A stretch of DNA of 64,000 nt from positions 1-64,000 of the forward strand of contig CAMYLJ010000002.1 of NCBI GenBank assembly GCA_947259215.1. The letters are read 5' to 3'. Positions 1 to 64,000 of this stretch are shown here, piece by piece. Position numbers and translations under genes: made by a program. This DNA is from an uncultured delta proteobacterium. Lineage in GTDB: Bacteria > Myxococcota_A > UBA9160 > JAFDET01. Below the pieces are notes generated by a model that saw only the letters and a list, made by a program, of their open reading frames with translations, ran no database searches and was not told where the DNA came from. Position 1 is the stretch's first letter. Each line of letters opens with the position of its first letter.

Positions 1-988
<988 letters not shown>

Positions 989-1030
989 GAACTTGGCTTT
1001 CCTGTTGATTGTGCAGGAACCCGTTCCGTC

Positions 1031-1048
1031 CGCGCGCCGAAGCGCGCG
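1031..1048 (-). other. rRNA leader hairpin with UUCG loop
   Basis: On the minus strand this reads as a 7-base-pair alternating G/C stem closed by a UUCG tetraloop. It sits about 40 bases upstream of the 16S 5' end, where processing stems and antitermination structures are common. The hairpin is seen directly; a role in leader processing is inferred. Confidence 0.5.
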
Positions 1049-1061
1049 TCCGCACACTATT

Positions 1062-1076
1062 CGGTTTTCAAAGACC
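1062..1076 (-). promoter_or_regulatory. boxA-like antitermination element of the rrn leader
   Basis: The minus strand reads GGTCTTTGAAAACCG, close to the TCTTTGAAAAC motif often found shortly upstream of bacterial 16S genes and bound by the NusB/S10 antitermination complex. It lies about 75 bases upstream of the 16S start. Confidence 0.55.
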
Positions 1077-1177
1077 GGGGCGAGTCCGCCTGTCCGAGCC
1101 TGTGCAGGGCTCGCGGGGAGAACCGATCCGTTGAGACGAAACAAGCGCCAAAGACCTTTGTCTCCGGCGGGTTGAGC

Positions 1178-1205
1178 AGCGTAGCAGCGTTCGACCGGGG
1201 GTCAA
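1178..1205 (-). promoter_or_regulatory. Candidate rrn promoter
   Basis: The minus strand has TTGACC (1200-1205), a 16-base spacer and TACGCT (1178-1183). The -35 box matches the consensus in five of six positions; the -10 box is weaker. Placement upstream of the boxA-like element and just downstream of tyrS (which ends at 1244) fits a ribosomal promoter. Nothing else is recognisable in the 255-base tyrS-16S gap. Confidence 0.5.
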
Positions 1206-1243
1206 CAGCGCGAAGACCGGCGCAGGCCGGCTCCCCGAGGGGA

Positions 1244-2476
1244 TCAGTCGATCCAGACCTGGGCGACCCGGCGCTTTCCGACTTGAAGCAGGTAGGGACC
1301 GCCGCGGGGAAGGCTGGTGCCGGGGTCGTTGACGGCCTGGCCGTCCAGCTTGACGGCCCGCTGGGCCACCAGGCGCCGGGCCTCGCTGTTGGACTTCGCC
1401 ATCCCGGCCCGGGCGATGATGGCCAGCAGGCCCAACCCCTCGGATTCGCCCTCGAGCCGGACCTCCGGGATCTCCTCCGGCAGCTCCTTGCGCTGGACGA
1501 CGCGGCGGAAGTGCGCCGCGGCGGCCTCTCCGGCCTCGTTGCCGTGGAAACGCGCCACGACTCGGCGCGCCATGTCGTGCTTCAACGCCAGTGGGTCCCC
1601 TGCGCCGCCCGCCACCGCGTCGCGCGCCGGCGCCAGATCGCCCCATTCTCCGAAGCCGAGCCGGTCGAACCAGCGGAGCATCAGCTCGTCGGAGATCCGC
1701 ATGACCTTGCCGTAGATCTCCTCGGGCGCCTCTGTGATCCCGATCCCGTTGTCCAGACTCTTCGACATCTTCTCCCGGCCGTCGGTCCCGACCAGCAGCG
1801 GGTGGGTCACGATGGCCTGGGGCGGCTGGTCGTACTGCCGCTGGATCTCGCGGCCCATCAAGAGGTTGAAGGTCTGATCCGTGCCCCCGAGCTCGACGTC
1901 GGCGTGCAGCGCGACGGAGTCGTAGGCCTGCACCAGTGGGTACAGCAGCTCGTGCACCCCGATGGGCTCCTCGGCCCGGTAGCGCTGCGAGAAGTCCTCG
2001 CGGGCCAGGAGCTGAGCGACCGTCGCGCGCTGGCACAGGCGCACCACGTCGGCGGCGCCCATCGGGTCCATCCACTCGCTGTTGAAGCGCAGCTCGGCCC
2101 GCGACACGTCCAGCACCTTTCCGACCTGGTCGACGTAGGTCTCGGCGTTGGCGCGCACCGTCTCGGCGTCGAGCGCCGGGCGCGTCTTCTTCTTGCCCGA
2201 GGGGTCGCCGATCCGCGCCGTGAAATCGCCCACCAGGAAGATCGGCAGGTGCCCGAGGTCCTGGAAGCGCTTGAGCTTCTGCAACACGAGGGTGTGACCC
2301 AGGTGGAGGTCGGGCGCGGACGGATCCATGCCCAGCTTGACCCGCAAGGGGCGATCTTCGCGCAGCGCGGCCTCCAGCCGGGGGCGCAGCTCGTCGGCGC
2401 CCACCAGCTGTTCCGCGCCCTCGGCCATCACCTCGAGCTGGCGCTCCACCTCGCGCGCGACGTCGTTGCGACTCAC
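1244..2476 (-). CDS. tyrS: Tyrosyl-tRNA synthetase
   Basis: Charges tRNA-Tyr with tyrosine (class I aminoacyl-tRNA synthetase, cytoplasm). The product is 410 residues. The class I signatures are clear: HLGH at about residues 58-61 after KLGMDPSAPD, and KMSKS at 236-240. A C-terminal S4-type RNA-binding region follows. The GTG start is chosen because its first bases overlap the stop of the upstream 5-FCL gene as GTGA, the junction style used across this window. The length suits the TyrS form with HLGH and an S4 tail. It is the last gene of the zapB-zapA-5-FCL-tyrS unit. Confidence 0.95.
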   Translation of the reverse strand: MSRNDVAREVERQLEVMAEGAEQLVGADELRPRLEAALREDRPLRVKLGMDPSAPDLHLGHTLVLQKLKRFQDLGHLPIFLVGDFTARIGDPSGKKKTRPALDAETVRANAETYVDQVGKVLDVSRAELRFNSEWMDPMGAADVVRLCQRATVAQLLAREDFSQRYRAEEPIGVHELLYPLVQAYDSVALHADVELGGTDQTFNLLMGREIQRQYDQPPQAIVTHPLLVGTDGREKMSKSLDNGIGITEAPEEIYGKVMRISDELMLRWFDRLGFGEWGDLAPARDAVAGGAGDPLALKHDMARRVVARFHGNEAGEAAAAHFRRVVQRKELPEEIPEVRLEGESEGLGLLAIIARAGMAKSNSEARRLVAQRAVKLDGQAVNDPGTSLPRGGPYLLQVGKRRVAQVWID

Positions 2477-3048
2477 CCCGATCCCCCCGGCCCGTGGATT
2501 CCGCACTCGGTGACCACCACGTCCACCGGCTGGTCGTGAGGCTCGACCGGGACCGCCTCCACGATCTGGGCCTCGTAGGCCAGGCCCACCCGCAGGGCGC
2601 CCCGGGCCTCGGCCGCCGCCAATGTGCGATCGTAGTAGCCGCGCCCGCGCCCGAGCCGACGCCCGTGGCCGTCGAAGGCCACGCCCGGCACCACGATCAA
2701 CCGCCCCGGCCCGCAGCGCGGCGCCTGCGGGTGCGGCTGGCGCACACCGTAGCGCCCCGGGACGAGGTCTTCCCAGCGCTCGACCTCGGCGAAGACGAGC
2801 GCCTCGCCCTCGACCCGCGGGAAGCTCACCGCCAGGCCCCCGCCGCGCGCCAGGTCGAACAGGGGTCGCGTGGGGATCTCGTCGGCGAGGGCGGCGTAGA
2901 GGGCGATGCGTCCGGCTCCGGCGAAGGCAGGAAGCTCCAGCACGCGCCGCGCCGCGGCGGCTCCCGCGGCGCGCGCCGCATCGGGCGCCGGGCGCCCGCG
3001 GAGCCGCTGTCGGGCCCGCAGGGCGTCCTTGCGCGAGGCGAGGTCCAC
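2473..3048 (-). CDS. fau: 5-formyltetrahydrofolate cyclo-ligase
   Basis: Converts 5-formyl-THF to 5,10-methenyl-THF using ATP, returning a folate storage form to one-carbon metabolism. The product is 191 residues, the usual size. The family signature is present as a Gly-rich segment near residues 122-140 (GVAFDGHG followed by RLGRGRGYYDR). The N-terminal basic region R-K-D-A-L-R-A-R is also typical. zapA lies 6 bases upstream; in many proteobacteria this gene follows zapA, often with 6S RNA between, but here the gap is too short for 6S RNA. Its stop overlaps the tyrS start. Confidence 0.93.
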   Translation of the reverse strand: MDLASRKDALRARQRLRGRPAPDAARAAGAAAARRVLELPAFAGAGRIALYAALADEIPTRPLFDLARGGGLAVSFPRVEGEALVFAEVERWEDLVPGRYGVRQPHPQAPRCGPGRLIVVPGVAFDGHGRRLGRGRGYYDRTLAAAEARGALRVGLAYEAQIVEAVPVEPHDQPVDVVVTECGIHGPGGSG

Positions 3049-3054
3049 GACCGC

Positions 3055-3375
3055 TCAGGCGGCCCCGGGCACCTCGGATGCCGCCGCCTCCACCAGATCG
3101 ATGAGCGCGCGCACGCGCTCGGAGTCCACGCGCTCGCCCGCGGGCGGCGCCCCGGGCTCGTCCCGCTCGCCGAGGTAGCGGTTCGACAGGTTGAGGGCGG
3201 TCAGCACGGCCAGTCCCAGGGTATCCACCGTGCCCGTGCGTTCCTGGATCTTGCGCATGGTGTCGTCCACCAGGGAGGCGGCGGAGTGGATCTGCTCCTG
3301 GGCGGCGGCGCCCTCGCTGGCGATCCGGTAGTCCTGGCCGAAGATGCGGACGGTGATCGACGGTCGCCCGGCCAC
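3055..3375 (-). CDS. zapA: Cell division protein ZapA
   Basis: ZapA binds FtsZ and bundles protofilaments at the division ring. The product is 106 residues with the typical N-terminal segment (ITVRIFGQDYRI), then VDDTMRKI and a helix with LAVLTALNLSNRYL, as in the ZapA head and coiled coil. It is preceded directly by a small coiled-coil gene (2-base gap) that resembles zapB, and followed by 5-FCL, the common zapA neighbourhood. Confidence 0.9.
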   Translation of the reverse strand: MAGRPSITVRIFGQDYRIASEGAAAQEQIHSAASLVDDTMRKIQERTGTVDTLGLAVLTALNLSNRYLGERDEPGAPPAGERVDSERVRALIDLVEAAASEVPGAA

Positions 3376-3377
3376 CG

Positions 3378-3626
3378 CTAGCCCTCGGCCGCCGCGCCCT
3401 GGGCGAGCTGCGCGTCCAGCCGGTCGAGCTCGCCGATGAGATCGTCCAGGCGCTTGGCGACGTCGCGGTTCCGCTCGCCGAGCTCGACGATCTGCTGGGC
3501 CTGGCTCGCCAGCCGCTCGTCGCGCTCCAGCAGGCTGCGGCGCAGCTCCGCCACCTCGCCGAGCGACCGCCGATAGCGATCGACGAGCGACGCCACAGCT
3601 TCCTCGAGCCGTTTGAAGTCGTGCAT
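3378..3626 (-). CDS. Small coiled-coil protein, ZapB-like
   Basis: An 82-residue protein starting at the ATG of MHDFKRLEEAV. Almost the whole sequence is a charged heptad-type coiled coil (LRRSLLERDERLASQAQQI, then ERNRDVAKRLDDLIGELDRL). ZapB is a coiled-coil division factor that partners ZapA. Sequence identity to ZapB cannot be judged here, so the name rests on size, coiled coil and direct linkage to zapA. An upstream extension of the frame to 3803 is probably not coding because it would overlap the end of gltD. Confidence 0.7.
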   Translation of the reverse strand: MHDFKRLEEAVASLVDRYRRSLGEVAELRRSLLERDERLASQAQQIVELGERNRDVAKRLDDLIGELDRLDAQLAQGAAAEG

Positions 3627-3715
3627 GTCGGCCGCGTCGGAAATCGGCCCACCCCCTGAACGACCCGTCGAGGGTACCCGCCTCTCCCGACGGGCGTCAA
3701 GGCGAATCGGGCGCT

Positions 3716-5180
3716 CTAGACGTAGGCGTTGCGCGATTGGAGGCGTGACGTCCCACCGGTGAGGTAGGAGTCGACGGCGCGCGCCGCTTCGCGCCCCTCC
3801 CACTGCGCCCAGACCACGAGCGACTGCCCGCGACGGCAGTCGCCGGCGGCGAAGACGCCGGACTCGCTGCTCGCGAAGTCACGGGTGCCGGCCTTCAGGT
3901 TGCCGCGCGGGTCCAGCTCGACGCCGAGATCGCGCACGAGACCCTCCTGGACCGGCCCCGTGAAGCCCATGGCCAGGAGCACCAGGTCGGCGGGCAGCTC
4001 GAACTCGCTACCGGCGACCTCGCGCAGCGTGTTCATGAGCGGGCGATTCAGGCGATCGCGCTCGAACTCCACCCGCACGCCACACAGGCGGGTCACCCGG
4101 CCCTGCTCGCCCTCGAGCCGCGCGGTCTGGAGGGCGTAGAGACGCTCGCCGCCCTCGGCGTGGGAGCTCGAGACGTTGAAGTAGTACTTCTGGGCCAGGG
4201 GCCACGGCTCGGACTCGTGACGCCCCTGCGGCGGCTGGGGCAGCAGCTCCAGGGACGTGACCGACCGGGCGCCCTGGCGATGGGAGGTGCCGATGCAGTC
4301 GGAGCCCGTGTCGCCGCCACCCAGGATGACCACGTGCTTGTCGCTGGCGAGGATCGCCTCCCCCGCGGGCACCTCGTCGCCGGCCACGCGACGGTTTTGC
4401 TGGGGCAGGAACTCCATCGCGAAGTGGACGCCCGCCAGCTCGCGGCCCGGCACCGGCAGGTCCCGGGGCTGCTCGGCGCCCAGGCACAGCAGCACGGCGT
4501 CGAAACCCTTGCGCAGCTCGAACACCGAGAGCTCCACGCCCACGTGCACCCCGGTCTGGAACGAAACTCCTTCCTCGCGCATCTGCTCCAGGCGCCGGTC
4601 GATCACGAACTTCTCCATCTTGAAGTCCGGGATGCCGTAGCGCAGGAGCCCGCCGATGCGGTCGGCCTTCTCGAAGACCGTCACCGTGTGCCCGGCGCGG
4701 GAGAGCTGCTGCGCCGCCGAGAGACCCGCGGGGCCCGAGCCGACCACCGCCACGGAGCGACCCGTGCGGCGCTCGGGAGGCTTGGGCTTCACCCAGCCCT
4801 CCTCCCAGCCGCGCCGGATGATCTCCCATTCGACCTGCTTGATCGTCACCGGGTCCTGGTTGATGCCCAGCACGCAGGCCTGCTCGCAGGGGGCAGGGCA
4901 CACGGCGCCGGTGAACTCCGGGAAGTTGTTGGTGGAGTGGAGCCGGGCGAGGGCGTCCTCCCACTTGTCGCGGAAGACCAGGTCGTTGAAGTCCGGGATG
5001 ACGTTTCCGAGCGGGCAGCCATCGTTGCAGAACGGGATGCCGCAGTCCATGCAGCGGGCCGCCTGCTCCCGCGTCTTCTGCTGCGGAAAGTCGGCCTGGA
5101 CCCACCTCCAGTCGCCGAGGCGCTCGTCCACCGGCCTGTAGGGCGCCTTCGCGCGCTCGTGCTTCAGGAACCCGCGCACG

Positions 5181-5188
<8 letters not shown>
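3716..5188 (-). CDS. gltD: Glutamate synthase (NADPH) small subunit
   Basis: Passes electrons from NADPH to the GltB subunit for glutamate formation from glutamine and 2-oxoglutarate. The product is 490 residues. The N-terminal iron-sulfur region shows [15 protein letters not shown] and [12 protein letters not shown]. An FAD-binding motif follows ([15 protein letters not shown], near residue 148), then a second nucleotide-binding site ([15 protein letters not shown], near residue 292). The ATG overlaps the end of gltB by 8 bases, giving a tightly coupled gltB-gltD pair. Confidence 0.96.
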
Positions 5189-9718
<4,530 letters not shown>

Positions 9719-9719
<1 letters not shown>

Positions 9720-10264
9720 CACACCCCCTCCGCGCGCCGAAGACGCGAGCCGTGGGACCGGCGCGGCCGGCGCACGTTCTCCCCGTCGGCCGGCGGCACG
9801 CCGATGCGTGTGCGCTCGGTGTGGCTCGACAGGACGACCATGGTCTCGGTCCGCATCACGCCCTCGATGCAACGCATGCGGTCGATCAGGCGTTCGAGGC
9901 TCTCGGTGTTGCAGGTCTTCACCTTCAGCATCAGCGTGTGGTTGCCCGTCACGTGATGACAGTCCAGCACGTCGTCGATGGAACCGATCTCGCGCTCGAA
10001 GGCGGCGATGGCCTCCGGGTGGTTGATCTGCACCCCGATGAAGGCGGTGACGTCGCGCCCGAGCCGGCGGGCGTCCACCCGCGCCGTGTAGCCCTGGATC
10101 ACGCCGGCCTGCTCGAGCTTGTGGATGCGCTCGTTCACGGACGAGGCGGTCAGCCCCACCTTCTCGCCGATCGCCGCCAGCGGCTGCTTGCAGTTCTCCT
10201 GCAGCAGGCTGACGATCTCGAGGTCGATGGAGTCCGGCGGATGCTCGGACGAATCGTGTTTCAT
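9719..10264 (-). CDS. Lrp/AsnC family transcriptional regulator
   Basis: A 181-residue regulator. Residues about 12-60 form the AsnC-type helix-turn-helix ([13 protein letters not shown], then [26 protein letters not shown]), followed by the RAM ligand-binding domain ([24 protein letters not shown]). It is the first gene of the gltB-gltD unit, with a 1-base overlap. In E. coli Lrp controls gltBD, so control of this operon by amino-acid status is a fair inference. The C-terminal basic tail after the RAM domain is longer than usual. Confidence 0.93.
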
Positions 10265-10289
10265 GTGGCGAATCCAGGGTGAAGCCGAA

Positions 10290-10319
10290 TGAATACGGCA
10301 TCCGCTGCTTCCTGGTCAA
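10290..10319 (-). promoter_or_regulatory. Candidate promoter of the lrp-gltB-gltD operon
   Basis: The minus strand carries TTGACC (314-319 within 10 kb), an 18-base spacer and TATTCA (290-295). The -35 box is good, the -10 box moderate. Start of transcription would lie about 20 bases before the ATG at 10264. No clear ribosome binding site is seen in that short leader. Confidence 0.4.
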
Positions 10320-10384
10320 GAAGAAAACCGGAAGATAGGCCCCGGGGCCGAATATCTCGACCCCCCTGGGGAGACGCGTCGACG

Positions 10385-11103
10385 TCAGGCCGAATGGCCG
10401 TCCAGCAGGGCCCGCATGCGCGCCGGCACGTTGGTGAAGAGGCCGTCGACCCCCCAGTCGAGCATCCGGCGCATGGCGTCGGCGTCGTCCACCGTGAAGG
10501 GGTAGACCGCCAGCCCCGCGGCGTGGGCGTCGGACACCAGCTCCGGGGTCACCAGGACGGCCTCGGGATTCAGGGCTTCGGCGCCGACCGCGGCCGCCCG
10601 CTCGAGGGCGCCGTGCGGAAAGCGCCGCGAGAGCAGCAAGGCGATTCGCGCCTGGGCCGATGCGGCCCGCAGCGCCGCCAGCACCGCGTCGTAGAAGGAC
10701 GAGAAGAGCGTGCGTGCGACGAGGTCCCGCGCCTCCACGGCCGCGAGGGCCTGGGTCTCCAGGCCCTCGTAGCGCCCGCGGGTGGACTGCTTCAGCTCGA
10801 GGTTGAAGGGAAGCGCCGCGCCGAAGCCGTCCAGCACCTCGTCGAGGGTCGGAACCGGCTCGCCGGCGCCCGCGTCCAGGGTCCGGATCGCCGCCAGCGG
10901 GGCGTCGGCGATCTCGCCCGAGCCGCCGATGCCCTCGAGCTCCGCATCGTGGGCCACCACCACGGCGCCGTCGGCGGTGCGGTGGAGGTCGATCTCGATC
11001 ATGTCGGCGCGCTGCTCGACCGCCAGGGCGTAGGCGGGCAGGGTGTTCTCGGGGCGGTCGGCGGAGGCGCCGCGGTGCGCGATCACCAGGGGCGCGGACC
11101 GGC

Positions 11104-11107
<4 letters not shown>
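10385..11107 (-). CDS. Glycerophosphodiester phosphodiesterase
   Basis: Hydrolyses glycerophosphodiesters to glycerol-3-phosphate and an alcohol. The product is 240 residues. Family marks are [14 protein letters not shown] at the N terminus (catalytic His and metal-binding Glu), [17 protein letters not shown], and LELK near the middle. There is no obvious signal peptide, so it is probably cytoplasmic. The GTG start overlaps the glpK stop as GTGA, and pairing with glycerol kinase fits recycling of phospholipid-derived glycerol. Confidence 0.93.
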
Positions 11108-12594
<1,487 letters not shown>

Positions 12595-12606
12595 CGCCTC
12601 CCCTGG

Positions 12607-13779
12607 CTACGCGTCTTCGCGGAAGAGCGCGTCCACGAACTCGTCGGCGGCGAAGTCGCGCAGATCGTCCACGCCCTCCCCGACCCCGACGTAGCGCACC
12701 GGGATCCCGAACGCGTCGGCCAGCCCGACCAGGACACCGCCCTTGGCAGTGCCGTCGAGCTTGGTGAGCGCCAGCCCCGAGACCGACGTCACCTCCGTGA
12801 AGAGCCGCGCCTGGCTGATGGCGTTCTGGCCCGTGTTGGCGTCGAGCACGAGCAGCGTCTCGTGCGGGGCCCCCTCGACCTCGCGTGCGATCACGCGCGC
12901 GATCTTGCCGAGCTCCTCCATCAGCGGCTTCTTGGTCTGGAGCCGCCCGGCGGTATCGATGATCGCCACGTCCGCACCGCGGGCGACCGCCGCCCGCAGC
13001 GTGTCGAAGGCCACCGAGGCGGGGTCGCCGCCCTCCTGCCCGGCCACCACCTCGCAGCCGACCCGCTCGCCCCAGGCCTGAAGCTGCTCGATGGCGGCGG
13101 CGCGGAAGGTGTCGCCGGCGCCGAGCACCACCCGCCGGCCCTCCCCGGCGTGGCGCGCCGCGAGCTTGCCGATGGTGGTGGTCTTGCCCGACCCGTTCAC
13201 GCCGAGCACCAGGATGACGTGGGGCGGTCCCGCCAGGGCGGGCTGCGGCTGCTCCACGGCGCGCAGCTTTTCCGCCACCGCGTCGCGCAGGGTCGCGCGC
13301 ACCGAGGCCGCGTCCGAGCCCACGGGCTGCTTGCGCACGCGCTCCAGCAGGCTCTCCGCCGTCGGTACGCCCAGGTCCGCCGAGAACAGCAAGGCTTCCA
13401 GCTCGTCCAGCACCTCGGCGTCGAGCTCGCGCCCTCCGAGGACGCGCTCGAGCCGACCCACCAGCGCCTCCTGGGTGCGCGCCAGGCGCTCCCGAAGCCG
13501 GGGAGCGCGCGGCGGCTCTGCCACGGGCGCTCGAGGCGCTGGCGCTTCGGGCACCGTCACGGTCGGCGCGGCGTCGCGGCGCTCCGGCACCGGCGCCGGC
13601 GCCGTTCGCGGCAGCTCCGCGGGCTCCGCCTGGCGCTCGGCCGCCGGGCGCCGCCGCAGCTCGACCGCCGCCACGAGCACGAGCGGCAGGGCCGCGCACA
13701 CGAGCAGGAACAAGTGGGGGTGGGCCTGGATCCAGGTCGCCAGCGGGTGCAGCCAATCGATCATTGGGCGCTGGAGCAT
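12607..13779 (-). CDS. ftsY: Signal recognition particle receptor FtsY
   Basis: The SRP receptor GTPase, which delivers ribosome-nascent chains to the membrane. The product is 390 residues. An N-terminal hydrophobic stretch (about residues 21-40) could anchor it, followed by a Pro/Ala/Arg-rich linker. The NG domain has GVNGSGKT at 193-200, DTAGRLQTKK and TKLDGTAKGG. A second ATG at 13764 (MIDWLHPL) is also possible and would lose five residues; neither start has a strong ribosome site. Smc and FtsY are often near each other, and here a PEP-CTERM gene lies between them. Confidence 0.95.
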   Translation of the reverse strand: MLQRPMIDWLHPLATWIQAHPHLFLLVCAALPLVLVAAVELRRRPAAERQAEPAELPRTAPAPVPERRDAAPTVTVPEAPAPRAPVAEPPRAPRLRERLARTQEALVGRLERVLGGRELDAEVLDELEALLFSADLGVPTAESLLERVRKQPVGSDAASVRATLRDAVAEKLRAVEQPQPALAGPPHVILVLGVNGSGKTTTIGKLAARHAGEGRRVVLGAGDTFRAAAIEQLQAWGERVGCEVVAGQEGGDPASVAFDTLRAAVARGADVAIIDTAGRLQTKKPLMEELGKIARVIAREVEGAPHETLLVLDANTGQNAISQARLFTEVTSVSGLALTKLDGTAKGGVLVGLADAFGIPVRYVGVGEGVDDLRDFAADEFVDALFREDA

Positions 13780-13812
13780 ACCAGCGGCACCGGGCTCCCG
13801 CGCGGGGTCGGT

Positions 13813-14478
13813 CTAGCGGCGGCGGCGAGCGGCCCCCGCCAGGGCCAGGAGCCCCGAGCCGACCAGCCAGAGGATCCCCGGCTCCGGAACGGCGGTCGGA
13901 TCGGGAGCCGGAATCCCGGGATCCTCGAGTCGCCGGTCGCTGTCGTTCAGCTCGGGGTCGTAGTCCGGCTCGCCGGTCGGAAGGCCGCCGCCCGGGGTGA
14001 CGAAGGGCGTCCCGGCATCGCGGGGAATCCCCGCGTACTCCGGACCCGGAAGCGGCCCCACCGGCCGGTCGGCGCTGGGCACGAAGGGCGGCTGGTACGC
14101 CTGCGGCTGCGAGAGGAGGATGTCACCCGTCCGCGAGCCCGGGCTGCGCGGCTCGAGCGGAATGCGGACCGGCCGGCGCAGGTCGAACGGCCGCAGGTTC
14201 AGGCTCTGCTCCACGAGCTCCAGGATCGGACCCATGGAGAAGTCGAAGCGCCAGTGGTGCCGCACCAGGGGCTTGTTGCTGCGCACGGGACGCTGGGTCG
14301 CCTTGGGAACGGCTCCGGGGGCGCGGCCGAGCTCGATGATGCCGGGCGCGAACAGCGCCGCCCCCACGCCCAGCGCGAGCAGCAGGAGCAGCAGCGCCCA
14401 GCGCTTGCGGCGATCCTTGCGGCGGGAGCGAGAACGCGCAGCTCGCACGTCCGGTGTTTCCGGCGTCTCGTCGGCCAA
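13813..14478 (-). CDS. PEP-CTERM sorting-domain protein
   Basis: A 221-residue protein of unknown function. It has a basic N terminus (RRKDRRKR) and a hydrophobic segment at about 27-44, then a long Pro-rich exported region. It ends in a PEP-CTERM tripartite tail: VPEP at 197-200, a hydrophobic helix (ILWLVGSGLLALAG) and RRRR. In known systems such tails are cleaved by an exosortase and are linked to exopolysaccharide production. No exosortase gene is in this window. The gene sits between smc and ftsY, 33 bases before ftsY. Confidence 0.85.
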   Translation of the reverse strand: MADETPETPDVRAARSRSRRKDRRKRWALLLLLLALGVGAALFAPGIIELGRAPGAVPKATQRPVRSNKPLVRHHWRFDFSMGPILELVEQSLNLRPFDLRRPVRIPLEPRSPGSRTGDILLSQPQAYQPPFVPSADRPVGPLPGPEYAGIPRDAGTPFVTPGGGLPTGEPDYDPELNDSDRRLEDPGIPAPDPTAVPEPGILWLVGSGLLALAGAARRRR

Positions 14479-14657
14479 CGGTTCCCCCGAGAAACCCCTG
14501 ACCCCGCTCCGAGATCAGGCAATGCCTCGAACGATCTATCGGCCGAACTTTTGTGCGCCTGAAGGCCCGGAACGCCCCGGAAAAGCTGCCGGAACCGGCG
14601 ATTGCCAGCGCCAGGGAGGGCCTGCCGACCCTTTCACCGCCTCACGCGGACGCAGCT

Positions 14658-17600
14658 TCAGTGCAACTCGACGGCAACCAGCTTGCTGACACCCTTCTGC
14701 TCCATCGTGACGCCGTAGAGGACGTCGGCGATCTCGATGGTGCGCTTGTTGTGGGTGATCAGCAGGAACTGGGACTGCTTGGCCATCTCGCGGACGATCT
14801 CGTTGAAGCGCCCCACGTTGGCGTCGTCCAGGGCCGCGTCCACCTCGTCCAGCAGGAAGAAGGGCGACGGCCGCACCTGGAAGAGCGAGATCAGGAGCGC
14901 GATGGCGGTGAGCGTCTTCTCGCCGCCGGAGAGCAGGTTCACGTTCTGGAGCCGCTTGCCGGGCGGCTGGGCCTGGATGTCGATCCCGGCCTCCAGCACG
15001 TCATCGGCCTCGGTCAGGGTGAGGCTCGCCTTGCCGCCGCGGAACAGGCGCGGGTAGTTCTGCTGGAAGCGCTCGTTCACCGCCTCGAAGGTCTCGCGGA
15101 AGCGCTTGCGGCTCGTGCGGTTGATGCGGGAGATCGCGTCGCGAAGCGACGCGACCGTGCTCTCGAGGTCGGCCTTCTGCTCGCTCAGGAAGCGGAAGCG
15201 CTCTCCGAGCTCTTCGTGCTCCTCGATGGCGCCGAGGTTGACCTCGCCCAGGGCCTCCAGCTTCCGGCGCACCTGCTCCACCTGGGTGCGGCGCTCGTCG
15301 GACGAGAGCGCCAGTACGTCCCGCGCCACCAGGGCGCGCTCCTCGGCGTCGTCCTCGCCGTCCTCCGCGGCCGGCGGCTCCGCGGCGTCCGGCTCGGCCT
15401 CCGACGCCGGCGGCGTCCAGGTCGCGAGCTCCACCTGCCACTTGTCGCGGATCGATTCGTGCAGGTGTCCGAGTCGCAGCTCGCACTCGCGCACGCAGAG
15501 CTCCGCCTGGGACACCGCCTCGCGCGAGGCGCTCTCGCGCCCGCGCAGCTCGCGGGCCTCGTTCTCGAGCTCGCGCACCGCCTCGGCCTGGCGCTCGAAG
15601 GCCTCGCGCTTCTCGCCCGTGCTGGCGCGGGCGGTCTCCTCGTCGCGCAGCTTGCTGGCCATCTCGGCCTCGGCGTCGCGCAGGATCTGAGCCAGCTCTT
15701 CGCGCCGGGCCCGGGCGGCGCCGATCTCGCGCTCGCGCTGCTCGATCCACTCGCGCGCCTCGCGCACGGCCGCCCCGGCCCGCTCGGCGGCGTCGCGCAG
15801 GCGGTCGCGCTTCTCGAGCCGGGCCGCGTGCGCCACCCGGCGCTCCGTCAGCCCCGCCTCGAGCCGCGACAGCTCCCGGCCCGCCGACCCGATCCGCAGC
15901 CCCAACGCGTCGAGGCCGCGCTGCTGCTCGGCCCGATCGCGGCGCCCCTGCTCCAGGCCCGTTCCCAGGCGCTGGCGGACCCCGGTCTCGTCCTCGACCT
16001 CCGTCAGCAGCGCCGCGCGCTCGGCGAAGCGGCCCTCCCGGGCCTCGCCGATGGCCTTCACCCGCTCGCGGGTGCGCTCCAGGTCCTTCTCGTGGCCCGC
16101 CACGGCCAGGGCGGCCGTGTGGTAGCGATTGCGCAGGTTGTCGAGATCGTCGGCGGCGCGGTGCGCCTCGTGGTCGGCCTCCCCGGATGCGGCCTCGCGC
16201 TCCGCGACGCGGCGGTCCAGGAGATCGACCTCCTGCTCGAGCTCGCGCATCTCCCGCTGGCGCGCAAAGGCGCGGGTGGCCGCCGGCTCGGCCCCACCGA
16301 GCAGCACGCCCTGGGGCGTCAGCACGTCCCCGGATCGGGTCACGAAGGTGGCCGGCAGGCGACCGCCGCCGTAGACCCGGATCACCTCGTGCAGGTCGTC
16401 CACCAGGTTCACGCCAGCGAGGAGCGCGCGGGCCACGCCCTCGAAGCCGGGACGGACGCGCACGTGGTCGAGCAGGGGATCGCCCAGGGGCACGATGCCG
16501 CCCGGCACGGCCTCGGGCGGAGGCTCCACCACGAAGGCCCCGCGGCCGGCCCGGGCCTCGCGCAGGGCTTCGAGCGCCGAGAGCGCGCCCTCCACCCGAT
16601 CCACCACCAGCGCGTCGGCACGCTCGGCCAGGATGGCGCCGACGGCCGCCTCGAGCTCGCCGTCCATCTCCAGCACGTCGCGCACCAGGGCGCGCACCCC
16701 GTGGCTGCGGGCCGCCTCGCCCGAGTCGAGCAGGTGGCGGGCCGCGTCGCCCACGTCCTCGTGTCGCTCCATCAGGTCCACCAGGGAGGCCAGACGGGCC
16801 CGCTTCGTCTCGCGCCCCTGGCGCGCCTCGGCCAGGGCCTCGTGGGCCTGCGCCTGGGCGGCCTCGGCCCGGCGCTGGGCCTCCAGCGCCTCGCGCTGAG
16901 CGCTCATCAGGCGATCGCGCTCCGCCAGCAGGTTTCGCAAACCCTCCTCGAGCGCCTGCTGCTCGCCCTCGACCCGGGACGCCTCGGACTGCTGGACCTC
17001 CAGGTCGTCGTCTGCGCCCCGCAGGCGCTGGTCGATCTGAGCCAGGCGGTCCTCGAGGCTCGCCAGCCGGTCCTCGTCACGGGCCACGCGGGTCAGCAGC
17101 TCGACCAGGCTCGCGCTGGCCCGCTCTCGCTCGCCCTCGAGGCCGGTCAGGGTCGCCGAGGCGGCCCGGACCTCCCCCTCGGCGGAGGCCACGGCTTCGG
17201 CCTCCGAGGCAAGGACGCTCTCCACGTTCTGGAGCTCGCTCGTCGCCGCCGCCTGCTCGGCCTCGCTCTCGCCCAGGCGCTGGACCAGCCGCTCGCGCTC
17301 CTGGCCGCGGGTCTCGACGGCCTCGCCCAGGGCCTCGCGCTCGCGGGTCTCGTAGGCGATTCGGCTCTCGAGCTGCTTGATCTCCGTGCGCAGGCCGTAG
17401 AGCACCTCGTCGCCCTGATGCAGCACGCGCTCGCGCTCGCCCAGGGCGAGCCGCTGCTTCTCCAGGACCAGCTCGCGCTCGGCTACGTGGGCCTCGAGCG
17501 CCGTCACCTCGTCGCGCCGCGCCACCAGCGCGCGGGCGGCTTCATCGATCTCGGCCACCAGCGCCCGGCGGTCGTCGGCCGCCAGGGTCAGCTCGAGCAG

Positions 17601-18278
17601 GCGCTGGGTCTCGCGCAGGCGCTTGTAGCGGGCCGCCTTGCGGGCCTGGCGCTCGATGGAGTTGATCTGGCGGCGGATCTCCCCGAGCACGTCGGTCACC
17701 CGCAGCAGGTTCTGCTCGGTGCCCTCGAGCTTGCGCTCGGCCTCGCGCCGGCGCGCCTTGTACTTGCTGATGCCCGCCGCCTCCTCCAGCAGCGCCCGGC
17801 GCTCGTCGGGCTTGGCGGACACGATGGAGGCGATCTGCCCCTGCTCCACGATGGTGTAGCCCTTGGTGCCGATGCCCGTGTCCCGGAAGAAGTCGAGCAC
17901 GTCGCGCAGCCGCACCGAGGTCTTGTTCAGCAGGTACTCGGACTCGCCCGAGCGGTACAGCCGCCGGGCGATCTGGATCTCGCTGTAGGCGGCGTAGGCG
18001 GGGGGCGCCGTTCCGGAGCTGTTGTCGAAGGTGAGGACCACCTCCGCCATGGAGAGGGACGGCTTGCCCTCGGAGCCGGCGAAGATGACGTCTTCCATGC
18101 CCTTGCCACGCAGCCGGCGCGGCGACTGCTCGCCCATGCACCAGCGGATGGCGTCCACGACGTTGGACTTGCCGCAGCCGTTGGGCCCCACCACGGCCGT
18201 GATGCCCGGCTCGAAGCGGAAGACGGTCTTCTCGACGAAGGATTTGAACCCGTTGATCTGAAGCGACTTTACGCGCAA
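14658..18278 (-). CDS. smc: Chromosome partition protein SMC
   Basis: The SMC ATPase that organises and segregates the chromosome. The product is 1206 residues with Walker A (GPNGCGKSN near residue 32), a first long coiled coil, a hinge around 520-650, a second coiled coil, signature LLSGGEKT and Walker B FFLLDEVDAALDD. The TTG at 18278 is preferred: GAGAGG lies five bases upstream, and it gives MRVKSLQINGF, the usual family N terminus. A GTG at 18284 is the alternative. ScpA and ScpB are not in the window. Confidence 0.97.
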   Translation of the reverse strand: MRVKSLQINGFKSFVEKTVFRFEPGITAVVGPNGCGKSNVVDAIRWCMGEQSPRRLRGKGMEDVIFAGSEGKPSLSMAEVVLTFDNSSGTAPPAYAAYSEIQIARRLYRSGESEYLLNKTSVRLRDVLDFFRDTGIGTKGYTIVEQGQIASIVSAKPDERRALLEEAAGISKYKARRREAERKLEGTEQNLLRVTDVLGEIRRQINSIERQARKAARYKRLRETQRLLELTLAADDRRALVAEIDEAARALVARRDEVTALEAHVAERELVLEKQRLALGERERVLHQGDEVLYGLRTEIKQLESRIAYETREREALGEAVETRGQERERLVQRLGESEAEQAAATSELQNVESVLASEAEAVASAEGEVRAASATLTGLEGERERASASLVELLTRVARDEDRLASLEDRLAQIDQRLRGADDDLEVQQSEASRVEGEQQALEEGLRNLLAERDRLMSAQREALEAQRRAEAAQAQAHEALAEARQGRETKRARLASLVDLMERHEDVGDAARHLLDSGEAARSHGVRALVRDVLEMDGELEAAVGAILAERADALVVDRVEGALSALEALREARAGRGAFVVEPPPEAVPGGIVPLGDPLLDHVRVRPGFEGVARALLAGVNLVDDLHEVIRVYGGGRLPATFVTRSGDVLTPQGVLLGGAEPAATRAFARQREMRELEQEVDLLDRRVAEREAASGEADHEAHRAADDLDNLRNRYHTAALAVAGHEKDLERTRERVKAIGEAREGRFAERAALLTEVEDETGVRQRLGTGLEQGRRDRAEQQRGLDALGLRIGSAGRELSRLEAGLTERRVAHAARLEKRDRLRDAAERAGAAVREAREWIEQREREIGAARARREELAQILRDAEAEMASKLRDEETARASTGEKREAFERQAEAVRELENEARELRGRESASREAVSQAELCVRECELRLGHLHESIRDKWQVELATWTPPASEAEPDAAEPPAAEDGEDDAEERALVARDVLALSSDERRTQVEQVRRKLEALGEVNLGAIEEHEELGERFRFLSEQKADLESTVASLRDAISRINRTSRKRFRETFEAVNERFQQNYPRLFRGGKASLTLTEADDVLEAGIDIQAQPPGKRLQNVNLLSGGEKTLTAIALLISLFQVRPSPFFLLDEVDAALDDANVGRFNEIVREMAKQSQFLLITHNKRTIEIADVLYGVTMEQKGVSKLVAVELH

Positions 18279-18424
18279 GCGCACCTCTCGCCGCCGGGCT
18301 GTGTTGGGCCGGCGGGGGCCTCGTCGGCGGAGGAATCCAAGCCAAAGGGGGGGGGAACCCCTGTTTGGTACCACCCGAGGGGGTGTGCTCGCAAGGGTTC
18401 TGAGCCCGTTTGCCTGCTGGCGGG

Positions 18425-20281
18425 TCAGGCCGTCCGGGCGCTCCCTTCGCCCCCCTCCTGGGCGCGGTATTGGAGCTGGTAGAGGCGGAAGTAGACCCCG
18501 CGGGATTCGAGCAGCCCCTCGTGGTGCCCGTCCTCCACCACCCGGCCCTTGTGGAGCACGTAGATCCGGTCCACGTCCTGGATCGTGGAGAGCCGGTGGG
18601 CGATGGCGATGGCGGTCTTGCCCTCCATCAAGGCGTGGATGCCGCGCTGGATGGCGGCCTCGGTCTCGGTGTCGATGGAGCTGGTGGCCTCGTCCAGGAT
18701 CAGCACGTCCGCCCCGTGGGCCACCGCCCGGGCGAAGGACAGGAGCTGGCGCTGGCCCGCGGACAGGTTGCTCCCCTGCTCCCGCAGCTCGCTGCGATAG
18801 CCGTCGGGCAGGCGCTCGATGAACCCGTGGGCCTCCACGCTGCGGGCCGCCAGCTCCAGGTCCGCGGGCGTGAGGTCGTCGCGCCCGAGCCCGATGTTCT
18901 CGGCGATGGTCCCGCTGAACAGGAAGACGTCCTGGAGCACCATGGCGACCCGCCGGCGCGCCTCGGCCTGAGGCATGTTGCGCAGGTCCACCCCGTCGAT
19001 CCTGATCTGGCCGCGCTGGGGCTCGTAGAGGCGCGCCAGCAGCTTGATGATCGAGGTCTTGCCCGCGCCCGTGTGCCCCACCAGCGCCACCTTCTCACCC
19101 GGGGCCACCCGGAAGGAGACGTCGCGCAGGATCCAGTCCTCGCCCTGGTAGGCGAACCAGACCCCGTCGAACTCCACCTCGCCGCGGCGCGGGGCCGTCA
19201 CGGCCGGCGCGTCGCCCCGGTCCTGGACCGCGGGCTCCGTATCCAGCAGCTGGAAGATGCGCTCGGCGCTGGCCATGGAAGACTGCATCACCGAGTACTT
19301 GGCTGACAGGTCGCGCAAGGGCATGAAGAAGAGCCGCATCCACTCGATGAAGACGTAGAACGTGCCCGCGCTGGCGATCCGGAAGCCGTAGCCGAGGATC
19401 ACGGCGAAGGTCAGGTTCTGCGCCACTTCCACGGCCGAGAAGAGCCCGGCCTCGTAGCGGTTCGAGCGCTGCCAGGCGTCCCGGTTCTCGGCGTTCATCG
19501 CCTCGAAGTCGCGCAGGTTCCGCAGCTCGCGGGTGAAGAGCTGCACCACCTTCATGCCGGTGATGGTCTCCTGGATCTGGGCGTTGATCCGCGCGAGCCA
19601 GACCCGCGTCTCGCGGAAGGCCTCGCGCACCTTCATGCGGAAGATCACCGCCACCACCGCCAGCACCGGCACCACCGCGAAGGTGATGAGCGCCAGCTCG
19701 GGGTTGAGCGCCAGCAGCGCCGCGGCGATCACGGCCATGAAGAGCACGTCGATCACCGCCTGCACGATTCCCGACGAGAACATCTCCGCCAGGTTCTCGA
19801 CGTCGTTGGTGGCCCGGGTGACCAGCCGCCCGACGGGGTAGCGGTCGAAGAAGCCGAGGTGGAGCTTCTGGATGTGGTCGAAGACGTCGCGACGCAGGTC
19901 GCGCATGGCGAGCTGACCGGTCCACGCCATCACGTACATGTTGAGGAAGCGCAGCGCCGCCATCGTGACGATCGTGACCGCGTACAGGATCAGGAGCCAC
20001 GCGAGCGGGGGCAGGCCGGCAGGCGCCTCGAAGATCCCGAGCAGCCAGTCGGGCCCCGGGACCTCGGCCGCTTCCGATCCGCCGCCGAAGACGCGATCCA
20101 GGCCCTGCTTCACGATCCAGGCGGGCGCGAGCTGCACCGCGAACAGCGGCGGCGCGATGGCCAGCGACAGCAGCACCAGCCACTTGTAGGGCCCGATGTA
20201 GGGAAGCAGCCGGCGCATGAGCCGCGCGTCGTAGGCCTTGCCGAGGGCGGCCTCCTCCTGGAATCCGTCGGGCGCGCTCAC
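18425..20281 (-). CDS. ABC exporter half-transporter (canonical-site subunit of a heterodimer)
   Basis: A 618-residue type IV ABC exporter: six membrane helices (about 25-330), then a nucleotide-binding domain with Walker A GHTGAGKTS, Walker B VLILDEATSS with the catalytic Glu, and an altered signature LSAGQ in place of LSGGQ. The GTG start overlaps the stop of the upstream exporter gene as GTGA. With its partner it should form an asymmetric exporter of the TM287/288 or LmrCD kind. The substrate is unknown; drugs, lipids or peptides are all possible. Confidence 0.93.
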   Translation of the reverse strand: MSAPDGFQEEAALGKAYDARLMRRLLPYIGPYKWLVLLSLAIAPPLFAVQLAPAWIVKQGLDRVFGGGSEAAEVPGPDWLLGIFEAPAGLPPLAWLLILYAVTIVTMAALRFLNMYVMAWTGQLAMRDLRRDVFDHIQKLHLGFFDRYPVGRLVTRATNDVENLAEMFSSGIVQAVIDVLFMAVIAAALLALNPELALITFAVVPVLAVVAVIFRMKVREAFRETRVWLARINAQIQETITGMKVVQLFTRELRNLRDFEAMNAENRDAWQRSNRYEAGLFSAVEVAQNLTFAVILGYGFRIASAGTFYVFIEWMRLFFMPLRDLSAKYSVMQSSMASAERIFQLLDTEPAVQDRGDAPAVTAPRRGEVEFDGVWFAYQGEDWILRDVSFRVAPGEKVALVGHTGAGKTSIIKLLARLYEPQRGQIRIDGVDLRNMPQAEARRRVAMVLQDVFLFSGTIAENIGLGRDDLTPADLELAARSVEAHGFIERLPDGYRSELREQGSNLSAGQRQLLSFARAVAHGADVLILDEATSSIDTETEAAIQRGIHALMEGKTAIAIAHRLSTIQDVDRIYVLHKGRVVEDGHHEGLLESRGVYFRLYQLQYRAQEGGEGSARTA

Positions 20282-22080
20282 GCCACCGACTCCTCGAGCT
20301 CTTCCTCGAGCGCCTGCTGCCGCGCCAGCCGAGCGTAGAAGCCACCCCGGAGCAGCAGCTCCTTGGGGCTGCCGAGCTCGCTGATCTCGCCGTCCTCGAG
20401 CACGGCCACCTGGTCGCAGTCGCGCACGCTCGAGATGCGGTGGGAGATCACGACCACGGTGCGCCCGCCGAACACCTCCGCCAGCGCGCGCTGGATGGCC
20501 TCCTCGGTGGCCGCGTCCACCGACGACAGCGTGTCGTCGAGGATCAGGATGCTCGGACTCAGCGCCAGGGCGCGCGCCAGAGCGGCGCGCTGACGCTGGC
20601 CGCCGGACAGCATGACCCCGCGCTCGCCCACCACGGTGGCGAGCCCGTGGGGCAGCTCCGCCAGATCCTGGGTCAGCTGCGCACGCTCCACGGCCTGGGC
20701 CACCCGGGCCGAGTCCACCTCGGGGAGACCGAACGCCACGTTCTCCGCCAGGCTGGTCGAGAACAGGAAGGCGTCCTGGGGAACCATGGCGATGCCGGCC
20801 CGCAGGTTCTGGAGGGAAATCCGGTTGACATCGATGCCGTCGATGAAGACCTGGCCGTCCGGGACCTCGTACAGGCGCGGGATCACCGAGGCCAGGGTCG
20901 TCTTGCCCGATCCGACCGGCCCCACGATCCCCAGGGTCGAGCCGGCGGGAACCCGCAGGGACACCCCGCGCAGCGCGGGCTCCCGCTCGGCACCCGGGTA
21001 CGCGAAGGTCAGGTCCCGGAACTCGATCTCTCCCCGCAGCTCGTCCAGCTCCACCATGTCGTCGCGATCCGCGATCGACGGCTCGGTCGCCAGCACCTCG
21101 TCGATGCGCTGCATGGCGGCACCGCCGCGCTGCACCAGGGCGAAGACCCAGCCCATGATGAAGGTGGGAAACGTGAGCTGTACGATCAGCATGGCGAAGG
21201 TGAAGAACTCGCCCTTCGTCATCTCGCCCGCGGGAATCTTGTAGCCGGCCATGCCGAGCACGATCAGCATGCCGAGGCTGGGCAACAGTCCCGTGATGGA
21301 GGGCATCGCGCCCATGACCCGCGTCAGCCGCAGGTGCCGGTGGAGCAGCGCCTCGTTGGCCCGGGCGAAGCGCCGCGCGGTGACGTTCTCCATGCCGTAG
21401 CTCTTCACCACCGCGATGCCGGAGATGGCCTCCTGGAGCTGGTTCGACAGGTCGCCGAGCCCCTCCTGCACCTCGATGCTCCAGCGGTGCATGCCCTTGC
21501 CGAAGCTCCGCGCGATCAGGATGAAGAGCGGGTACGGGATCAGCACCAGCAGCGCGAGCTGCCAGTCCATGGAGAACATGACGGCCAGGGCCCCGACGTA
21601 CAGGATCGGCGTCTGCACCACGGACAGCAGGCCTGGCCCGAGCAGCAGCCGCACGGAGTTCAGATCGTTCACGCAGCGGCTCATGAGGTCGCCGGTGCGC
21701 CAGCGGAAGTAGAAGGACTGGGGCAGGCGCTGCAGGTGCGCGAACAGGTCGTTGCGAAGCTCGTACTCGATCTCGCGAGCAGCGTTGAAGACCAGCACCC
21801 GCGAGAAGAAGCGCAGCGTGCCTGCGACGACGCCGACCGCCGCGAAGAGCAGGGCCATGCGCGTCACCTCCCGGGCGTCGGCTCCGGCCTCGGTCGCTTC
21901 GATGGTGCGGCCCAGCAGGATCGGGACCGCCAGGAAGCCAGCCACGTAGCCCAGGGTGATCACGGTCCAGCCGGCGTAGTAGCGGCGGTTGCGCCGGATG
22001 TACTGACCCAGACGGGCGACGGCGGCCCTGGCGGAGCTGCGGCCCTCGCGCAGGCGGGCGATGTCCGACGCGGCGCTCAT
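20278..22080 (-). CDS. ABC exporter half-transporter (degenerate-site subunit of a heterodimer)
   Basis: A 600-residue ABC exporter with six membrane helices and a nucleotide-binding domain. Walker A is GPVGSGKTT and the signature is the standard LSGGQRQR, but Walker B reads ILILDDTLSS, with Asp where the catalytic Glu should be. That, together with LSAGQ in the next gene, is the pattern of heterodimeric exporters with one degenerate ATP site. The ATG overlaps the glycosyltransferase stop as ATGA. Confidence 0.93.
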   Translation of the reverse strand: MSAASDIARLREGRSSARAAVARLGQYIRRNRRYYAGWTVITLGYVAGFLAVPILLGRTIEATEAGADAREVTRMALLFAAVGVVAGTLRFFSRVLVFNAAREIEYELRNDLFAHLQRLPQSFYFRWRTGDLMSRCVNDLNSVRLLLGPGLLSVVQTPILYVGALAVMFSMDWQLALLVLIPYPLFILIARSFGKGMHRWSIEVQEGLGDLSNQLQEAISGIAVVKSYGMENVTARRFARANEALLHRHLRLTRVMGAMPSITGLLPSLGMLIVLGMAGYKIPAGEMTKGEFFTFAMLIVQLTFPTFIMGWVFALVQRGGAAMQRIDEVLATEPSIADRDDMVELDELRGEIEFRDLTFAYPGAEREPALRGVSLRVPAGSTLGIVGPVGSGKTTLASVIPRLYEVPDGQVFIDGIDVNRISLQNLRAGIAMVPQDAFLFSTSLAENVAFGLPEVDSARVAQAVERAQLTQDLAELPHGLATVVGERGVMLSGGQRQRAALARALALSPSILILDDTLSSVDAATEEAIQRALAEVFGGRTVVVISHRISSVRDCDQVAVLEDGEISELGSPKELLLRGGFYARLARQQALEEELEESVA

Positions 22081-22742
22081 CGGGCGTACCACCCGGCCAC
22101 GCGTCTGCGGTCCAGGCCGAAGCGCCAGGCCAGCAGCGCGGCCCAGTTGCGCAGCATGTGTCGCAGCGGCCGGGCCGCGTAGCGACGCGCCGAGGTCACC
22201 ACCGTCTCGGGCAGGATCACGATGCGTCCGTGTCGTCCCACTGCTCGCACCAGGTCCAGGTCCTCCATGATCGGCGCCTGCGGCACACCGCCCACCTTCT
22301 CCAGCACCGCGCGCCGCACGAAGAGCGCCTGATCGCCGTACGGGATCCGGAAGAGCGCCACTCGCAGCCACACGCCGAGCTCGATGAATCGCAGCCGCGC
22401 GCCCGCCTCCTGGAAGCGGAGCCCGAACGCGCCGCCCGCTACGCCCGGATCGGCCAGGCAGCGGCGAACCGCGTCCGCCCAGCCGGGCGGCAGGCGCGTG
22501 TCCGCGTGCAGGAAGACCAGCGCGTCGCCCGCAGCGTCCTCGGCGCCGATCTGGAGCTGATGCGCTCGCCCCGGGCCCGCGCAGCGCGTGCGCGCGCCCG
22601 CGGCCCGCGCCCGCTCCACGGTGGCGTCCTGGCTGCCGCCGTCCACCACCACCACGTCGATGTCGGGACCCTGCGCGCTCCGGACCGCGTCCGTCACCCG
22701 CCCCTCCTCCTCGAGAGCGGGAATCACGACCGTGATGCGCAC
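22077..22742 (-). CDS. Family 2 glycosyltransferase (TIGR04283-like)
   Basis: A 221-residue GT2-type enzyme. The N terminus ITVVIPALEEE, the VVVVDGGSQDATVE segment, FLHADTRLPP and GGAFGLRF match the small glycosyltransferase group named 'rSAM/selenodomain-associated transferase 2'. MEDLDLVRAV near residue 158 fits the ED acceptor-site motif. The acceptor is unknown. It is the first gene of a unit with the two ABC half-exporters, which suggests glycosylation of an exported compound, though this is only inference. Confidence 0.85.
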   Translation of the reverse strand: MRITVVIPALEEEGRVTDAVRSAQGPDIDVVVVDGGSQDATVERARAAGARTRCAGPGRAHQLQIGAEDAAGDALVFLHADTRLPPGWADAVRRCLADPGVAGGAFGLRFQEAGARLRFIELGVWLRVALFRIPYGDQALFVRRAVLEKVGGVPQAPIMEDLDLVRAVGRHGRIVILPETVVTSARRYAARPLRHMLRNWAALLAWRFGLDRRRVAGWYAR

Positions 22743-22760
22743 CGGAGGACGGTAGCTGAT

Positions 22761-22790
22761 TTGACAGCGCGGCGACCCTTCCCGTATCCA
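22761..22790 (+). promoter_or_regulatory. Strong candidate promoter of purM, giving a leaderless transcript
   Basis: A perfect TTGACA (22761-22766), an 18-base spacer and TATCCA (22785-22790). The expected transcription start, about seven bases past the -10 box, falls on the GTG that starts purM at 22797. There is no room for a ribosome binding site. Confidence 0.6.
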
Positions 22791-22796
22791 TGCGCC

Positions 22797-23891
22797 GTGG
22801 CCCCCCGCTCACCCCGCCGCCCGGATCCGCCCACGGCCCCCGCCTACGCCCAGGCCGGGGTCGACCTGGATCACGACGAGGGCTTCATCGCGCGCGTCCG
22901 CGAGATCGCGCGGGGCGCCAGCCGCCCCGAGGTGCTGTCATCGATCGGCGGCTTCGCCGGGCTCTTCAAGGCACCCGACCGCTACACGGAGCCCGTGTTC
23001 GTGGCGGGCGCCGACGGCGTCGGCACCAAGCTGAAGCTCGCGGCCCAGGTCGGCCGCTACGACACCGTCGGAATCGACTGCGTGGCCATGGTGGTGAACG
23101 ACCTGGTCGTGCAGGGCGCCGAGCCGCTGGTCTTCCTCGACTACCTGGCCATGGGCGAGCTCGACGCCGAGATCGCCGAGGGGGCGTTGGGCGGCGTGGC
23201 CGAGGGCTGTCGGCGCGCGGGCTGCGCGCTGCTCGGCGGCGAGACCGCCACCATGCCCGGCGTCTACCCGAAGGGCGAGGTCGAGCTGGTGGGATTCGGC
23301 GTGGGGGTGGTGGAGCGCGAGAAGGTGGTCGACGGCTCCGCCATTCGGACCGGCGACGTGATCCTCGGCCTGACCTCCAACGGCGTCCACGCCAACGGCT
23401 TCTCGCTCGTGCGCGCCGCCCTGGAGGAGGGAGACGCCGCCGGGCAGCTCGACCTGTTCGCCGAGAACCCCGACCTGAACACCACCCTGGCCAGCGCCCT
23501 GCTCGCGCCGACCCGCATCTACGTGAAGCCGGTCCTGAACCTGCTGCGCGACTTCGAGCTGCACGGGATCGTCCACGTGACCGGCGGCGGCTTCGCGGGC
23601 AACGTGCCGCGCATCCTGCCCGACGGCCTGCAGGCCCGGATCGACCCGGAGGCCTGGCCCCGGCCGCCCATCTTCGGCTGGGTCCAGCGGCACAAGGAGG
23701 TGCACCCGGAGGAGATGTTGCGGGTCTTCAACTGCGGCATCGGGCTGGTGGTCTTCGTGGCGCCCGAGCAGGCGGAGGACGTCGCCGACCGACTGCGCGC
23801 GCTCGGCGAGCGCTCCCACCGGATCGGCGCCGTGGCCCGGCGCGAGGCGGAAGAGCCGGCGCTGGCCTTCGCTCCCGGCGCGGCCGAGTGA
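22797..23891 (+). CDS. purM: Phosphoribosylformylglycinamidine cyclo-ligase
   Basis: Makes aminoimidazole ribonucleotide in purine synthesis. The product is 364 residues. Clear marks are FVAGADGVGTKLKLA, GIDCVAMVVNDLVVQGAEPL, LGGETATMPGVY, TSNGVHANGFSLVR, and THVTGGG-type ATP-grasp-like segment (VHVTGGGFAGNVPR). The only suitable start in frame is GTG at 22797; the ATG at 22789 is out of frame. The start coincides with the predicted transcription start. A divergent glycosyltransferase starts 55 bases away. Confidence 0.95.
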   Translation: MAPRSPRRPDPPTAPAYAQAGVDLDHDEGFIARVREIARGASRPEVLSSIGGFAGLFKAPDRYTEPVFVAGADGVGTKLKLAAQVGRYDTVGIDCVAMVVNDLVVQGAEPLVFLDYLAMGELDAEIAEGALGGVAEGCRRAGCALLGGETATMPGVYPKGEVELVGFGVGVVEREKVVDGSAIRTGDVILGLTSNGVHANGFSLVRAALEEGDAAGQLDLFAENPDLNTTLASALLAPTRIYVKPVLNLLRDFELHGIVHVTGGGFAGNVPRILPDGLQARIDPEAWPRPPIFGWVQRHKEVHPEEMLRVFNCGIGLVVFVAPEQAEDVADRLRALGERSHRIGAVARREAEEPALAFAPGAAE

Positions 23892-23894
23892 CCC

Positions 23895-25301
23895 ATGGCG
23901 AAGCTTCCCGCCGCCGGCTCGCCCACCCAGCTGCGCGCGCGCCGCTGGGACGCGGTGGTCCTGGGGAGCTCGCTGCCCGGACTGGTGGCAGCCGCGCGCC
24001 TGGGGCTGGCGGGCCGCCGCGTGCTGGTGGTCGAGGAAGAGGCCGCCGCCCGCAGCTTCCCGCCCCTGCGTGAGCCGTTCCTGCTGACGGGCGCGGGCGA
24101 CGGCGTGCTGGGAGAGGTGCTGCGGGAGCTGCGGATGCCGCTGATCGACGTGCGGCGACTCGAACCCGATCCCGTGGCCTACCAGCTGGTCCTCCCCGAG
24201 GCCCGCATCGACGTGGGCGCGCCGGCGCGCACCGCCGAGGAGCTGGTCACCTGGGGACTCTCCAAGCCCGACGCCATCCAGCCCACGCTGCGCGGCCTCG
24301 CGCGGGCGGCGGCCGCCGAGCGCGACGCCATGCTGGCGTCGCCCGTGGTGCGGGCCAGCGGCCTGCGCCGGATCGGGCGCAGCGCGGTCCCGCCGACGCG
24401 CCACGCCCGCGGCATGCCGGCCGAGGCCGCGGACGCGCCGCCCGAGCTGGCTCCCTTCTTCGAGGCCCAGGTCCAGGCCCTGTCGCAGCTCGCGGGCAGC
24501 GACCCGGGCCCGGAAGCGCGCGCGCGCCTGCTGGGGAGCGCGCTCGAAGGCGGGTTCGCCTTCCCCACCTCGGAGCACGGGCTGCGCGAGCTGCTGCGCG
24601 AGCGGATCCGCTCGCTGCACGGGGAGTTCCGCTCCCTGTCGGGCGGCTTCGCCCTGGTGGCCGCGGACAGCGAGCCTGGGGTGGCTCCCGCTCGCAGTCG
24701 CGACCTGTGGCTCGGGCGCGCGCTCGTGCTGAACGCGCCGGCCGGGCTGGTCGGCGCCGTGCTGCGCGAGGCGGACGCCCCGGTGCCCGAGCTGGTCGAC
24801 CAGCCCCCGCCCCCGCGGCGCCGGCGCGTCGTGCACCTGCGCGGTCGCCGCGACGTCCTGCCCGAGGCCATGGCCCGCCGAGTGGTCCTCGTGGCCGATC
24901 CGAGCCGTCCGCTCGAGGGCACGAACCTCGTGACGCTGGCCGTCTACCCGCTCTCCCCCACCAGCGACGTGGTGGACCTGGTGGCGGCGGCGGTCGTCCC
25001 GACCGACGACCCGGAGCCCGAGGCGCGGGATGCGGAGATCGAGGCGGCGGTGGCGCGGCTCCTGCCCTTCGCCGAGGGCCGCCTGGTGCGCCAGCCGGTG
25101 GCGACTCCGCGCTGGGACGACGAGGGCGCCCGCGAAGACCCGGTCCGCGGCGCCGCCTGGCCGGCCGAGATCGAGATCCGCGCCTCGGCGCGTCCGCCGG
25201 TCTACCGCCTCGCCCGCGCGTTCCTCGGCGGGCTCGGGCTGGAGGGCGACCTGCTCCTCGGCTGGCGCGCCGGAGACCGGATCGCGGCGGACCTGCGCTA
25301 G
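23895..25301 (+). CDS. FAD-dependent oxidoreductase, phytoene-desaturase-like (divergent)
   Basis: A 468-residue protein with an N-terminal Rossmann fold (WDAVVLGSSLPGLVAAARL, then GRRVLVVEE). The usual GxGxxG reads GSSLPG. A Gly-rich N-terminal motif followed by FLLTGAGDGVL, and a central segment EHGLRELLRERI, recall the amine oxidase/phytoene desaturase group. The C-terminal FAD motif is not obvious. The function is unknown. It begins 3 bases after purM and may be co-transcribed. Confidence 0.6.
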   Translation: MAKLPAAGSPTQLRARRWDAVVLGSSLPGLVAAARLGLAGRRVLVVEEEAAARSFPPLREPFLLTGAGDGVLGEVLRELRMPLIDVRRLEPDPVAYQLVLPEARIDVGAPARTAEELVTWGLSKPDAIQPTLRGLARAAAAERDAMLASPVVRASGLRRIGRSAVPPTRHARGMPAEAADAPPELAPFFEAQVQALSQLAGSDPGPEARARLLGSALEGGFAFPTSEHGLRELLRERIRSLHGEFRSLSGGFALVAADSEPGVAPARSRDLWLGRALVLNAPAGLVGAVLREADAPVPELVDQPPPPRRRRVVHLRGRRDVLPEAMARRVVLVADPSRPLEGTNLVTLAVYPLSPTSDVVDLVAAAVVPTDDPEPEARDAEIEAAVARLLPFAEGRLVRQPVATPRWDDEGAREDPVRGAAWPAEIEIRASARPPVYRLARAFLGGLGLEGDLLLGWRAGDRIAADLR

Positions 25302-25380
25302 CTTCCCGCCAGTTCCCCTCTGGGAGAATCTCCTTCCATGACGAATGCTTGCGGGACATCGGGGTCCGCCGTCCCGAGCG

Positions 25381-25546
25381 GGCGCGGAGGCTCTTTCTCG
25401 TCGGGCCGCGGACTCTGGTTTCCCGCACGCGGCGCGAAGGCGCTCATCCTCGGCCTTCGCCGGGCTCCGCCCGGCGGCTCGGCCTTCGCCCGCCTGCGGC
25501 TCGCTGCGCGCGCCGCCTTCGGCGGCGCTTGCGGGAGCCCGACGCG
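25381..25546 (+). repeat. Dispersed structured repeat, copy A (partial)
   Basis: Non-coding stretch between the oxidoreductase and the msbA-like gene (245-base gap from 25302). It shares blocks with copies at 28081-28440 (inverted) and 40445-40868. Block 25396-25411 is identical to the complement of 28386-28401. Block 25452-25489 matches 40498-40535 with three differences in 38. Block 25498-25534 matches the complement of 28295-28331 with one difference in 37. Two hairpins are seen: 25458-25476 (8-base-pair stem, 3-base loop) and 25513-25531 (8-base-pair stem GCGCCGCC, loop TTC). The end runs into the ribosome site (GGGAG) of the next gene. Confidence 0.8.
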
Positions 25547-27328
25547 GTGAGCGGGCGAGCGACCCTCGGTCGCCTGGCGGGCTACGCCCGCCCCTACCTT
25601 CCGCTGGTGGCAGCGGCGCTGGCCTTGGCCGCCGTCCACGCCGCCAGCCAGGGCGCCCTGGCCTGGCTCGTGAAGCCGCTGCTGGACCTGGTGGGCGGCG
25701 CGCCGGAGACGGCCGCCGCCATCCCCCTGCCCTTCGCGGCGGACTCCGGGGGCGACGTCGAGGACCAGGCCAAGCGCCTGATCGCCGCAGGCCTGGTGCT
25801 GGTGGTCGTCGTCTCCGCGGCCCACTTCGGCAAGGAGTACCTGACCCGCTTCACCCTGGGCCGGATCCTGGTCGACCTGCAACGCGACCTCTGCCGCAAG
25901 CTCCTGACGCTGCCTCTGGGCTTCCACCACAGCCTGCGCCGCGGCGACGCGCTCTCGCGCATCCTGAACGACACGACGCGCGCGCACCACTCGCTGGCGA
26001 CGATGCTCGGCGACTTCATCCCGGCGGTGCTGGCGGTGGCGGTGTACGCGACGATCCTGGTCGGCCTGTCGTGGCAGCTCAGCCTGGCCGCGCTGGCGGC
26101 CGCGCCCCTGGTGCTGGGACCGGTGGCCATCTTCGGGCGCCGGGTGCGCAAGAGCGCGCGACGCCGCCAGGAGACCCTCGGTGAGGTGACCCAGCGCCTG
26201 GTGCAGATCCTGTCGGGCATCAAGATCATCCAGGCCTTCCGCGCCGAGGCCCTCGAGGAGGCGGCCTTCGACGCCGAGAACCAGCGCTTCTTCCGCCGCC
26301 ACATGAAGGTGGCGAAGAACCGGGTGCTCTCGTCGACGGTGGTGGAGGCGCTGACGAGCGCGGTCGCGGTGGGCGCGCTCGGCGCCGGCGTGCTGCTCGC
26401 GCTGCGCGGCCAGTGGGGCCTCACGTTCGGCGACATCGGCGCCTTCGTGGTGGTGCTCCAGCGCACCTACCGACCCGCCAAGGACCTCACCAGGGGCTGG
26501 AACTCGATCATGGAGGCGCTGCCCTCCGCCGAGCGCTTCTTCGAACTGCTCGACGAGCCCGAGGGCCGCGCGGCCGATCCCGGGCCGCGGGTCACCTTCC
26601 CCGGACTGCAACAAGGGATCCGCCTGCGAGACGTCCACTTCTCCTACGGCCGCGAGCCGGTGCTCCAGGGGGTTTCCCTGGACATCCGCGCCGGCGAGGT
26701 GGTCGCGCTGGTGGGGCGCACGGGCGCCGGCAAGACCACCCTGGCGGACCTGCTGCTCGGCTTCTACCAGCCCGACGCCGGGACGATCGAGTTCGACGGC
26801 AGCGACCTGCGCGTCCTGGATCGCGACTCGTTCCTGGCCCGGGCCTCGGTGGTGACCCAGGAGCCCTTCCTGTTTCCGGGCAGCATCGCCGACAACATCC
26901 GCTACGGCCGACCCGAGGCCGCCGACGCGGAGGTCGAGGCCGCCGCCAAGGCCGCCCACGTGGACGAGTTCGTCGGCACGCTACCCGACGGATTCGCCAC
27001 CGAGGTGGGTGAGGCGGGCGTGAAGCTCTCGGGCGGTCAGCGCCAGCGCATCACGATCGCGCGCGCGATCCTGAAGAACCCGGACCTGCTGGTCTTCGAC
27101 GAGGCCACGAGCTCCCTCGACACGAAGAGCGAGCGCCTGGTGCAGGAGGCCATCGACCGGCTCCTCGCGGGCCGCACGGTGATCGTGATCGCGCACCGTC
27201 TCTCCACGGTGCGGCACGCGGACAAGATCGTGGTGCTCGAGGAAGGCCGCATCGCCCACGCGGGCAGCCACGAGGAGCTGGCGAGCCGGGAGGGCCTCTA
27301 CCGAGAGCTGCTCTCGCTCCACCGCTGA
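25547..27328 (+). CDS. msbA: ABC exporter of the MsbA type (lipid A flippase family)
   Basis: A 593-residue homodimer-type exporter, close to the usual MsbA length. Six membrane helices are followed by Walker A GRTGAGKTT, signature KLSGGQRQR and Walker B LLVFDEATSSLD with the catalytic Glu. The GTG at 25547 follows GGGAG by nine bases. In a genome full of lipid A genes the likely cargo is lipid A-core, but a distinct substrate cannot be excluded. The gene overlaps the selenoprotein gene by one base (TGATG). Confidence 0.85.
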   Translation: MSGRATLGRLAGYARPYLPLVAAALALAAVHAASQGALAWLVKPLLDLVGGAPETAAAIPLPFAADSGGDVEDQAKRLIAAGLVLVVVVSAAHFGKEYLTRFTLGRILVDLQRDLCRKLLTLPLGFHHSLRRGDALSRILNDTTRAHHSLATMLGDFIPAVLAVAVYATILVGLSWQLSLAALAAAPLVLGPVAIFGRRVRKSARRRQETLGEVTQRLVQILSGIKIIQAFRAEALEEAAFDAENQRFFRRHMKVAKNRVLSSTVVEALTSAVAVGALGAGVLLALRGQWGLTFGDIGAFVVVLQRTYRPAKDLTRGWNSIMEALPSAERFFELLDEPEGRAADPGPRVTFPGLQQGIRLRDVHFSYGREPVLQGVSLDIRAGEVVALVGRTGAGKTTLADLLLGFYQPDAGTIEFDGSDLRVLDRDSFLARASVVTQEPFLFPGSIADNIRYGRPEAADAEVEAAAKAAHVDEFVGTLPDGFATEVGEAGVKLSGGQRQRITIARAILKNPDLLVFDEATSSLDTKSERLVQEAIDRLLAGRTVIVIAHRLSTVRHADKIVVLEEGRIAHAGSHEELASREGLYRELLSLHR

Positions 27329-28077
27329 TGGGTTCCTTCGACGAGTTCCCGCTCCACTACCGGACCTTCCTGCGCGCGTACCCCTGGCGGCGCATCGATC
27401 CCGTGCCCTGGACGCCGCTCGCCAAGCCCCTGGCCGAGTGCCGGCTGGCGCTGGTTTCGAGCGCGGGGCTGGTGCTGCCGGACCAGGCCCCCTTCGACGC
27501 GTCGATCCGCGGCGGCGACCCGAGCTTCCGCCGCATCCCGAGCGACACGGACCCGACGCTCCTGCGCGACACCCACCGCAGCGACGCGTACGATCACGCG
27601 GGCATCGCTCGCGACGCGAACCTGGCGCTACCGCTCGAACGCGCGCGCGAGCTGGTCGCCCGTGGCCGCATCGGCTCGCTGGCGACCCGCCACCTCTCGT
27701 TCATGGGGTCGATCACCGCCCCCGGCCGCCTGATGCGCGACAGCGCGCCGGCGGCGGCCGCCGAGCTGGCGGCCGACGCCGTCGACGTCGCCCTGCTCGT
27801 CCCCGTCTGACCGATGTGCAACCAGGCGGTCGGCCTGGTCGCGGCGGAGCTCGAGCGGCACGGGATCGCCACGGTCTGCCTCCAGCTGCTGCGGCGCGTG
27901 GCGGAGCGGGTGCGGCCCCCGCGCGCCCTCTGGCTGCCCTTCCTCCACGGCTTCCCCCTCGACACCCCGGGCGACCCCGAGCGCCAGCACGCGGTCCTCG
28001 AAGCCGCACTCCAGCTGGTCGAGCGGGCCGACGCGCGGCCTCCGCTGCTGGTGGACTACGAGGCGCCGCGGGCCTGA
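27328..28077 (+). CDS. Selenoprotein, GrdB/PrdB family (in-frame UGA read as selenocysteine)
   Basis: Read through a single in-frame TGA at 27808-27810, this is one 249-residue protein with Sec161. The join reads LLVPV-U-P-M-C-N-Q-A-V-G, a UxxC redox motif in the position where glycine/sarcosine/betaine and proline reductase selenoprotein B relatives carry UPxC. Both halves fit that family: PLAKPLAECRLALVSSAG, then LRDTHRSDAYDHAG and LSFMGSI before the UGA, and GLVAAELERHGIATVCL after it. A SECIS-like hairpin follows the UGA at 27821-27839. The ATG overlaps the msbA stop. The natural substrate is unknown, and a stop at 27810 with two separate short genes is the less likely reading. Sec synthesis genes are not in the window. 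Confidence 0.85.
27821..27839 (+). promoter_or_regulatory. SECIS-like hairpin
   Basis: Ten bases after the UGA codon at 27808-27810 begins a perfect 7-base-pair stem (ACCAGGC with GCCTGGT) and a five-base loop GGTCG. Bacterial SECIS elements lie just downstream of the UGA, with the loop at roughly this distance, and the E. coli fdhF element has a GGUC loop contacted by SelB. No bulged U as in fdhF is visible, which is a caveat. Confidence 0.65.
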
Positions 28078-28080
28078 GTG

Positions 28081-28440
28081 CGGGGCGGGGGCGGAGGGGG
28101 CGCTCGCTGCGCTCCTTCGGTTCGCGCGCGGCCACCCCCGAGCTTCGAGCGGACTCCGTCAGCGCGCTCACAGGCGTCGCTCCGCGAGTGCCCCCTCCGC
28201 CCTCGCGACGCCACCGGAGCGCGCCACTCCTACACCCCGCGCGGGACGTCGCCCCAAGCCCTGACCGCTTTCGTATCCCCACCGGAGGCCGAGGCCGCAA
28301 GCGCCGCCGCAGGCGGCGCGCGCAGCGAGCCAGCGGCGAGCGAAGTCACGATCAATGAGAGCCGCCCCGAGAACCCACCGGAGCCCCGCGGCCCGACGAG
28401 ACCGCTCCGCCCCCCTCCGCGCCGCAGAGAAGGACCGAGC
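28081..28440 (-). repeat. Dispersed structured repeat, copy B (inverted)
   Basis: Fills the 363-base gap between the selenoprotein gene and a convergent GHMP kinase gene; no gene is supported here. Read on the minus strand it matches copy C in order: 28279-28308 is identical to 40632-40661 (30 bases), 28175-28206 matches 40739-40770 (29 of 32), and 28155-28169 is identical to 40779-40793. It matches copy A at 28386-28401 and 28295-28331. The hairpin GCGCCGCC-TGC-GGCGGCGC is perfect. Copies B and C both lie between convergent genes. Confidence 0.8.
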
Positions 28441-29535
28441 CTACGCCAGCCGCGTCGGCAGAGGCGCCGGCGCTGCCTCCTGCGCCTCGCGCACCCCGAG
28501 CACCAGGGGCAACGAGGCGAGCCCAAGCTCGCGTTCGAGGAGCGCCTCCAGGGCTTCGCGTTCCTCGGGGCCGCGGGCCACGAGCTGGGCGCAGCCGTCC
28601 CCGCCGGAGCCGACGCCCTTGCCGCCGAAGGCGAGCTCGGCCACCGCAGGGTGCGCGAGAACCGCGTGCAGACGCGGCGCGGACAGCTCTGCGGGCGACG
28701 CCGGGGCCACGTCGGCGTCGAAGCGCGCCTGGGCCTCCTGCATCAGCGAGCCGAGGCGCTCCGCGTCTCCGGCCCCGAGCGCGTCCCGCGCCCGCCCGAC
28801 GAGCTCGACGTTGCGCTCACCCAGGGCCCGGCGCACACCCGCCGCGACGCTCCCCGGGGCGTCCGGGAAGCAGGCGTTCAGGTCCGCCAGGATCCGGCGA
28901 GTGTCCTTCCTCCGCCCCAGGTCGACGATCACGAGATCCAGCCGCCCGCCGGGCGTCAAGGTCTCCACCTCCAGGTCCTCGCCCTCGATCTGGAGCAGGC
29001 TGACCCGGCGCCCGTAGGCGCAGATCTGGTCCATGCGCCCGCACTCGGAGCCGGTCAGCCGCTCGCCGGCGTAGGCCAGCTGCATCTCGTCGCGCACCGA
29101 CAGGCCGAGGTCGAAGTGACGCCCGAACGCCCGTGCCACCAGCACGCAGACCGCCGCCGACGACGAGAGCCCCTTGCCCACCGGGAGATCCGCCGCGATC
29201 CACAGCCGCAGGCCTTCGACCGGGAACCGGGCCAGCAGCGCGGCCGCGGTGCCCGCCGCGTAGCTGAAGAAGCCTCCGGTGCGCGCGACCGCGGCCAGGG
29301 CTTCCGGCTCGAGCGGGATCGACTCGGGTCCGAGGCGCTGGCCGTCGGACAGCACGCTCTCGACCACCAGGGACTCCGGGCACGACTCCAGCTCGGCGCG
29401 CAGGCCCTGATCGGTTCCGGCCACGAGGCACAGGCCCCGTGCGATCCCGGCGGCGCGGCCAGCGTACTCCGCCGCCCAGTCCGAGTGCTCGCCGAACAGG
29501 CAGACCCGGCCGGGCACGAAGAGCTCTTCGCTCAC
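28441..29535 (-). CDS. GHMP family sugar kinase
   Basis: A 364-residue kinase of the galactokinase/mevalonate kinase superfamily. Motif 1 is VPGRVCLFGEHSDW, motif 2 is PVGKGLSSSAAVCVLVARAF near residue 140, and the C-terminal glycine motif is GGKGVGSGGDGCAQLV. The substrate is not identified; a core or surface sugar is likely because the gene ends a run of glycosyltransferases. The GTG start overlaps the upstream GT4 gene as GTGA. Confidence 0.82.
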   Translation of the reverse strand: MSEELFVPGRVCLFGEHSDWAAEYAGRAAGIARGLCLVAGTDQGLRAELESCPESLVVESVLSDGQRLGPESIPLEPEALAAVARTGGFFSYAAGTAAALLARFPVEGLRLWIAADLPVGKGLSSSAAVCVLVARAFGRHFDLGLSVRDEMQLAYAGERLTGSECGRMDQICAYGRRVSLLQIEGEDLEVETLTPGGRLDLVIVDLGRRKDTRRILADLNACFPDAPGSVAAGVRRALGERNVELVGRARDALGAGDAERLGSLMQEAQARFDADVAPASPAELSAPRLHAVLAHPAVAELAFGGKGVGSGGDGCAQLVARGPEEREALEALLERELGLASLPLVLGVREAQEAAPAPLPTRLA

Positions 29536-30659
29536 CCCGCCCCCTCGAGCACCCGGACGTAGAGGGCCTCCACGTCGTCGGCCAGGCGCTCGGGACAGAA
29601 GAGCGTGCGCGCCCGGCGCGCCGCAGCGTCGCCGAGCGAGCGGCGGCGGCGGCGATCGCGCAGGAGGTCCTGCCAGGCGCCGGCCAGGGCGTCCGGGTCC
29701 TCGTCGACCACGCAGCCGGTCTCGCCATCGACGACGATCTCCGGCAGGGCGCCGCGCCGGGTCACCACGGCCGGGATGCCGCAGGCCGCCGCCTCCAACA
29801 CCGCGCGGCAGCTCCCGTCGGAGCCGGGCACCAGCAGGGTGAAGACGTCCATCGTGCGCAGGACGTCGCCGTAATCCTCGCGGCGGTAGCCGGAGAAGAG
29901 CATGCGCGAGGCCAGGCCCAGACTCGCCGCCGGAGCCCGGGCGACCTCGTCGCGGTGGGTGCCGCGTCCCACCACCAGCACCCGGGCCGCCGCGTCGCGG
30001 TCGCAGAGCCGCCGCGCCGCCTCCAACAGCAGATCGAAGCGCCGGTGACGCTGCACGCGGGCGACGATGCCCACCACGCCGTCGTCCGGGGCCAGCCCCA
30101 GGGATTCGCGCACCTCGGGCCGCGCGGGCTGCGGCCGGAACCGGTCCAGGTCCACGGCGCCGAAGCCGCCGGCGATCGGTCGCCCACCGCGCAGGAAGGC
30201 GTTGCGAGCCGCGGAGGCGGGAGACACGCACCAGACGCCGTCGCTCCCCGGGCCGAAGAGCCAGCGGTTCCAGGGCCGAGCCGCCACGGGAGCCGCACTG
30301 CGCCAGCTGCGCACCACCCGCGTGCCCAGACCGCGGCGCGTCCGCAGCGCCAGCACGTGGTCGCGGGTGTGCCAGGTGTGCACGACGTCGTAGCCGCCCT
30401 GGCGCAGCAGCTGGCGCAGGCGCTTGGCGTCCCGGCGGTCGCGCCAGGGGTGGACGCCGCGCCGGGGCTCCAGCTCCAGCACCAGGTCCACGCCGGCTGC
30501 GCGCGCCCGGGCGGCCACGCCGTCGCGACGCGAGCCGGGGGCCTCCGGGCAGGCCAGCTGGACCGCGTGCCCGCGTTCCTCCAGCCCGCACGCCAGGCGC
30601 AGCATGGGCTCGGCGGGACCGGTCCACTTCCAGTCGCTCGTCAGCTGGAGGACCTTCAC
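29532..30659 (-). CDS. Glycosyltransferase family 4 (GT-B fold)
   Basis: A 375-residue GT-B transferase. The N-terminal half has VLQLTSDWKWTGPAEPMLRLA (start of the acceptor domain) and YDVVHTWHTRDHVLAL. The C-terminal donor domain has VVGIVARVQRHRRFDLLLEAA, FSGYRREDYGDVLR and the E-x7-E type region SCRAVLEAAACGIPAVVT. It is probably involved in lipopolysaccharide core or O-chain synthesis, inferred from neighbours. The GTG start overlaps the upstream GT2 gene as GTGA. Confidence 0.88.
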   Translation of the reverse strand: MKVLQLTSDWKWTGPAEPMLRLACGLEERGHAVQLACPEAPGSRRDGVAARARAAGVDLVLELEPRRGVHPWRDRRDAKRLRQLLRQGGYDVVHTWHTRDHVLALRTRRGLGTRVVRSWRSAAPVAARPWNRWLFGPGSDGVWCVSPASAARNAFLRGGRPIAGGFGAVDLDRFRPQPARPEVRESLGLAPDDGVVGIVARVQRHRRFDLLLEAARRLCDRDAAARVLVVGRGTHRDEVARAPAASLGLASRMLFSGYRREDYGDVLRTMDVFTLLVPGSDGSCRAVLEAAACGIPAVVTRRGALPEIVVDGETGCVVDEDPDALAGAWQDLLRDRRRRRSLGDAAARRARTLFCPERLADDVEALYVRVLEGAG

Positions 30660-31453
30660 GCCTCGGCATCCGCCTTGCCCGAGGCGGGCTCCTCCGCGCC
30701 GCCGATGCGCTGCAGCTCCCAGAGCTTGGCGTACTTCAGGAACACGTGGAACGCGGTGGCGGCGGCGATCGCGAAGCCCGGGAACCCGTCCCGGAAGCCC
30801 CGCTTCAGGACGTAGGCGCGCACGAAGCGCGCCGGCGGATTCAGCAGCCACTCGCGTACGCGTACTCGGCGCCCCTGCGAGTGCAACGCCAACGCCTGCA
30901 CGCGGCTGAATTCCTGGAGCCGCGCCACCTGATCCGCCAGGTCGCGGTAGCTGTAGTGCTCCAGCTCGCCGACCAGCCGGGCGCTCCGCCCGCGCACGAC
31001 GACGCGGCCGTGCGGGTTCACCCCTTCCCAGCAACCGCGGTCGCGACGGAACAGACGCCGCTGCCAGTCCGGGTAGAAGTCGCCGTGGCGGATCCAACGC
31101 CCCAGATGAAAGGTGATGCGATTCACCTGGTAGGCGTCCACGGACTCCGCACCCGACAACGCGCGCTCGATCTCCGCGGCCAGCGCGGGGGTCACCGCCT
31201 CGTCGGCGTCGAGAGCCAGCACCCAGTCGTGCTTGGCCTGGTCGAGGGCGAAGTTCTTCTGCTCGATGTTCCCCTCGTAGGGATGCAGGAAGACGCGCGC
31301 GCCCGCGTCGCGGGCCAGCGCCTCGCTGGCGTCGGCGCTGCGGCTGTCGATCACCACCACCCGATCGTCCGCCCACGCCACGGAATCCAGGCAGCGCTTC
31401 AGGTTGCGCTCTTCGTTGCAGGCGATCACGCAGACGCTGACGGGAGGGATCAC
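30656..31453 (-). CDS. Family 2 glycosyltransferase, WaaE/KdtX-like
   Basis: A 265-residue GT2 enzyme. The segments VSVCVIACNEERNLKRCLDSV, VVVIDSRSADAS and NFALDQAKHDWVLALDADEAVTP match the small WaaE-like group that adds a glucose-type residue to the inner LPS core. Near residue 150 is the typical W-x-G region (CWEGVNPHGR). The GTG start overlaps the rel stop as GTGA, so it is coupled to the stringent-response gene. The exact sugar is not known. Confidence 0.87.
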   Translation of the reverse strand: MIPPVSVCVIACNEERNLKRCLDSVAWADDRVVVIDSRSADASEALARDAGARVFLHPYEGNIEQKNFALDQAKHDWVLALDADEAVTPALAAEIERALSGAESVDAYQVNRITFHLGRWIRHGDFYPDWQRRLFRRDRGCWEGVNPHGRVVVRGRSARLVGELEHYSYRDLADQVARLQEFSRVQALALHSQGRRVRVREWLLNPPARFVRAYVLKRGFRDGFPGFAIAAATAFHVFLKYAKLWELQRIGGAEEPASGKADAEA

Positions 31454-33600
31454 GACCGCTGGCGCTCGACGGACAGGACGCCCTTGATCCGCTCGAGCTT
31501 CTTCATGACCTGATTCAGGGCCGCCACGTCGGTCACCGAAAGGTCGAAGGAGTGGACGGCCTTCTGGTCCCGGGTGGTGGTGACGCGCGCGCCTTCGATG
31601 TTGATGCCGGCGTCGGAGATCGTGTTGGTGACCGCGGCCAGCAGCCCCGGCTTGTCCACGGAATGGACGCGCACGGTGATGCGCCGGGGAACGCTGGCAT
31701 CGACCTCCCACTCCACGTCGATGCGGCGCTCCGGATCGACCTCGAAGATCTTGCGGCAGTCCTTCACGTGCACGGTCACGCCCCGGCCCCGGGTGATGAA
31801 TCCCACCACGTCGTCGCCCGGCAGCGGGTTGCAGCAGCGGGCGAAGCGCACCAGCACGTCGCCCATGCCCGACACCCGCAGGCCACTCGTCGTGGGCTTC
31901 GGGCGCTCGCGGCGGAAGAAGCTGCGCCGGCGCGGTTTGGGCTCGGGCTCGGGAGCGGCGTCGGGATCGAGCTTGCGCACGATCTGGACCGCGGGGATGC
32001 GCCCGTAGCCGACGCGCGAGAAGAGCTCGTCCAGGGAGCCCTTGGCGTCGCTGCGCGCCACCGCCTCCAGCGCCCCGCTCTCCTGGAGGCGCGTCAGGTT
32101 CAGCCCGGCGCGCCGCAGCTCCCGTTCCAGGATCTGCCGGCCCAGCTCGCGGCTGCGCGCCTGCTCGGCGGCCCGCACGGCGTGGCGGATCTTCTGGCGG
32201 GCCTTGCCGGACACCACGAACTCGAGCCAGTCCTTGCGCGGATGCTGGCTCTTGCTCGTCGTCACCTCGACGGTGTCGCCGTTCTCCAGCCGGTGGCGCA
32301 GCGTCACCATGCGCCCGTTCACGCGCGCGCCGGAGCAGTGGTCCCCGACTTCCGTGTGGATCGCGTAGGCGAAGTCCAGGGGCGTTGCGCCCTTGGGCAG
32401 GGTGATGACGTCTCCGCGCGGCGTGAACACGAAGACGTCGTCCGGGAACAGGTCGACCTTGACGGTATCCAGGAACTCGTGCGGATCCTGGAGGTCGCGC
32501 TGCCATTCCAGCAGCTGACGCAGCCAGGCGAAGCGCTCCTCGTCCTCGGCGTCCTGCTCGAGCCGGCCCTCCTTGTACTTCCAGTGGGCCGAGATGCCGA
32601 ACTCGGCCTTGCGGTGCATCTCGGCGGTCCGGATCTGGATCTCCATCCGCTCGCCGTAGGGTCCGATCACCGTCGTGTGCAGGGACTGGTAGCCGTTGGA
32701 CTTGGGCAGGGCGACGTAGTCCTTGAAGCGCCCCGGCACCGGACGCCACAGGTCGTGCACGATGCCCAGGGCGTTGTAGACGCCGGCCTTGGGACAGTCG
32801 ACCACGATCCGGAAGGCGATCACGTCGTAGATCTGGTCCAGGCTGATGCCCTGGGCCTCCATCTTGCGGTGGATGGAGGACAGGTCCTTCAGGCGGCCGG
32901 CGACGTCGGCCTTCATGCCCGCGTCGGAGAGCTGCTTCGAGAGGACCCCGATCACCTCTTCGATGTACTCCTCGCGGGCCTTGCGGTCCTCGCTGAGCTG
33001 CGTCTCCAGCTCCGCCGCCACGCCCGGTCGCAGGGTGCGGAAGGCGAGGTCCTCGAGCTCCTGCTTCATCCAGTGGATGCCCAGGCGGTGGGCCAGGGGC
33101 ACGTAGATCTCTTCGGTCTCCTGGGCGATGCGGCGCGCCGAATCCTCCTCCATGTACTTGAGCGTGCGCATGTTGTGCAGGCGGTCGGCCAGCTTGATGA
33201 GCAGGATCCGGATGTCCTTGCTCATGGCCAGCAGCATCTTGCGGAAGTTCTCGGCCTGGCGTTCGCGGTGCGAGATGAACTCGATCCGGGCGATCTTGGT
33301 GAGCCCCTCCACCAGGAAGACCACCTCCTCCCCGAACAGGCGCCGGAGCTCCTCGGTCGTGCTGAGGGTGTCCTCCAGGGTGTCGTGGAGCAGGCCGGCC
33401 ACCACGCTCACCGCGTCGAGCCGCAGGTCCGTCAGGATCCCGGCCACCTCCACCGGGTGCACCAGATAGGGCTCTCCGGAGAGCCGCTCCTGCCCCTCGT
33501 GCACCTTGGCCGAGTAGACGTAGGCCCTCTGGAGCAGCGCCATGTCGGCGTGCGGGTCGTACTCCAGCACCCGGTCCGCGATGTCGTTGAACCGCAGCAT
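31450..33600 (-). CDS. relA: Bifunctional (p)ppGpp synthetase/hydrolase (Rel/SpoT)
   Basis: Makes and degrades (p)ppGpp. The product is 716 residues with all domains: HD hydrolase (LHDTLED near residue 71, IKLADRLHNMRTL), synthetase (YDVIAFRIVV, RFKDYVALPKSNGYQSLHT), TGS (DDVFVFTPRGDVITLPKGAT), a Cys-containing zinc-finger region (FARCCNPLPGDDVVGFIT), and a C-terminal ACT domain. The intact HD motif argues for hydrolase activity. The ATG at 33600 directly follows AAGGA, which is unusually close for a ribosome site. It lies just after gmk, a common arrangement with yicC and remA. Confidence 0.96.
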   Translation of the reverse strand: MLRFNDIADRVLEYDPHADMALLQRAYVYSAKVHEGQERLSGEPYLVHPVEVAGILTDLRLDAVSVVAGLLHDTLEDTLSTTEELRRLFGEEVVFLVEGLTKIARIEFISHRERQAENFRKMLLAMSKDIRILLIKLADRLHNMRTLKYMEEDSARRIAQETEEIYVPLAHRLGIHWMKQELEDLAFRTLRPGVAAELETQLSEDRKAREEYIEEVIGVLSKQLSDAGMKADVAGRLKDLSSIHRKMEAQGISLDQIYDVIAFRIVVDCPKAGVYNALGIVHDLWRPVPGRFKDYVALPKSNGYQSLHTTVIGPYGERMEIQIRTAEMHRKAEFGISAHWKYKEGRLEQDAEDEERFAWLRQLLEWQRDLQDPHEFLDTVKVDLFPDDVFVFTPRGDVITLPKGATPLDFAYAIHTEVGDHCSGARVNGRMVTLRHRLENGDTVEVTTSKSQHPRKDWLEFVVSGKARQKIRHAVRAAEQARSRELGRQILERELRRAGLNLTRLQESGALEAVARSDAKGSLDELFSRVGYGRIPAVQIVRKLDPDAAPEPEPKPRRRSFFRRERPKPTTSGLRVSGMGDVLVRFARCCNPLPGDDVVGFITRGRGVTVHVKDCRKIFEVDPERRIDVEWEVDASVPRRITVRVHSVDKPGLLAAVTNTISDAGINIEGARVTTTRDQKAVHSFDLSVTDVAALNQVMKKLERIKGVLSVERQRS

Positions 33601-33620
33601 TCCTTGGGATTCTCGTTTAC

Positions 33621-34268
33621 CTACCGGAGCTTGTCGAATCGCGGGCCCAGGCGCTGAAGCACGACCTCGCGGCCGTGGCGGGCCCGGGCGTCCGCGGCCC
33701 GACCCTCCCGCTCGGCGGCCAGGACCTCGCGGACCTGGGTCACCGCCAGCTCCAGATCGTCGTTCACGATCGCGTAGTCGAACAGGCGGATGGCCTCCAG
33801 CTCCCGGCGCGCCAGGGCCAGGCGGCGATCCACCACCTCCGGGGCGTCGGTGCCCCGCCCGCGCAGGCGGCGCTCGAGCTCCTCGCGCGAGGGCGGCAGC
33901 AGGAAGACGAGGCGCGCATCGGCCCGGCCCTCGCGGATCTGCGCGGCTCCCTGCACCTCGATCTCGAGCAGCACGTCGAGCCCTCGGGCCAGGGTCGCGT
34001 CCAGCTCGCCCGAGCCCGTGCCGTACAGGTGGCCGCCATACTCGGCGTACTCGAGGAAGGCGCCCGCCTCGGCGAGCCGCCGGAACTCCTTGTCGCTCAC
34101 GAAATGATAGTCGCTGCCGTCGCGCTCCCCGGCCCGGGGAGCCCGGGTGGTGTGGGAGACCGAGTGGATGATCAGCGGGTCCGCATCCACCACCCGGCGG
34201 CACACGCTGGTCTTGCCGGTGCCCGAGGGCGCCGAGATCACGAAGGGGATGCCGCGGCGCTGCCCCAC
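33621..34268 (-). CDS. gmk: Guanylate kinase
   Basis: Phosphorylates GMP to GDP. The product is 215 residues. The P-loop SAPSGTGKTS lies at about residues 12-21. GMP-binding segments follow: SHTTRAPRAGERDGSDYHFVS and FLEYAEYGGHLYGT. EIEVQGAAQIR is also typical. It lies 3 bases after remA and 20 bases before rel. No omega subunit gene (rpoZ) is seen between gmk and rel, which is the usual place in many proteobacteria. Confidence 0.97.
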   Translation of the reverse strand: MGQRRGIPFVISAPSGTGKTSVCRRVVDADPLIIHSVSHTTRAPRAGERDGSDYHFVSDKEFRRLAEAGAFLEYAEYGGHLYGTGSGELDATLARGLDVLLEIEVQGAAQIREGRADARLVFLLPPSREELERRLRGRGTDAPEVVDRRLALARRELEAIRLFDYAIVNDDLELAVTQVREVLAAEREGRAADARARHGREVVLQRLGPRFDKLR

Positions 34269-34271
34269 GGG

Positions 34272-34532
34272 CTACTCCTGGGCGCCCTCGGGCTCGAGGC
34301 GTCCCGCCACGGTGTCGGGGTTCACGGCCGAAAGGATCACGTGGTCGCTGTCGGTGATGAGGATGGAGCGCGTTCGGCGTCCCTGGGTGGCGTCGATCAG
34401 CTTGCCGCGCTGGGCCGCCTCCTCGCGCAGCCGGCGCATGGGCGCCGACTGCGGCGAGACGATGGCGATGACCCGGATCGCGAGCACCACGTTGCCGTAT
34501 CCGATGTTCAGCAGTCGCGACGGTTCACTCAA
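34272..34532 (-). CDS. remA: RemA-like DUF370 protein
   Basis: An 86-residue protein with the diagnostic RemA/YlzA motifs: [49 protein letters not shown] and [12 protein letters not shown]. In Bacillus subtilis RemA is a DNA-binding activator of matrix genes and sits next to yicC and gmk, the same order as here. Its function in this organism is unknown. Its ATG overlaps the yicC end by 8 bases. Confidence 0.93.
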
Positions 34533-35415
34533 CGTTCTGGACCTGCTCGCGGATCCGCTCGAGCTCGGTCTTGAGCTCCACCACCAGGTGCGCCACCGGC
34601 GCGTCCGCGCCCTTGGACCCCACGGTGTTGACCTCGCGAACGAGTTCCTGCAGCAGGAAGTCCAGGCGTCGCCCCACCGGAGCCCCCGCGTCGGCCCCGG
34701 TCAGGGCCGTCCGGAACTGCTCGATGTGGCTCTTCAGGCGCACCACCTCCTCGGTGACGTCCAGGCGATCGGCCGCGAGGACGACCTCCTGGTACAGGCG
34801 CGCCTCGTCCAGCAACCCCGTCTCCCGGGCCAGCTTCTCGCTGCGCTTGCGCAGGCGCTCGCGCACCTGCTCCTGGACCAGGCCCGAGCGTTCGGACACC
34901 TGATCGCCGAGCTCTTCGACGCGCGCGAGGCGCCCGAGGACCTCGCGCTCGAGCGCTTCGCCTTCGGACCGGCGCATGGCGTCGGCGGCGTCGAGGGCGG
35001 CGTCCAGGGAGGCGAGGAGCTCCCGCCCCAGGTCGGCGTCGGAGAGCTCTGTCTCGCCCAGGCGGGCCACGCCAGGCAGGGCGAGCAGCTCGTCCACGTC
35101 GAGGTGCCCTCCCACCGCGTAGCGCTGCCGCAGCGCGTCCGCGGCCTCGAGGTAGCGACCCGCCACTTCGAGATCGAGATCGAGCCGCGGCGCGGGCGCT
35201 GCCGTCGCCGGCTGCTGCACCACCACGTCGACCTTCCCGCGATCGAAGCGGCTCTGCACGCGCGTCCGCGCCTCGGCCTCGAAGCCGGCCAGCAGCCGCG
35301 GCAGGCGCAGCCGCACGTCGAGGTAGCGGTGGTTCACGCTGCGGATCTCCAGGTCGAAGCCCGCGCCCGCCACCGCGAACGAGGCGCGACCGAATCCGGT
35401 CATGCTGCGGATCAC
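34525..35415 (-). CDS. yicC: YicC family endoribonuclease
   Basis: A 296-residue protein with the YicC hallmarks: [10 protein letters not shown] at the N terminus, [17 protein letters not shown], and near the C terminus [19 protein letters not shown]. YicC is an endoribonuclease in E. coli. The GTG start overlaps the hldA stop as GTGA; the ATG at 35403 is an alternative four codons later. It lies upstream of remA and gmk in the order seen in several phyla. Confidence 0.95.
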
Positions 35416-36422
35416 GCGATCTCCTGCGCGGCCTCGATGGCCGCCGGCAGCAGCGCCCGCACCTCGTCCAGAGAGGCCGTAGCGGTGCCGACCTTGCCGA
35501 GCACCGCCCCGGCCGCGGCGTTGGCGATGACCGCCGCCTCGAGCAGGCTGCCCCCGGCGCGCAGGGCCAGCGACAGGGCCGCGATCGTGGTGTCCCCCGC
35601 ACCCTGGACGTCGAAGACCTCCCGGGCCGCGGTGTGGACGTCCACGGGCGGCGCGTCCCCCTCGAAGAGGGTCATGCCCTCGGAGCCCCGGGTCACCACC
35701 ACGTCGCACGCGCCCAGCCGCTCGCGCAGGATCCCCACGGCGCGAACCAGGTCCTGATCGCTGCGAATGCGAATCCCCGCAAGCGCCTCCGCCTCGCGCA
35801 GGTTGGGCTTCACCAGGCTGGCGCCCCGGTAGAGCGCCAGCTCGTGCTTGGGATCGACGGCCGTCGGCACTTCCGCCCCGTTCAGCAGGTCCATCGCGCT
35901 CCGGATCACGTAGTCCGACAGCACGCCCTTGGCGTAGTCCTCGAAGACGGCTCCGTCGACGTCCGGAAGCGCGTCCTGGATCCGGTGCAACAGCTCGCGG
36001 GCGGCGGGGAGCGCGATCTCGTTCTCGTCCTCGTGATCGAAGCGCACGAGCTGCTGCGAGCGGGCGACCAGCCGCGTCTTTCGGGTCGTGGGCCGGTCCG
36101 GGACCACCACCAGGCCCTCGGGATCGACATCCAGGTCCTTCAGCAGGCCCGCCACCTGGCGGCCGACGGCGTCGTCGCCGACGACGGCGCACAGGCGACA
36201 GCGCCCGCCCAGTGCGCGCACATTGCGGACCACGTTGCCCGCCCCGCCCAACGCCAGCGACTCGCGGGCCACGTGGACCACGGGCACCGGCGCCTCGGGA
36301 CTGATCCGCTCCACGTCGCCCCACAGATACTCGTCGAGCATCACGTCGCCGATCACCAACAGGGTGCAGTCGGCGAAGCGCCCAAGCAGGCCGTCCAGGT
36401 GCGCGGGGTCGAGCTTCGTCAC
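35412..36422 (-). CDS. hldA: D-glycero-beta-D-manno-heptose-7-phosphate kinase
   Basis: Phosphorylates heptose-7-phosphate at C1 in ADP-heptose synthesis for LPS core. The product is 336 residues: only the kinase half of the E. coli HldE bifunctional enzyme. Marks are GDVMLDEYLWGDVERISPEAP, LGGAGNVVRNV, and the ribokinase-family signature DVQGAGDTTIA near the C terminus. The separate adenylyltransferase (HldC) and the epimerase (HldD) are not in the window. Confidence 0.93.
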   Translation of the reverse strand: MTKLDPAHLDGLLGRFADCTLLVIGDVMLDEYLWGDVERISPEAPVPVVHVARESLALGGAGNVVRNVRALGGRCRLCAVVGDDAVGRQVAGLLKDLDVDPEGLVVVPDRPTTRKTRLVARSQQLVRFDHEDENEIALPAARELLHRIQDALPDVDGAVFEDYAKGVLSDYVIRSAMDLLNGAEVPTAVDPKHELALYRGASLVKPNLREAEALAGIRIRSDQDLVRAVGILRERLGACDVVVTRGSEGMTLFEGDAPPVDVHTAAREVFDVQGAGDTTIAALSLALRAGGSLLEAAVIANAAAGAVLGKVGTATASLDEVRALLPAAIEAAQEIA

Positions 36423-36477
36423 CGCGCCCGCCCTCGCGCCACCGTCTGCAGGTCGCAGTCTCCGGTCACCGGAACCC

Positions 36478-37449
36478 TCACGCCGTCTTCCCCGCGTCGA
36501 CCGCAGCCAGGCCGCCGCTCGCTGGACAGCCGCGCAGATGCCAGAGCAGGACCGCAGTCCGGCTGGCCCAGCGCTCCCGGGCCCCGCGCCCCGCCATCGC
36601 CATGGGCGCCAACGCCAACGCGTAGAACAGGGATTTCACGAAACGCAGCGCCACCACCGCGGACGCCTGGAGCAATCCGCGGTTCTTGCGGAAGAAATGA
36701 TAGAGGGAGCGATGGTACTCGATGCGGGTCCGGGCGGGGATCTTCTTCTTCGAGCTGGCGCCGTGGAGGTGGATCAGCCGCGGCTCGGGCAGGTGGACCA
36801 CGCGCCATCCGGCCTCGCGGATGCGCCAGCACCAGTCCGTCTCCTCGAGGAAGAAGAAGTAGTCCTCGGGCATCGGCCCCACCCGCTCCAGCACCGCGCG
36901 CCGCACGCAGAGGCACGCGCCGAGAACGGCCTCCACATCGATGGGCCCTTTGTACTCGCTGCGCTTCGAAGGAAAGCGGGCCGGCAGGGCCGTCTCGAGC
37001 AGGCCCTTGGGCACGAGCTCGGTGGCGAGGCTCGGGAAGTTGTGGATGGAGTTCTGCTTGCTGCCGTCGGGGTTCAGCAGCTGGGGCCCGACGACGCCCA
37101 CGTCGGGGTGCTGGTCGAGGTAGCGCACGCAGGCCTCGAGGGAGTCGCGCAGGACGACGGTGTCGTTGTTCAGCAGCACGGCATGGCGCCCGGACATCTT
37201 GGCCAGCCCGACGTTGTTGCCGGCCGCGAAGCCGAGGTTCCGGGGCAGCGGAAGCAGCTGCGCCCAGGGGAAGCGCTCCCGCACGGCCGCCGCGGTTCCG
37301 TCCGCGGAGCCGTTGTCCACCACGATCGTCTCCGTCTCGATGCGACCCGCGTCCTGGCGCGAGCGCACCTCGCGCTCGATCGAAGCCAGGCAGTCGAGCA
37401 GCAGGTCCCGCGTGTTCCAGGAGACGATCACGATCGAGAGGTCGGTCAC
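36478..37449 (-). CDS. Family 2 glycosyltransferase, rhamnosyltransferase-like
   Basis: A 323-residue GT2 enzyme: LSIVIVSWNTRDLLLDCL, VVDNGSADGT, NLGFAAGNNVGLA and LLNNDTVV define the nucleotide-sugar site. EETDWCWRIREAGWRVVHLP is the acceptor-site region. A C-terminal hydrophobic segment (about 275-300) suggests membrane attachment. This is the pattern of WbbL-like rhamnosyltransferases acting on LPS or polysaccharide. The GTG start overlaps the waaF stop as GTGA. Confidence 0.9.
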   Translation of the reverse strand: MTDLSIVIVSWNTRDLLLDCLASIEREVRSRQDAGRIETETIVVDNGSADGTAAAVRERFPWAQLLPLPRNLGFAAGNNVGLAKMSGRHAVLLNNDTVVLRDSLEACVRYLDQHPDVGVVGPQLLNPDGSKQNSIHNFPSLATELVPKGLLETALPARFPSKRSEYKGPIDVEAVLGACLCVRRAVLERVGPMPEDYFFFLEETDWCWRIREAGWRVVHLPEPRLIHLHGASSKKKIPARTRIEYHRSLYHFFRKNRGLLQASAVVALRFVKSLFYALALAPMAMAGRGARERWASRTAVLLWHLRGCPASGGLAAVDAGKTA

Positions 37450-38522
37450 GCCTCGCCTCCACCCGGCAGCGGGCGCAGGGCCCCGTCTCCCCGCCAGGCG
37501 CGCCGCGAACGATCGTCGAGCGCCGGCAACGCCGCCTCGATCACGCGCTCCGGGGCCACGCCGGTCATGCAGCGGTGGTCGATGGGGCAGCGCCGCAGGT
37601 AACAGGGCCGGCAGCCCACGTCCGCGCTGAGCACCCGGACCCGCTCCAGGTTGAGGTTGGTCTTGGCCAGGCTCGTCGGCCCCATGACCGAGATGCAGGG
37701 AACGCCGAAGGCCACCGCCACGTGGCGCGCACCCGCGTCGTTGCAGACGAGCACGCGCGCGCGCTGCATCAGCGCCTTGAGGCCGCCCAGGTCGAGGGCG
37801 CCGCACAGGTCGACGGCAGGACGCTGCATGGCCTCAGCCACCTGGCGCACCAGGGCGGCCTCGTCCGGCGAACCCACCAGGGCCACCTCGGCGCCGGCCT
37901 CGGCCAGCGCGTCGCCGACCCGGGCGAACGACGCGGGAGGCCAGATCTTCGACGGGCCGAAGGACGCTCCGGGCGCCACCAGCGCCAGCGCCGCGCCCTC
38001 CCCCACGCCGCGCTCCGCCAGGGCGGCGTCCGTGCGGCGGCGCTCGCCTTCGGTGACGAAGAGCTCGAGGTGGGTCCCCTGCGCGGGCGCCCCGAGCGCC
38101 TCCACCAGTGCGAGCACCTGGCGCTCGCGCGGAATCCAGGCGCGCCGGCCGCCCTGGCGCGGCGGCTCCACGGCCACGTCCAGCAGCCGACCGCGCAGGT
38201 CCGTGCGATAGCCCGCGAGCCGCCGAACGCCCGCGGCCTTCAAGTGAAGCGCGGCGCGGAACGAGTCCGGCAGGCAGACACCGAGGTCGTAGCGCGGGCG
38301 CCGACGCAGGCGCAGACCGTCGCGCATGCGGCCGGCACCGACGCTCGCGATCGCGTCGAACCACGGCGCGCCGGCCAGCAGCGGCTCCAGCCCCGGGCGG
38401 ATCGCCGCCGTGATGCGCGCGCCCGGGAAGCCGGCGCGCAGCGCGCGGAAGCCGGGCGTGGCCATCACCACGTCGCCGGCCCAATTGGGTGCCCGGACGA
38501 TGATTTCCTTAGGATTACCCAC
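37446..38522 (-). CDS. waaF: ADP-heptose:LPS heptosyltransferase II
   Basis: Adds the second heptose to the LPS inner core (GT9 family). The product is 358 residues. The N terminus EIIVRAPNWAGDVVMATPGFRALR is the WaaF signature, and the C-terminal donor site includes PGASFGPSKIWP, LVCNDAGARHVAVAFGVP and VMGPTSLAKT. A cysteine-rich segment (CRPCYLRRCPIDHRCM) near the C terminus is common in this group. It lies 13 bases after the GT9 gene upstream. Confidence 0.92.
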   Translation of the reverse strand: MGNPKEIIVRAPNWAGDVVMATPGFRALRAGFPGARITAAIRPGLEPLLAGAPWFDAIASVGAGRMRDGLRLRRRPRYDLGVCLPDSFRAALHLKAAGVRRLAGYRTDLRGRLLDVAVEPPRQGGRRAWIPRERQVLALVEALGAPAQGTHLELFVTEGERRRTDAALAERGVGEGAALALVAPGASFGPSKIWPPASFARVGDALAEAGAEVALVGSPDEAALVRQVAEAMQRPAVDLCGALDLGGLKALMQRARVLVCNDAGARHVAVAFGVPCISVMGPTSLAKTNLNLERVRVLSADVGCRPCYLRRCPIDHRCMTGVAPERVIEAALPALDDRSRRAWRGDGALRPLPGGGEA

Positions 38523-38534
38523 GGGTTGCGGAAT

Positions 38535-39611
38535 CTATCGGACGCCGCTCCCACCTGCCAGGAGTTCGCGTGCGGCCGAGATCACCTCTTCGGGGGGAAT
38601 GACCCTCATACAGACAGCGGCCGCGCAGCCCCGACGGCAGGGGCTGCACGCCACGGGTACCCGAACGCTACGGGCGGGCGTGCCCGACCAGGGCCGGTTC
38701 TCGATCGGGTGGGTCGGCCCCAACAGCTGGACCACGGGGGTCCCCACCAGTGAGGCCACGTGCATGGGCCCGGTGTCGCTGCCCACGTAGAGCCTCGCCT
38801 GCGCCAGCAACGCCGCCAGGTCAGCGAGTGACCGCGTCTCGGGCGCGGCGCGGGCCGCGCTGCCCGCCGCGTCGAGGATGGCGTCGGCCGCTTCGCGATC
38901 GGCGCGAGCCGGGCCCGCGCTCACGCGTACGGGGGTCCCCGTGTCCTGCGCCAGCGCGCGGGCCACTGCGGCGTAGCCGGCCGCGTGCCAGCGCTTGTGG
39001 GGCGTGTCGTCGCTGGTTCCCGGGTGGATCACGACGGGCGCCGGAGCGTCGCCCAGGGCGGCGGCCATGCGCTCGCGTGCACCCGCCTCGACGCGCAGGG
39101 GCTCGGGGGCGGGATCCGCCTTCAGGCCCAGGAAGCGCACCAACGCGGCGTTGCGCTCGAAGCGCGAGGTGCGGCGCGGCACCAGGCGCGCGCGGTCGCT
39201 GGCCAGCAGCCAGGCGCCTTCGCGGCCGTAGGGCGCCGCGTAGGCGACCCGCCGCGGCGCTCCCGAGAGCCGGGCCAGGATTCCGCTCTTCAGGATCGAG
39301 TGGAAGTCCAGCACCAGGTCGAAGCGCGCGGCGCGCAGCTCGCGGGTGAAGGAGCGCAGGATCGAGCCGGCCCGCGCGAGCCGCCCCTGCACCAGCGCAG
39401 CGCGCAGCGCCGGCCGCGGGAAGACCAGCACCCGGTCGATCCAGGGCTGGCCCTCCAACACGCTGGCCGACGTAGGCTCCACCAGCCAGGTCAGCTGGGC
39501 GTCGGGGTAGCCGGCGCGAAGGGCGGACACGGCCGGCAGGGTGCGCACCACGTCGCCCACGGCGCCGAGGCGCACCACCCCGATCCGGCGGGCCGGCGGC
39601 GGGGAGTCCAA
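38535..39611 (-). CDS. GT9 heptosyltransferase, WaaC-like
   Basis: A second GT9 enzyme, about 358 residues, probably heptosyltransferase I or a paralogue. Marks are IGVVRLGAVGDVVRTLPAVSALR, FHSILKSGILARL, VIHPGTSDDTPHKRW, GSDTGPMHVASLVGTPVV and a Cys segment (CSPCRRGCAAAVCM). The start is uncertain: TTG at 39611 is used here, GTG at 39578 is possible. A gene for an LPS-kinase-like protein diverges 41 bases away. Confidence 0.85.
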   Translation of the reverse strand: MDSPPPARRIGVVRLGAVGDVVRTLPAVSALRAGYPDAQLTWLVEPTSASVLEGQPWIDRVLVFPRPALRAALVQGRLARAGSILRSFTRELRAARFDLVLDFHSILKSGILARLSGAPRRVAYAAPYGREGAWLLASDRARLVPRRTSRFERNAALVRFLGLKADPAPEPLRVEAGARERMAAALGDAPAPVVIHPGTSDDTPHKRWHAAGYAAVARALAQDTGTPVRVSAGPARADREAADAILDAAGSAARAAPETRSLADLAALLAQARLYVGSDTGPMHVASLVGTPVVQLLGPTHPIENRPWSGTPARSVRVPVACSPCRRGCAAAVCMRVIPPEEVISAARELLAGGSGVR

Positions 39612-39652
39612 AGGGTTTTGGCAGGTGGCAATGGCAATTAGGATACCGCGGC

Positions 39653-40441
39653 ATGTTCCGACGCGTCGAGCGCGGCGACGCCACCCTGGTGGTGGCGGAA
39701 GAGTTCGAGGAGGACGCGCGCCAGCTCGGCCTCCCGGATCCGGCCCGCCTGGACGCGCTCCTGGCCGGCGGCGAGCCGATGGGGGGCCGCGGGCGCAGCG
39801 CCCGGGTCGAGCTGCCATCGGGCCGGCGGCTGGTCCTGCGTGCGGTCCGCCACGGCGGCTTGCTCGGCCCGCTGCGACGGGGCGCACTCCTGGGGATCGC
39901 GCGCCCGCTGGCGGAGCTCGAGGTGACGGCGGCCCTGCGCGCGGCGGGGGCGCCGGTCCCGCTGCCGGTGCTCGTCGCAGGCGCTCGGCGCACGGGACCC
40001 CTCTGGAGCGCGGCGCTGGGCACCCTCTTCGAGGAGGGCGCGGTGGACGCGCTCCGCTTCCTGACAGCCGAGCCGCCCCGCGACGAGGTGCTGCGGGCCG
40101 CGGAAGCGCTCGGGCGCGCGGTGCGACGCTTCCACGACGCCGGCGGACGCCACCGCGATCTGCATCTGGAAAACCTCCTGCTCCGGGACGGCGACGCCAT
40201 CGTGATCGACCTGGACCGCGCGCGCCGCATCGAGAGCGTCAGCCCCGGCCGGCGCATGGCGGAGCTGATGCGCCTCTACCGCTCGCTGCAAAAGCGACGC
40301 CTGCTGGAGACGGCCGGCCCTCGCGGCTGCGCCCGCTTCTTCTCCGCCTACGTCGCGGGCGACCGCGACCTGCGGCGGGCCCTGCGCGCCCGACTGCCGT
40401 GGGAGCGCGTGTTGTTGGCGGTGCATTCGCTGCACTATTAG
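39653..40441 (+). CDS. Lipopolysaccharide kinase (Kdo/WaaP) family protein
   Basis: A 262-residue protein with kinase-like catalytic features: GRHRDLHLENLLL (catalytic loop, Asp at about residue 174) and AIVIDLDRAR (metal-binding Asp). The N-terminal lobe has VELPSGRRLVLRAVRHGG. Members of this family phosphorylate heptose or Kdo in the LPS inner core. It is the only plus-strand gene among the core genes, divergent from the WaaC-like gene and ending next to repeat copy C. Confidence 0.85.
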   Translation: MFRRVERGDATLVVAEEFEEDARQLGLPDPARLDALLAGGEPMGGRGRSARVELPSGRRLVLRAVRHGGLLGPLRRGALLGIARPLAELEVTAALRAAGAPVPLPVLVAGARRTGPLWSAALGTLFEEGAVDALRFLTAEPPRDEVLRAAEALGRAVRRFHDAGGRHRDLHLENLLLRDGDAIVIDLDRARRIESVSPGRRMAELMRLYRSLQKRRLLETAGPRGCARFFSAYVAGDRDLRRALRARLPWERVLLAVHSLHY

Positions 40442-40444
40442 CGT

Positions 40445-40868
40445 TCGCGGGCGTTCACCTCCGGAGTCTCGCGCGTGGCGCGGAGGCTGTCGTCCTTGGC
40501 CTTCGCGGGGCTTCGCCCCGCGGCTCGGCCTTCGCTCGGCTTCGGAAAGAGAAGGATCGGAAGTCGGCTGAAGCCGACTTCCCAGCTCGCTTGGCGCTGT
40601 CGCTGAGACCGCTGCGCGCGCCGCCCCGAGCGGCGGCGCTTGCGGCCTCGGCCTCCGGTGGCGTGTTCGCCCAGGAGCGGCAAGTGGCGGTCTTTCTGCG
40701 TCGCGCGGAGCTGGAGGCGTTCGCGCTGGTACGGCGGTGCGAGGGCGGAGCGGGGGCTCGCGGAGCGACGACTGAGTGGAGCGCGCTGACGGAGCGGGTG
40801 CGCCCACCGGAGATCGCTGCGCGCGGAACCTTGGAGGAGCGCGGCGAGCCCCCGCCCCGCACGCTCTC
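40445..40868 (+). repeat. Dispersed structured repeat, copy C
   Basis: The 428-base gap between the LPS-kinase gene and lpxK (convergent) holds no supported gene. It matches copy A at 40477-40488 (12 of 12) and 40498-40535 (35 of 38), and copy B at 40632-40661, 40739-40770 and 40779-40793. A hairpin at 40504-40522 has a 7-base-pair stem; compared with copy A, one stem pair is C-G there and G-C here, so pairing is kept. A separate 11-base-pair palindrome sits inside at 40559-40582. Confidence 0.8.
40559..40582. repeat. Perfect 24-base palindrome inside repeat copy C
   Basis: The arms GGAAGTCGGCT and AGCCGACTTCC are perfect complements around a two-base loop GA. Copies A and B lack this element at the corresponding place, so it looks like an insertion into copy C. 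It could be a REP-type element or a transcription end shared by the two convergent genes. Confidence 0.6.
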
Positions 40869-40869
40869 C

Positions 40870-41916
40870 CTACCGCAGGCGCGCCTCGATCTCGTCGAGG
40901 AGGTGCTCCGCGTCGTCGACCCTGACGTCGATCACGAGGGCGTCGATCTGGACGTTGTCTACCCAGGCGGGCAGGATCTTGAGGGCGTCCTTCTCGGTGG
41001 TGATCCAGCGGGCGGCTTCGTCCGCCAGGCCGGTGAGGTCGCGTGGGCGGTAGCGGTGGTGATCCGGGAACGTGCGCTCCGCGGTGACCCGCGCACCCAG
41101 CGACTCGAGGCTGCGCCGGAGGGACGCCGGCCGTGCGATGCCGGCGAGGAGCCCCACCTCGGCGTCGCGCAGAGCGGGCGCGACGGGCCGGCCGCCGGCC
41201 AGGGGGCGCAGGCCGACGGGCCGACGTTCGAGGCGGAAGCGCAGCGCGTCGGGGGCGCGGGTCTCGAGCCACGCGGCATCGTCCTCGCGCAGCGGGCCGT
41301 CCACCACGCCCACGGCGTCGGCGTGGCGCAGCGCCCCGGCCGGCTCCCGCAACGGACCGAGCGGCAGCACCCGGCGATTGCCGAAGCCGAGTGCGGCGTC
41401 GACCAGCACCAGATCGAGGTCGCGGGCCAGTCGGTGATGCTGGAAGCCGTCGTCCAGCACCAGCACCTCCGCGCCGAAGGCCGCTACGGCCCGCAGGCCG
41501 GCGACGCCCCGGTCGCGACCGACCAGCACCGGAACGCCGGGAGCGTGAGCGGCCAACAGCAGCGCCTCGTCCCCGGCGCTTTCCAGGTCCGCGTGCACGT
41601 GGCGCCCGTCGGAGACGACGCACACCGCGCCGCGTCCCCGGCGGCCGTAGCCCCGCGTCGCCAGCACCACCTTGTGTCCCCGGCGCTGGAGACGGGACGC
41701 CAGCCAGGCCGCCGTGGGCGTCTTGGCCGAGCCGCCGACGCTGAGGTTTCCCACCGACACCACCTTGCAGGGCAGGCGCCGGGGCGTGCGCCAGCCCCGG
41801 CGCCAGGCCGTCCGGTGCAGCCACGCCCCGGCGCCGTAGAGCCAGGCGAGCGGCGCCAGCAGCGCCTGCCAGGGCCGCGACTCGCGCCTCCCGAGCCACC
41901 CGGCGCGGACCCTCAC
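40870..41916 (-). CDS. lpxK: Tetraacyldisaccharide 4'-kinase
   Basis: Phosphorylates the lipid A disaccharide at the 4' position. The product is 348 residues with an N-terminal membrane-associated helix (WQALLAPLAWLYGAGAWL). The P-loop reads GNLSVGGSAKTP at about 57-67, where Gly-Lys-Thr is expected (usually GGTGKTP): Ala replaces the Gly before Lys. VLDDGFQHHRLARDLDLVLVD and GLLAGIARP are also typical. The GTG start overlaps the waaA stop as GTGA. Confidence 0.94.
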   Translation of the reverse strand: MRVRAGWLGRRESRPWQALLAPLAWLYGAGAWLHRTAWRRGWRTPRRLPCKVVSVGNLSVGGSAKTPTAAWLASRLQRRGHKVVLATRGYGRRGRGAVCVVSDGRHVHADLESAGDEALLLAAHAPGVPVLVGRDRGVAGLRAVAAFGAEVLVLDDGFQHHRLARDLDLVLVDAALGFGNRRVLPLGPLREPAGALRHADAVGVVDGPLREDDAAWLETRAPDALRFRLERRPVGLRPLAGGRPVAPALRDAEVGLLAGIARPASLRRSLESLGARVTAERTFPDHHRYRPRDLTGLADEAARWITTEKDALKILPAWVDNVQIDALVIDVRVDDAEHLLDEIEARLR

Positions 41917-43133
41917 AGCTGCGCCTCCACCAGCCGCGCGCTGCGTTCGACCGCGTCGCCTGCCTTCGTCAGCGCCTCGGCGCCGGCGCGGGCACGCGCC
42001 GCCGCCGCCTCGGGCTCCGCCAGCGCACGGCGCCAGGCCTGACCCAGACCCGCGGCGTCGTCGATCCGCAGCAGGGCGCCGCTCGGCGCGAGCAGCGAGA
42101 CGGCGTGCTCCACGTTGGCGAGGTGCGGACCCACGACCACCGGACAGCCGACCCGCACGGCCTCCACCACATTGTGTCCCCCGCGGTCCACCAGCGAGCC
42201 GCCCACGAAGGCGGAGGTCGCGCGCGCGAAGATCCCGGGCAGCTCGCCCAGGCTGTCCAGCAGCAGCACCTCCCGCGCCACCAGCGGAGCGCCACCCAAC
42301 GTGCTGCGACGGCGCAACGGCAGGCCCGCGCCGCGCACCAGCTCCGCCACGGCGTCGAACCGCTCCGGGTGGCGCGGCGCCAGCACCAGCGCCGCGCCGG
42401 CCACGTCGGCGAACGCCGCTAGCGCCGCGGCCTCCTCGCCGGCATGCGTGCTCGCCGCCACCAGCAGCGGCCCGCCGAGCACGGCGGCCAGGTCCGGCGC
42501 CAGGCCCTCCGGATCGGCGCCGGGCAGGAGCTTCAGATCTCCCGTCACCTGGATGCGCTCGCCGGGCACACCGAGCTCCGCGAAGCGCGCGGCGTCGGCC
42601 TGCGTGCGCGCGCCGACGGCGGCGAGCCGGGAAGCCAGCGGACGCGACACGACCCGCAGCCGCCGCCAGCGACGCAGGGAGCGCGCCGACAGGCGGGCGG
42701 AGACGGCCACCACCGGAACGCCCCGGTCGTGGGCGGCGCGGATCCAGGCGGGCCAGAGCTCGTTCTCCACCAGCACGAGCGCCGACGGACGCACGCGGGA
42801 GAGCGCGGCCGCCACGCACCACGGATGGTCCAGCGGCGCCAGCGCGCAGGGCCACTCCGGACGCGCGCGGCGCGCCACCTCGCGACCGCTCACAGTCTGG
42901 GTGGAGAGGCAGACGCCGTGGCTCTCCAGGCGTTCGGCCAGCGGCAGCGCAGCGCGGATCTCCCCGACACTGGCGCCGTGGATCCAGATGCTGCCGGATC
43001 GGACCTCGCCGCGCCGGCCCAGCCGCTCGGCGAGACCCAGCCGCAGGCGCGGACGCACGGCCAGCGCCGCCAGGCCCAGCGGCATCGCGCCCGCCGCCAC
43101 CAGCGCGGCGACGCTATGCCCGAGCGGACCCAT
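41913..43133 (-). CDS. waaA: 3-deoxy-D-manno-octulosonic acid transferase
   Basis: Transfers Kdo to lipid IVA (GT30). The product is 406 residues with an N-terminal hydrophobic stretch. Marks are IWIHGASVGEIRAALPL, VLVENELWPAWI, LVAASTHAGEEAA, LLLDSLGELPGIFARA, GGSLVDRGGHNVVEA. Number of Kdo residues added cannot be predicted. The gene overlaps the end of lpxB by 20 bases. Confidence 0.95.
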   Translation of the reverse strand: MGPLGHSVAALVAAGAMPLGLAALAVRPRLRLGLAERLGRRGEVRSGSIWIHGASVGEIRAALPLAERLESHGVCLSTQTVSGREVARRARPEWPCALAPLDHPWCVAAALSRVRPSALVLVENELWPAWIRAAHDRGVPVVAVSARLSARSLRRWRRLRVVSRPLASRLAAVGARTQADAARFAELGVPGERIQVTGDLKLLPGADPEGLAPDLAAVLGGPLLVAASTHAGEEAAALAAFADVAGAALVLAPRHPERFDAVAELVRGAGLPLRRRSTLGGAPLVAREVLLLDSLGELPGIFARATSAFVGGSLVDRGGHNVVEAVRVGCPVVVGPHLANVEHAVSLLAPSGALLRIDDAAGLGQAWRRALAEPEAAAARARAGAEALTKAGDAVERSARLVEAQL

Positions 43134-44262
43134 CCATCATCTCGACGGCGATCTCCGCGACGCGTTCGGCCGCACCGCCGCCGCCCAGCGCGCGCCTCAC
43201 CTCGGCCAGACGCGCCAACTGGAGTTCGCGAGCAGGCCCAGCCAGCAGCGCCTCCAGCGCCTCGGCCACGCGCTCCGGCCGCGCCTCCTCCTGCAGGAAC
43301 TCCGGCACCACGGGAGCGCCCGCGATCAGGTTCGGCATCGTGAACCACGGCAGGCGGATCATGCGCCGGGCGATCGCCGCCGACAGCGCGTTGGCCCGCG
43401 CGGCCACGGCCATGGGCCGACCGAGCAGGCTGATCTCGACGGCGATGGTCCCGGGCTTGGCCAACGCCACGTCCGCCGCCCGCACGGCCTCATGGGTCCG
43501 CCCGCGCACCAGATGCACGGGCAGGCCCGCGACCTCGACCCGCGCCTGCACGGCGGCTTCGTCCAGGGTGGCCGCCAGCGCCAGGGCGAAGTGCGCGTCC
43601 GGCCGGCGAGCGGCCAGGTGGCGGGCGATCTCGAGGTAGAGGGGCAGCCCGTGATCCAGCTCGTTGTGACGACTCCCGGGCAGGAGCAGCACCAGCGGGC
43701 CGCTCGCCGGCAGCCCCAGCTCGGCGCGCAGGGTCGCGGGCTCGCGCTCCGCCAGAGGCGCCAGTCGATCCACCAACGGGTGTCCCACGAAGTCCACGGG
43801 CAGCCCCGCCTCGGCGTAGAAGGCGGGCTCGAAGGGAAAGATCACGGCCAGCCGGTCGCAGCGCCGCGCCAGCTTGCGGATCCTGCCGGGCCGCCAGGCC
43901 CAGACCTGGGGCGGGATGAAGTAGAGCACCGGCACCCCCGCCCGCCGCGCGCGCCGGGCGAAGGGCAGGTTCAGGTCGGGCGAGTCCACCAGCACCACCA
44001 GGTCGGGGCGATCCTCGCGCAGGATCCGGCCGAGCCGACGCCAGGCCGAGAAGAGGCGCCGCGCCGCGGGCAGCACCTCCACCAGGCCACCCACGGCCAC
44101 CTCGCGCTGGTGCACCACCAGCTCGGCGCCGGCCTTCTCCAGCTCGACCCCGCCCAGGGCGCGCACCTGCACGTCGGGCAGGCGCCGGCGCAAGGCCGTG
44201 ACCAGCGCCGCGGCGTGGAGATCGCCGGACGCGTCGGCGGCGGAGACGAGGATGCGGCTCAT
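43114..44262 (-). CDS. lpxB: Lipid-A-disaccharide synthase
   Basis: Condenses UDP-2,3-diacylglucosamine with lipid X. The product is 382 residues. Marks are ILVSAADASGDLHAAALV, LVDSPDLNLPFARRA, YFIPPQVWAWRPGRIRKL, LLLPGSRHNELDHGLPL, AKPGTIAVEISLLGRPMAV and NLIAGAPVVPEFLQEEA. The ATG overlaps the Gfo/Idh gene stop as ATGA. Order lpxA-lpxI-Gfo/Idh-lpxB matches that seen in many deltaproteobacterial genomes. Confidence 0.96.
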   Translation of the reverse strand: MSRILVSAADASGDLHAAALVTALRRRLPDVQVRALGGVELEKAGAELVVHQREVAVGGLVEVLPAARRLFSAWRRLGRILREDRPDLVVLVDSPDLNLPFARRARRAGVPVLYFIPPQVWAWRPGRIRKLARRCDRLAVIFPFEPAFYAEAGLPVDFVGHPLVDRLAPLAEREPATLRAELGLPASGPLVLLLPGSRHNELDHGLPLYLEIARHLAARRPDAHFALALAATLDEAAVQARVEVAGLPVHLVRGRTHEAVRAADVALAKPGTIAVEISLLGRPMAVAARANALSAAIARRMIRLPWFTMPNLIAGAPVVPEFLQEEARPERVAEALEALLAGPARELQLARLAEVRRALGGGGAAERVAEIAVEMMDGSARA

Positions 44263-45218
44263 GACAGCTCGTCGAGGCTCGGCATGGCGTCCACGACGCG
44301 CAACGCCGTGCGCAACGCCGAGAGCGCATCGCCCGCCGACACCACGGGCTCCCCGCGCCCGCGCACCGCCTCCACGAAGGAACGCAGCTGCGCCAGCAGG
44401 GCGTCCTCGGGATCGAACTCCACCTTCTCCATCTCGATCCGGGGCTTCTCCTGCCCGGGCTCCTGGAAGCGGCGGAAGATCACCGCCGCGTGGTCGAGCA
44501 GGTCGATGGAGAAGTAGCCGTCGTGCTGGAAGAAGCGCAGCTTGCGCATGGGGGTCGGCGACACGCGGCTGGCCGTGACGTTGGCCACGCAGCCGGTCGG
44601 GAAGGTCACCCGCGCGTTGGCGATGTCGACCTTGTCCGTCAGCACCGGCACACCCACCGCCTCGATCCGCTCCGGCTCGCAGCCCACCAGGCGCTGGATG
44701 ATGTCCAGGTCGTGGATCATCAGGTCCCGCACCACGTCCACGTCGGTGGCGCGCTCGGGGAACGGGCCCAGGCGGTGGGCCTCGACGAACAGGGGCTTGT
44801 GCAGCCGGCGCGCCACGGCCTGGAACGCGGGGTTGAAGCGCTCGAGGTGCCCCACCTGGAGCACGCGACCGGCGCCGCGCGCCCGCTCCAGCAGGCTGCG
44901 GGCCTGCTCCAGGTCGGCCGCCAGGGGCTTCTCCACCAGCGCGTCGATCCCCGCGTCCAGCAGATCGCGCGTGATCTCGAAGTGCTCCACCGTCGGGACC
45001 GACACGATCGCGGCGTCCGCCAGGCCCACGAGCTCCCGGTGGTCGGCCAGCACCGGGGCGTCCGCCTCGCCCGCGGCCGCCTCGCGACGCTCGGCGTCGC
45101 TCTCCACCATCGCCGCCAGGACCACGTCCTCGCCCGCCGCGCGCAGCTCGCCCACCTTGCGCACGTGCAGCCGGCCCATGTGGCCGACGCCGATCACGGC
45201 GATGCGCAGGGGCTTCAT
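44259..45218 (-). CDS. Gfo/Idh/MocA family oxidoreductase of the lpx cluster
   Basis: A 319-residue NAD(P)-dependent dehydrogenase: RIAVIGVGHMGRLHVRKV (Rossmann), then EKPLAADLEQA with the conserved Lys near residue 97. VGHLERFNPAF and MIHDLDIIQRL match this subgroup. It sits between lpxI and lpxB. In some diderms a Gfo/Idh enzyme (GnnA) makes a 3-amino sugar used by LpxA, but GnnA pairs with the aminotransferase GnnB, which is not here. The role is therefore unknown. Coupled on both sides by ATGA overlaps. Confidence 0.85.
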   Translation of the reverse strand: MKPLRIAVIGVGHMGRLHVRKVGELRAAGEDVVLAAMVESDAERREAAAGEADAPVLADHRELVGLADAAIVSVPTVEHFEITRDLLDAGIDALVEKPLAADLEQARSLLERARGAGRVLQVGHLERFNPAFQAVARRLHKPLFVEAHRLGPFPERATDVDVVRDLMIHDLDIIQRLVGCEPERIEAVGVPVLTDKVDIANARVTFPTGCVANVTASRVSPTPMRKLRFFQHDGYFSIDLLDHAAVIFRRFQEPGQEKPRIEMEKVEFDPEDALLAQLRSFVEAVRGRGEPVVSAGDALSALRTALRVVDAMPSLDELS

Positions 45219-46033
45219 CGCGCCGGCCCGCCCGGCGGGATCCCCACCACCGCGATGCCGCGGGCGTCCGCCTCACGCGCCAGCTCCTCCCGGTCGAGCA
45301 CCGCGGTGCGCCCGGCCTCGAAGGCCAACGCGGCGGCCTTGACCTCCGCCAGCACCGCCAGGGTGTCGAGGCCGATGGCCGGCATGTCGAAGCGCGGGTC
45401 CTGCCCGGGCTTGGCCACCTTCACCACCACGCAGCCGCCGCCCGGCGCCAGCGCCGCACCGCGCGCGATGGCGGCGTCGGTTCCCTCGATCGCCTCCACG
45501 GCCAGCACCGCGCGATCGCGCACCACCACGGTCTGCCCCACGTCGACCCCGCCCAGGGCCTTGGCGATCGGCCAGGCGAAGGCGATGTCGGCTTCCACCG
45601 GAGCGCTGGGGCGACGCGCACCCAGGGGCCCCGCCGGCGCGAAGAGCTCCGGCGCCGCCTCCGGCTGGCCCTGGAGCTGGATGCCCTCCGCCGCCAGCTC
45701 GTCGGCGATGGCCGCGAGGATCGTGTCGTCGCTGCGATCCTCGAGCCGCGCCAGCAGGGCCAGCGCGCGGGCGTCGGGTCGCAGGGACTCGAGGTCTCCG
45801 TAGAGGTGCACCTTCGGGACCTTGCCGGCCATCACCGCGCGCCGCACGCCCGCCTCCTGCAGCACCTCGATCAGCCGGCCGAGCTCGCCCAGGTGGACCC
45901 GGGTGCAGTCGAGCGCGGCGTCGGTCTCGCTGTGGAAACCGACAGCAACCACGCGCTCGCCGCGCGCGCGCGCCGCGCGGGCCACCTCCAGGGGGAAGCG
46001 ACCGCGTCCGGCGATCAGGCCGAGAGGAGACAT
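45215..46033 (-). CDS. lpxI: UDP-2,3-diacylglucosamine diphosphatase LpxI
   Basis: Hydrolyses UDP-2,3-diacylglucosamine to lipid X; the alternative to LpxH, found in alphaproteobacteria and other phyla. The product is 272 residues. Marks are LGLIAGRGRFPLEVARAAR, KVPKVHLYGDLESLRPD, DIAFAWPIAKALGGVDVGQ, and VKVAKPGQDPRFDMPAIGLDT, typical of the family. No LpxH gene is in the window. It lies 5 bases after lpxA. Confidence 0.94.
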   Translation of the reverse strand: MSPLGLIAGRGRFPLEVARAARARGERVVAVGFHSETDAALDCTRVHLGELGRLIEVLQEAGVRRAVMAGKVPKVHLYGDLESLRPDARALALLARLEDRSDDTILAAIADELAAEGIQLQGQPEAAPELFAPAGPLGARRPSAPVEADIAFAWPIAKALGGVDVGQTVVVRDRAVLAVEAIEGTDAAIARGAALAPGGGCVVVKVAKPGQDPRFDMPAIGLDTLAVLAEVKAAALAFEAGRTAVLDREELAREADARGIAVVGIPPGGPAR

Positions 46034-46038
46034 GGCCG

Positions 46039-46815
46039 CTAGCGGATGAACCCGCGCTCGGAGGCCTCGAGGAAGCGCAGCACGCGCCCGACCTCCTCCG
46101 CGTCGCCGAGCTCCTCGCGCACCCGCTGGAGCGCGGGCTCCAGGCGGAGCTTCGAGTGGAAGATCAGGTGGTAGGCGCGCTTCAGGCCACGCACCACGTC
46201 GCGCTTGGCTCCGCGGCGGCGCAGGCCCACGATGTTCAGCCCGACCAGGTGGGCACGGTCACCGGCCACCATGGCGAAGGGCGGCGCGTCCTGGGAGAGC
46301 ATGCTGTTGGCAGCCGTCATCACGGACTCGCCCACGCGCGCGAACTGATGCACGCCGGTGTAGGCCCCCAGGACCGCGTGGTCTTCGATCACCACGTGTC
46401 CCGCCAGGCCGGTGAAGCTGGCCAGGATCGTGTGGGAGCCCACCTGGCAGTCGTGGGCCACGTGGGCGCTGTTCATGATCAGGTTGTCGTCGCCGATCCG
46501 GGTGCAGCCGCCCGCCGCGGGCGTTCCGACGTGGATGGTGACGTTCTCCCGGATCACGTTGTCGCGACCCACCGCCAGACGCGTGGTCGCGCCCTCGAAG
46601 CTCTTGTCCTGAGGCTCCCCGCCGATGCAGGCGAAGGGGAAGATCCGGGTGCCGGGTCCGATGCTCGTGTGGCCGGTCACCATGGCGTGGCCCTGGACGA
46701 CGACGTTCTCGCCCAGCTCCACGTCGGGTCCCACCACGGCGAAGGGCCCCACCTCGACGTGGTCGCCGAGCTTGGCGCGCGGGTCGACGAGGGCTGCCGG
46801 ATGGATCTTGCGCAC
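46039..46815 (-). CDS. lpxA: UDP-N-acetylglucosamine acyltransferase
   Basis: First step of lipid A synthesis. The product is 258 residues with left-handed beta-helix hexapeptide repeats. The catalytic His is in NSAHVAHDCQVG near residue 119-122. IHVGT and HQFARVG are also typical, and the C-terminal helical domain is complete. It directly follows skp; lpxD and fabZ, which usually lie between, are missing. Confidence 0.95.
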   Translation of the reverse strand: MRKIHPAALVDPRAKLGDHVEVGPFAVVGPDVELGENVVVQGHAMVTGHTSIGPGTRIFPFACIGGEPQDKSFEGATTRLAVGRDNVIRENVTIHVGTPAAGGCTRIGDDNLIMNSAHVAHDCQVGSHTILASFTGLAGHVVIEDHAVLGAYTGVHQFARVGESVMTAANSMLSQDAPPFAMVAGDRAHLVGLNIVGLRRRGAKRDVVRGLKRAYHLIFHSKLRLEPALQRVREELGDAEEVGRVLRFLEASERGFIR

Positions 46816-46822
46816 GGCGGGA

Positions 46823-47350
46823 TCAGCCCTTCTTCTTGTTGAAGCGCGCGATCACGTCGTCGGTGATGTCCAGCGCCTCGCGCGAGTAGAGCAGGCCCGG
46901 CGTGCTGCGCTCCACGATCATCGTGAAGCCCTGCTCCCGCCCGATCTCCTGCACGATCTCGATCAGCTTCTTGCGCAGCGGCCCGACGATCCGCTCCTGG
47001 TCCACCTTGAACTTGCCCTCGAGCTCCTTCATCTGGGACTCGATCTCGTTCTTCAGCTCCACCAGGTCGAGCTGGCGCTGGTAGAGGGCCTCCTCCGACA
47101 GCACGAACTTCTTGCTCTTGAGCTCGTCCTGGAGCTCCTTGAAGCGCTCGATCTGCGGCTGCACCTTGGCCTCGGCCTCGCGCTGCTTGCGCGCCAGCTC
47201 CTCGCGCGCGGCCTTGCCCTCGTCCGTCGAGTTCAAGGCCTGGTCCAGGTCGACGACGGCCATGCGGATGCCCCCGTCTTCCTCCGCTCCGATGGAGAAG
47301 GCCAGCACGGCCAGCAGCCCCACCAGAGAGATCGTCTTTCGGGTCTTCAT
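46823..47350 (-). CDS. skp: Periplasmic chaperone Skp/OmpH
   Basis: A 175-residue chaperone for outer-membrane proteins. Signal peptide at about 1-22 (ending SIGA), then AVVDLDQALNSTDEGKAA and two long charged helices, as in the Skp tentacle fold. The ATG is preceded by GAGGGG at a good distance. It lies between bamA and lpxA, the classic arrangement. Confidence 0.93.
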   Translation of the reverse strand: MKTRKTISLVGLLAVLAFSIGAEEDGGIRMAVVDLDQALNSTDEGKAAREELARKQREAEAKVQPQIERFKELQDELKSKKFVLSEEALYQRQLDLVELKNEIESQMKELEGKFKVDQERIVGPLRKKLIEIVQEIGREQGFTMIVERSTPGLLYSREALDITDDVIARFNKKKG

Positions 47351-47360
47351 GTCGTTCCCC

Positions 47361-50300
47361 TCAGAAATTGGCTCCGCCCACGGAGAACTCGAAGACGAAG
47401 TTGTCCTCGACCTCGAGCGGATCGATCGGTATGCCGATGAAGGCAGAGAGCGGACCGAACGGCGAGAACCACAGCGCACCCACTCCGGTGCCCCAGCGCC
47501 ATTTACCGATGTCCCAGAGGTCCTCGCCCTCGGCAAACGCGTTGCCGGCGTCCAGGAACAGGATGCCCATCAGGCCCAGGGTGTCCGAGATCGGGAAGCG
47601 GTACTCCGCCGTCAGCGACAGGAACTTGGAGCCGCCGATGACGTCGGTCTCGTCCAGGTCCTCGAAGTCGTCGTTGTCCTTGTCGGTCAGGTCGTTGCAG
47701 CGCCCGTTGCCGTTGCCCTGGTTGAACTCGACCACGTCGTTGCAGAACGCGCCGGCCCGGCCGGTCGTCGTGTCGAACGCGATCTCGCGCCCCACGTTCG
47801 TGAAGAGGGGGCCGGTCCCGGCGAAGCCGCTGCGCCGCAGGACGGAGCGCCTCGACCCCACGGAGCGGGCGCGGAATCCGCGCAGCTGGAAGGGCCCGAG
47901 GCCGCCCAGGAAGTAGCGCTCGGACAGGGGCAGCACCAGGTCGGTGTCGATGTTGGCCAGGGTCTCGAGGTTGAAGCCGCCGGTGAACCCCGGCAGGGTC
48001 GGAGCGGTGTAGTCCTCGATGCTGTTGAACGGAATCGCCCAGCCGGCGCGCGCCGCGAACATGAAGGTGGAGCGATCCTGGAACACGGGCCACCACTCCG
48101 GCGCGCGGAAGAAGCGCTGGATGCGGCCCTCGAACCGGATGAAGCTCGAGAACCCGCCCAGGCCCGCGAAGTCCGCCGACGCCGCCCACTGGCCACCGGC
48201 GGTGGGCGCGACGCGGTCGTTGCGGCTGTCGCTGCGCACGGTGAGCCCGAGCAGGCTGGTCGAGATCTGCCCCTGCAGCACCTGGCGGAAGATCACGGAG
48301 GCGGCGTTGGCCGTGCTGTCCTCGCTGACGTCGCGGTTGGCGAAGCTGTAGCGCAGGAATCCGCGCTGGGAGCCTTCCGGGTTGAGCGCGTGCCCGAGCA
48401 CCAGATCGATGCCCCCCTGCGTCTGGTCGAACGACTCGAACTCGACATCGCTGTAGAAGAGCGTCCCGCCGAAGCTGAAGTTGGTGCCCATGAAATAGGG
48501 ATCGGTGAAGGAGCCGAAGATACGCTGGGAGCGCCCTCCGTAGTCGATCGCGAGCTGTGCGCCGTAGCCGCGGCCGAACAGGTTGGTCTGGGACAGGCTG
48601 CCGGTGACCACGATGCTGGACGCGGAGGAGAAGCCGGCGCCGAAGGAGAGCGAGCCCGTGGGCTTCTCGACCACGCGCACGTCCACGTCGATCTGGTCCG
48701 GGTAGTCCGTGGGCTGCGGCTCGAAGTTCACCTCCTCGAAGAAGCCCAGGGCGCGAATCCGCGCCTCCGACAGCTGGAGGGCGCGGGCCGAGTAGAGCTG
48801 TCCCTCGACCATCTGCATCTCGCGCCGCAGCACCGGGTCGACGGTCTGGGTGTTGCCCTCGAAGCCGATCTCGCGCACGAAGTAGAGCGGGCCCTTCTCC
48901 ACCTGGAAGGTGATGTTCACGTCTTCCGTGTCGGAGTCCACCTCGGTCAGCGGGTCGACGCTTGCGAAGTAGAAGCCGCGGTCCGTGTAGTGGCTCGTGA
49001 GCGACTCCACGTCGGCCGCCAGGAACGAGCGGTTGAAGACCGCGCCCTCCTTCAGCAGCAGCTTCCTGCGCAGCAGCTCCAGGTCGACCGTCTGGTCGCC
49101 CTGGACCTCGATCGCGCCCACCCGGAACTCGTCGCCTTCGCGGATCCGGACCGTCACGACCAGCCCGACTTCCAGGGGGTCCACCTGGGGCTCGTCGATC
49201 TCCACCCGCACGTGTCCGCGATCGGCGTACTTCTTCTCGATCAGGCGCAGGTCCTGCTGGAAGACCGGCTCGGAGTAGGTGCCCGAGTTGTCGAGGAAGC
49301 GGGTGACGTGGGAGTACCAGCGCCAGGGCTTGGTCTTGAGCCCCCGGGCCAGATCCTTGTCGTCGATGGACTCGTTGCCCAGGAAGACGATCTGCTGGAG
49401 CCGAAGCTTGTTCTTCTCTTCGACGTCGAAGTGGATCGCCACCGCATTGCCCGCGAGCGACTCGATCTCGTGGGTGACGTTCGCCAGGTAGTAGCCCTCG
49501 GCCCGATAGAGCGCCTCGATCCGCTGCGCGTTCTCGTAGAGCAGCGGGTAGTCGAGGGTGGAGCCCGTGGTGAGGGTGAGCGTGTCGCGGATCTTCTCGC
49601 CGTCGATCGAGTCGTTCCCGGTGATGGTCACCTGCCGCACGATCGGGTTCTCCTCGATCTCGAAGATCAGGATGCGCCCGTCCAGGCTCTCCTCGGACAC
49701 GACCCGCACGTTGCGGAAGAAGCCCAGGGCGTAGACCTCGCGGATGTCCGAGGCCACGCGCCGCGCCGAGTAGCGGGAGCCGGCGCGGGTGCTGATGCGG
49801 GCGATGATGGCGTCGGTCTCGATGCGCCGGTTGCCCTTCACGCGCACCTCGGCCACGACGTCGGCGCCGTCCTCGGTGTCCGGCTGGGCCAGCAGGTCCA
49901 CGGACGCCACGGCACGGAAGGTCACCACGACGCCGCGGTCGGTGCGTTCGGTCTCGACGGTGGCCGTGGCGATCCCTGGGACCGTCCGCAGGGTCTCGAT
50001 GTCGCGCCGCACGGCCCGGCTCGAGTATGGCTGGCCCGGCTGTGTCTCGAGGCGCGCGGAGACGCCGCCCGTGTGGTCCTCGGCCCCGACGATGCGGACG
50101 TCGGCCACGGGAACCGACGGCGTCGCCGTGACGATGGCGAGCACGCGTTCGGACAGCTCGTTCACGCGATCGAGGAGGTCGTCCTCCCCGTCCGCCGTGA
50201 AGACCATGGTCTTGGCGGTGAAGGCGCTCTCCACGGGGGTGACGCGCACATCGAGGCTGAAGCGACCGGCCAGCTCGGTCAGGCTGCCGGTCACGACGTA

Positions 50301-50615
50301 CTCGGCGCCCACCTCGCTCGCCAGGGTGCGCAGCTCGCGTTCGGCCATCTCGCCGGCGGCGTAGCCGACCATCGCCTCCTGCACGACCAGCGACTCGACC
50401 ACGCGGACCTTGCCGCTGGCCTCGAGCCGCGACTCCAGCAGATCGACCAGGGTCGTCTCCAGGTAGTCGAAGGCGCCGGCGCTGTGCACCTTGAAGGGCA
50501 GCAGCGCCACCACCACCCGCACCTCGCCCGTGGCCGGGGCCTGGGCGTACGCGGCGGCGGGCAGCAGCCCGACGACGAGCCCGAGGCCCAGACTGAGACG
50601 GCGAAGCGAGGCCAC
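47361..50615 (-). CDS. bamA: BamA outer-membrane assembly factor with extra N-terminal domain
   Basis: The core of the BAM complex. At 1084 residues it is much longer than E. coli BamA (about 810). Signal peptide about 1-25; then an extra alpha/beta domain at 30-165 resembling the TolB-N/FlgO group; then about six POTRA-like repeats (170-240, and five more with the V-x-G-N pattern, starting near 253, 326, 405, 495, 580); then the barrel ending in Phe. The L6-type motif is LRGFRARS. A loop near 957-990 carries two Cys and many Asp. GTG start with GGGAGGA upstream. Confidence 0.94.
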   Translation of the reverse strand: MASLRRLSLGLGLVVGLLPAAAYAQAPATGEVRVVVALLPFKVHSAGAFDYLETTLVDLLESRLEASGKVRVVESLVVQEAMVGYAAGEMAERELRTLASEVGAEYVVTGSLTELAGRFSLDVRVTPVESAFTAKTMVFTADGEDDLLDRVNELSERVLAIVTATPSVPVADVRIVGAEDHTGGVSARLETQPGQPYSSRAVRRDIETLRTVPGIATATVETERTDRGVVVTFRAVASVDLLAQPDTEDGADVVAEVRVKGNRRIETDAIIARISTRAGSRYSARRVASDIREVYALGFFRNVRVVSEESLDGRILIFEIEENPIVRQVTITGNDSIDGEKIRDTLTLTTGSTLDYPLLYENAQRIEALYRAEGYYLANVTHEIESLAGNAVAIHFDVEEKNKLRLQQIVFLGNESIDDKDLARGLKTKPWRWYSHVTRFLDNSGTYSEPVFQQDLRLIEKKYADRGHVRVEIDEPQVDPLEVGLVVTVRIREGDEFRVGAIEVQGDQTVDLELLRRKLLLKEGAVFNRSFLAADVESLTSHYTDRGFYFASVDPLTEVDSDTEDVNITFQVEKGPLYFVREIGFEGNTQTVDPVLRREMQMVEGQLYSARALQLSEARIRALGFFEEVNFEPQPTDYPDQIDVDVRVVEKPTGSLSFGAGFSSASSIVVTGSLSQTNLFGRGYGAQLAIDYGGRSQRIFGSFTDPYFMGTNFSFGGTLFYSDVEFESFDQTQGGIDLVLGHALNPEGSQRGFLRYSFANRDVSEDSTANAASVIFRQVLQGQISTSLLGLTVRSDSRNDRVAPTAGGQWAASADFAGLGGFSSFIRFEGRIQRFFRAPEWWPVFQDRSTFMFAARAGWAIPFNSIEDYTAPTLPGFTGGFNLETLANIDTDLVLPLSERYFLGGLGPFQLRGFRARSVGSRRSVLRRSGFAGTGPLFTNVGREIAFDTTTGRAGAFCNDVVEFNQGNGNGRCNDLTDKDNDDFEDLDETDVIGGSKFLSLTAEYRFPISDTLGLMGILFLDAGNAFAEGEDLWDIGKWRWGTGVGALWFSPFGPLSAFIGIPIDPLEVEDNFVFEFSVGGANF

Positions 50616-50665
50616 GCGGGGTCCTCCCGAGGAACGGGCATGGAGGGGGGGTGATGTGGGGGTCG

Positions 50666-50694
50666 ATTCTAATGGGGGGGCGCCGGGGTGGCAA
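50666..50694 (-). promoter_or_regulatory. Candidate promoter of the bamA-skp-lpx operon
   Basis: The minus strand has TTGCCA (50689-50694), a 17-base spacer and TAGAAT (50666-50671), five of six matches in each box. It lies in the 117-base gap between lolD and bamA, about 50 bases before the bamA start. Confidence 0.6.
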
Positions 50695-50732
50695 GCCCCC
50701 CGATGGCAAGAATATCTCGATTTTTCGGGAGG

Positions 50733-51402
<670 letters not shown>

Positions 51403-51410
<8 letters not shown>

Positions 51411-53334
51411 ACCGAAGCGCCTCCGCCGGATCGAGGCTCGCGCCCTGGCGGCTCGGAAGCAGCGTCGCGCCCAGGGACAGCACCATGGCGATGGCCGCCA
51501 CGGCGGCCACCTCCACCGGATCCACGCTGGTCGGCACCGTCGATACGCCCTGATAGACCGACGCCGGCAGCACGTCCACGCCGGTCAGGCTCTCCACCTG
51601 CTGCTGCACCCAGCCGAGGCGCTGGGTGACCAGGATCCCCGCGACCACGCCGACGATCACGCCGGCCAGGCCGATCAACGTGCCCTCGATGGCGAAGATC
51701 CGCTCGATGGTCGCGTCCTCGGCGCCCATGGCCTTCAGGATCGCGATGTCCGCCGTCTTCTCCATGATCATCATGATCAGGGTGGCCACGATCACGAAGG
51801 CCGCGACCACCATGATCATGGTCAGCAGCACGAACATCATGGCCTGCTCGGTCTTCAGCGCCTGCCAGAAGGCCGGGAAGAACTCCTTCCAGTCGCGTGC
51901 GTAGAAAGGATCGCCCAGCCGCAGCTGGAGCGAGTCGGCCACCCGCGCCGAGCGATAGAAGTCGCGCACGCGCACCTCGATCCCGTCCACCACGTCGTCG
52001 GTGCGCAGGAAGTCCTGGGCGGACGCCAGGCTCACGTACGCCAGCAGCTGGTCGAACTGCTGGAAGCTCGACTGGTAGATCGCCGCCACCCGGTACTGGT
52101 GCAGGCGGGGCGCGGGACCGAACGGTGTCGGCGGCCCGCCGAAGGGCGAGACCAGCAGCAACGGGTCGCCCACCCCGACACCCATGGAGAAGGCCAGCTC
52201 CGTGCCGATGGCGATGCCCGGCGGGTCCGAGTCCGCGTGCCCGTTCAGCTCCTCCAGGGATCCGGCCACCACCTCGAAGCTCGTGACGTCGCGCACCCGG
52301 CCCGGATCGACGCCGCGCACGCGCACGCCGACGATCTGGCCGGCGTCCCCGCGCAGCATGCCTTCGGCGTCCAGGAAGGGAGCGGCGCCGATCACCTCGG
52401 GCTCCTCCAGCACCGTCTCCAGCGCCCGGTCGTACTCGCCGAAGGTGCCGTAGCGGCTCTGCACCGTGAGGTGGGCGCGCTTGCCGACGAACTCTTCGCG
52501 CCAGACGTTCTGGAAGCCGTTCATGACCGAGAGCACGGTGATGATGAGCCACACGCCCGCGGCGACGCCGCCCACGCAGATGGCGCTGATGATCGAGATG
52601 AAGGTCTGACGGCGCCGCGCCACCAGGTAGCGGCGCGCGATGAACCACTCGGCGCCGTGGCGCATGCCGAGGAAGCCGGCGGCGGCCAGGGGCAGCAGGC
52701 CGAAGAACACGAGCGCCAGGAAGACCTGGAGCAGGCCCGCCCCCGCGCCGGACACGGCGTCCCCGCCGCCCGCCAGCGCCACGCCCGCGCCGAGCAGGAG
52801 CACGATCCCGAGCAGCTGGAGACCGCGCTCGACCTCTCCCACCGGCGCGCCGCGGCGCAGCCAGCGCACGCCTCCGGCGAGGACCAGGGTGGCCGCAGCC
52901 GGCGCCAGCGCGTAGCCCAGGCGACCGCTCCCGCCCACGATCCCGGCGTAGCCCAGGCCGAGCACGGCCAGGCTCGCGCGCGCCAGCGACGCCGGCGAGA
53001 TGGCGCGCAGGAGCCAGGCGCACACGGCCACCAGCAGCCCCGTCACCCCGAACCCGGCCAGGCTGGCGCTCGCCCACACCACCAGGGGCGTGAACTCCGT
53101 CGGAAGCAGCTCGCGCAGGTCCTTGTTGCCGGCGACCCAGAGGCCCAGGGCGGCGGACCAGAGCAGCACCATGGCCAGCACCGGGAGCGGTCGCCGGGCC
53201 GCGCGGGCGAACCCCTGGAGCACCACCACCGACGAGCCGAAGAAGAAGAGGGTCAGCGCGCCGATCCCGAGCGCGAGGGCCACGATGAACGTGAGCGCCA
53301 CCGCGCTGCCCGTCGACGTCACGACCTCCCACAT
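51403..53334 (-). CDS. lolC: Lipoprotein-releasing permease LolC/LolE with N-terminal membrane extension
   Basis: A 643-residue protein, against about 400-415 for usual LolC or LolE. Residues 1-222 are an extra hydrophobic domain with about six membrane helices. The normal permease begins near [27 protein letters not shown] (224) with its large periplasmic domain and three C-terminal helices. One gene here seems to serve both LolC and LolE roles, as in many non-enteric bacteria (LolF-like). The ATG is adjacent to the lysS stop codon. A start at Met224 cannot be ruled out. Confidence 0.9.
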
Positions 53335-54804
53335 CTAGCTCTGCTCCGGTCGCAGGTGCGGAAACAGGATCACTTCGCGCAGGGACGGCGCGTCCACCAG
53401 CAGCATCACCAGCCGATCGATGCCCACGCCGAGCCCGCCGGTGGGGGGCAGCCCGTGCTCCAGCGCCCGCAGGTAGTCCTCGTCCATGGGGTGGGCCTCG
53501 TCGTCGCCTTCGGCGGCGGCGCGGCCCTGCTCCTCGAAGCGGCGGCGCTGCTCGTCGGGGTCGTTCAGCTCGCTGAAGGCGTTGGCCACCTCCATCCCGC
53601 CGACGAAGAGCTCGAAGCGCTCCACCAGCCGCTCGTCCTCGGGCGCGGACTTGGCCAGGGGCGTCAGCGCCTTCGGGTACTGGGTGATGAAGCACGGCTG
53701 CACCAGGGTGGGCTCCACGCGCTCGCTGAAGACCTCGTCGACGAACTGCGCCCAGGTGGGCTTCGGGTCGAGACCCAGGCGACGCTCGTGGGCCTTCCAG
53801 TCGTCGTCGGCCAGGATGTCGAGCGTGCCGTCGGTGGCCTCCAGGATCGCGTCGCGCATGGGGATCCGCGGCCAGTCGCCGGAGAGGTCGACCTCGTGCC
53901 CGCGACAAGAGAAGCGCAGCCCGCCGTGCACCTCGTGGGCCACCTCGACCACCAGCGCCTGCACCAGCTCCATCATGTCGGTGTAGTCCGCCCAGGCCTG
54001 GTAGCACTCCATCGCCGTGAACTCGGGGTTGTGCTTGCGGCTGATGCCCTCGTTGCGGAAGTTGCGCCCGATCTCGTAGACGCGATTCAGCCCGCCGACC
54101 ACCAGGCGCTTCAGGTAGAGCTCATCGGAGATGCGCAGGAAGAGGTCCTGGTCCAGCGCGTTGTGGTGCGTCTGGAACGGGCGCGCGGCGGCCCCGCCGT
54201 AGATCGGCTGGAGGATCGGCGTCTCGACCTCCAGGAAGTCGCGGCTCTCGAGGAAGCGCCGCATGCGCGACACCACGCGACTGCGCACCACCGCGATGCG
54301 GCGCGCGTCCTCGTTCACCAGCAGGTCGAGATAGCGCTGACGGAAGCGCGTCTCGACGTCCGAGAGGCCGTGCCACTTCTCCGGCAGCGGGCGCAGGGCC
54401 TTGCCCAGCAGCTCGAGCCGGCGCGTGTCCAGGGTGAGCTCGCCGCTGCGGGTACGCCAGAGCACGCCTTCCACACGTACGAAGTCGCCGATGTCGAGCT
54501 CGCGCATGCGGGCGAAGGTTTCGGGGTCGAGCTGCTGCTTGCGACCGGACACCTGGAGGGCGTGGCCGTCGTCCACCACGTCCACGAACAAAAGCTTCCC
54601 GAAGGAGCGGTGCGCCATCACCCGCCCGGCCACCGCCGCCTCCACGGGCTCCTTCTCCAGCGCCTCGGCCTCGCGGGCGTCGTGCTCGGCGCGCAGCTCC
54701 GCCACCGGCGTGCGGGGTCCCACCCGCGCCGGGTACGGCTCGATTCCGCTCTCGCGCAGGGCGCCGAGCCGCTCGCGGCGCGCATCGCGCTCGTACTCGC
54801 TCAC
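53335..54804 (-). CDS. lysS: Lysyl-tRNA synthetase (class II)
   Basis: Charges tRNA-Lys. The product is 489 residues with an N-terminal OB-fold anticodon-binding domain (about 60-160) and class II catalytic core: motif 1 region ETPILQPIYGGAAARPF, FRNEGISRKHNPEFTAMECYQAWADY, and C-terminal GGLGVGIDRLVMLL (motif 3). FVGGMEVANAFSELNDP is typical. The GTG overlaps the prfB stop as GTGA; prfB-lysS linkage is also found in E. coli. Confidence 0.97.
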   Translation of the reverse strand: MSEYERDARRERLGALRESGIEPYPARVGPRTPVAELRAEHDAREAEALEKEPVEAAVAGRVMAHRSFGKLLFVDVVDDGHALQVSGRKQQLDPETFARMRELDIGDFVRVEGVLWRTRSGELTLDTRRLELLGKALRPLPEKWHGLSDVETRFRQRYLDLLVNEDARRIAVVRSRVVSRMRRFLESRDFLEVETPILQPIYGGAAARPFQTHHNALDQDLFLRISDELYLKRLVVGGLNRVYEIGRNFRNEGISRKHNPEFTAMECYQAWADYTDMMELVQALVVEVAHEVHGGLRFSCRGHEVDLSGDWPRIPMRDAILEATDGTLDILADDDWKAHERRLGLDPKPTWAQFVDEVFSERVEPTLVQPCFITQYPKALTPLAKSAPEDERLVERFELFVGGMEVANAFSELNDPDEQRRRFEEQGRAAAEGDDEAHPMDEDYLRALEHGLPPTGGLGVGIDRLVMLLVDAPSLREVILFPHLRPEQS

Positions 54805-55938
54805 GCGGCCTCCCCTCCCCCGGCCTTCCAGAGCAAGGTGGCGCGGATGAAGCGATCCAGGTCGCCGTCCAGCACCGCCTCGGTGTTTCCGGTCTCGACG
54901 TTCGTGCGGTGGTCCTTGACCCGCTGCTGCGGGTGCAGGGTGTAGGAGCGGATCTGGCTGCCGAAGCCGATCTCGCGCTTCTCGCCGGCCAGGCGCGCCA
55001 TCTCGACCTCGCGCTCGGCGCGCATGTGCTCGTACAGGCGCGCCCGCAGGACCTTCATGGCCGCGGCCTTGTTCTTGTGCTGGGAGCGCTCGTTCTGGCA
55101 CTGCACCACGATCCCGCTGGGCAGGTGGGTGAGCCGGACCGCAGAGTCCGTCTTGTTGACGTGCTGGCCGCCGGCGCCGCCGGCCCGGTAGGTGTCGATC
55201 CGCAGCTCGTTCTCGTCGATCTCCACTTCGATGGTGTCGTCGAGCTCCGGGAAGACCGACACGCTGGCGAAGGCGGTGTGGCGACGCTTCTGGGCGTCGA
55301 AGGGCGAGATGCGCACGAGCCGATGGACCCCCTCCTCGGCCTTCATGTAGCCGAAGGCGTAGTCACCCTTCACGATCACGGTCGCCCCGCGCAGGCCGGC
55401 TTCCTCCCCGGCCTGCACGTCCAGCAGCTCGGTCTTGAAGCCGCGCCGCTCGGCCCAGCGCAGCACCATCCGCAGCAGCATCTCGGCCCAGTCGCAGGCG
55501 TCCGTGCCCCCGGCCCCCGCATTCACGGACACGATGGCGTTCGAGGCGTCGTGCTCGCCGCCCAGCAGGCGCCGCAGCTCCGCCTCGTCGAGCTGCTCCG
55601 CGACCTCGGCGAGCTTGTCCGCCGCTTCGTCGCGGGTGTCGGCGTCGTCGGCCTCGTCGGCCAGCTCGAGCAGCACGCCCGCCTCCTCGAGCGCGCTGCC
55701 CAGCGCCTGGAAGAGCTCGAGCTCGCGCTCGACCTGGCGCTTCTCGCGCAGCACCGCTTCGGCGCGCTCGCGGTCGTTCCAGAGATCCGGGCGGGCCGAC
55801 TCGTCCTCGAGCGCCGCCTGGCGGGCCGTCAGCGCATCCAGGTCAAAGACGCCCCCGCAGCTCGCCGAACCGCTGCACGAGGCCTTCCAGGCGCTCGCGC
55901 AGCTCGTTCGGATCGAGCCGGGTCACGGTCTCGCTCAT
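54801..55938 (-). CDS. prfB: Peptide chain release factor 2 (programmed +1 frameshift)
   Basis: Ends translation at UGA and UAA codons. The gene starts at ATG 55938 (after GGAGG) and reads MSETVTRLDPNELRERLEGLV and on to an in-frame TGA at 55845-55843 preceded by CTT; a +1 shift on CTT-TGA-C continues as LDLDALTARQ and the remaining 317 residues, 378 in all. The mature part has the SPF codon-recognition motif (ISPFDAQ) and the GGQ motif (GGAGGQHVNK). The frame is intact on both sides, so this is the normal autoregulated form and not a broken gene. Confidence 0.96.
55842..55858 (-). promoter_or_regulatory. RF2 programmed frameshift site
   Basis: Minus-strand reading is CGG GGG CGT CTT TGA C, matching the E. 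coli form (AGG GGG TAT CTT TGA C): an internal Shine-Dalgarno-like G run three bases before the slippery CTT, then TGA followed by C. High RF2 causes stopping at the TGA; low RF2 allows the shift. Confidence 0.93.
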
Positions 55939-55980
55939 GGCGTCGAAACCTCCGTGGCGGGGGAAGCCCGATGATAGCCG

Positions 55981-57546
55981 TCAGTCGGCCGATCGCCTCC
56001 CCGAACGGCGCCGGACCGCGAACGCCAGCACCCCCACGGCCAGCAGGCAGCCGCGGGCGAACCAGTCGCCGTGACGGGTGTAGAAGGAGCCGCCGACCGG
56101 CGCCGGGCGCAGGGGGACGTCGGCCACCAGCAACCCGCCCTCGAAGATCGGGGTCTCGTCCCGCACCCGGCCGGCCGCGTCGATGAAGGCCGAGACGCCG
56201 GTGTTCGCGGCCCGGGCGACCCAGACCCGGTTCTCGGCGGCTCGCAGGGCGGTGATGGCGAGGAACTGGTAGGGCGCGCCGGTGCGGCCGTACCAGGCGT
56301 CGTTCGTGATCGCGAGCAGCACGCCGGCACCGTCCGCCACGAAACGGCGGACGAGGTCCGGGAACAGCAGCTCGTAGCAGATCACGACGCCGGCGGAGAC
56401 CGCGAGGCCGTCGTCCGCCAGCGGCACGCGGACCGCCCGCGGCCCCGAACCGGCCGAGACGTCGTCGGGGGCGATGCCGCGGGCCACGGCGCTCGCGAAG
56501 CGCCCGATCAGGCCGCGCAGGGGCACGTACTCCCCGAACGGCACCAGGTGGGCCTTGTCGTAGCGGTCGAGGAGCACGCCGTCGGGGCCGAACAGGAACG
56601 CGCTGTCGTAGTAGCGGTGGCTACTCCCGTCGCGCTCGACGCCGACCCCCCCGACGACCAGGCCGGCGCCGGTCTCGCGCGCCAGTGCGGACAGGCGCTC
56701 GCGCAGCAAGCCGTCGGTCGCGACCGATCCCGGCACCGCCGTCTCCGGCCAGGCCACGATCCGGGCCCCGTCGGCGACAGCGCGGCGCGACAGGTCCTCG
56801 TAGATCTCCAGGGTGCGCTCCGCCCAGACCGGGCTCCACTTCACGCCCTGGTCGATGTTGCCCTGGACGACGGCGATCCGGACCGTCTCGCCCGGCGGAT
56901 CCGGGAGCCCGCGGGCGAGCCCGCCCGCGACGTGGAGCGCGATCACCGCGGCCACGGCGGCCCACGCCGGCCGCGAGCGCCGGTCGCGCGCCAGCGCGAC
57001 CAGGGCGACGCCGCCGAGCGCGGTGGCGAACGAGAGCACGTAGACGCCGCCGAAGGCCGCCAGCTGCAGCAGCGCCGGGTTCTGGTGCTGGGCGTAGCCC
57101 AGGGTCGCCCACGGAAAGCCGGTCAGGGAGAACGAGCGCAGGTAGTCGACGGCGGTCCACCCGAGCGCCAGGGCGAAGGGCCCGTCCGCTCCCCGCCGGC
57201 CGAGCCAGCCCAGCCACAGGCCGAAGAGCGCGGTGTGGGCGGCGATGTAGGCGGCCAGCCCCGCGGGCGCCAGCACCCCGGCGATCGGGGGTGCGTGGCC
57301 GTACGTGACCGTCACCACGTAGATCCAGTGCAGAACGGCGGTGTGGGCCAGGAGCCCGGCGCCGAAGGCCCAGACGCCCGCGCGTCGCGTCGGCAGGCCC
57401 CGCAGGCCGGCGACGAGCAGGGCGGGACCGAGCCAGCCGAAGAGCAAGCCCCCATCCACGACCCGGCCCGCCACGGGATGCGGAAACGCCAGGAACGTGG
57501 CTCCGGCGAAGCCCGCCAGGAGCGCCAGCCGCCGACGCCGGCTCAC
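55981..57546 (-). CDS. lnt: Apolipoprotein N-acyltransferase
   Basis: Adds the third acyl chain to lipoproteins at the inner membrane. The product is 521 residues: several membrane helices in the N-terminal ~210, then a nitrilase-type domain. The catalytic triad is visible: Glu in AWPETAVPGS, Lys in DKAHLVPFGEYVP and Cys in ICYELLFPD. NIDQGVKWSPVW and TNDAWYG are also typical. The GTG overlaps the ybeY stop. Confidence 0.96.
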   Translation of the reverse strand: MSRRRRLALLAGFAGATFLAFPHPVAGRVVDGGLLFGWLGPALLVAGLRGLPTRRAGVWAFGAGLLAHTAVLHWIYVVTVTYGHAPPIAGVLAPAGLAAYIAAHTALFGLWLGWLGRRGADGPFALALGWTAVDYLRSFSLTGFPWATLGYAQHQNPALLQLAAFGGVYVLSFATALGGVALVALARDRRSRPAWAAVAAVIALHVAGGLARGLPDPPGETVRIAVVQGNIDQGVKWSPVWAERTLEIYEDLSRRAVADGARIVAWPETAVPGSVATDGLLRERLSALARETGAGLVVGGVGVERDGSSHRYYDSAFLFGPDGVLLDRYDKAHLVPFGEYVPLRGLIGRFASAVARGIAPDDVSAGSGPRAVRVPLADDGLAVSAGVVICYELLFPDLVRRFVADGAGVLLAITNDAWYGRTGAPYQFLAITALRAAENRVWVARAANTGVSAFIDAAGRVRDETPIFEGGLLVADVPLRPAPVGGSFYTRHGDWFARGCLLAVGVLAFAVRRRSGRRSAD

Positions 57547-57986
57547 CCCGCCAGCACCTCGCGCAGGCGCCGCTCCTCGGCCTGCATGGCGCGGCGCTCC
57601 GCGGGGCGCGCGTGGTCGTGGCCGAGCAGGTGCAGCAGTCCGTGCACCAGCAGCCGCGTCAGCTCGTCATCCAGGGGACGACGCGCGGAGCGCGCCTGGC
57701 GCGCGGCCGTCTCGAGGGAGATCACCACGTCGCCGAGCAGGGCGCCGCCGTGCTGGGCGTGCTCCCCCTCCAGCAGCGGGAACGCCAGGACGTCGGTCGG
57801 CCGGCGCTGGCGACGCCAGGCCGCGTTCAGCTCGGCCATGCGCGCGTCGTCCACCAGCACCAGCGACAGCTCCGACGACGCGTGGCAGAGCGCGGCCAGC
57901 GCGCGCTCTGCCCGTGCGCGCAGGGCGGCGCGATCGGGCGCCGGCACGCCGCGCCGCCGGGCCGGCGCGGCGATGCGGACGCTCAC
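57543..57986 (-). CDS. ybeY: Endoribonuclease YbeY
   Basis: A 147-residue zinc-dependent RNase needed for 16S maturation and ribosome quality control. The zinc motif is HGLLHLLGHDH near residues 114-124. TDVLAFPL and GDVVISLETA are also family marks. It lies between phoH and lnt, the common phoH-ybeY-lnt order. The GTG overlaps the phoH stop. Confidence 0.95.
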   Translation of the reverse strand: MSVRIAAPARRRGVPAPDRAALRARAERALAALCHASSELSLVLVDDARMAELNAAWRRQRRPTDVLAFPLLEGEHAQHGGALLGDVVISLETAARQARSARRPLDDELTRLLVHGLLHLLGHDHARPAERRAMQAEERRLREVLAG

Positions 57987-58987
57987 CCCGACCCCGAGCG
58001 ATCGCTGGGGCGGTGGCTCTCGTAGGCGCGGATGATCGACTGCACCAGCGGATGGCGCACCACGTCGCCCTCCTCGAAGCGCATGATGGCGATCTCCGCG
58101 ACGCGCTCGAGGATCTGCACCGCTTCCACCAGTCCGCTGCGGGTTTCGGCCGGCAGGTCGATCTGGGTGATGTCGCCCGTCACCACGGCCCTCGAATTGA
58201 ATCCCAGCCGCGTGAGGAACATCTTCATCTGCTCGTGGGTGGCATTCTGCGCCTCGTCGAGGATCACGAAGGCGTCGTTGAGGGTGCGTCCGCGCATGAA
58301 GGCCAGCGGCGCCACCTCGATCACGCCGCGCTCGACCAGGCGCTCGGCCTTGGACAGGTCCATCATGTCGTAGAGCGCGTCGTAGAGCGGGCGCAGGTAG
58401 GGGTTCACCTTCTCCACCAGATCGCCCGGCAGGAAGCCGAGCTTCTCGCCGGCCTCCACCGCGGGCCGGCAGAGCACGATGCGGCTCACCTCGTGACGGT
58501 TGAGCGCGGCCACCGCCATGGCCATGGCGAGATAGGTCTTGCCGGTGCCGGCGGGGCCGATGGCGAAGACCAGGTCGTGCTCCCGGATCATCTCGATGTA
58601 GCGGCGCTGGTTCAGGGTCTTGGCGGCGATGCGCTGGCGGGAACCCACGGCGGCCAGCACGTCTTCGTAGACGTCCCGCAGGTCCACGTCGGGCTTCTGC
58701 TGGAGCATGCGCAGGGATTCGCGCACGTCGCGGGGCTGGAGCGGCTTGCCGGAGCGCACCAGCGCGTAGAGCTCTTCCAACAGCTTGCGGGCGCTGGCCA
58801 CGGCCTCGGAGGCGCCGATCAGCCGCACCTCATTGCCGCGCGCGCGCGCCTGGATCCCGAGCTCTTCCTCCAGGATGCGCAGGGTGCGGTCGCCCTCGCC
58901 GTAGAGTTCGGCGGCGCCGTGGTTGTCGTCGAAGAGAAGGGTCTGGCGCGTTTCGGCTCGCGACTCGGGCAGGAGAGCTCCCGTCAG
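57983..58987 (-). CDS. phoH: PhoH family ATPase
   Basis: An ATP-binding protein of the PhoH group, linked to RNA metabolism through YbeY. The product is about 334 residues with Walker A GPAGTGKTYLA and Walker B FVILDEAQNAT. No ATG, GTG or TTG start gives the full N terminus without a deep overlap with the gene before it. A CTG at 58987-58985 lies in a CTGA stop-start overlap with the DUF4388 gene and gives the normal N terminus (TRQTLLFDDN soon after). This CTG is inferred; a GTG within about 80 bases upstream is the alternative. Confidence 0.9.
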   Translation of the reverse strand: MTGALLPESRAETRQTLLFDDNHGAAELYGEGDRTLRILEEELGIQARARGNEVRLIGASEAVASARKLLEELYALVRSGKPLQPRDVRESLRMLQQKPDVDLRDVYEDVLAAVGSRQRIAAKTLNQRRYIEMIREHDLVFAIGPAGTGKTYLAMAMAVAALNRHEVSRIVLCRPAVEAGEKLGFLPGDLVEKVNPYLRPLYDALYDMMDLSKAERLVERGVIEVAPLAFMRGRTLNDAFVILDEAQNATHEQMKMFLTRLGFNSRAVVTGDITQIDLPAETRSGLVEAVQILERVAEIAIMRFEEGDVVRHPLVQSIIRAYESHRPSDRSGSG

Positions 58988-60093
58988 TGCTCCGGCGCCA
59001 GCAGGATCGATTCCTCCCCGCGCCGCTGGTAATAGTAGGGTCGGCCGTCCGGACGCGTCAACGCGCCCGGGGGCAGGAAGCCCGCTTCCAACAGCTCGTC
59101 GAGCCGGGCGGGCCAGGTGCCCCGCTCGAAGTGCCACGCCTCCAGCGCCTTGCGCACGCGCTGGGTCTCGACGGCTTCGTACGCCTGCGCCAGGCCGGCG
59201 CGCGGGAGCGGGAAGGCGTCCGTCGGCAGGGATGGCCCGGAGCCGCGCTGACCCAGCGCCGCCACGGCCAGCAGCAGCACCAGCGGCAGCGCTCCCGCGA
59301 TCCAGGGCCGTGAAGGCGGAGGCCGCAGATCGAACCGCGGCGTCGGGCGCTGCTTCTCCAGCTGGGCGGGATCGAGGGGCTCCAGCAGTCCTTCGCGCCG
59401 CAGCTCCGCCAGGATGCGGGTCACCTCGAAGGTCCCGAGGCGCGACAGGTCGATCACCCGGCGCACGGGCAGCCTGCCGTCCACCAGCAGGTAGACGCGC
59501 TTGGCGTGCTCCAGGCGCCCGCCGTCGGATGCGTGCGCGGCCTGGTAGTCCTCGAAGCGGCCGACGTGCTGGAAGACCGTTTCCTCGGACGGCACCTCAC
59601 TGGCGAACGTGCGCCACTCGTCCACCATCCGCAGGCCGTCCATCAGGATCTGCTCGGCCGCCAACAGTCGGCCCTGGCGATCGTGGTGCACGGGGCTCGC
59701 CGTGAAGGCGAAGGAGCCCTCGCTCCAGCGCAGCACCCGGAAGAGGGTCTCCTGGGTGAGCAGATCCTCCATCTGGAGCAGCTGCTCCCGATCCACGGCG
59801 CCGCGCTCCACCGCCAGCAGGGCCAGTCGCTGCAGCGAGCGCTCGGTCTCCTGCTGCAGCTCGAGCAGACGCTCCCGGGTCACGAGGCCACAGCGCAGCA
59901 GCATGTCGGCCAGCGCGGCATCTTCCTTGCCCGTGGCGGGCTCGGCGCGGACCACGGCGCCAGCGTCGAAGAGCAGCTGTACGCGGTCGCCGCCGTGCTC
60001 GATCTCGAGCAGTCCGGTCTTGCGCTGCTGTCCGATCAGCTGGAAGACCTCGGCGATGCCGAAGTCGGTCAGGTTGCCCCGCAGCGCCGACAT
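58984..60093 (-). CDS. DUF4388 (PATAN-like) domain protein
   Basis: A 369-residue protein. The N-terminal region (MSALRGNLTDFGIAEVFQLIGQ, then KTGLLEI and VQLLFDAGAVVRAE) is the DUF4388/PATAN domain common in deltaproteobacterial signalling proteins. The middle part has DRQGRLLAAEQILMDGLRMVDEW, followed by a winged-helix-like section (VRRVIDLSRLGTFEVTRILAELRREGLLEPL). A membrane segment lies near 262-280. The C-terminal region has PYYYQRRGEESI. The role is unknown; gliding, gene control or stress links are only guesses. ATG overlaps the upstream stop (TGATG). Confidence 0.75.
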   Translation of the reverse strand: MSALRGNLTDFGIAEVFQLIGQQRKTGLLEIEHGGDRVQLLFDAGAVVRAEPATGKEDAALADMLLRCGLVTRERLLELQQETERSLQRLALLAVERGAVDREQLLQMEDLLTQETLFRVLRWSEGSFAFTASPVHHDRQGRLLAAEQILMDGLRMVDEWRTFASEVPSEETVFQHVGRFEDYQAAHASDGGRLEHAKRVYLLVDGRLPVRRVIDLSRLGTFEVTRILAELRREGLLEPLDPAQLEKQRPTPRFDLRPPPSRPWIAGALPLVLLLAVAALGQRGSGPSLPTDAFPLPRAGLAQAYEAVETQRVRKALEAWHFERGTWPARLDELLEAGFLPPGALTRPDGRPYYYQRRGEESILLAPEH

Positions 60094-61877
60094 CAGTCCG
60101 CCCTTTGCGCCGCGAGGCCGGCGCCCAGCAGCACGAGGTAGGCCACGACGGCCACCAGCGCCGCGGCGCCGAACAGCGCCGGTCCGGCGGCGCCCGCAGC
60201 CAGGGGATCGGGGACCACGCCGCGCGCCGCGGCCAGCGTCGCCAGTGCGGCGGCCGCGGTCGTGCAGCCCAGCCACGCCAGCATGGGGCGGTTCCCGAGC
60301 AGCCCCGCGGCACCCGGGACCAGCAGCGAGACGGCGCCGCGCACGCGGGCGGTCTGCTCACCGCGCCGCCGCAGGGCTTCAGCCCGCGCCAACCGCATGG
60401 CGCGGTCGGTGCCCTCCGGGTTGTGGAGCAGACGGTGACACGACTCGCACACCGTGCGCACGGACGCCTTGTGGCAGCGCGGACACACGAGGGAGCCGCA
60501 GCGCTCGCACGCGCGCGACGCCCGGAAGCGACCGCCGACGATCCTGCCCAGAATCGCCGCCAGCGCGAACGCCACCCCGGTGATCAGCGGCGTCGCCGCC
60601 AGCACGCCCGGGGCCAGAGGCCGGCGCAGGTCCCGCGCCACCGCGCCGCCGTCGCTCGCGGCCAGCAGCCGCGCCCGCAGCAGCCGGCTCGGCGCCGGCA
60701 GATCGGCGACGAAGTGGATCGCGCGGCCCTGGATCTCCGACAGGTCCTGCACCAGCAGGCCGTCGATCTCCTGGGCGCGCTCGAGGGCCTTGCCGAGCTC
60801 CACGACGTTGAGCGCCACGCCCCAGGCCTGGGAGAGGTTGAACCAGGTGACCGCGGTCTCCCGCCGCTCGAGCGCCTTGCGGTAGAGCGCGATGGCGCCT
60901 TCCGTATCGCCGAGCGCCAGGCGCACGTTGGCGGCGTTGTTCATCAGGACCGGATCGCCCGGCGTCTCCGCCAGCAGGCGCGCATACTGGGCGTGCGCCG
61001 CGGGCAGGTCGCCGCTGCGCTTCATGCCCATCGCCAGGGCCCGGGAGGCGAGTGCGTCCGAGCCGTCGACGCGCGCCAGGCGCGCGAGCTGCATCGGGGA
61101 AGCCAGGCCCCGCTCCGCCGCGTGGGCGGAGACGGCCACCGGATCCGCTGCGTAGGCGCCGATGGCGCGGGCCGCCTGGGGCAGGAGTCCGTGGAGACCG
61201 GCCACGAGCGCCAGCGACGCCACCCCCGCGCCGAAGAGCTGTGCGCGGCTGCCGTAGATGCCCACCACGGTGGCGGCGGCGAGGGCCAGCCCGAGGGGCC
61301 CCTCACCCAGGGCCGCCGGCAACAGCAGCACGGCCCCGAGCAACGCCGCGCGGGCGAAGTCGGGCGTATTCACGGAGAGCCGGTCGCCCAGGTCGTGGGC
61401 CGCGTGGCGAGCCGAGACCCCGGCCGCCAGCACGAGAAAGAGGATGGAGCCCCACGCCAGGCTCGCCCCCGCGACCCAGGCAGCGCTGGCGTAGAGCCAG
61501 AGGGACGCCTCCAGGTTACGCGGCAGCGCCCGGGCGGCGCCGATGGCGGCCGAGACGGCCTCCATCAGATTCAGCTCGCGGGCATGAGCCAGGAACAGGC
61601 CCATGTGGGCCGCCGGGAGGTCCGGCGCCAGGCGGACGGCAGCGCTGGCCGCCTCCAGCGCTCCCTCCGGGGGCGGATTGGCCAGGAGCGCCCGGGCCGC
61701 GGGCTCCACGTTCCGCACGCCGAGCTCCAGGGCGGCCGTGCGGGTGCGCTCCGCCCGCTCCTGCAGGCTCACCCCCGGCTCGCCCCAACCTGCTGCGAAC
61801 GCAGGGCCTTCAGCGGCCGCAGGGCGCACCCCCCCAACCAGCGCCAGGGACAGCGCCCCCATCGCAGCCAGACTCAC
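60093..61877 (-). CDS. Membrane TPR protein with zinc ribbon
   Basis: A 594-residue protein of unknown function. It begins with a signal-like segment (about 1-22), then helical repeats; membrane helices around 130-215; TPR-like repeats around 270-370 (AHAQYARLLAETPGDPVLMNNAANVRLALGDTEGAIALYRKAL); a zinc ribbon-like Cys segment (CERCGSLVCPRCHK, then CESCHRLLH); and two more membrane helices. GTG at 61877 is used; an ATG at 61862 is possible. It is coupled to the DUF4388 gene, and the pair leads the phoH-ybeY-lnt run. Confidence 0.7.
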   Translation of the reverse strand: MSLAAMGALSLALVGGVRPAAAEGPAFAAGWGEPGVSLQERAERTRTAALELGVRNVEPAARALLANPPPEGALEAASAAVRLAPDLPAAHMGLFLAHARELNLMEAVSAAIGAARALPRNLEASLWLYASAAWVAGASLAWGSILFLVLAAGVSARHAAHDLGDRLSVNTPDFARAALLGAVLLLPAALGEGPLGLALAAATVVGIYGSRAQLFGAGVASLALVAGLHGLLPQAARAIGAYAADPVAVSAHAAERGLASPMQLARLARVDGSDALASRALAMGMKRSGDLPAAHAQYARLLAETPGDPVLMNNAANVRLALGDTEGAIALYRKALERRETAVTWFNLSQAWGVALNVVELGKALERAQEIDGLLVQDLSEIQGRAIHFVADLPAPSRLLRARLLAASDGGAVARDLRRPLAPGVLAATPLITGVAFALAAILGRIVGGRFRASRACERCGSLVCPRCHKASVRTVCESCHRLLHNPEGTDRAMRLARAEALRRRGEQTARVRGAVSLLVPGAAGLLGNRPMLAWLGCTTAAAALATLAAARGVVPDPLAAGAAGPALFGAAALVAVVAYLVLLGAGLAAQRAD

Positions 61878-61975
61878 GCAGCGGTGTCGCTGTCCGATCG
61901 GACCGGTCCCCCCGAGGGCCGCGAGGCCCCGGCTAGGTATCGGCCGGAGCCGCCGGGGACTGAACCGGGGACACC

Positions 61976-62004
61976 TCGACAGGCCGGAGGCCGCCGACTA
62001 GGAT
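61976..62004 (+). promoter_or_regulatory. Candidate promoter of rpsT
   Basis: TCGACA (61976-61981), a 17-base spacer and TAGGAT (61999-62004). The -35 box has five of six and the -10 box four of six consensus matches. It gives a short leader of about 20 bases containing GGAGGGAG. Confidence 0.4.
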
Positions 62005-62029
62005 TCGGTCCCTTCCGGAGGGAGACTGC

Positions 62030-62296
62030 GTGGCGAATCACAAGTCGGCGGCCAAGCGAGCCCGGCAGGAGCCGAAGCGGCGCGAGCGCAATGGCGCCGT
62101 GAAGAGCCGCGTGAAGACCAGCGTGAAGGCGTTCGAGGCCGCCCTCGAGAGCGGAGACGCCGACGCCGCCAAGGCACGGCTGTCCACGGCCGAGCGTGAG
62201 CTCCGGCGTGCCGCCAGCCGCGGCGTCCTGCCCCGGACCCGGGTGAGCCGGAAGGTCTCGCGCCTCGCCAAGCGCCTGGCGCAGGCCTCGTCCTAG
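62030..62296 (+). CDS. rpsT: 30S ribosomal protein S20
   Basis: An 88-residue S20 protein: ANHKSAAKRARQEPKRRERN, then VKTSVKAFEAAL and a basic C terminus. The GTG start is preceded by GGAGGGAG. It stands alone on the plus strand and ends 5 bases from the end of holA, a convergent neighbour. Confidence 0.96.
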   Translation: MANHKSAAKRARQEPKRRERNGAVKSRVKTSVKAFEAALESGDADAAKARLSTAERELRRAASRGVLPRTRVSRKVSRLAKRLAQASS

Positions 62297-62301
62297 ACGC
62301 C

Positions 62302-63279
62302 TCAACCCGCCAGGGCCAGCACCAGGCGTTCGAGGGTCGCCTCCGGCGCGAGTCCGCCCCGCCCCTTCAACACCTCGTCGGCATCGTGGATCGCGCGCAG
62401 GCAGCCCACCAGCCGGGCCGGCCGGTAGCGACGCGCCTGGGATTCGAGCTTGCGCGTCACGAACGGCGGACCCGCCACCCGGCCGCCGTGGGCGATCCGC
62501 GTCAGCTTGCGCACGTGGCTCGCGAGGGCGCCGAGCACCACGGGCGGTGGGGCGCCGCGGGAGAGGATCCCGTGCAGCACGCCGAGCGCATCCCGTGCCC
62601 GGCCTTCGCCGATCGCGTCGGTGAGATCCCAGACAGGCTCCTCCCCGAGGTCGCTCGCCGAGGCCGCCACCTGCTCGCGGTCCACGGTCTCGCCCGGCGC
62701 GACCCAGAGGGCGGCCTTGGCAATCTCCTGGCGCAGCACCAGGAGCTGGGGCCCCACGCGCTCGGCCAGCAGCTCCGCCGCGCCCGGGCCCAGGACCACG
62801 TCCCGTCGCGCCGCCTCGGCGCGGATGAAGCCGGCGAGCTCCCGGGCCCGACGCGGCGCCTCGCACTCCACCACCGCTCCCGCGGCCACGAAGGCCTTCA
62901 CCCAGCGCGCCCGCCGGTCGGCCTTCTCGCAGGTGGCCACCAGGACGCAGGTCGCGTCCGGGTCCAGGCTCGCCAGCGCCTCCGTCAGGGCATCGGGCAG
63001 CCCCTTCCCGCCGGCGCGCCGGCCCGCGGGCTCGCGCAACACCACCAGCCGCCGCGGCGCCAGGACCGGCAGGGTCGCCAGCGCGTCCAGCAGCGTGCCC
63101 GGGCTGGCGCGCTCGCCGTCGAGCACGTCCAGGTCGAAGTCCGAGGGACCGTCTCCCAGCGCTGCCTGGCGCAGCGCGGCCAGGGCGTCGTCCCGGAGCA
63201 GCGCCTCGCTTCCGGCCAGGAGGTAGGCCGAACGGAGCGTGCCTCCGGAGAGCTCGTCGGCGAGCTCGTCGGGGGTCAC
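62302..63279 (-). CDS. holA: DNA polymerase III delta subunit
   Basis: The clamp-loader delta subunit, which opens the beta clamp. The product is 325 residues with the HolA pattern: AYLLAGSEALLRDDALAAL at the N terminus, then PRRLVVLREP, LAERVGPQLLVLRQEIAKAAL and LHGILSRGAPPPVVLGALASHVRKL. The GTG start overlaps the lptE stop as GTGA. holA often follows lptE; leuS, the usual gene upstream of lptE, is absent here. Confidence 0.9.
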   Translation of the reverse strand: MTPDELADELSGGTLRSAYLLAGSEALLRDDALAALRQAALGDGPSDFDLDVLDGERASPGTLLDALATLPVLAPRRLVVLREPAGRRAGGKGLPDALTEALASLDPDATCVLVATCEKADRRARWVKAFVAAGAVVECEAPRRARELAGFIRAEAARRDVVLGPGAAELLAERVGPQLLVLRQEIAKAALWVAPGETVDREQVAASASDLGEEPVWDLTDAIGEGRARDALGVLHGILSRGAPPPVVLGALASHVRKLTRIAHGGRVAGPPFVTRKLESQARRYRPARLVGCLRAIHDADEVLKGRGGLAPEATLERLVLALAG

Positions 63280-63803
63280 GGCGCCAGCTCGTAGACCGTG
63301 TCGTGGATGCGGGCAGCCAGGATGTCGGCCACCCGGCGAAGCGCCTCCGTCCGGTTCTTGCGGGTGGCCTCGATGTCGGCGCTGGCCAGGTAGAGGTCGC
63401 GCTCCACCAGCATGCGATTGTCCACGCCGAGGGCCTCCTGCTCCTCGCCCTGCCCGAGCAGCACCTCGAGCTCCATGCGCACGACTACCTGGTACTCCAG
63501 GGACAGGACGATCGACGAGAAGCTGCGGCTCCGGGTGCGGATGTCGCGAATCGTGCCGCGCAGGACCATGTCCGCCGCCAGCGGATCGTCCACCAGCCGC
63601 AGCGCGCCCCGGCGCAGGATCTCCTTGCGCATGGCGTCGGACACCACGAACTCGTAGCCGGGATCGAAGCCCTCGTTGGCGACCTGGGCCACCGCCACGC
63701 GCTGGCGGTCCTCGGAGCCGTGCCCCGGATACGACTGGACCCGATAGCCACAGCCGGATGCCGCAGCCGCGGCCAGCAGAGCGACGAGCAGGCGGCGGGT
63801 CAC
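63276..63803 (-). CDS. lptE: LPS assembly lipoprotein LptE
   Basis: Partner of LptD in placing LPS in the outer membrane. The product is 175 residues with a lipoprotein signal (ASGC lipobox, Cys18) and then GYRVQS. The region VAVAQVANEGFDPGYEFVVSDAMRKEI and LEYQVVVRMELEVLL fits the LptE/RlpB group (DUF4136-like LptE of deltaproteobacteria). Start GTG at 63803. Confidence 0.82.
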   Translation of the reverse strand: MTRRLLVALLAAAAASGCGYRVQSYPGHGSEDRQRVAVAQVANEGFDPGYEFVVSDAMRKEILRRGALRLVDDPLAADMVLRGTIRDIRTRSRSFSSIVLSLEYQVVVRMELEVLLGQGEEQEALGVDNRMLVERDLYLASADIEATRKNRTEALRRVADILAARIHDTVYELAP

Positions 63804-63887
63804 GGCGGGGGAGGATAGGCCAGCGGAGCTGGAGCCGGAAGCGCCGGACTCCGGTGCGCCCGCTCCCGTTCGACACGCGACGGCGGC

Positions 63888-64000
63888 TCAGGCGACCTTG
63901 AGCAGGCCCTTCGCCACCTGCAGGACCTTGTTGGCCTGGATGGGCTTGGTCAGGTACTCGTTCGCGCCCAGCGCCAGGGCCCGCTCCCGGTCCTCCTTCG
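63888..64000 (-). CDS. Response regulator receiver domain, C-terminal part
   Basis: The last 37 codons of a gene that enters from the right edge: EDRERALALGANEYLTKP, then QVAKGLLKVA and stop. The T-K-P motif with the conserved Lys near the end of the receiver domain, and the stop soon after, show a CheY-like single-domain or C-terminal receiver. The rest lies outside the window. Confidence 0.85.
   Translation of the reverse strand, partial: KEDRERALALGANEYLTKPIQANKVLQVAKGLLKVA

Follow-up and report, generated by a model that had tools for sequence, protein, structure and literature searches.

Within the window, the 64,000-nucleotide stretch of DNA analysed here, an ATG at position 27328 opens a reading frame of 160 codons that meets an in-frame TGA at 27808–27810 and then continues for a further 88 codons to a second TGA at 28075–28077. 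The mechanical ORF list divides this frame into two ORFs, 27328–27810 and 27814–28077 (the second from ATG 27814). Translated through the first TGA, the frame gives a product of 249 residues with the junction VPV-U-PMCNQ. An earlier note, made from the letters of this DNA, had described the frame with its in-frame TGA at 27808–27810 and its open continuation to 28077, the junction V-P-V-U-P-M-C-N-Q and a false second gene starting at ATG 27814; its coordinates are correct, the read-through translation agrees with its junction, and the two ORFs are listed as it claimed. The features of the locus are the following.

24707–27328, forward strand: ABC exporter ORF (membrane domain and ATPase by Pfam), upstream; its stop TGA 27326–27328 overlaps ATG 27328.
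27328–28077, forward strand: predicted gene for a PrdB-like selenoprotein of 249 residues, Sec being residue 161, with stop TGA 28075–28077; conserved across the UGA.
27808–27810, forward strand: UGA codon, predicted to encode Sec161 of U-P-M-C; all 41 readable loci have UGA at this alignment position, and the Roseomonas and Haematobacter homologues have TGC.
27817–27819, forward strand: TGC codon for Cys164, second residue of the U-x-x-C pair; all 35 proteins of one alignment and all 8 of another have Cys in this column.
27821–27839, forward strand: predicted SECIS hairpin with a 7-bp stem and loop GGUCG; 4 of its 7 pairs covary in the family, whose pairing exceeds the synonymous-codon null, and its form agrees with the bacterial SECIS rules in the accessible text of PMC13188914.

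The read-through protein is matched best by TIGR04483, the NCBIfam model of PrdB, and this match (114.2 bits, 6e-33) is unbroken over residues 27–235 and thus spans the UGA. The Pfam family GRDB (PF07355) covers residues 12–158, and the second half of the protein taken alone has no Pfam match.

Conservation of the UGA was read at the codon level with one script. One of the 42 loci, L068 (the GrdB of genome G053), gave no match at E 1e-3. The codon was read in the remaining 41, and every one of them has TGA in alignment with residue 161, followed by P-x-C. Since locus L005 lies wholly inside L059, the 20 listed loci of the window gene's clade correspond to 19 distinct ones and the 41 loci to 40 distinct contigs. 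The UGA is exactly codon 161 in all 18 clade members tested. Downstream of it, the differences of these members from the window's gene amount to 19.7% at first, 19.1% at second and 51.9% at third codon positions, and this third-position bias points to selection on the read-through part. Of 60 related genomes (the window's own included), 46 gave PrdB-like matches in a protein search; 96 of the 98 listed matches contain TGA, and the other two stop short of residue 161. In a wider sample of the phylum, with at most nine candidates scored per genome, 55 of 282 genomes have a match, and among the matches listed only two are without TGA, both ending before residue 161. A Cys form was seen neither in the 60 related genomes nor among the matches listed in the 282 phylum genomes. 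It is found in two plasmid-borne alphaproteobacterial homologues, from Roseomonas and Haematobacter, which read N-C-P-V-C and N-C-P-I-C at the Sec site with the codon TGC in both, and each of which is annotated as one continuous protein across that site. The expectation of the earlier note that homologues carry Sec or Cys at position 161 is thereby borne out, with UGA in 41 of 41 readable loci and Cys in these two.

These observations bear on two simpler accounts of the locus. The UGA could be a true stop that separates proteins of 160 and 87 residues encoded by two genes, as the ATG starts of both ORFs and the restriction of the Pfam match to the first half would allow. However, the PrdB profile runs unbroken across the junction, and both Cys homologues are continuous across the site. 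The Met of ATG 27814 is aligned with T, V, L, D, F or N elsewhere, so no second start is conserved, and two genes would also leave the covariation of the hairpin (see below) without a role. We regard two genes as very improbable. It is less probable still that a codon for Cys or another amino acid was misread as TGA, or mutated to it in a pseudogene. The draft state of the genome (128 contigs) would leave room for such an error, but TGA occupies the same codon in 41 of 41 readable loci, on 40 distinct contigs and in many assemblies, and the third-position bias after the UGA is strong. The sequence evidence makes it very probable that 27328–28077 is one UGA-encoded, PrdB-like selenoprotein gene.

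The genome from which the window comes (a draft of 128 contigs, 95.7% complete) encodes the machinery for selenocysteine. Profile searches match selB (269.5 bits), selA (505.5 bits) and selD (323.6 bits, with its own in-frame TGA), and the genome has a tRNA-Sec gene, selC (73.7 bits), with the anticodon tca according to ARAGORN. Thus the four genes that the earlier note had named as a check of its proposal, selA, selB, selC and selD, are all found in the same genome. Over 60 genomes, there is a modest association between the Sec machinery and PrdB-like genes: either a SelB above its cut-off or a tRNA-Sec that reaches 60 bits (a cut of our own choice) is present in 44 of 46 genomes with PrdB-like genes vs 10 of 14 without (Fisher p 0.023). 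The two genomes that have PrdB-like genes but fall short on both counts, G011 and G053, are drafts that are 94% and 84% complete. The frame would also be open if a suppressor or an altered code made UGA stand for Trp or some other residue. Nevertheless, the chance of this is negligible, as UGA terminates both the window's gene and the preceding exporter ORF, two homologues have Cys at the site, and the genome holds a full Sec system.

A hairpin starts ten bases after the UGA and consists of ACCAGGC (27821–27827), the loop GGTCG (27828–27832) and GCCTGGT (27833–27839), exactly the 7-bp stem and loop that the earlier note had placed there. Considered on its own sequence, the hairpin does not reach significance: random synonymous recoding produces it in 47.6% of cases, and the shuffle z is -1.52. 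Its form agrees with bacterial SECIS rules, with a 5-nt loop starting with GG, a stem of 7 bp, a UGA-to-loop distance of 17 nt and an energy of -12.6 kcal/mol, and the window's hairpin therefore fits the bacterial SECIS model as given in the accessible part of the published account (PMC13188914). Across the family, the G of these rules is present in 41 of 41 sequences, and 39 of 41 satisfy the energy limit for the hairpin alone (the other two have -7.1 and -7.0).

Covariation in the family was scored on 41 aligned stretches, 35 of them distinct, whose 7 pairs give 245 cells. Standard pairing is found in 96.7% of the 245 cells, and both-sided changes occur at 4 of the 7 pairs (39 cells). None of 500 shuffles, which ignore kinship among the sequences, was as high in pairing or in covariation score as the real alignment, and pairing drops to 17–42% when the partner is slid along. 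Two of the five covariation measures are not above the shuffles, namely the number of pairs with double changes (197 of 500) and that of further pair types (256 of 500). RNAalifold gives the same helix unprompted from the family alignment. Because the hairpin stretch is coding, synonymous recoding was used as a further null, and it was clearly exceeded: 237 of 245 cells are paired, vs a mean of 165.9 (sd 5.4, maximum 183) in 2000 draws. The window's hairpin is thus unexceptional alone while the family beats its null, so that the argument from a single sequence, on which the earlier note had relied, is weak and the argument from the family is strong. Conservation of the UGA, covariation of the hairpin and the Sec genes together support the central claim of that note, a UGA-encoded Sec with a SECIS element in a homologue of PrdB and GrdB, and they make it almost certain, as far as sequence comparison can tell, that selenocysteine is inserted at UGA 27808–27810.

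In a tree of 36 rows, the window's gene falls in a clade of 19 orthologues with a support of 99/98. This clade spans loci titled Acidobacteriota, Thermoanaerobaculia, Planctomycetota, Verrucomicrobia and Deltaproteobacteria. The Deltaproteobacteria locus among them, L005, carries the label Myxococcota in the tree tool and is contained in contig G010:C181; since G010 belongs to the same order as the window, an origin of the window in Myxococcota is probable. The window's own genome contains two further paralogues, which are placed in other clades of the tree, and genomes of its phylum have up to seven matches each to the U-P-x-C family. Viral contigs yielded no relative, and phage records no match.

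The stop codon of the exporter ORF shares its A with ATG 27328, and the two ORFs have the same direction. This overlap is what favours the proposal that the selenoprotein serves the MsbA-like exporter, for instance as a redox regulator or as a modifier of its cargo. Conversely, with similarity to the exporter taken as a blastp E of 1e-12 or lower, none of the 18 further distinct loci of the clade has an exporter-like ORF next to the gene (four of them have less than 1 kb of flank on one side), and the neighbours differ. A weakly exporter-similar ORF is found in three clade loci, at least 1.9 kb away. With no exporter found next to its relatives, the coupling is a poor lead to function, and a role in service of the exporter is highly unlikely. 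The direct coupling that the earlier note had described thus stands for the window, with no counterpart found next to the relatives.

Gene neighbourhood was also considered as a general guide to function and was set aside, as no partner is conserved across the 19 distinct clade loci. Pfam was run on chosen neighbours in 17 of the 19 loci (the window included; L010 and L058 left out), with about one third of the neighbour ORFs giving no match. The neighbours that Pfam names vary by locus and include a flagellin, an RNB-domain protein, a glutamate dehydrogenase, an SLT transglycosylase, a P450 and a sulfatase, among others. A serine hydrolase of PF00144 lies next door or one gene off in L006, L007 and L009 (by Pfam) and in L010 (by similarity), and on the other side in G040; because L006, L007, L009 and L010 are close relatives, this neighbour was given no weight. 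The neighbours of the paralogues, inspected by eye among those listed, gave no usable functional clue.

The D-proline reductase known from the literature pairs a Sec protein with a pyruvoyl protein (PMC10298544, from the portion available), and the latter is made from the proprotein PrdA, according to the title of a reference in the same article. TIGR04483 is the best family for the window's protein (114.2 bits, 6e-33), and marine surveys, in their accessible text, file U-x-x-C proteins of such a type as PrdB; both points would favour a PrdB subunit of a genuine D-proline reductase. However, the equivalog cut-off is 300, far above this score, and the two PrdB controls from clostridia pass it with 310.2 and 407.4. 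The motif differs as well. U-G-T-C is the form in both clostridial PrdB and in the G053 GrdB, and U-P-x-C is the form in the 41 codon-read loci. Thus, of the earlier note's description of a PrdB/GrdB homologue carrying the U-P-x-C motif of that family, the homology and the Sec column hold, and the motif departs from that of the enzymes examined. The match to PF07355 is likewise partial, at 34.5 bits vs a gathering score of 22 and covering only positions 200–345 of the 347 in the profile.

The partner genes were searched for in the same genomes. The model of GrdE/PrdA (PF09338) has no match in the window's own 95.7%-complete draft and matches in 1 of 60 related genomes, G053, beside a separate GrdB. 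The PrdA model TIGR04480 gives one sub-threshold match among the 60 genomes, of 20.9 bits and at the place of the G053 GrdE, so that PrdA was not found in the other 59. Controls behaved as they should: PF09338 finds GrdE beside GrdB in G053, and both PF09338 and TIGR04480 find the true PrdA beside clostridial prdB. PF09338 also has no match in nine genomes holding further orthologues, in a search in which no control was matched, and PF04723 (GrdA) has none in the window's own genome, where the controls gave none either. Since genes may be missing from a draft that is 95.7% complete, absence of the partner is probable only. Two haem-copper oxidase genes in the window's genome suggest a capacity for aerobic respiration, and these genes, together with the lack of a conserved neighbour, also speak against a genuine D-proline reductase, which we consider a slim prospect. 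With no pyruvoyl proprotein GrdE/PrdA found in the draft genome, a role in D-proline or glycine reductase is improbable, and the sequence comparisons make it likely, with good confidence, that the window's protein is not a subunit of either enzyme.

The structure of the protein was predicted with AlphaFold2 from ten sequences (pLDDT 77.3, pTM 0.81). The model places Sec161 and Cys164 where a loop joins strand 154–158 to helix 164–177. Redox-active U/C-x-x-C pairs usually sit at such a junction of strand and helix. No solved structure was matched by sequence at E up to 1, and a Foldseek search had no match at or below E 0.001. VIA-align reached Z values of up to 8.1 to LacI-type and other alpha/beta proteins, matches that probably reflect a common arrangement only and do not amount to a convincing fold match. 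With a medium-confidence model (pLDDT 77) and no convincing fold match, any mechanism rests on the motif.

A working scheme can be proposed. SelB carrying Sec-tRNA(Sec) very probably reads UGA 27808–27810 as selenocysteine, directed by the SECIS hairpin at 27821–27839, and translation without Sec decoding would end after 160 residues. Given where Sec161 and Cys164 lie in the predicted model, the most likely chemistry would start with an attack of the Sec161 selenolate on an electrophilic substrate; Sec161 would then form an internal Se-S bond with Cys164, to be reduced by cellular thiols. The window's protein may act alone or with some further partner. A stand-alone selenol reductase regenerated by thiols is the picture that we favour, though we put its chance at a little short of even.

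The window's gene in itself is an ordinary case of a selenoprotein split into two ORFs by its UGA, and the family to which it belongs matters more. Compared with the PrdB of D-proline reductase (TIGR04483; e.g. of Acetoanaerobium noterae and Peptoclostridium acidaminophilum), the window's protein shows near-full-length homology, a similar size, the Sec column and a Cys three residues on; it differs in having U-P-x-C instead of U-G-T-C, in a score far below the cut-off and in a genome in which no PrdA was found. With GrdB, GrdF and GrdH (PF07355), it shares the C-terminal part of PF07355 and, in the longer NCBIfam models, the region around Sec; however, it has 249 residues vs about 430 (the NCBIfam profiles have 431–435 positions), and no GrdE was found in its genome. 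The Roseomonas and Haematobacter proteins, annotated as 'glycine/sarcosine/betaine reductase selenoprotein B family protein', resemble it in their N-C-P-x-C-H-Q site, and no PrdA is present among the annotated genes within 3 kb of them. They differ in having Cys for Sec and in their length of 302 and 308 residues, with longer ends.

Proteins under the name PrdB rank high in abundance among the selenoproteins of two marine surveys. In the Sargasso Sea, proline reductase PrdB (U-x-x-C) was the third most abundant known selenoprotein family, with 42 genes (PMC1088965), and the Global Ocean Sampling survey counted 235 PrdB sequences and 110 Cys homologues (PMC2398784), as stated in the accessible parts of the two articles. 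Reviews, in the sections available, list D-proline reductase under TIGR04483 with U-x-x-C (PMC9312934, PMC13188914). As PrdB-labelled proteins had thus already been counted in marine selenoproteomes, the window's gene adds to a group that, on the available text of these surveys, is a known one. No study of PrdB-like proteins without a partner was found in the open-licence literature, as represented by titles and the openings of abstracts. Our more tentative, though by no means remote, suggestion is that a large stand-alone U-P-x-C family (together with C-P-x-C forms) might carry out selenium-dependent reduction without a pyruvoyl partner, in at least one host with aerobic oxidases. If so, many marine proteins recorded as PrdB would be a different enzyme. 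The 'PrdB' of the Sargasso Sea and the Global Ocean Sampling resemble the window's protein in U-x-x-C, in pfam07355 (in the Global Ocean Sampling survey) and in their abundance in environmental bacteria; they differ in being named proline reductase, and the likeness is drawn from the descriptions in the accessible text, which give the motif as U-x-x-C. If these marine proteins too come without PrdA and carry U-P-x-C, the name 'proline reductase' would misname a common selenoprotein.

The window's genome (G000) has further probable selenoprotein genes, as follows.

L063 8149-8796, on contig G000:C14: second PrdB-like gene, with a UGA in its reading frame and a hairpin of the type seen in the window gene
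L064 3656-4264, on contig G000:C18: third PrdB-like gene, again with a UGA in its reading frame and a hairpin of that type

These two genes fall into two tree clades other than that of the window gene. The selenophosphate synthetase of this genome is probably a selenoprotein itself, because its SelD match (L047, G000:C5:77412-78338) holds one in-frame TGA. Among related genomes, G178 yields seven PrdB-like matches, of which one is weak and two lie about 4.5 kb apart on the same contig. In G050 (L054, G050:C58), a PrdB-like gene and a selB match are about 5.4 kb apart.

A PF00144 serine hydrolase is encoded adjacent to, or one gene away from, orthologues of the window gene, and the side of the orthologue on which it lies varies between lineages.

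L056 6640-8088: PF00144 serine hydrolase
L006 7582-9912: PF00144 serine hydrolase
L007 7671-9965: PF00144 serine hydrolase
L009 6833-9145: PF00144 serine hydrolase

The Cys-type homologue of Roseomonas (L079 2911-3819) is adjoined by a gene for SelO, a protein adenylyltransferase. Within the window, ORF translations upstream of the PrdB-like gene were judged by eye.

Window 18425-22812, minus strand: additional ABC exporter-like ORFs

By the same visual reading, this region contains sugar kinase, glycosyltransferase-like and hldE-like ORFs.

In the related genome G053, on contig G053:C117 (L068 / L052), a GrdB with a U-G-T-C motif immediately adjoins GrdE, and the two apparently form a true glycine-reductase-type pair. 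Besides these GrdB/GrdE neighbours, the same genome holds a partner-less PrdB-like gene. Clostridial PrdB proteins weakly match the NCBIfam model of the UGSC family (L082 4001-4684, 2.1e-5; L081 3977-4690, 4.7e-4), hinting that the PrdB and UGSC selenoprotein families may be linked.
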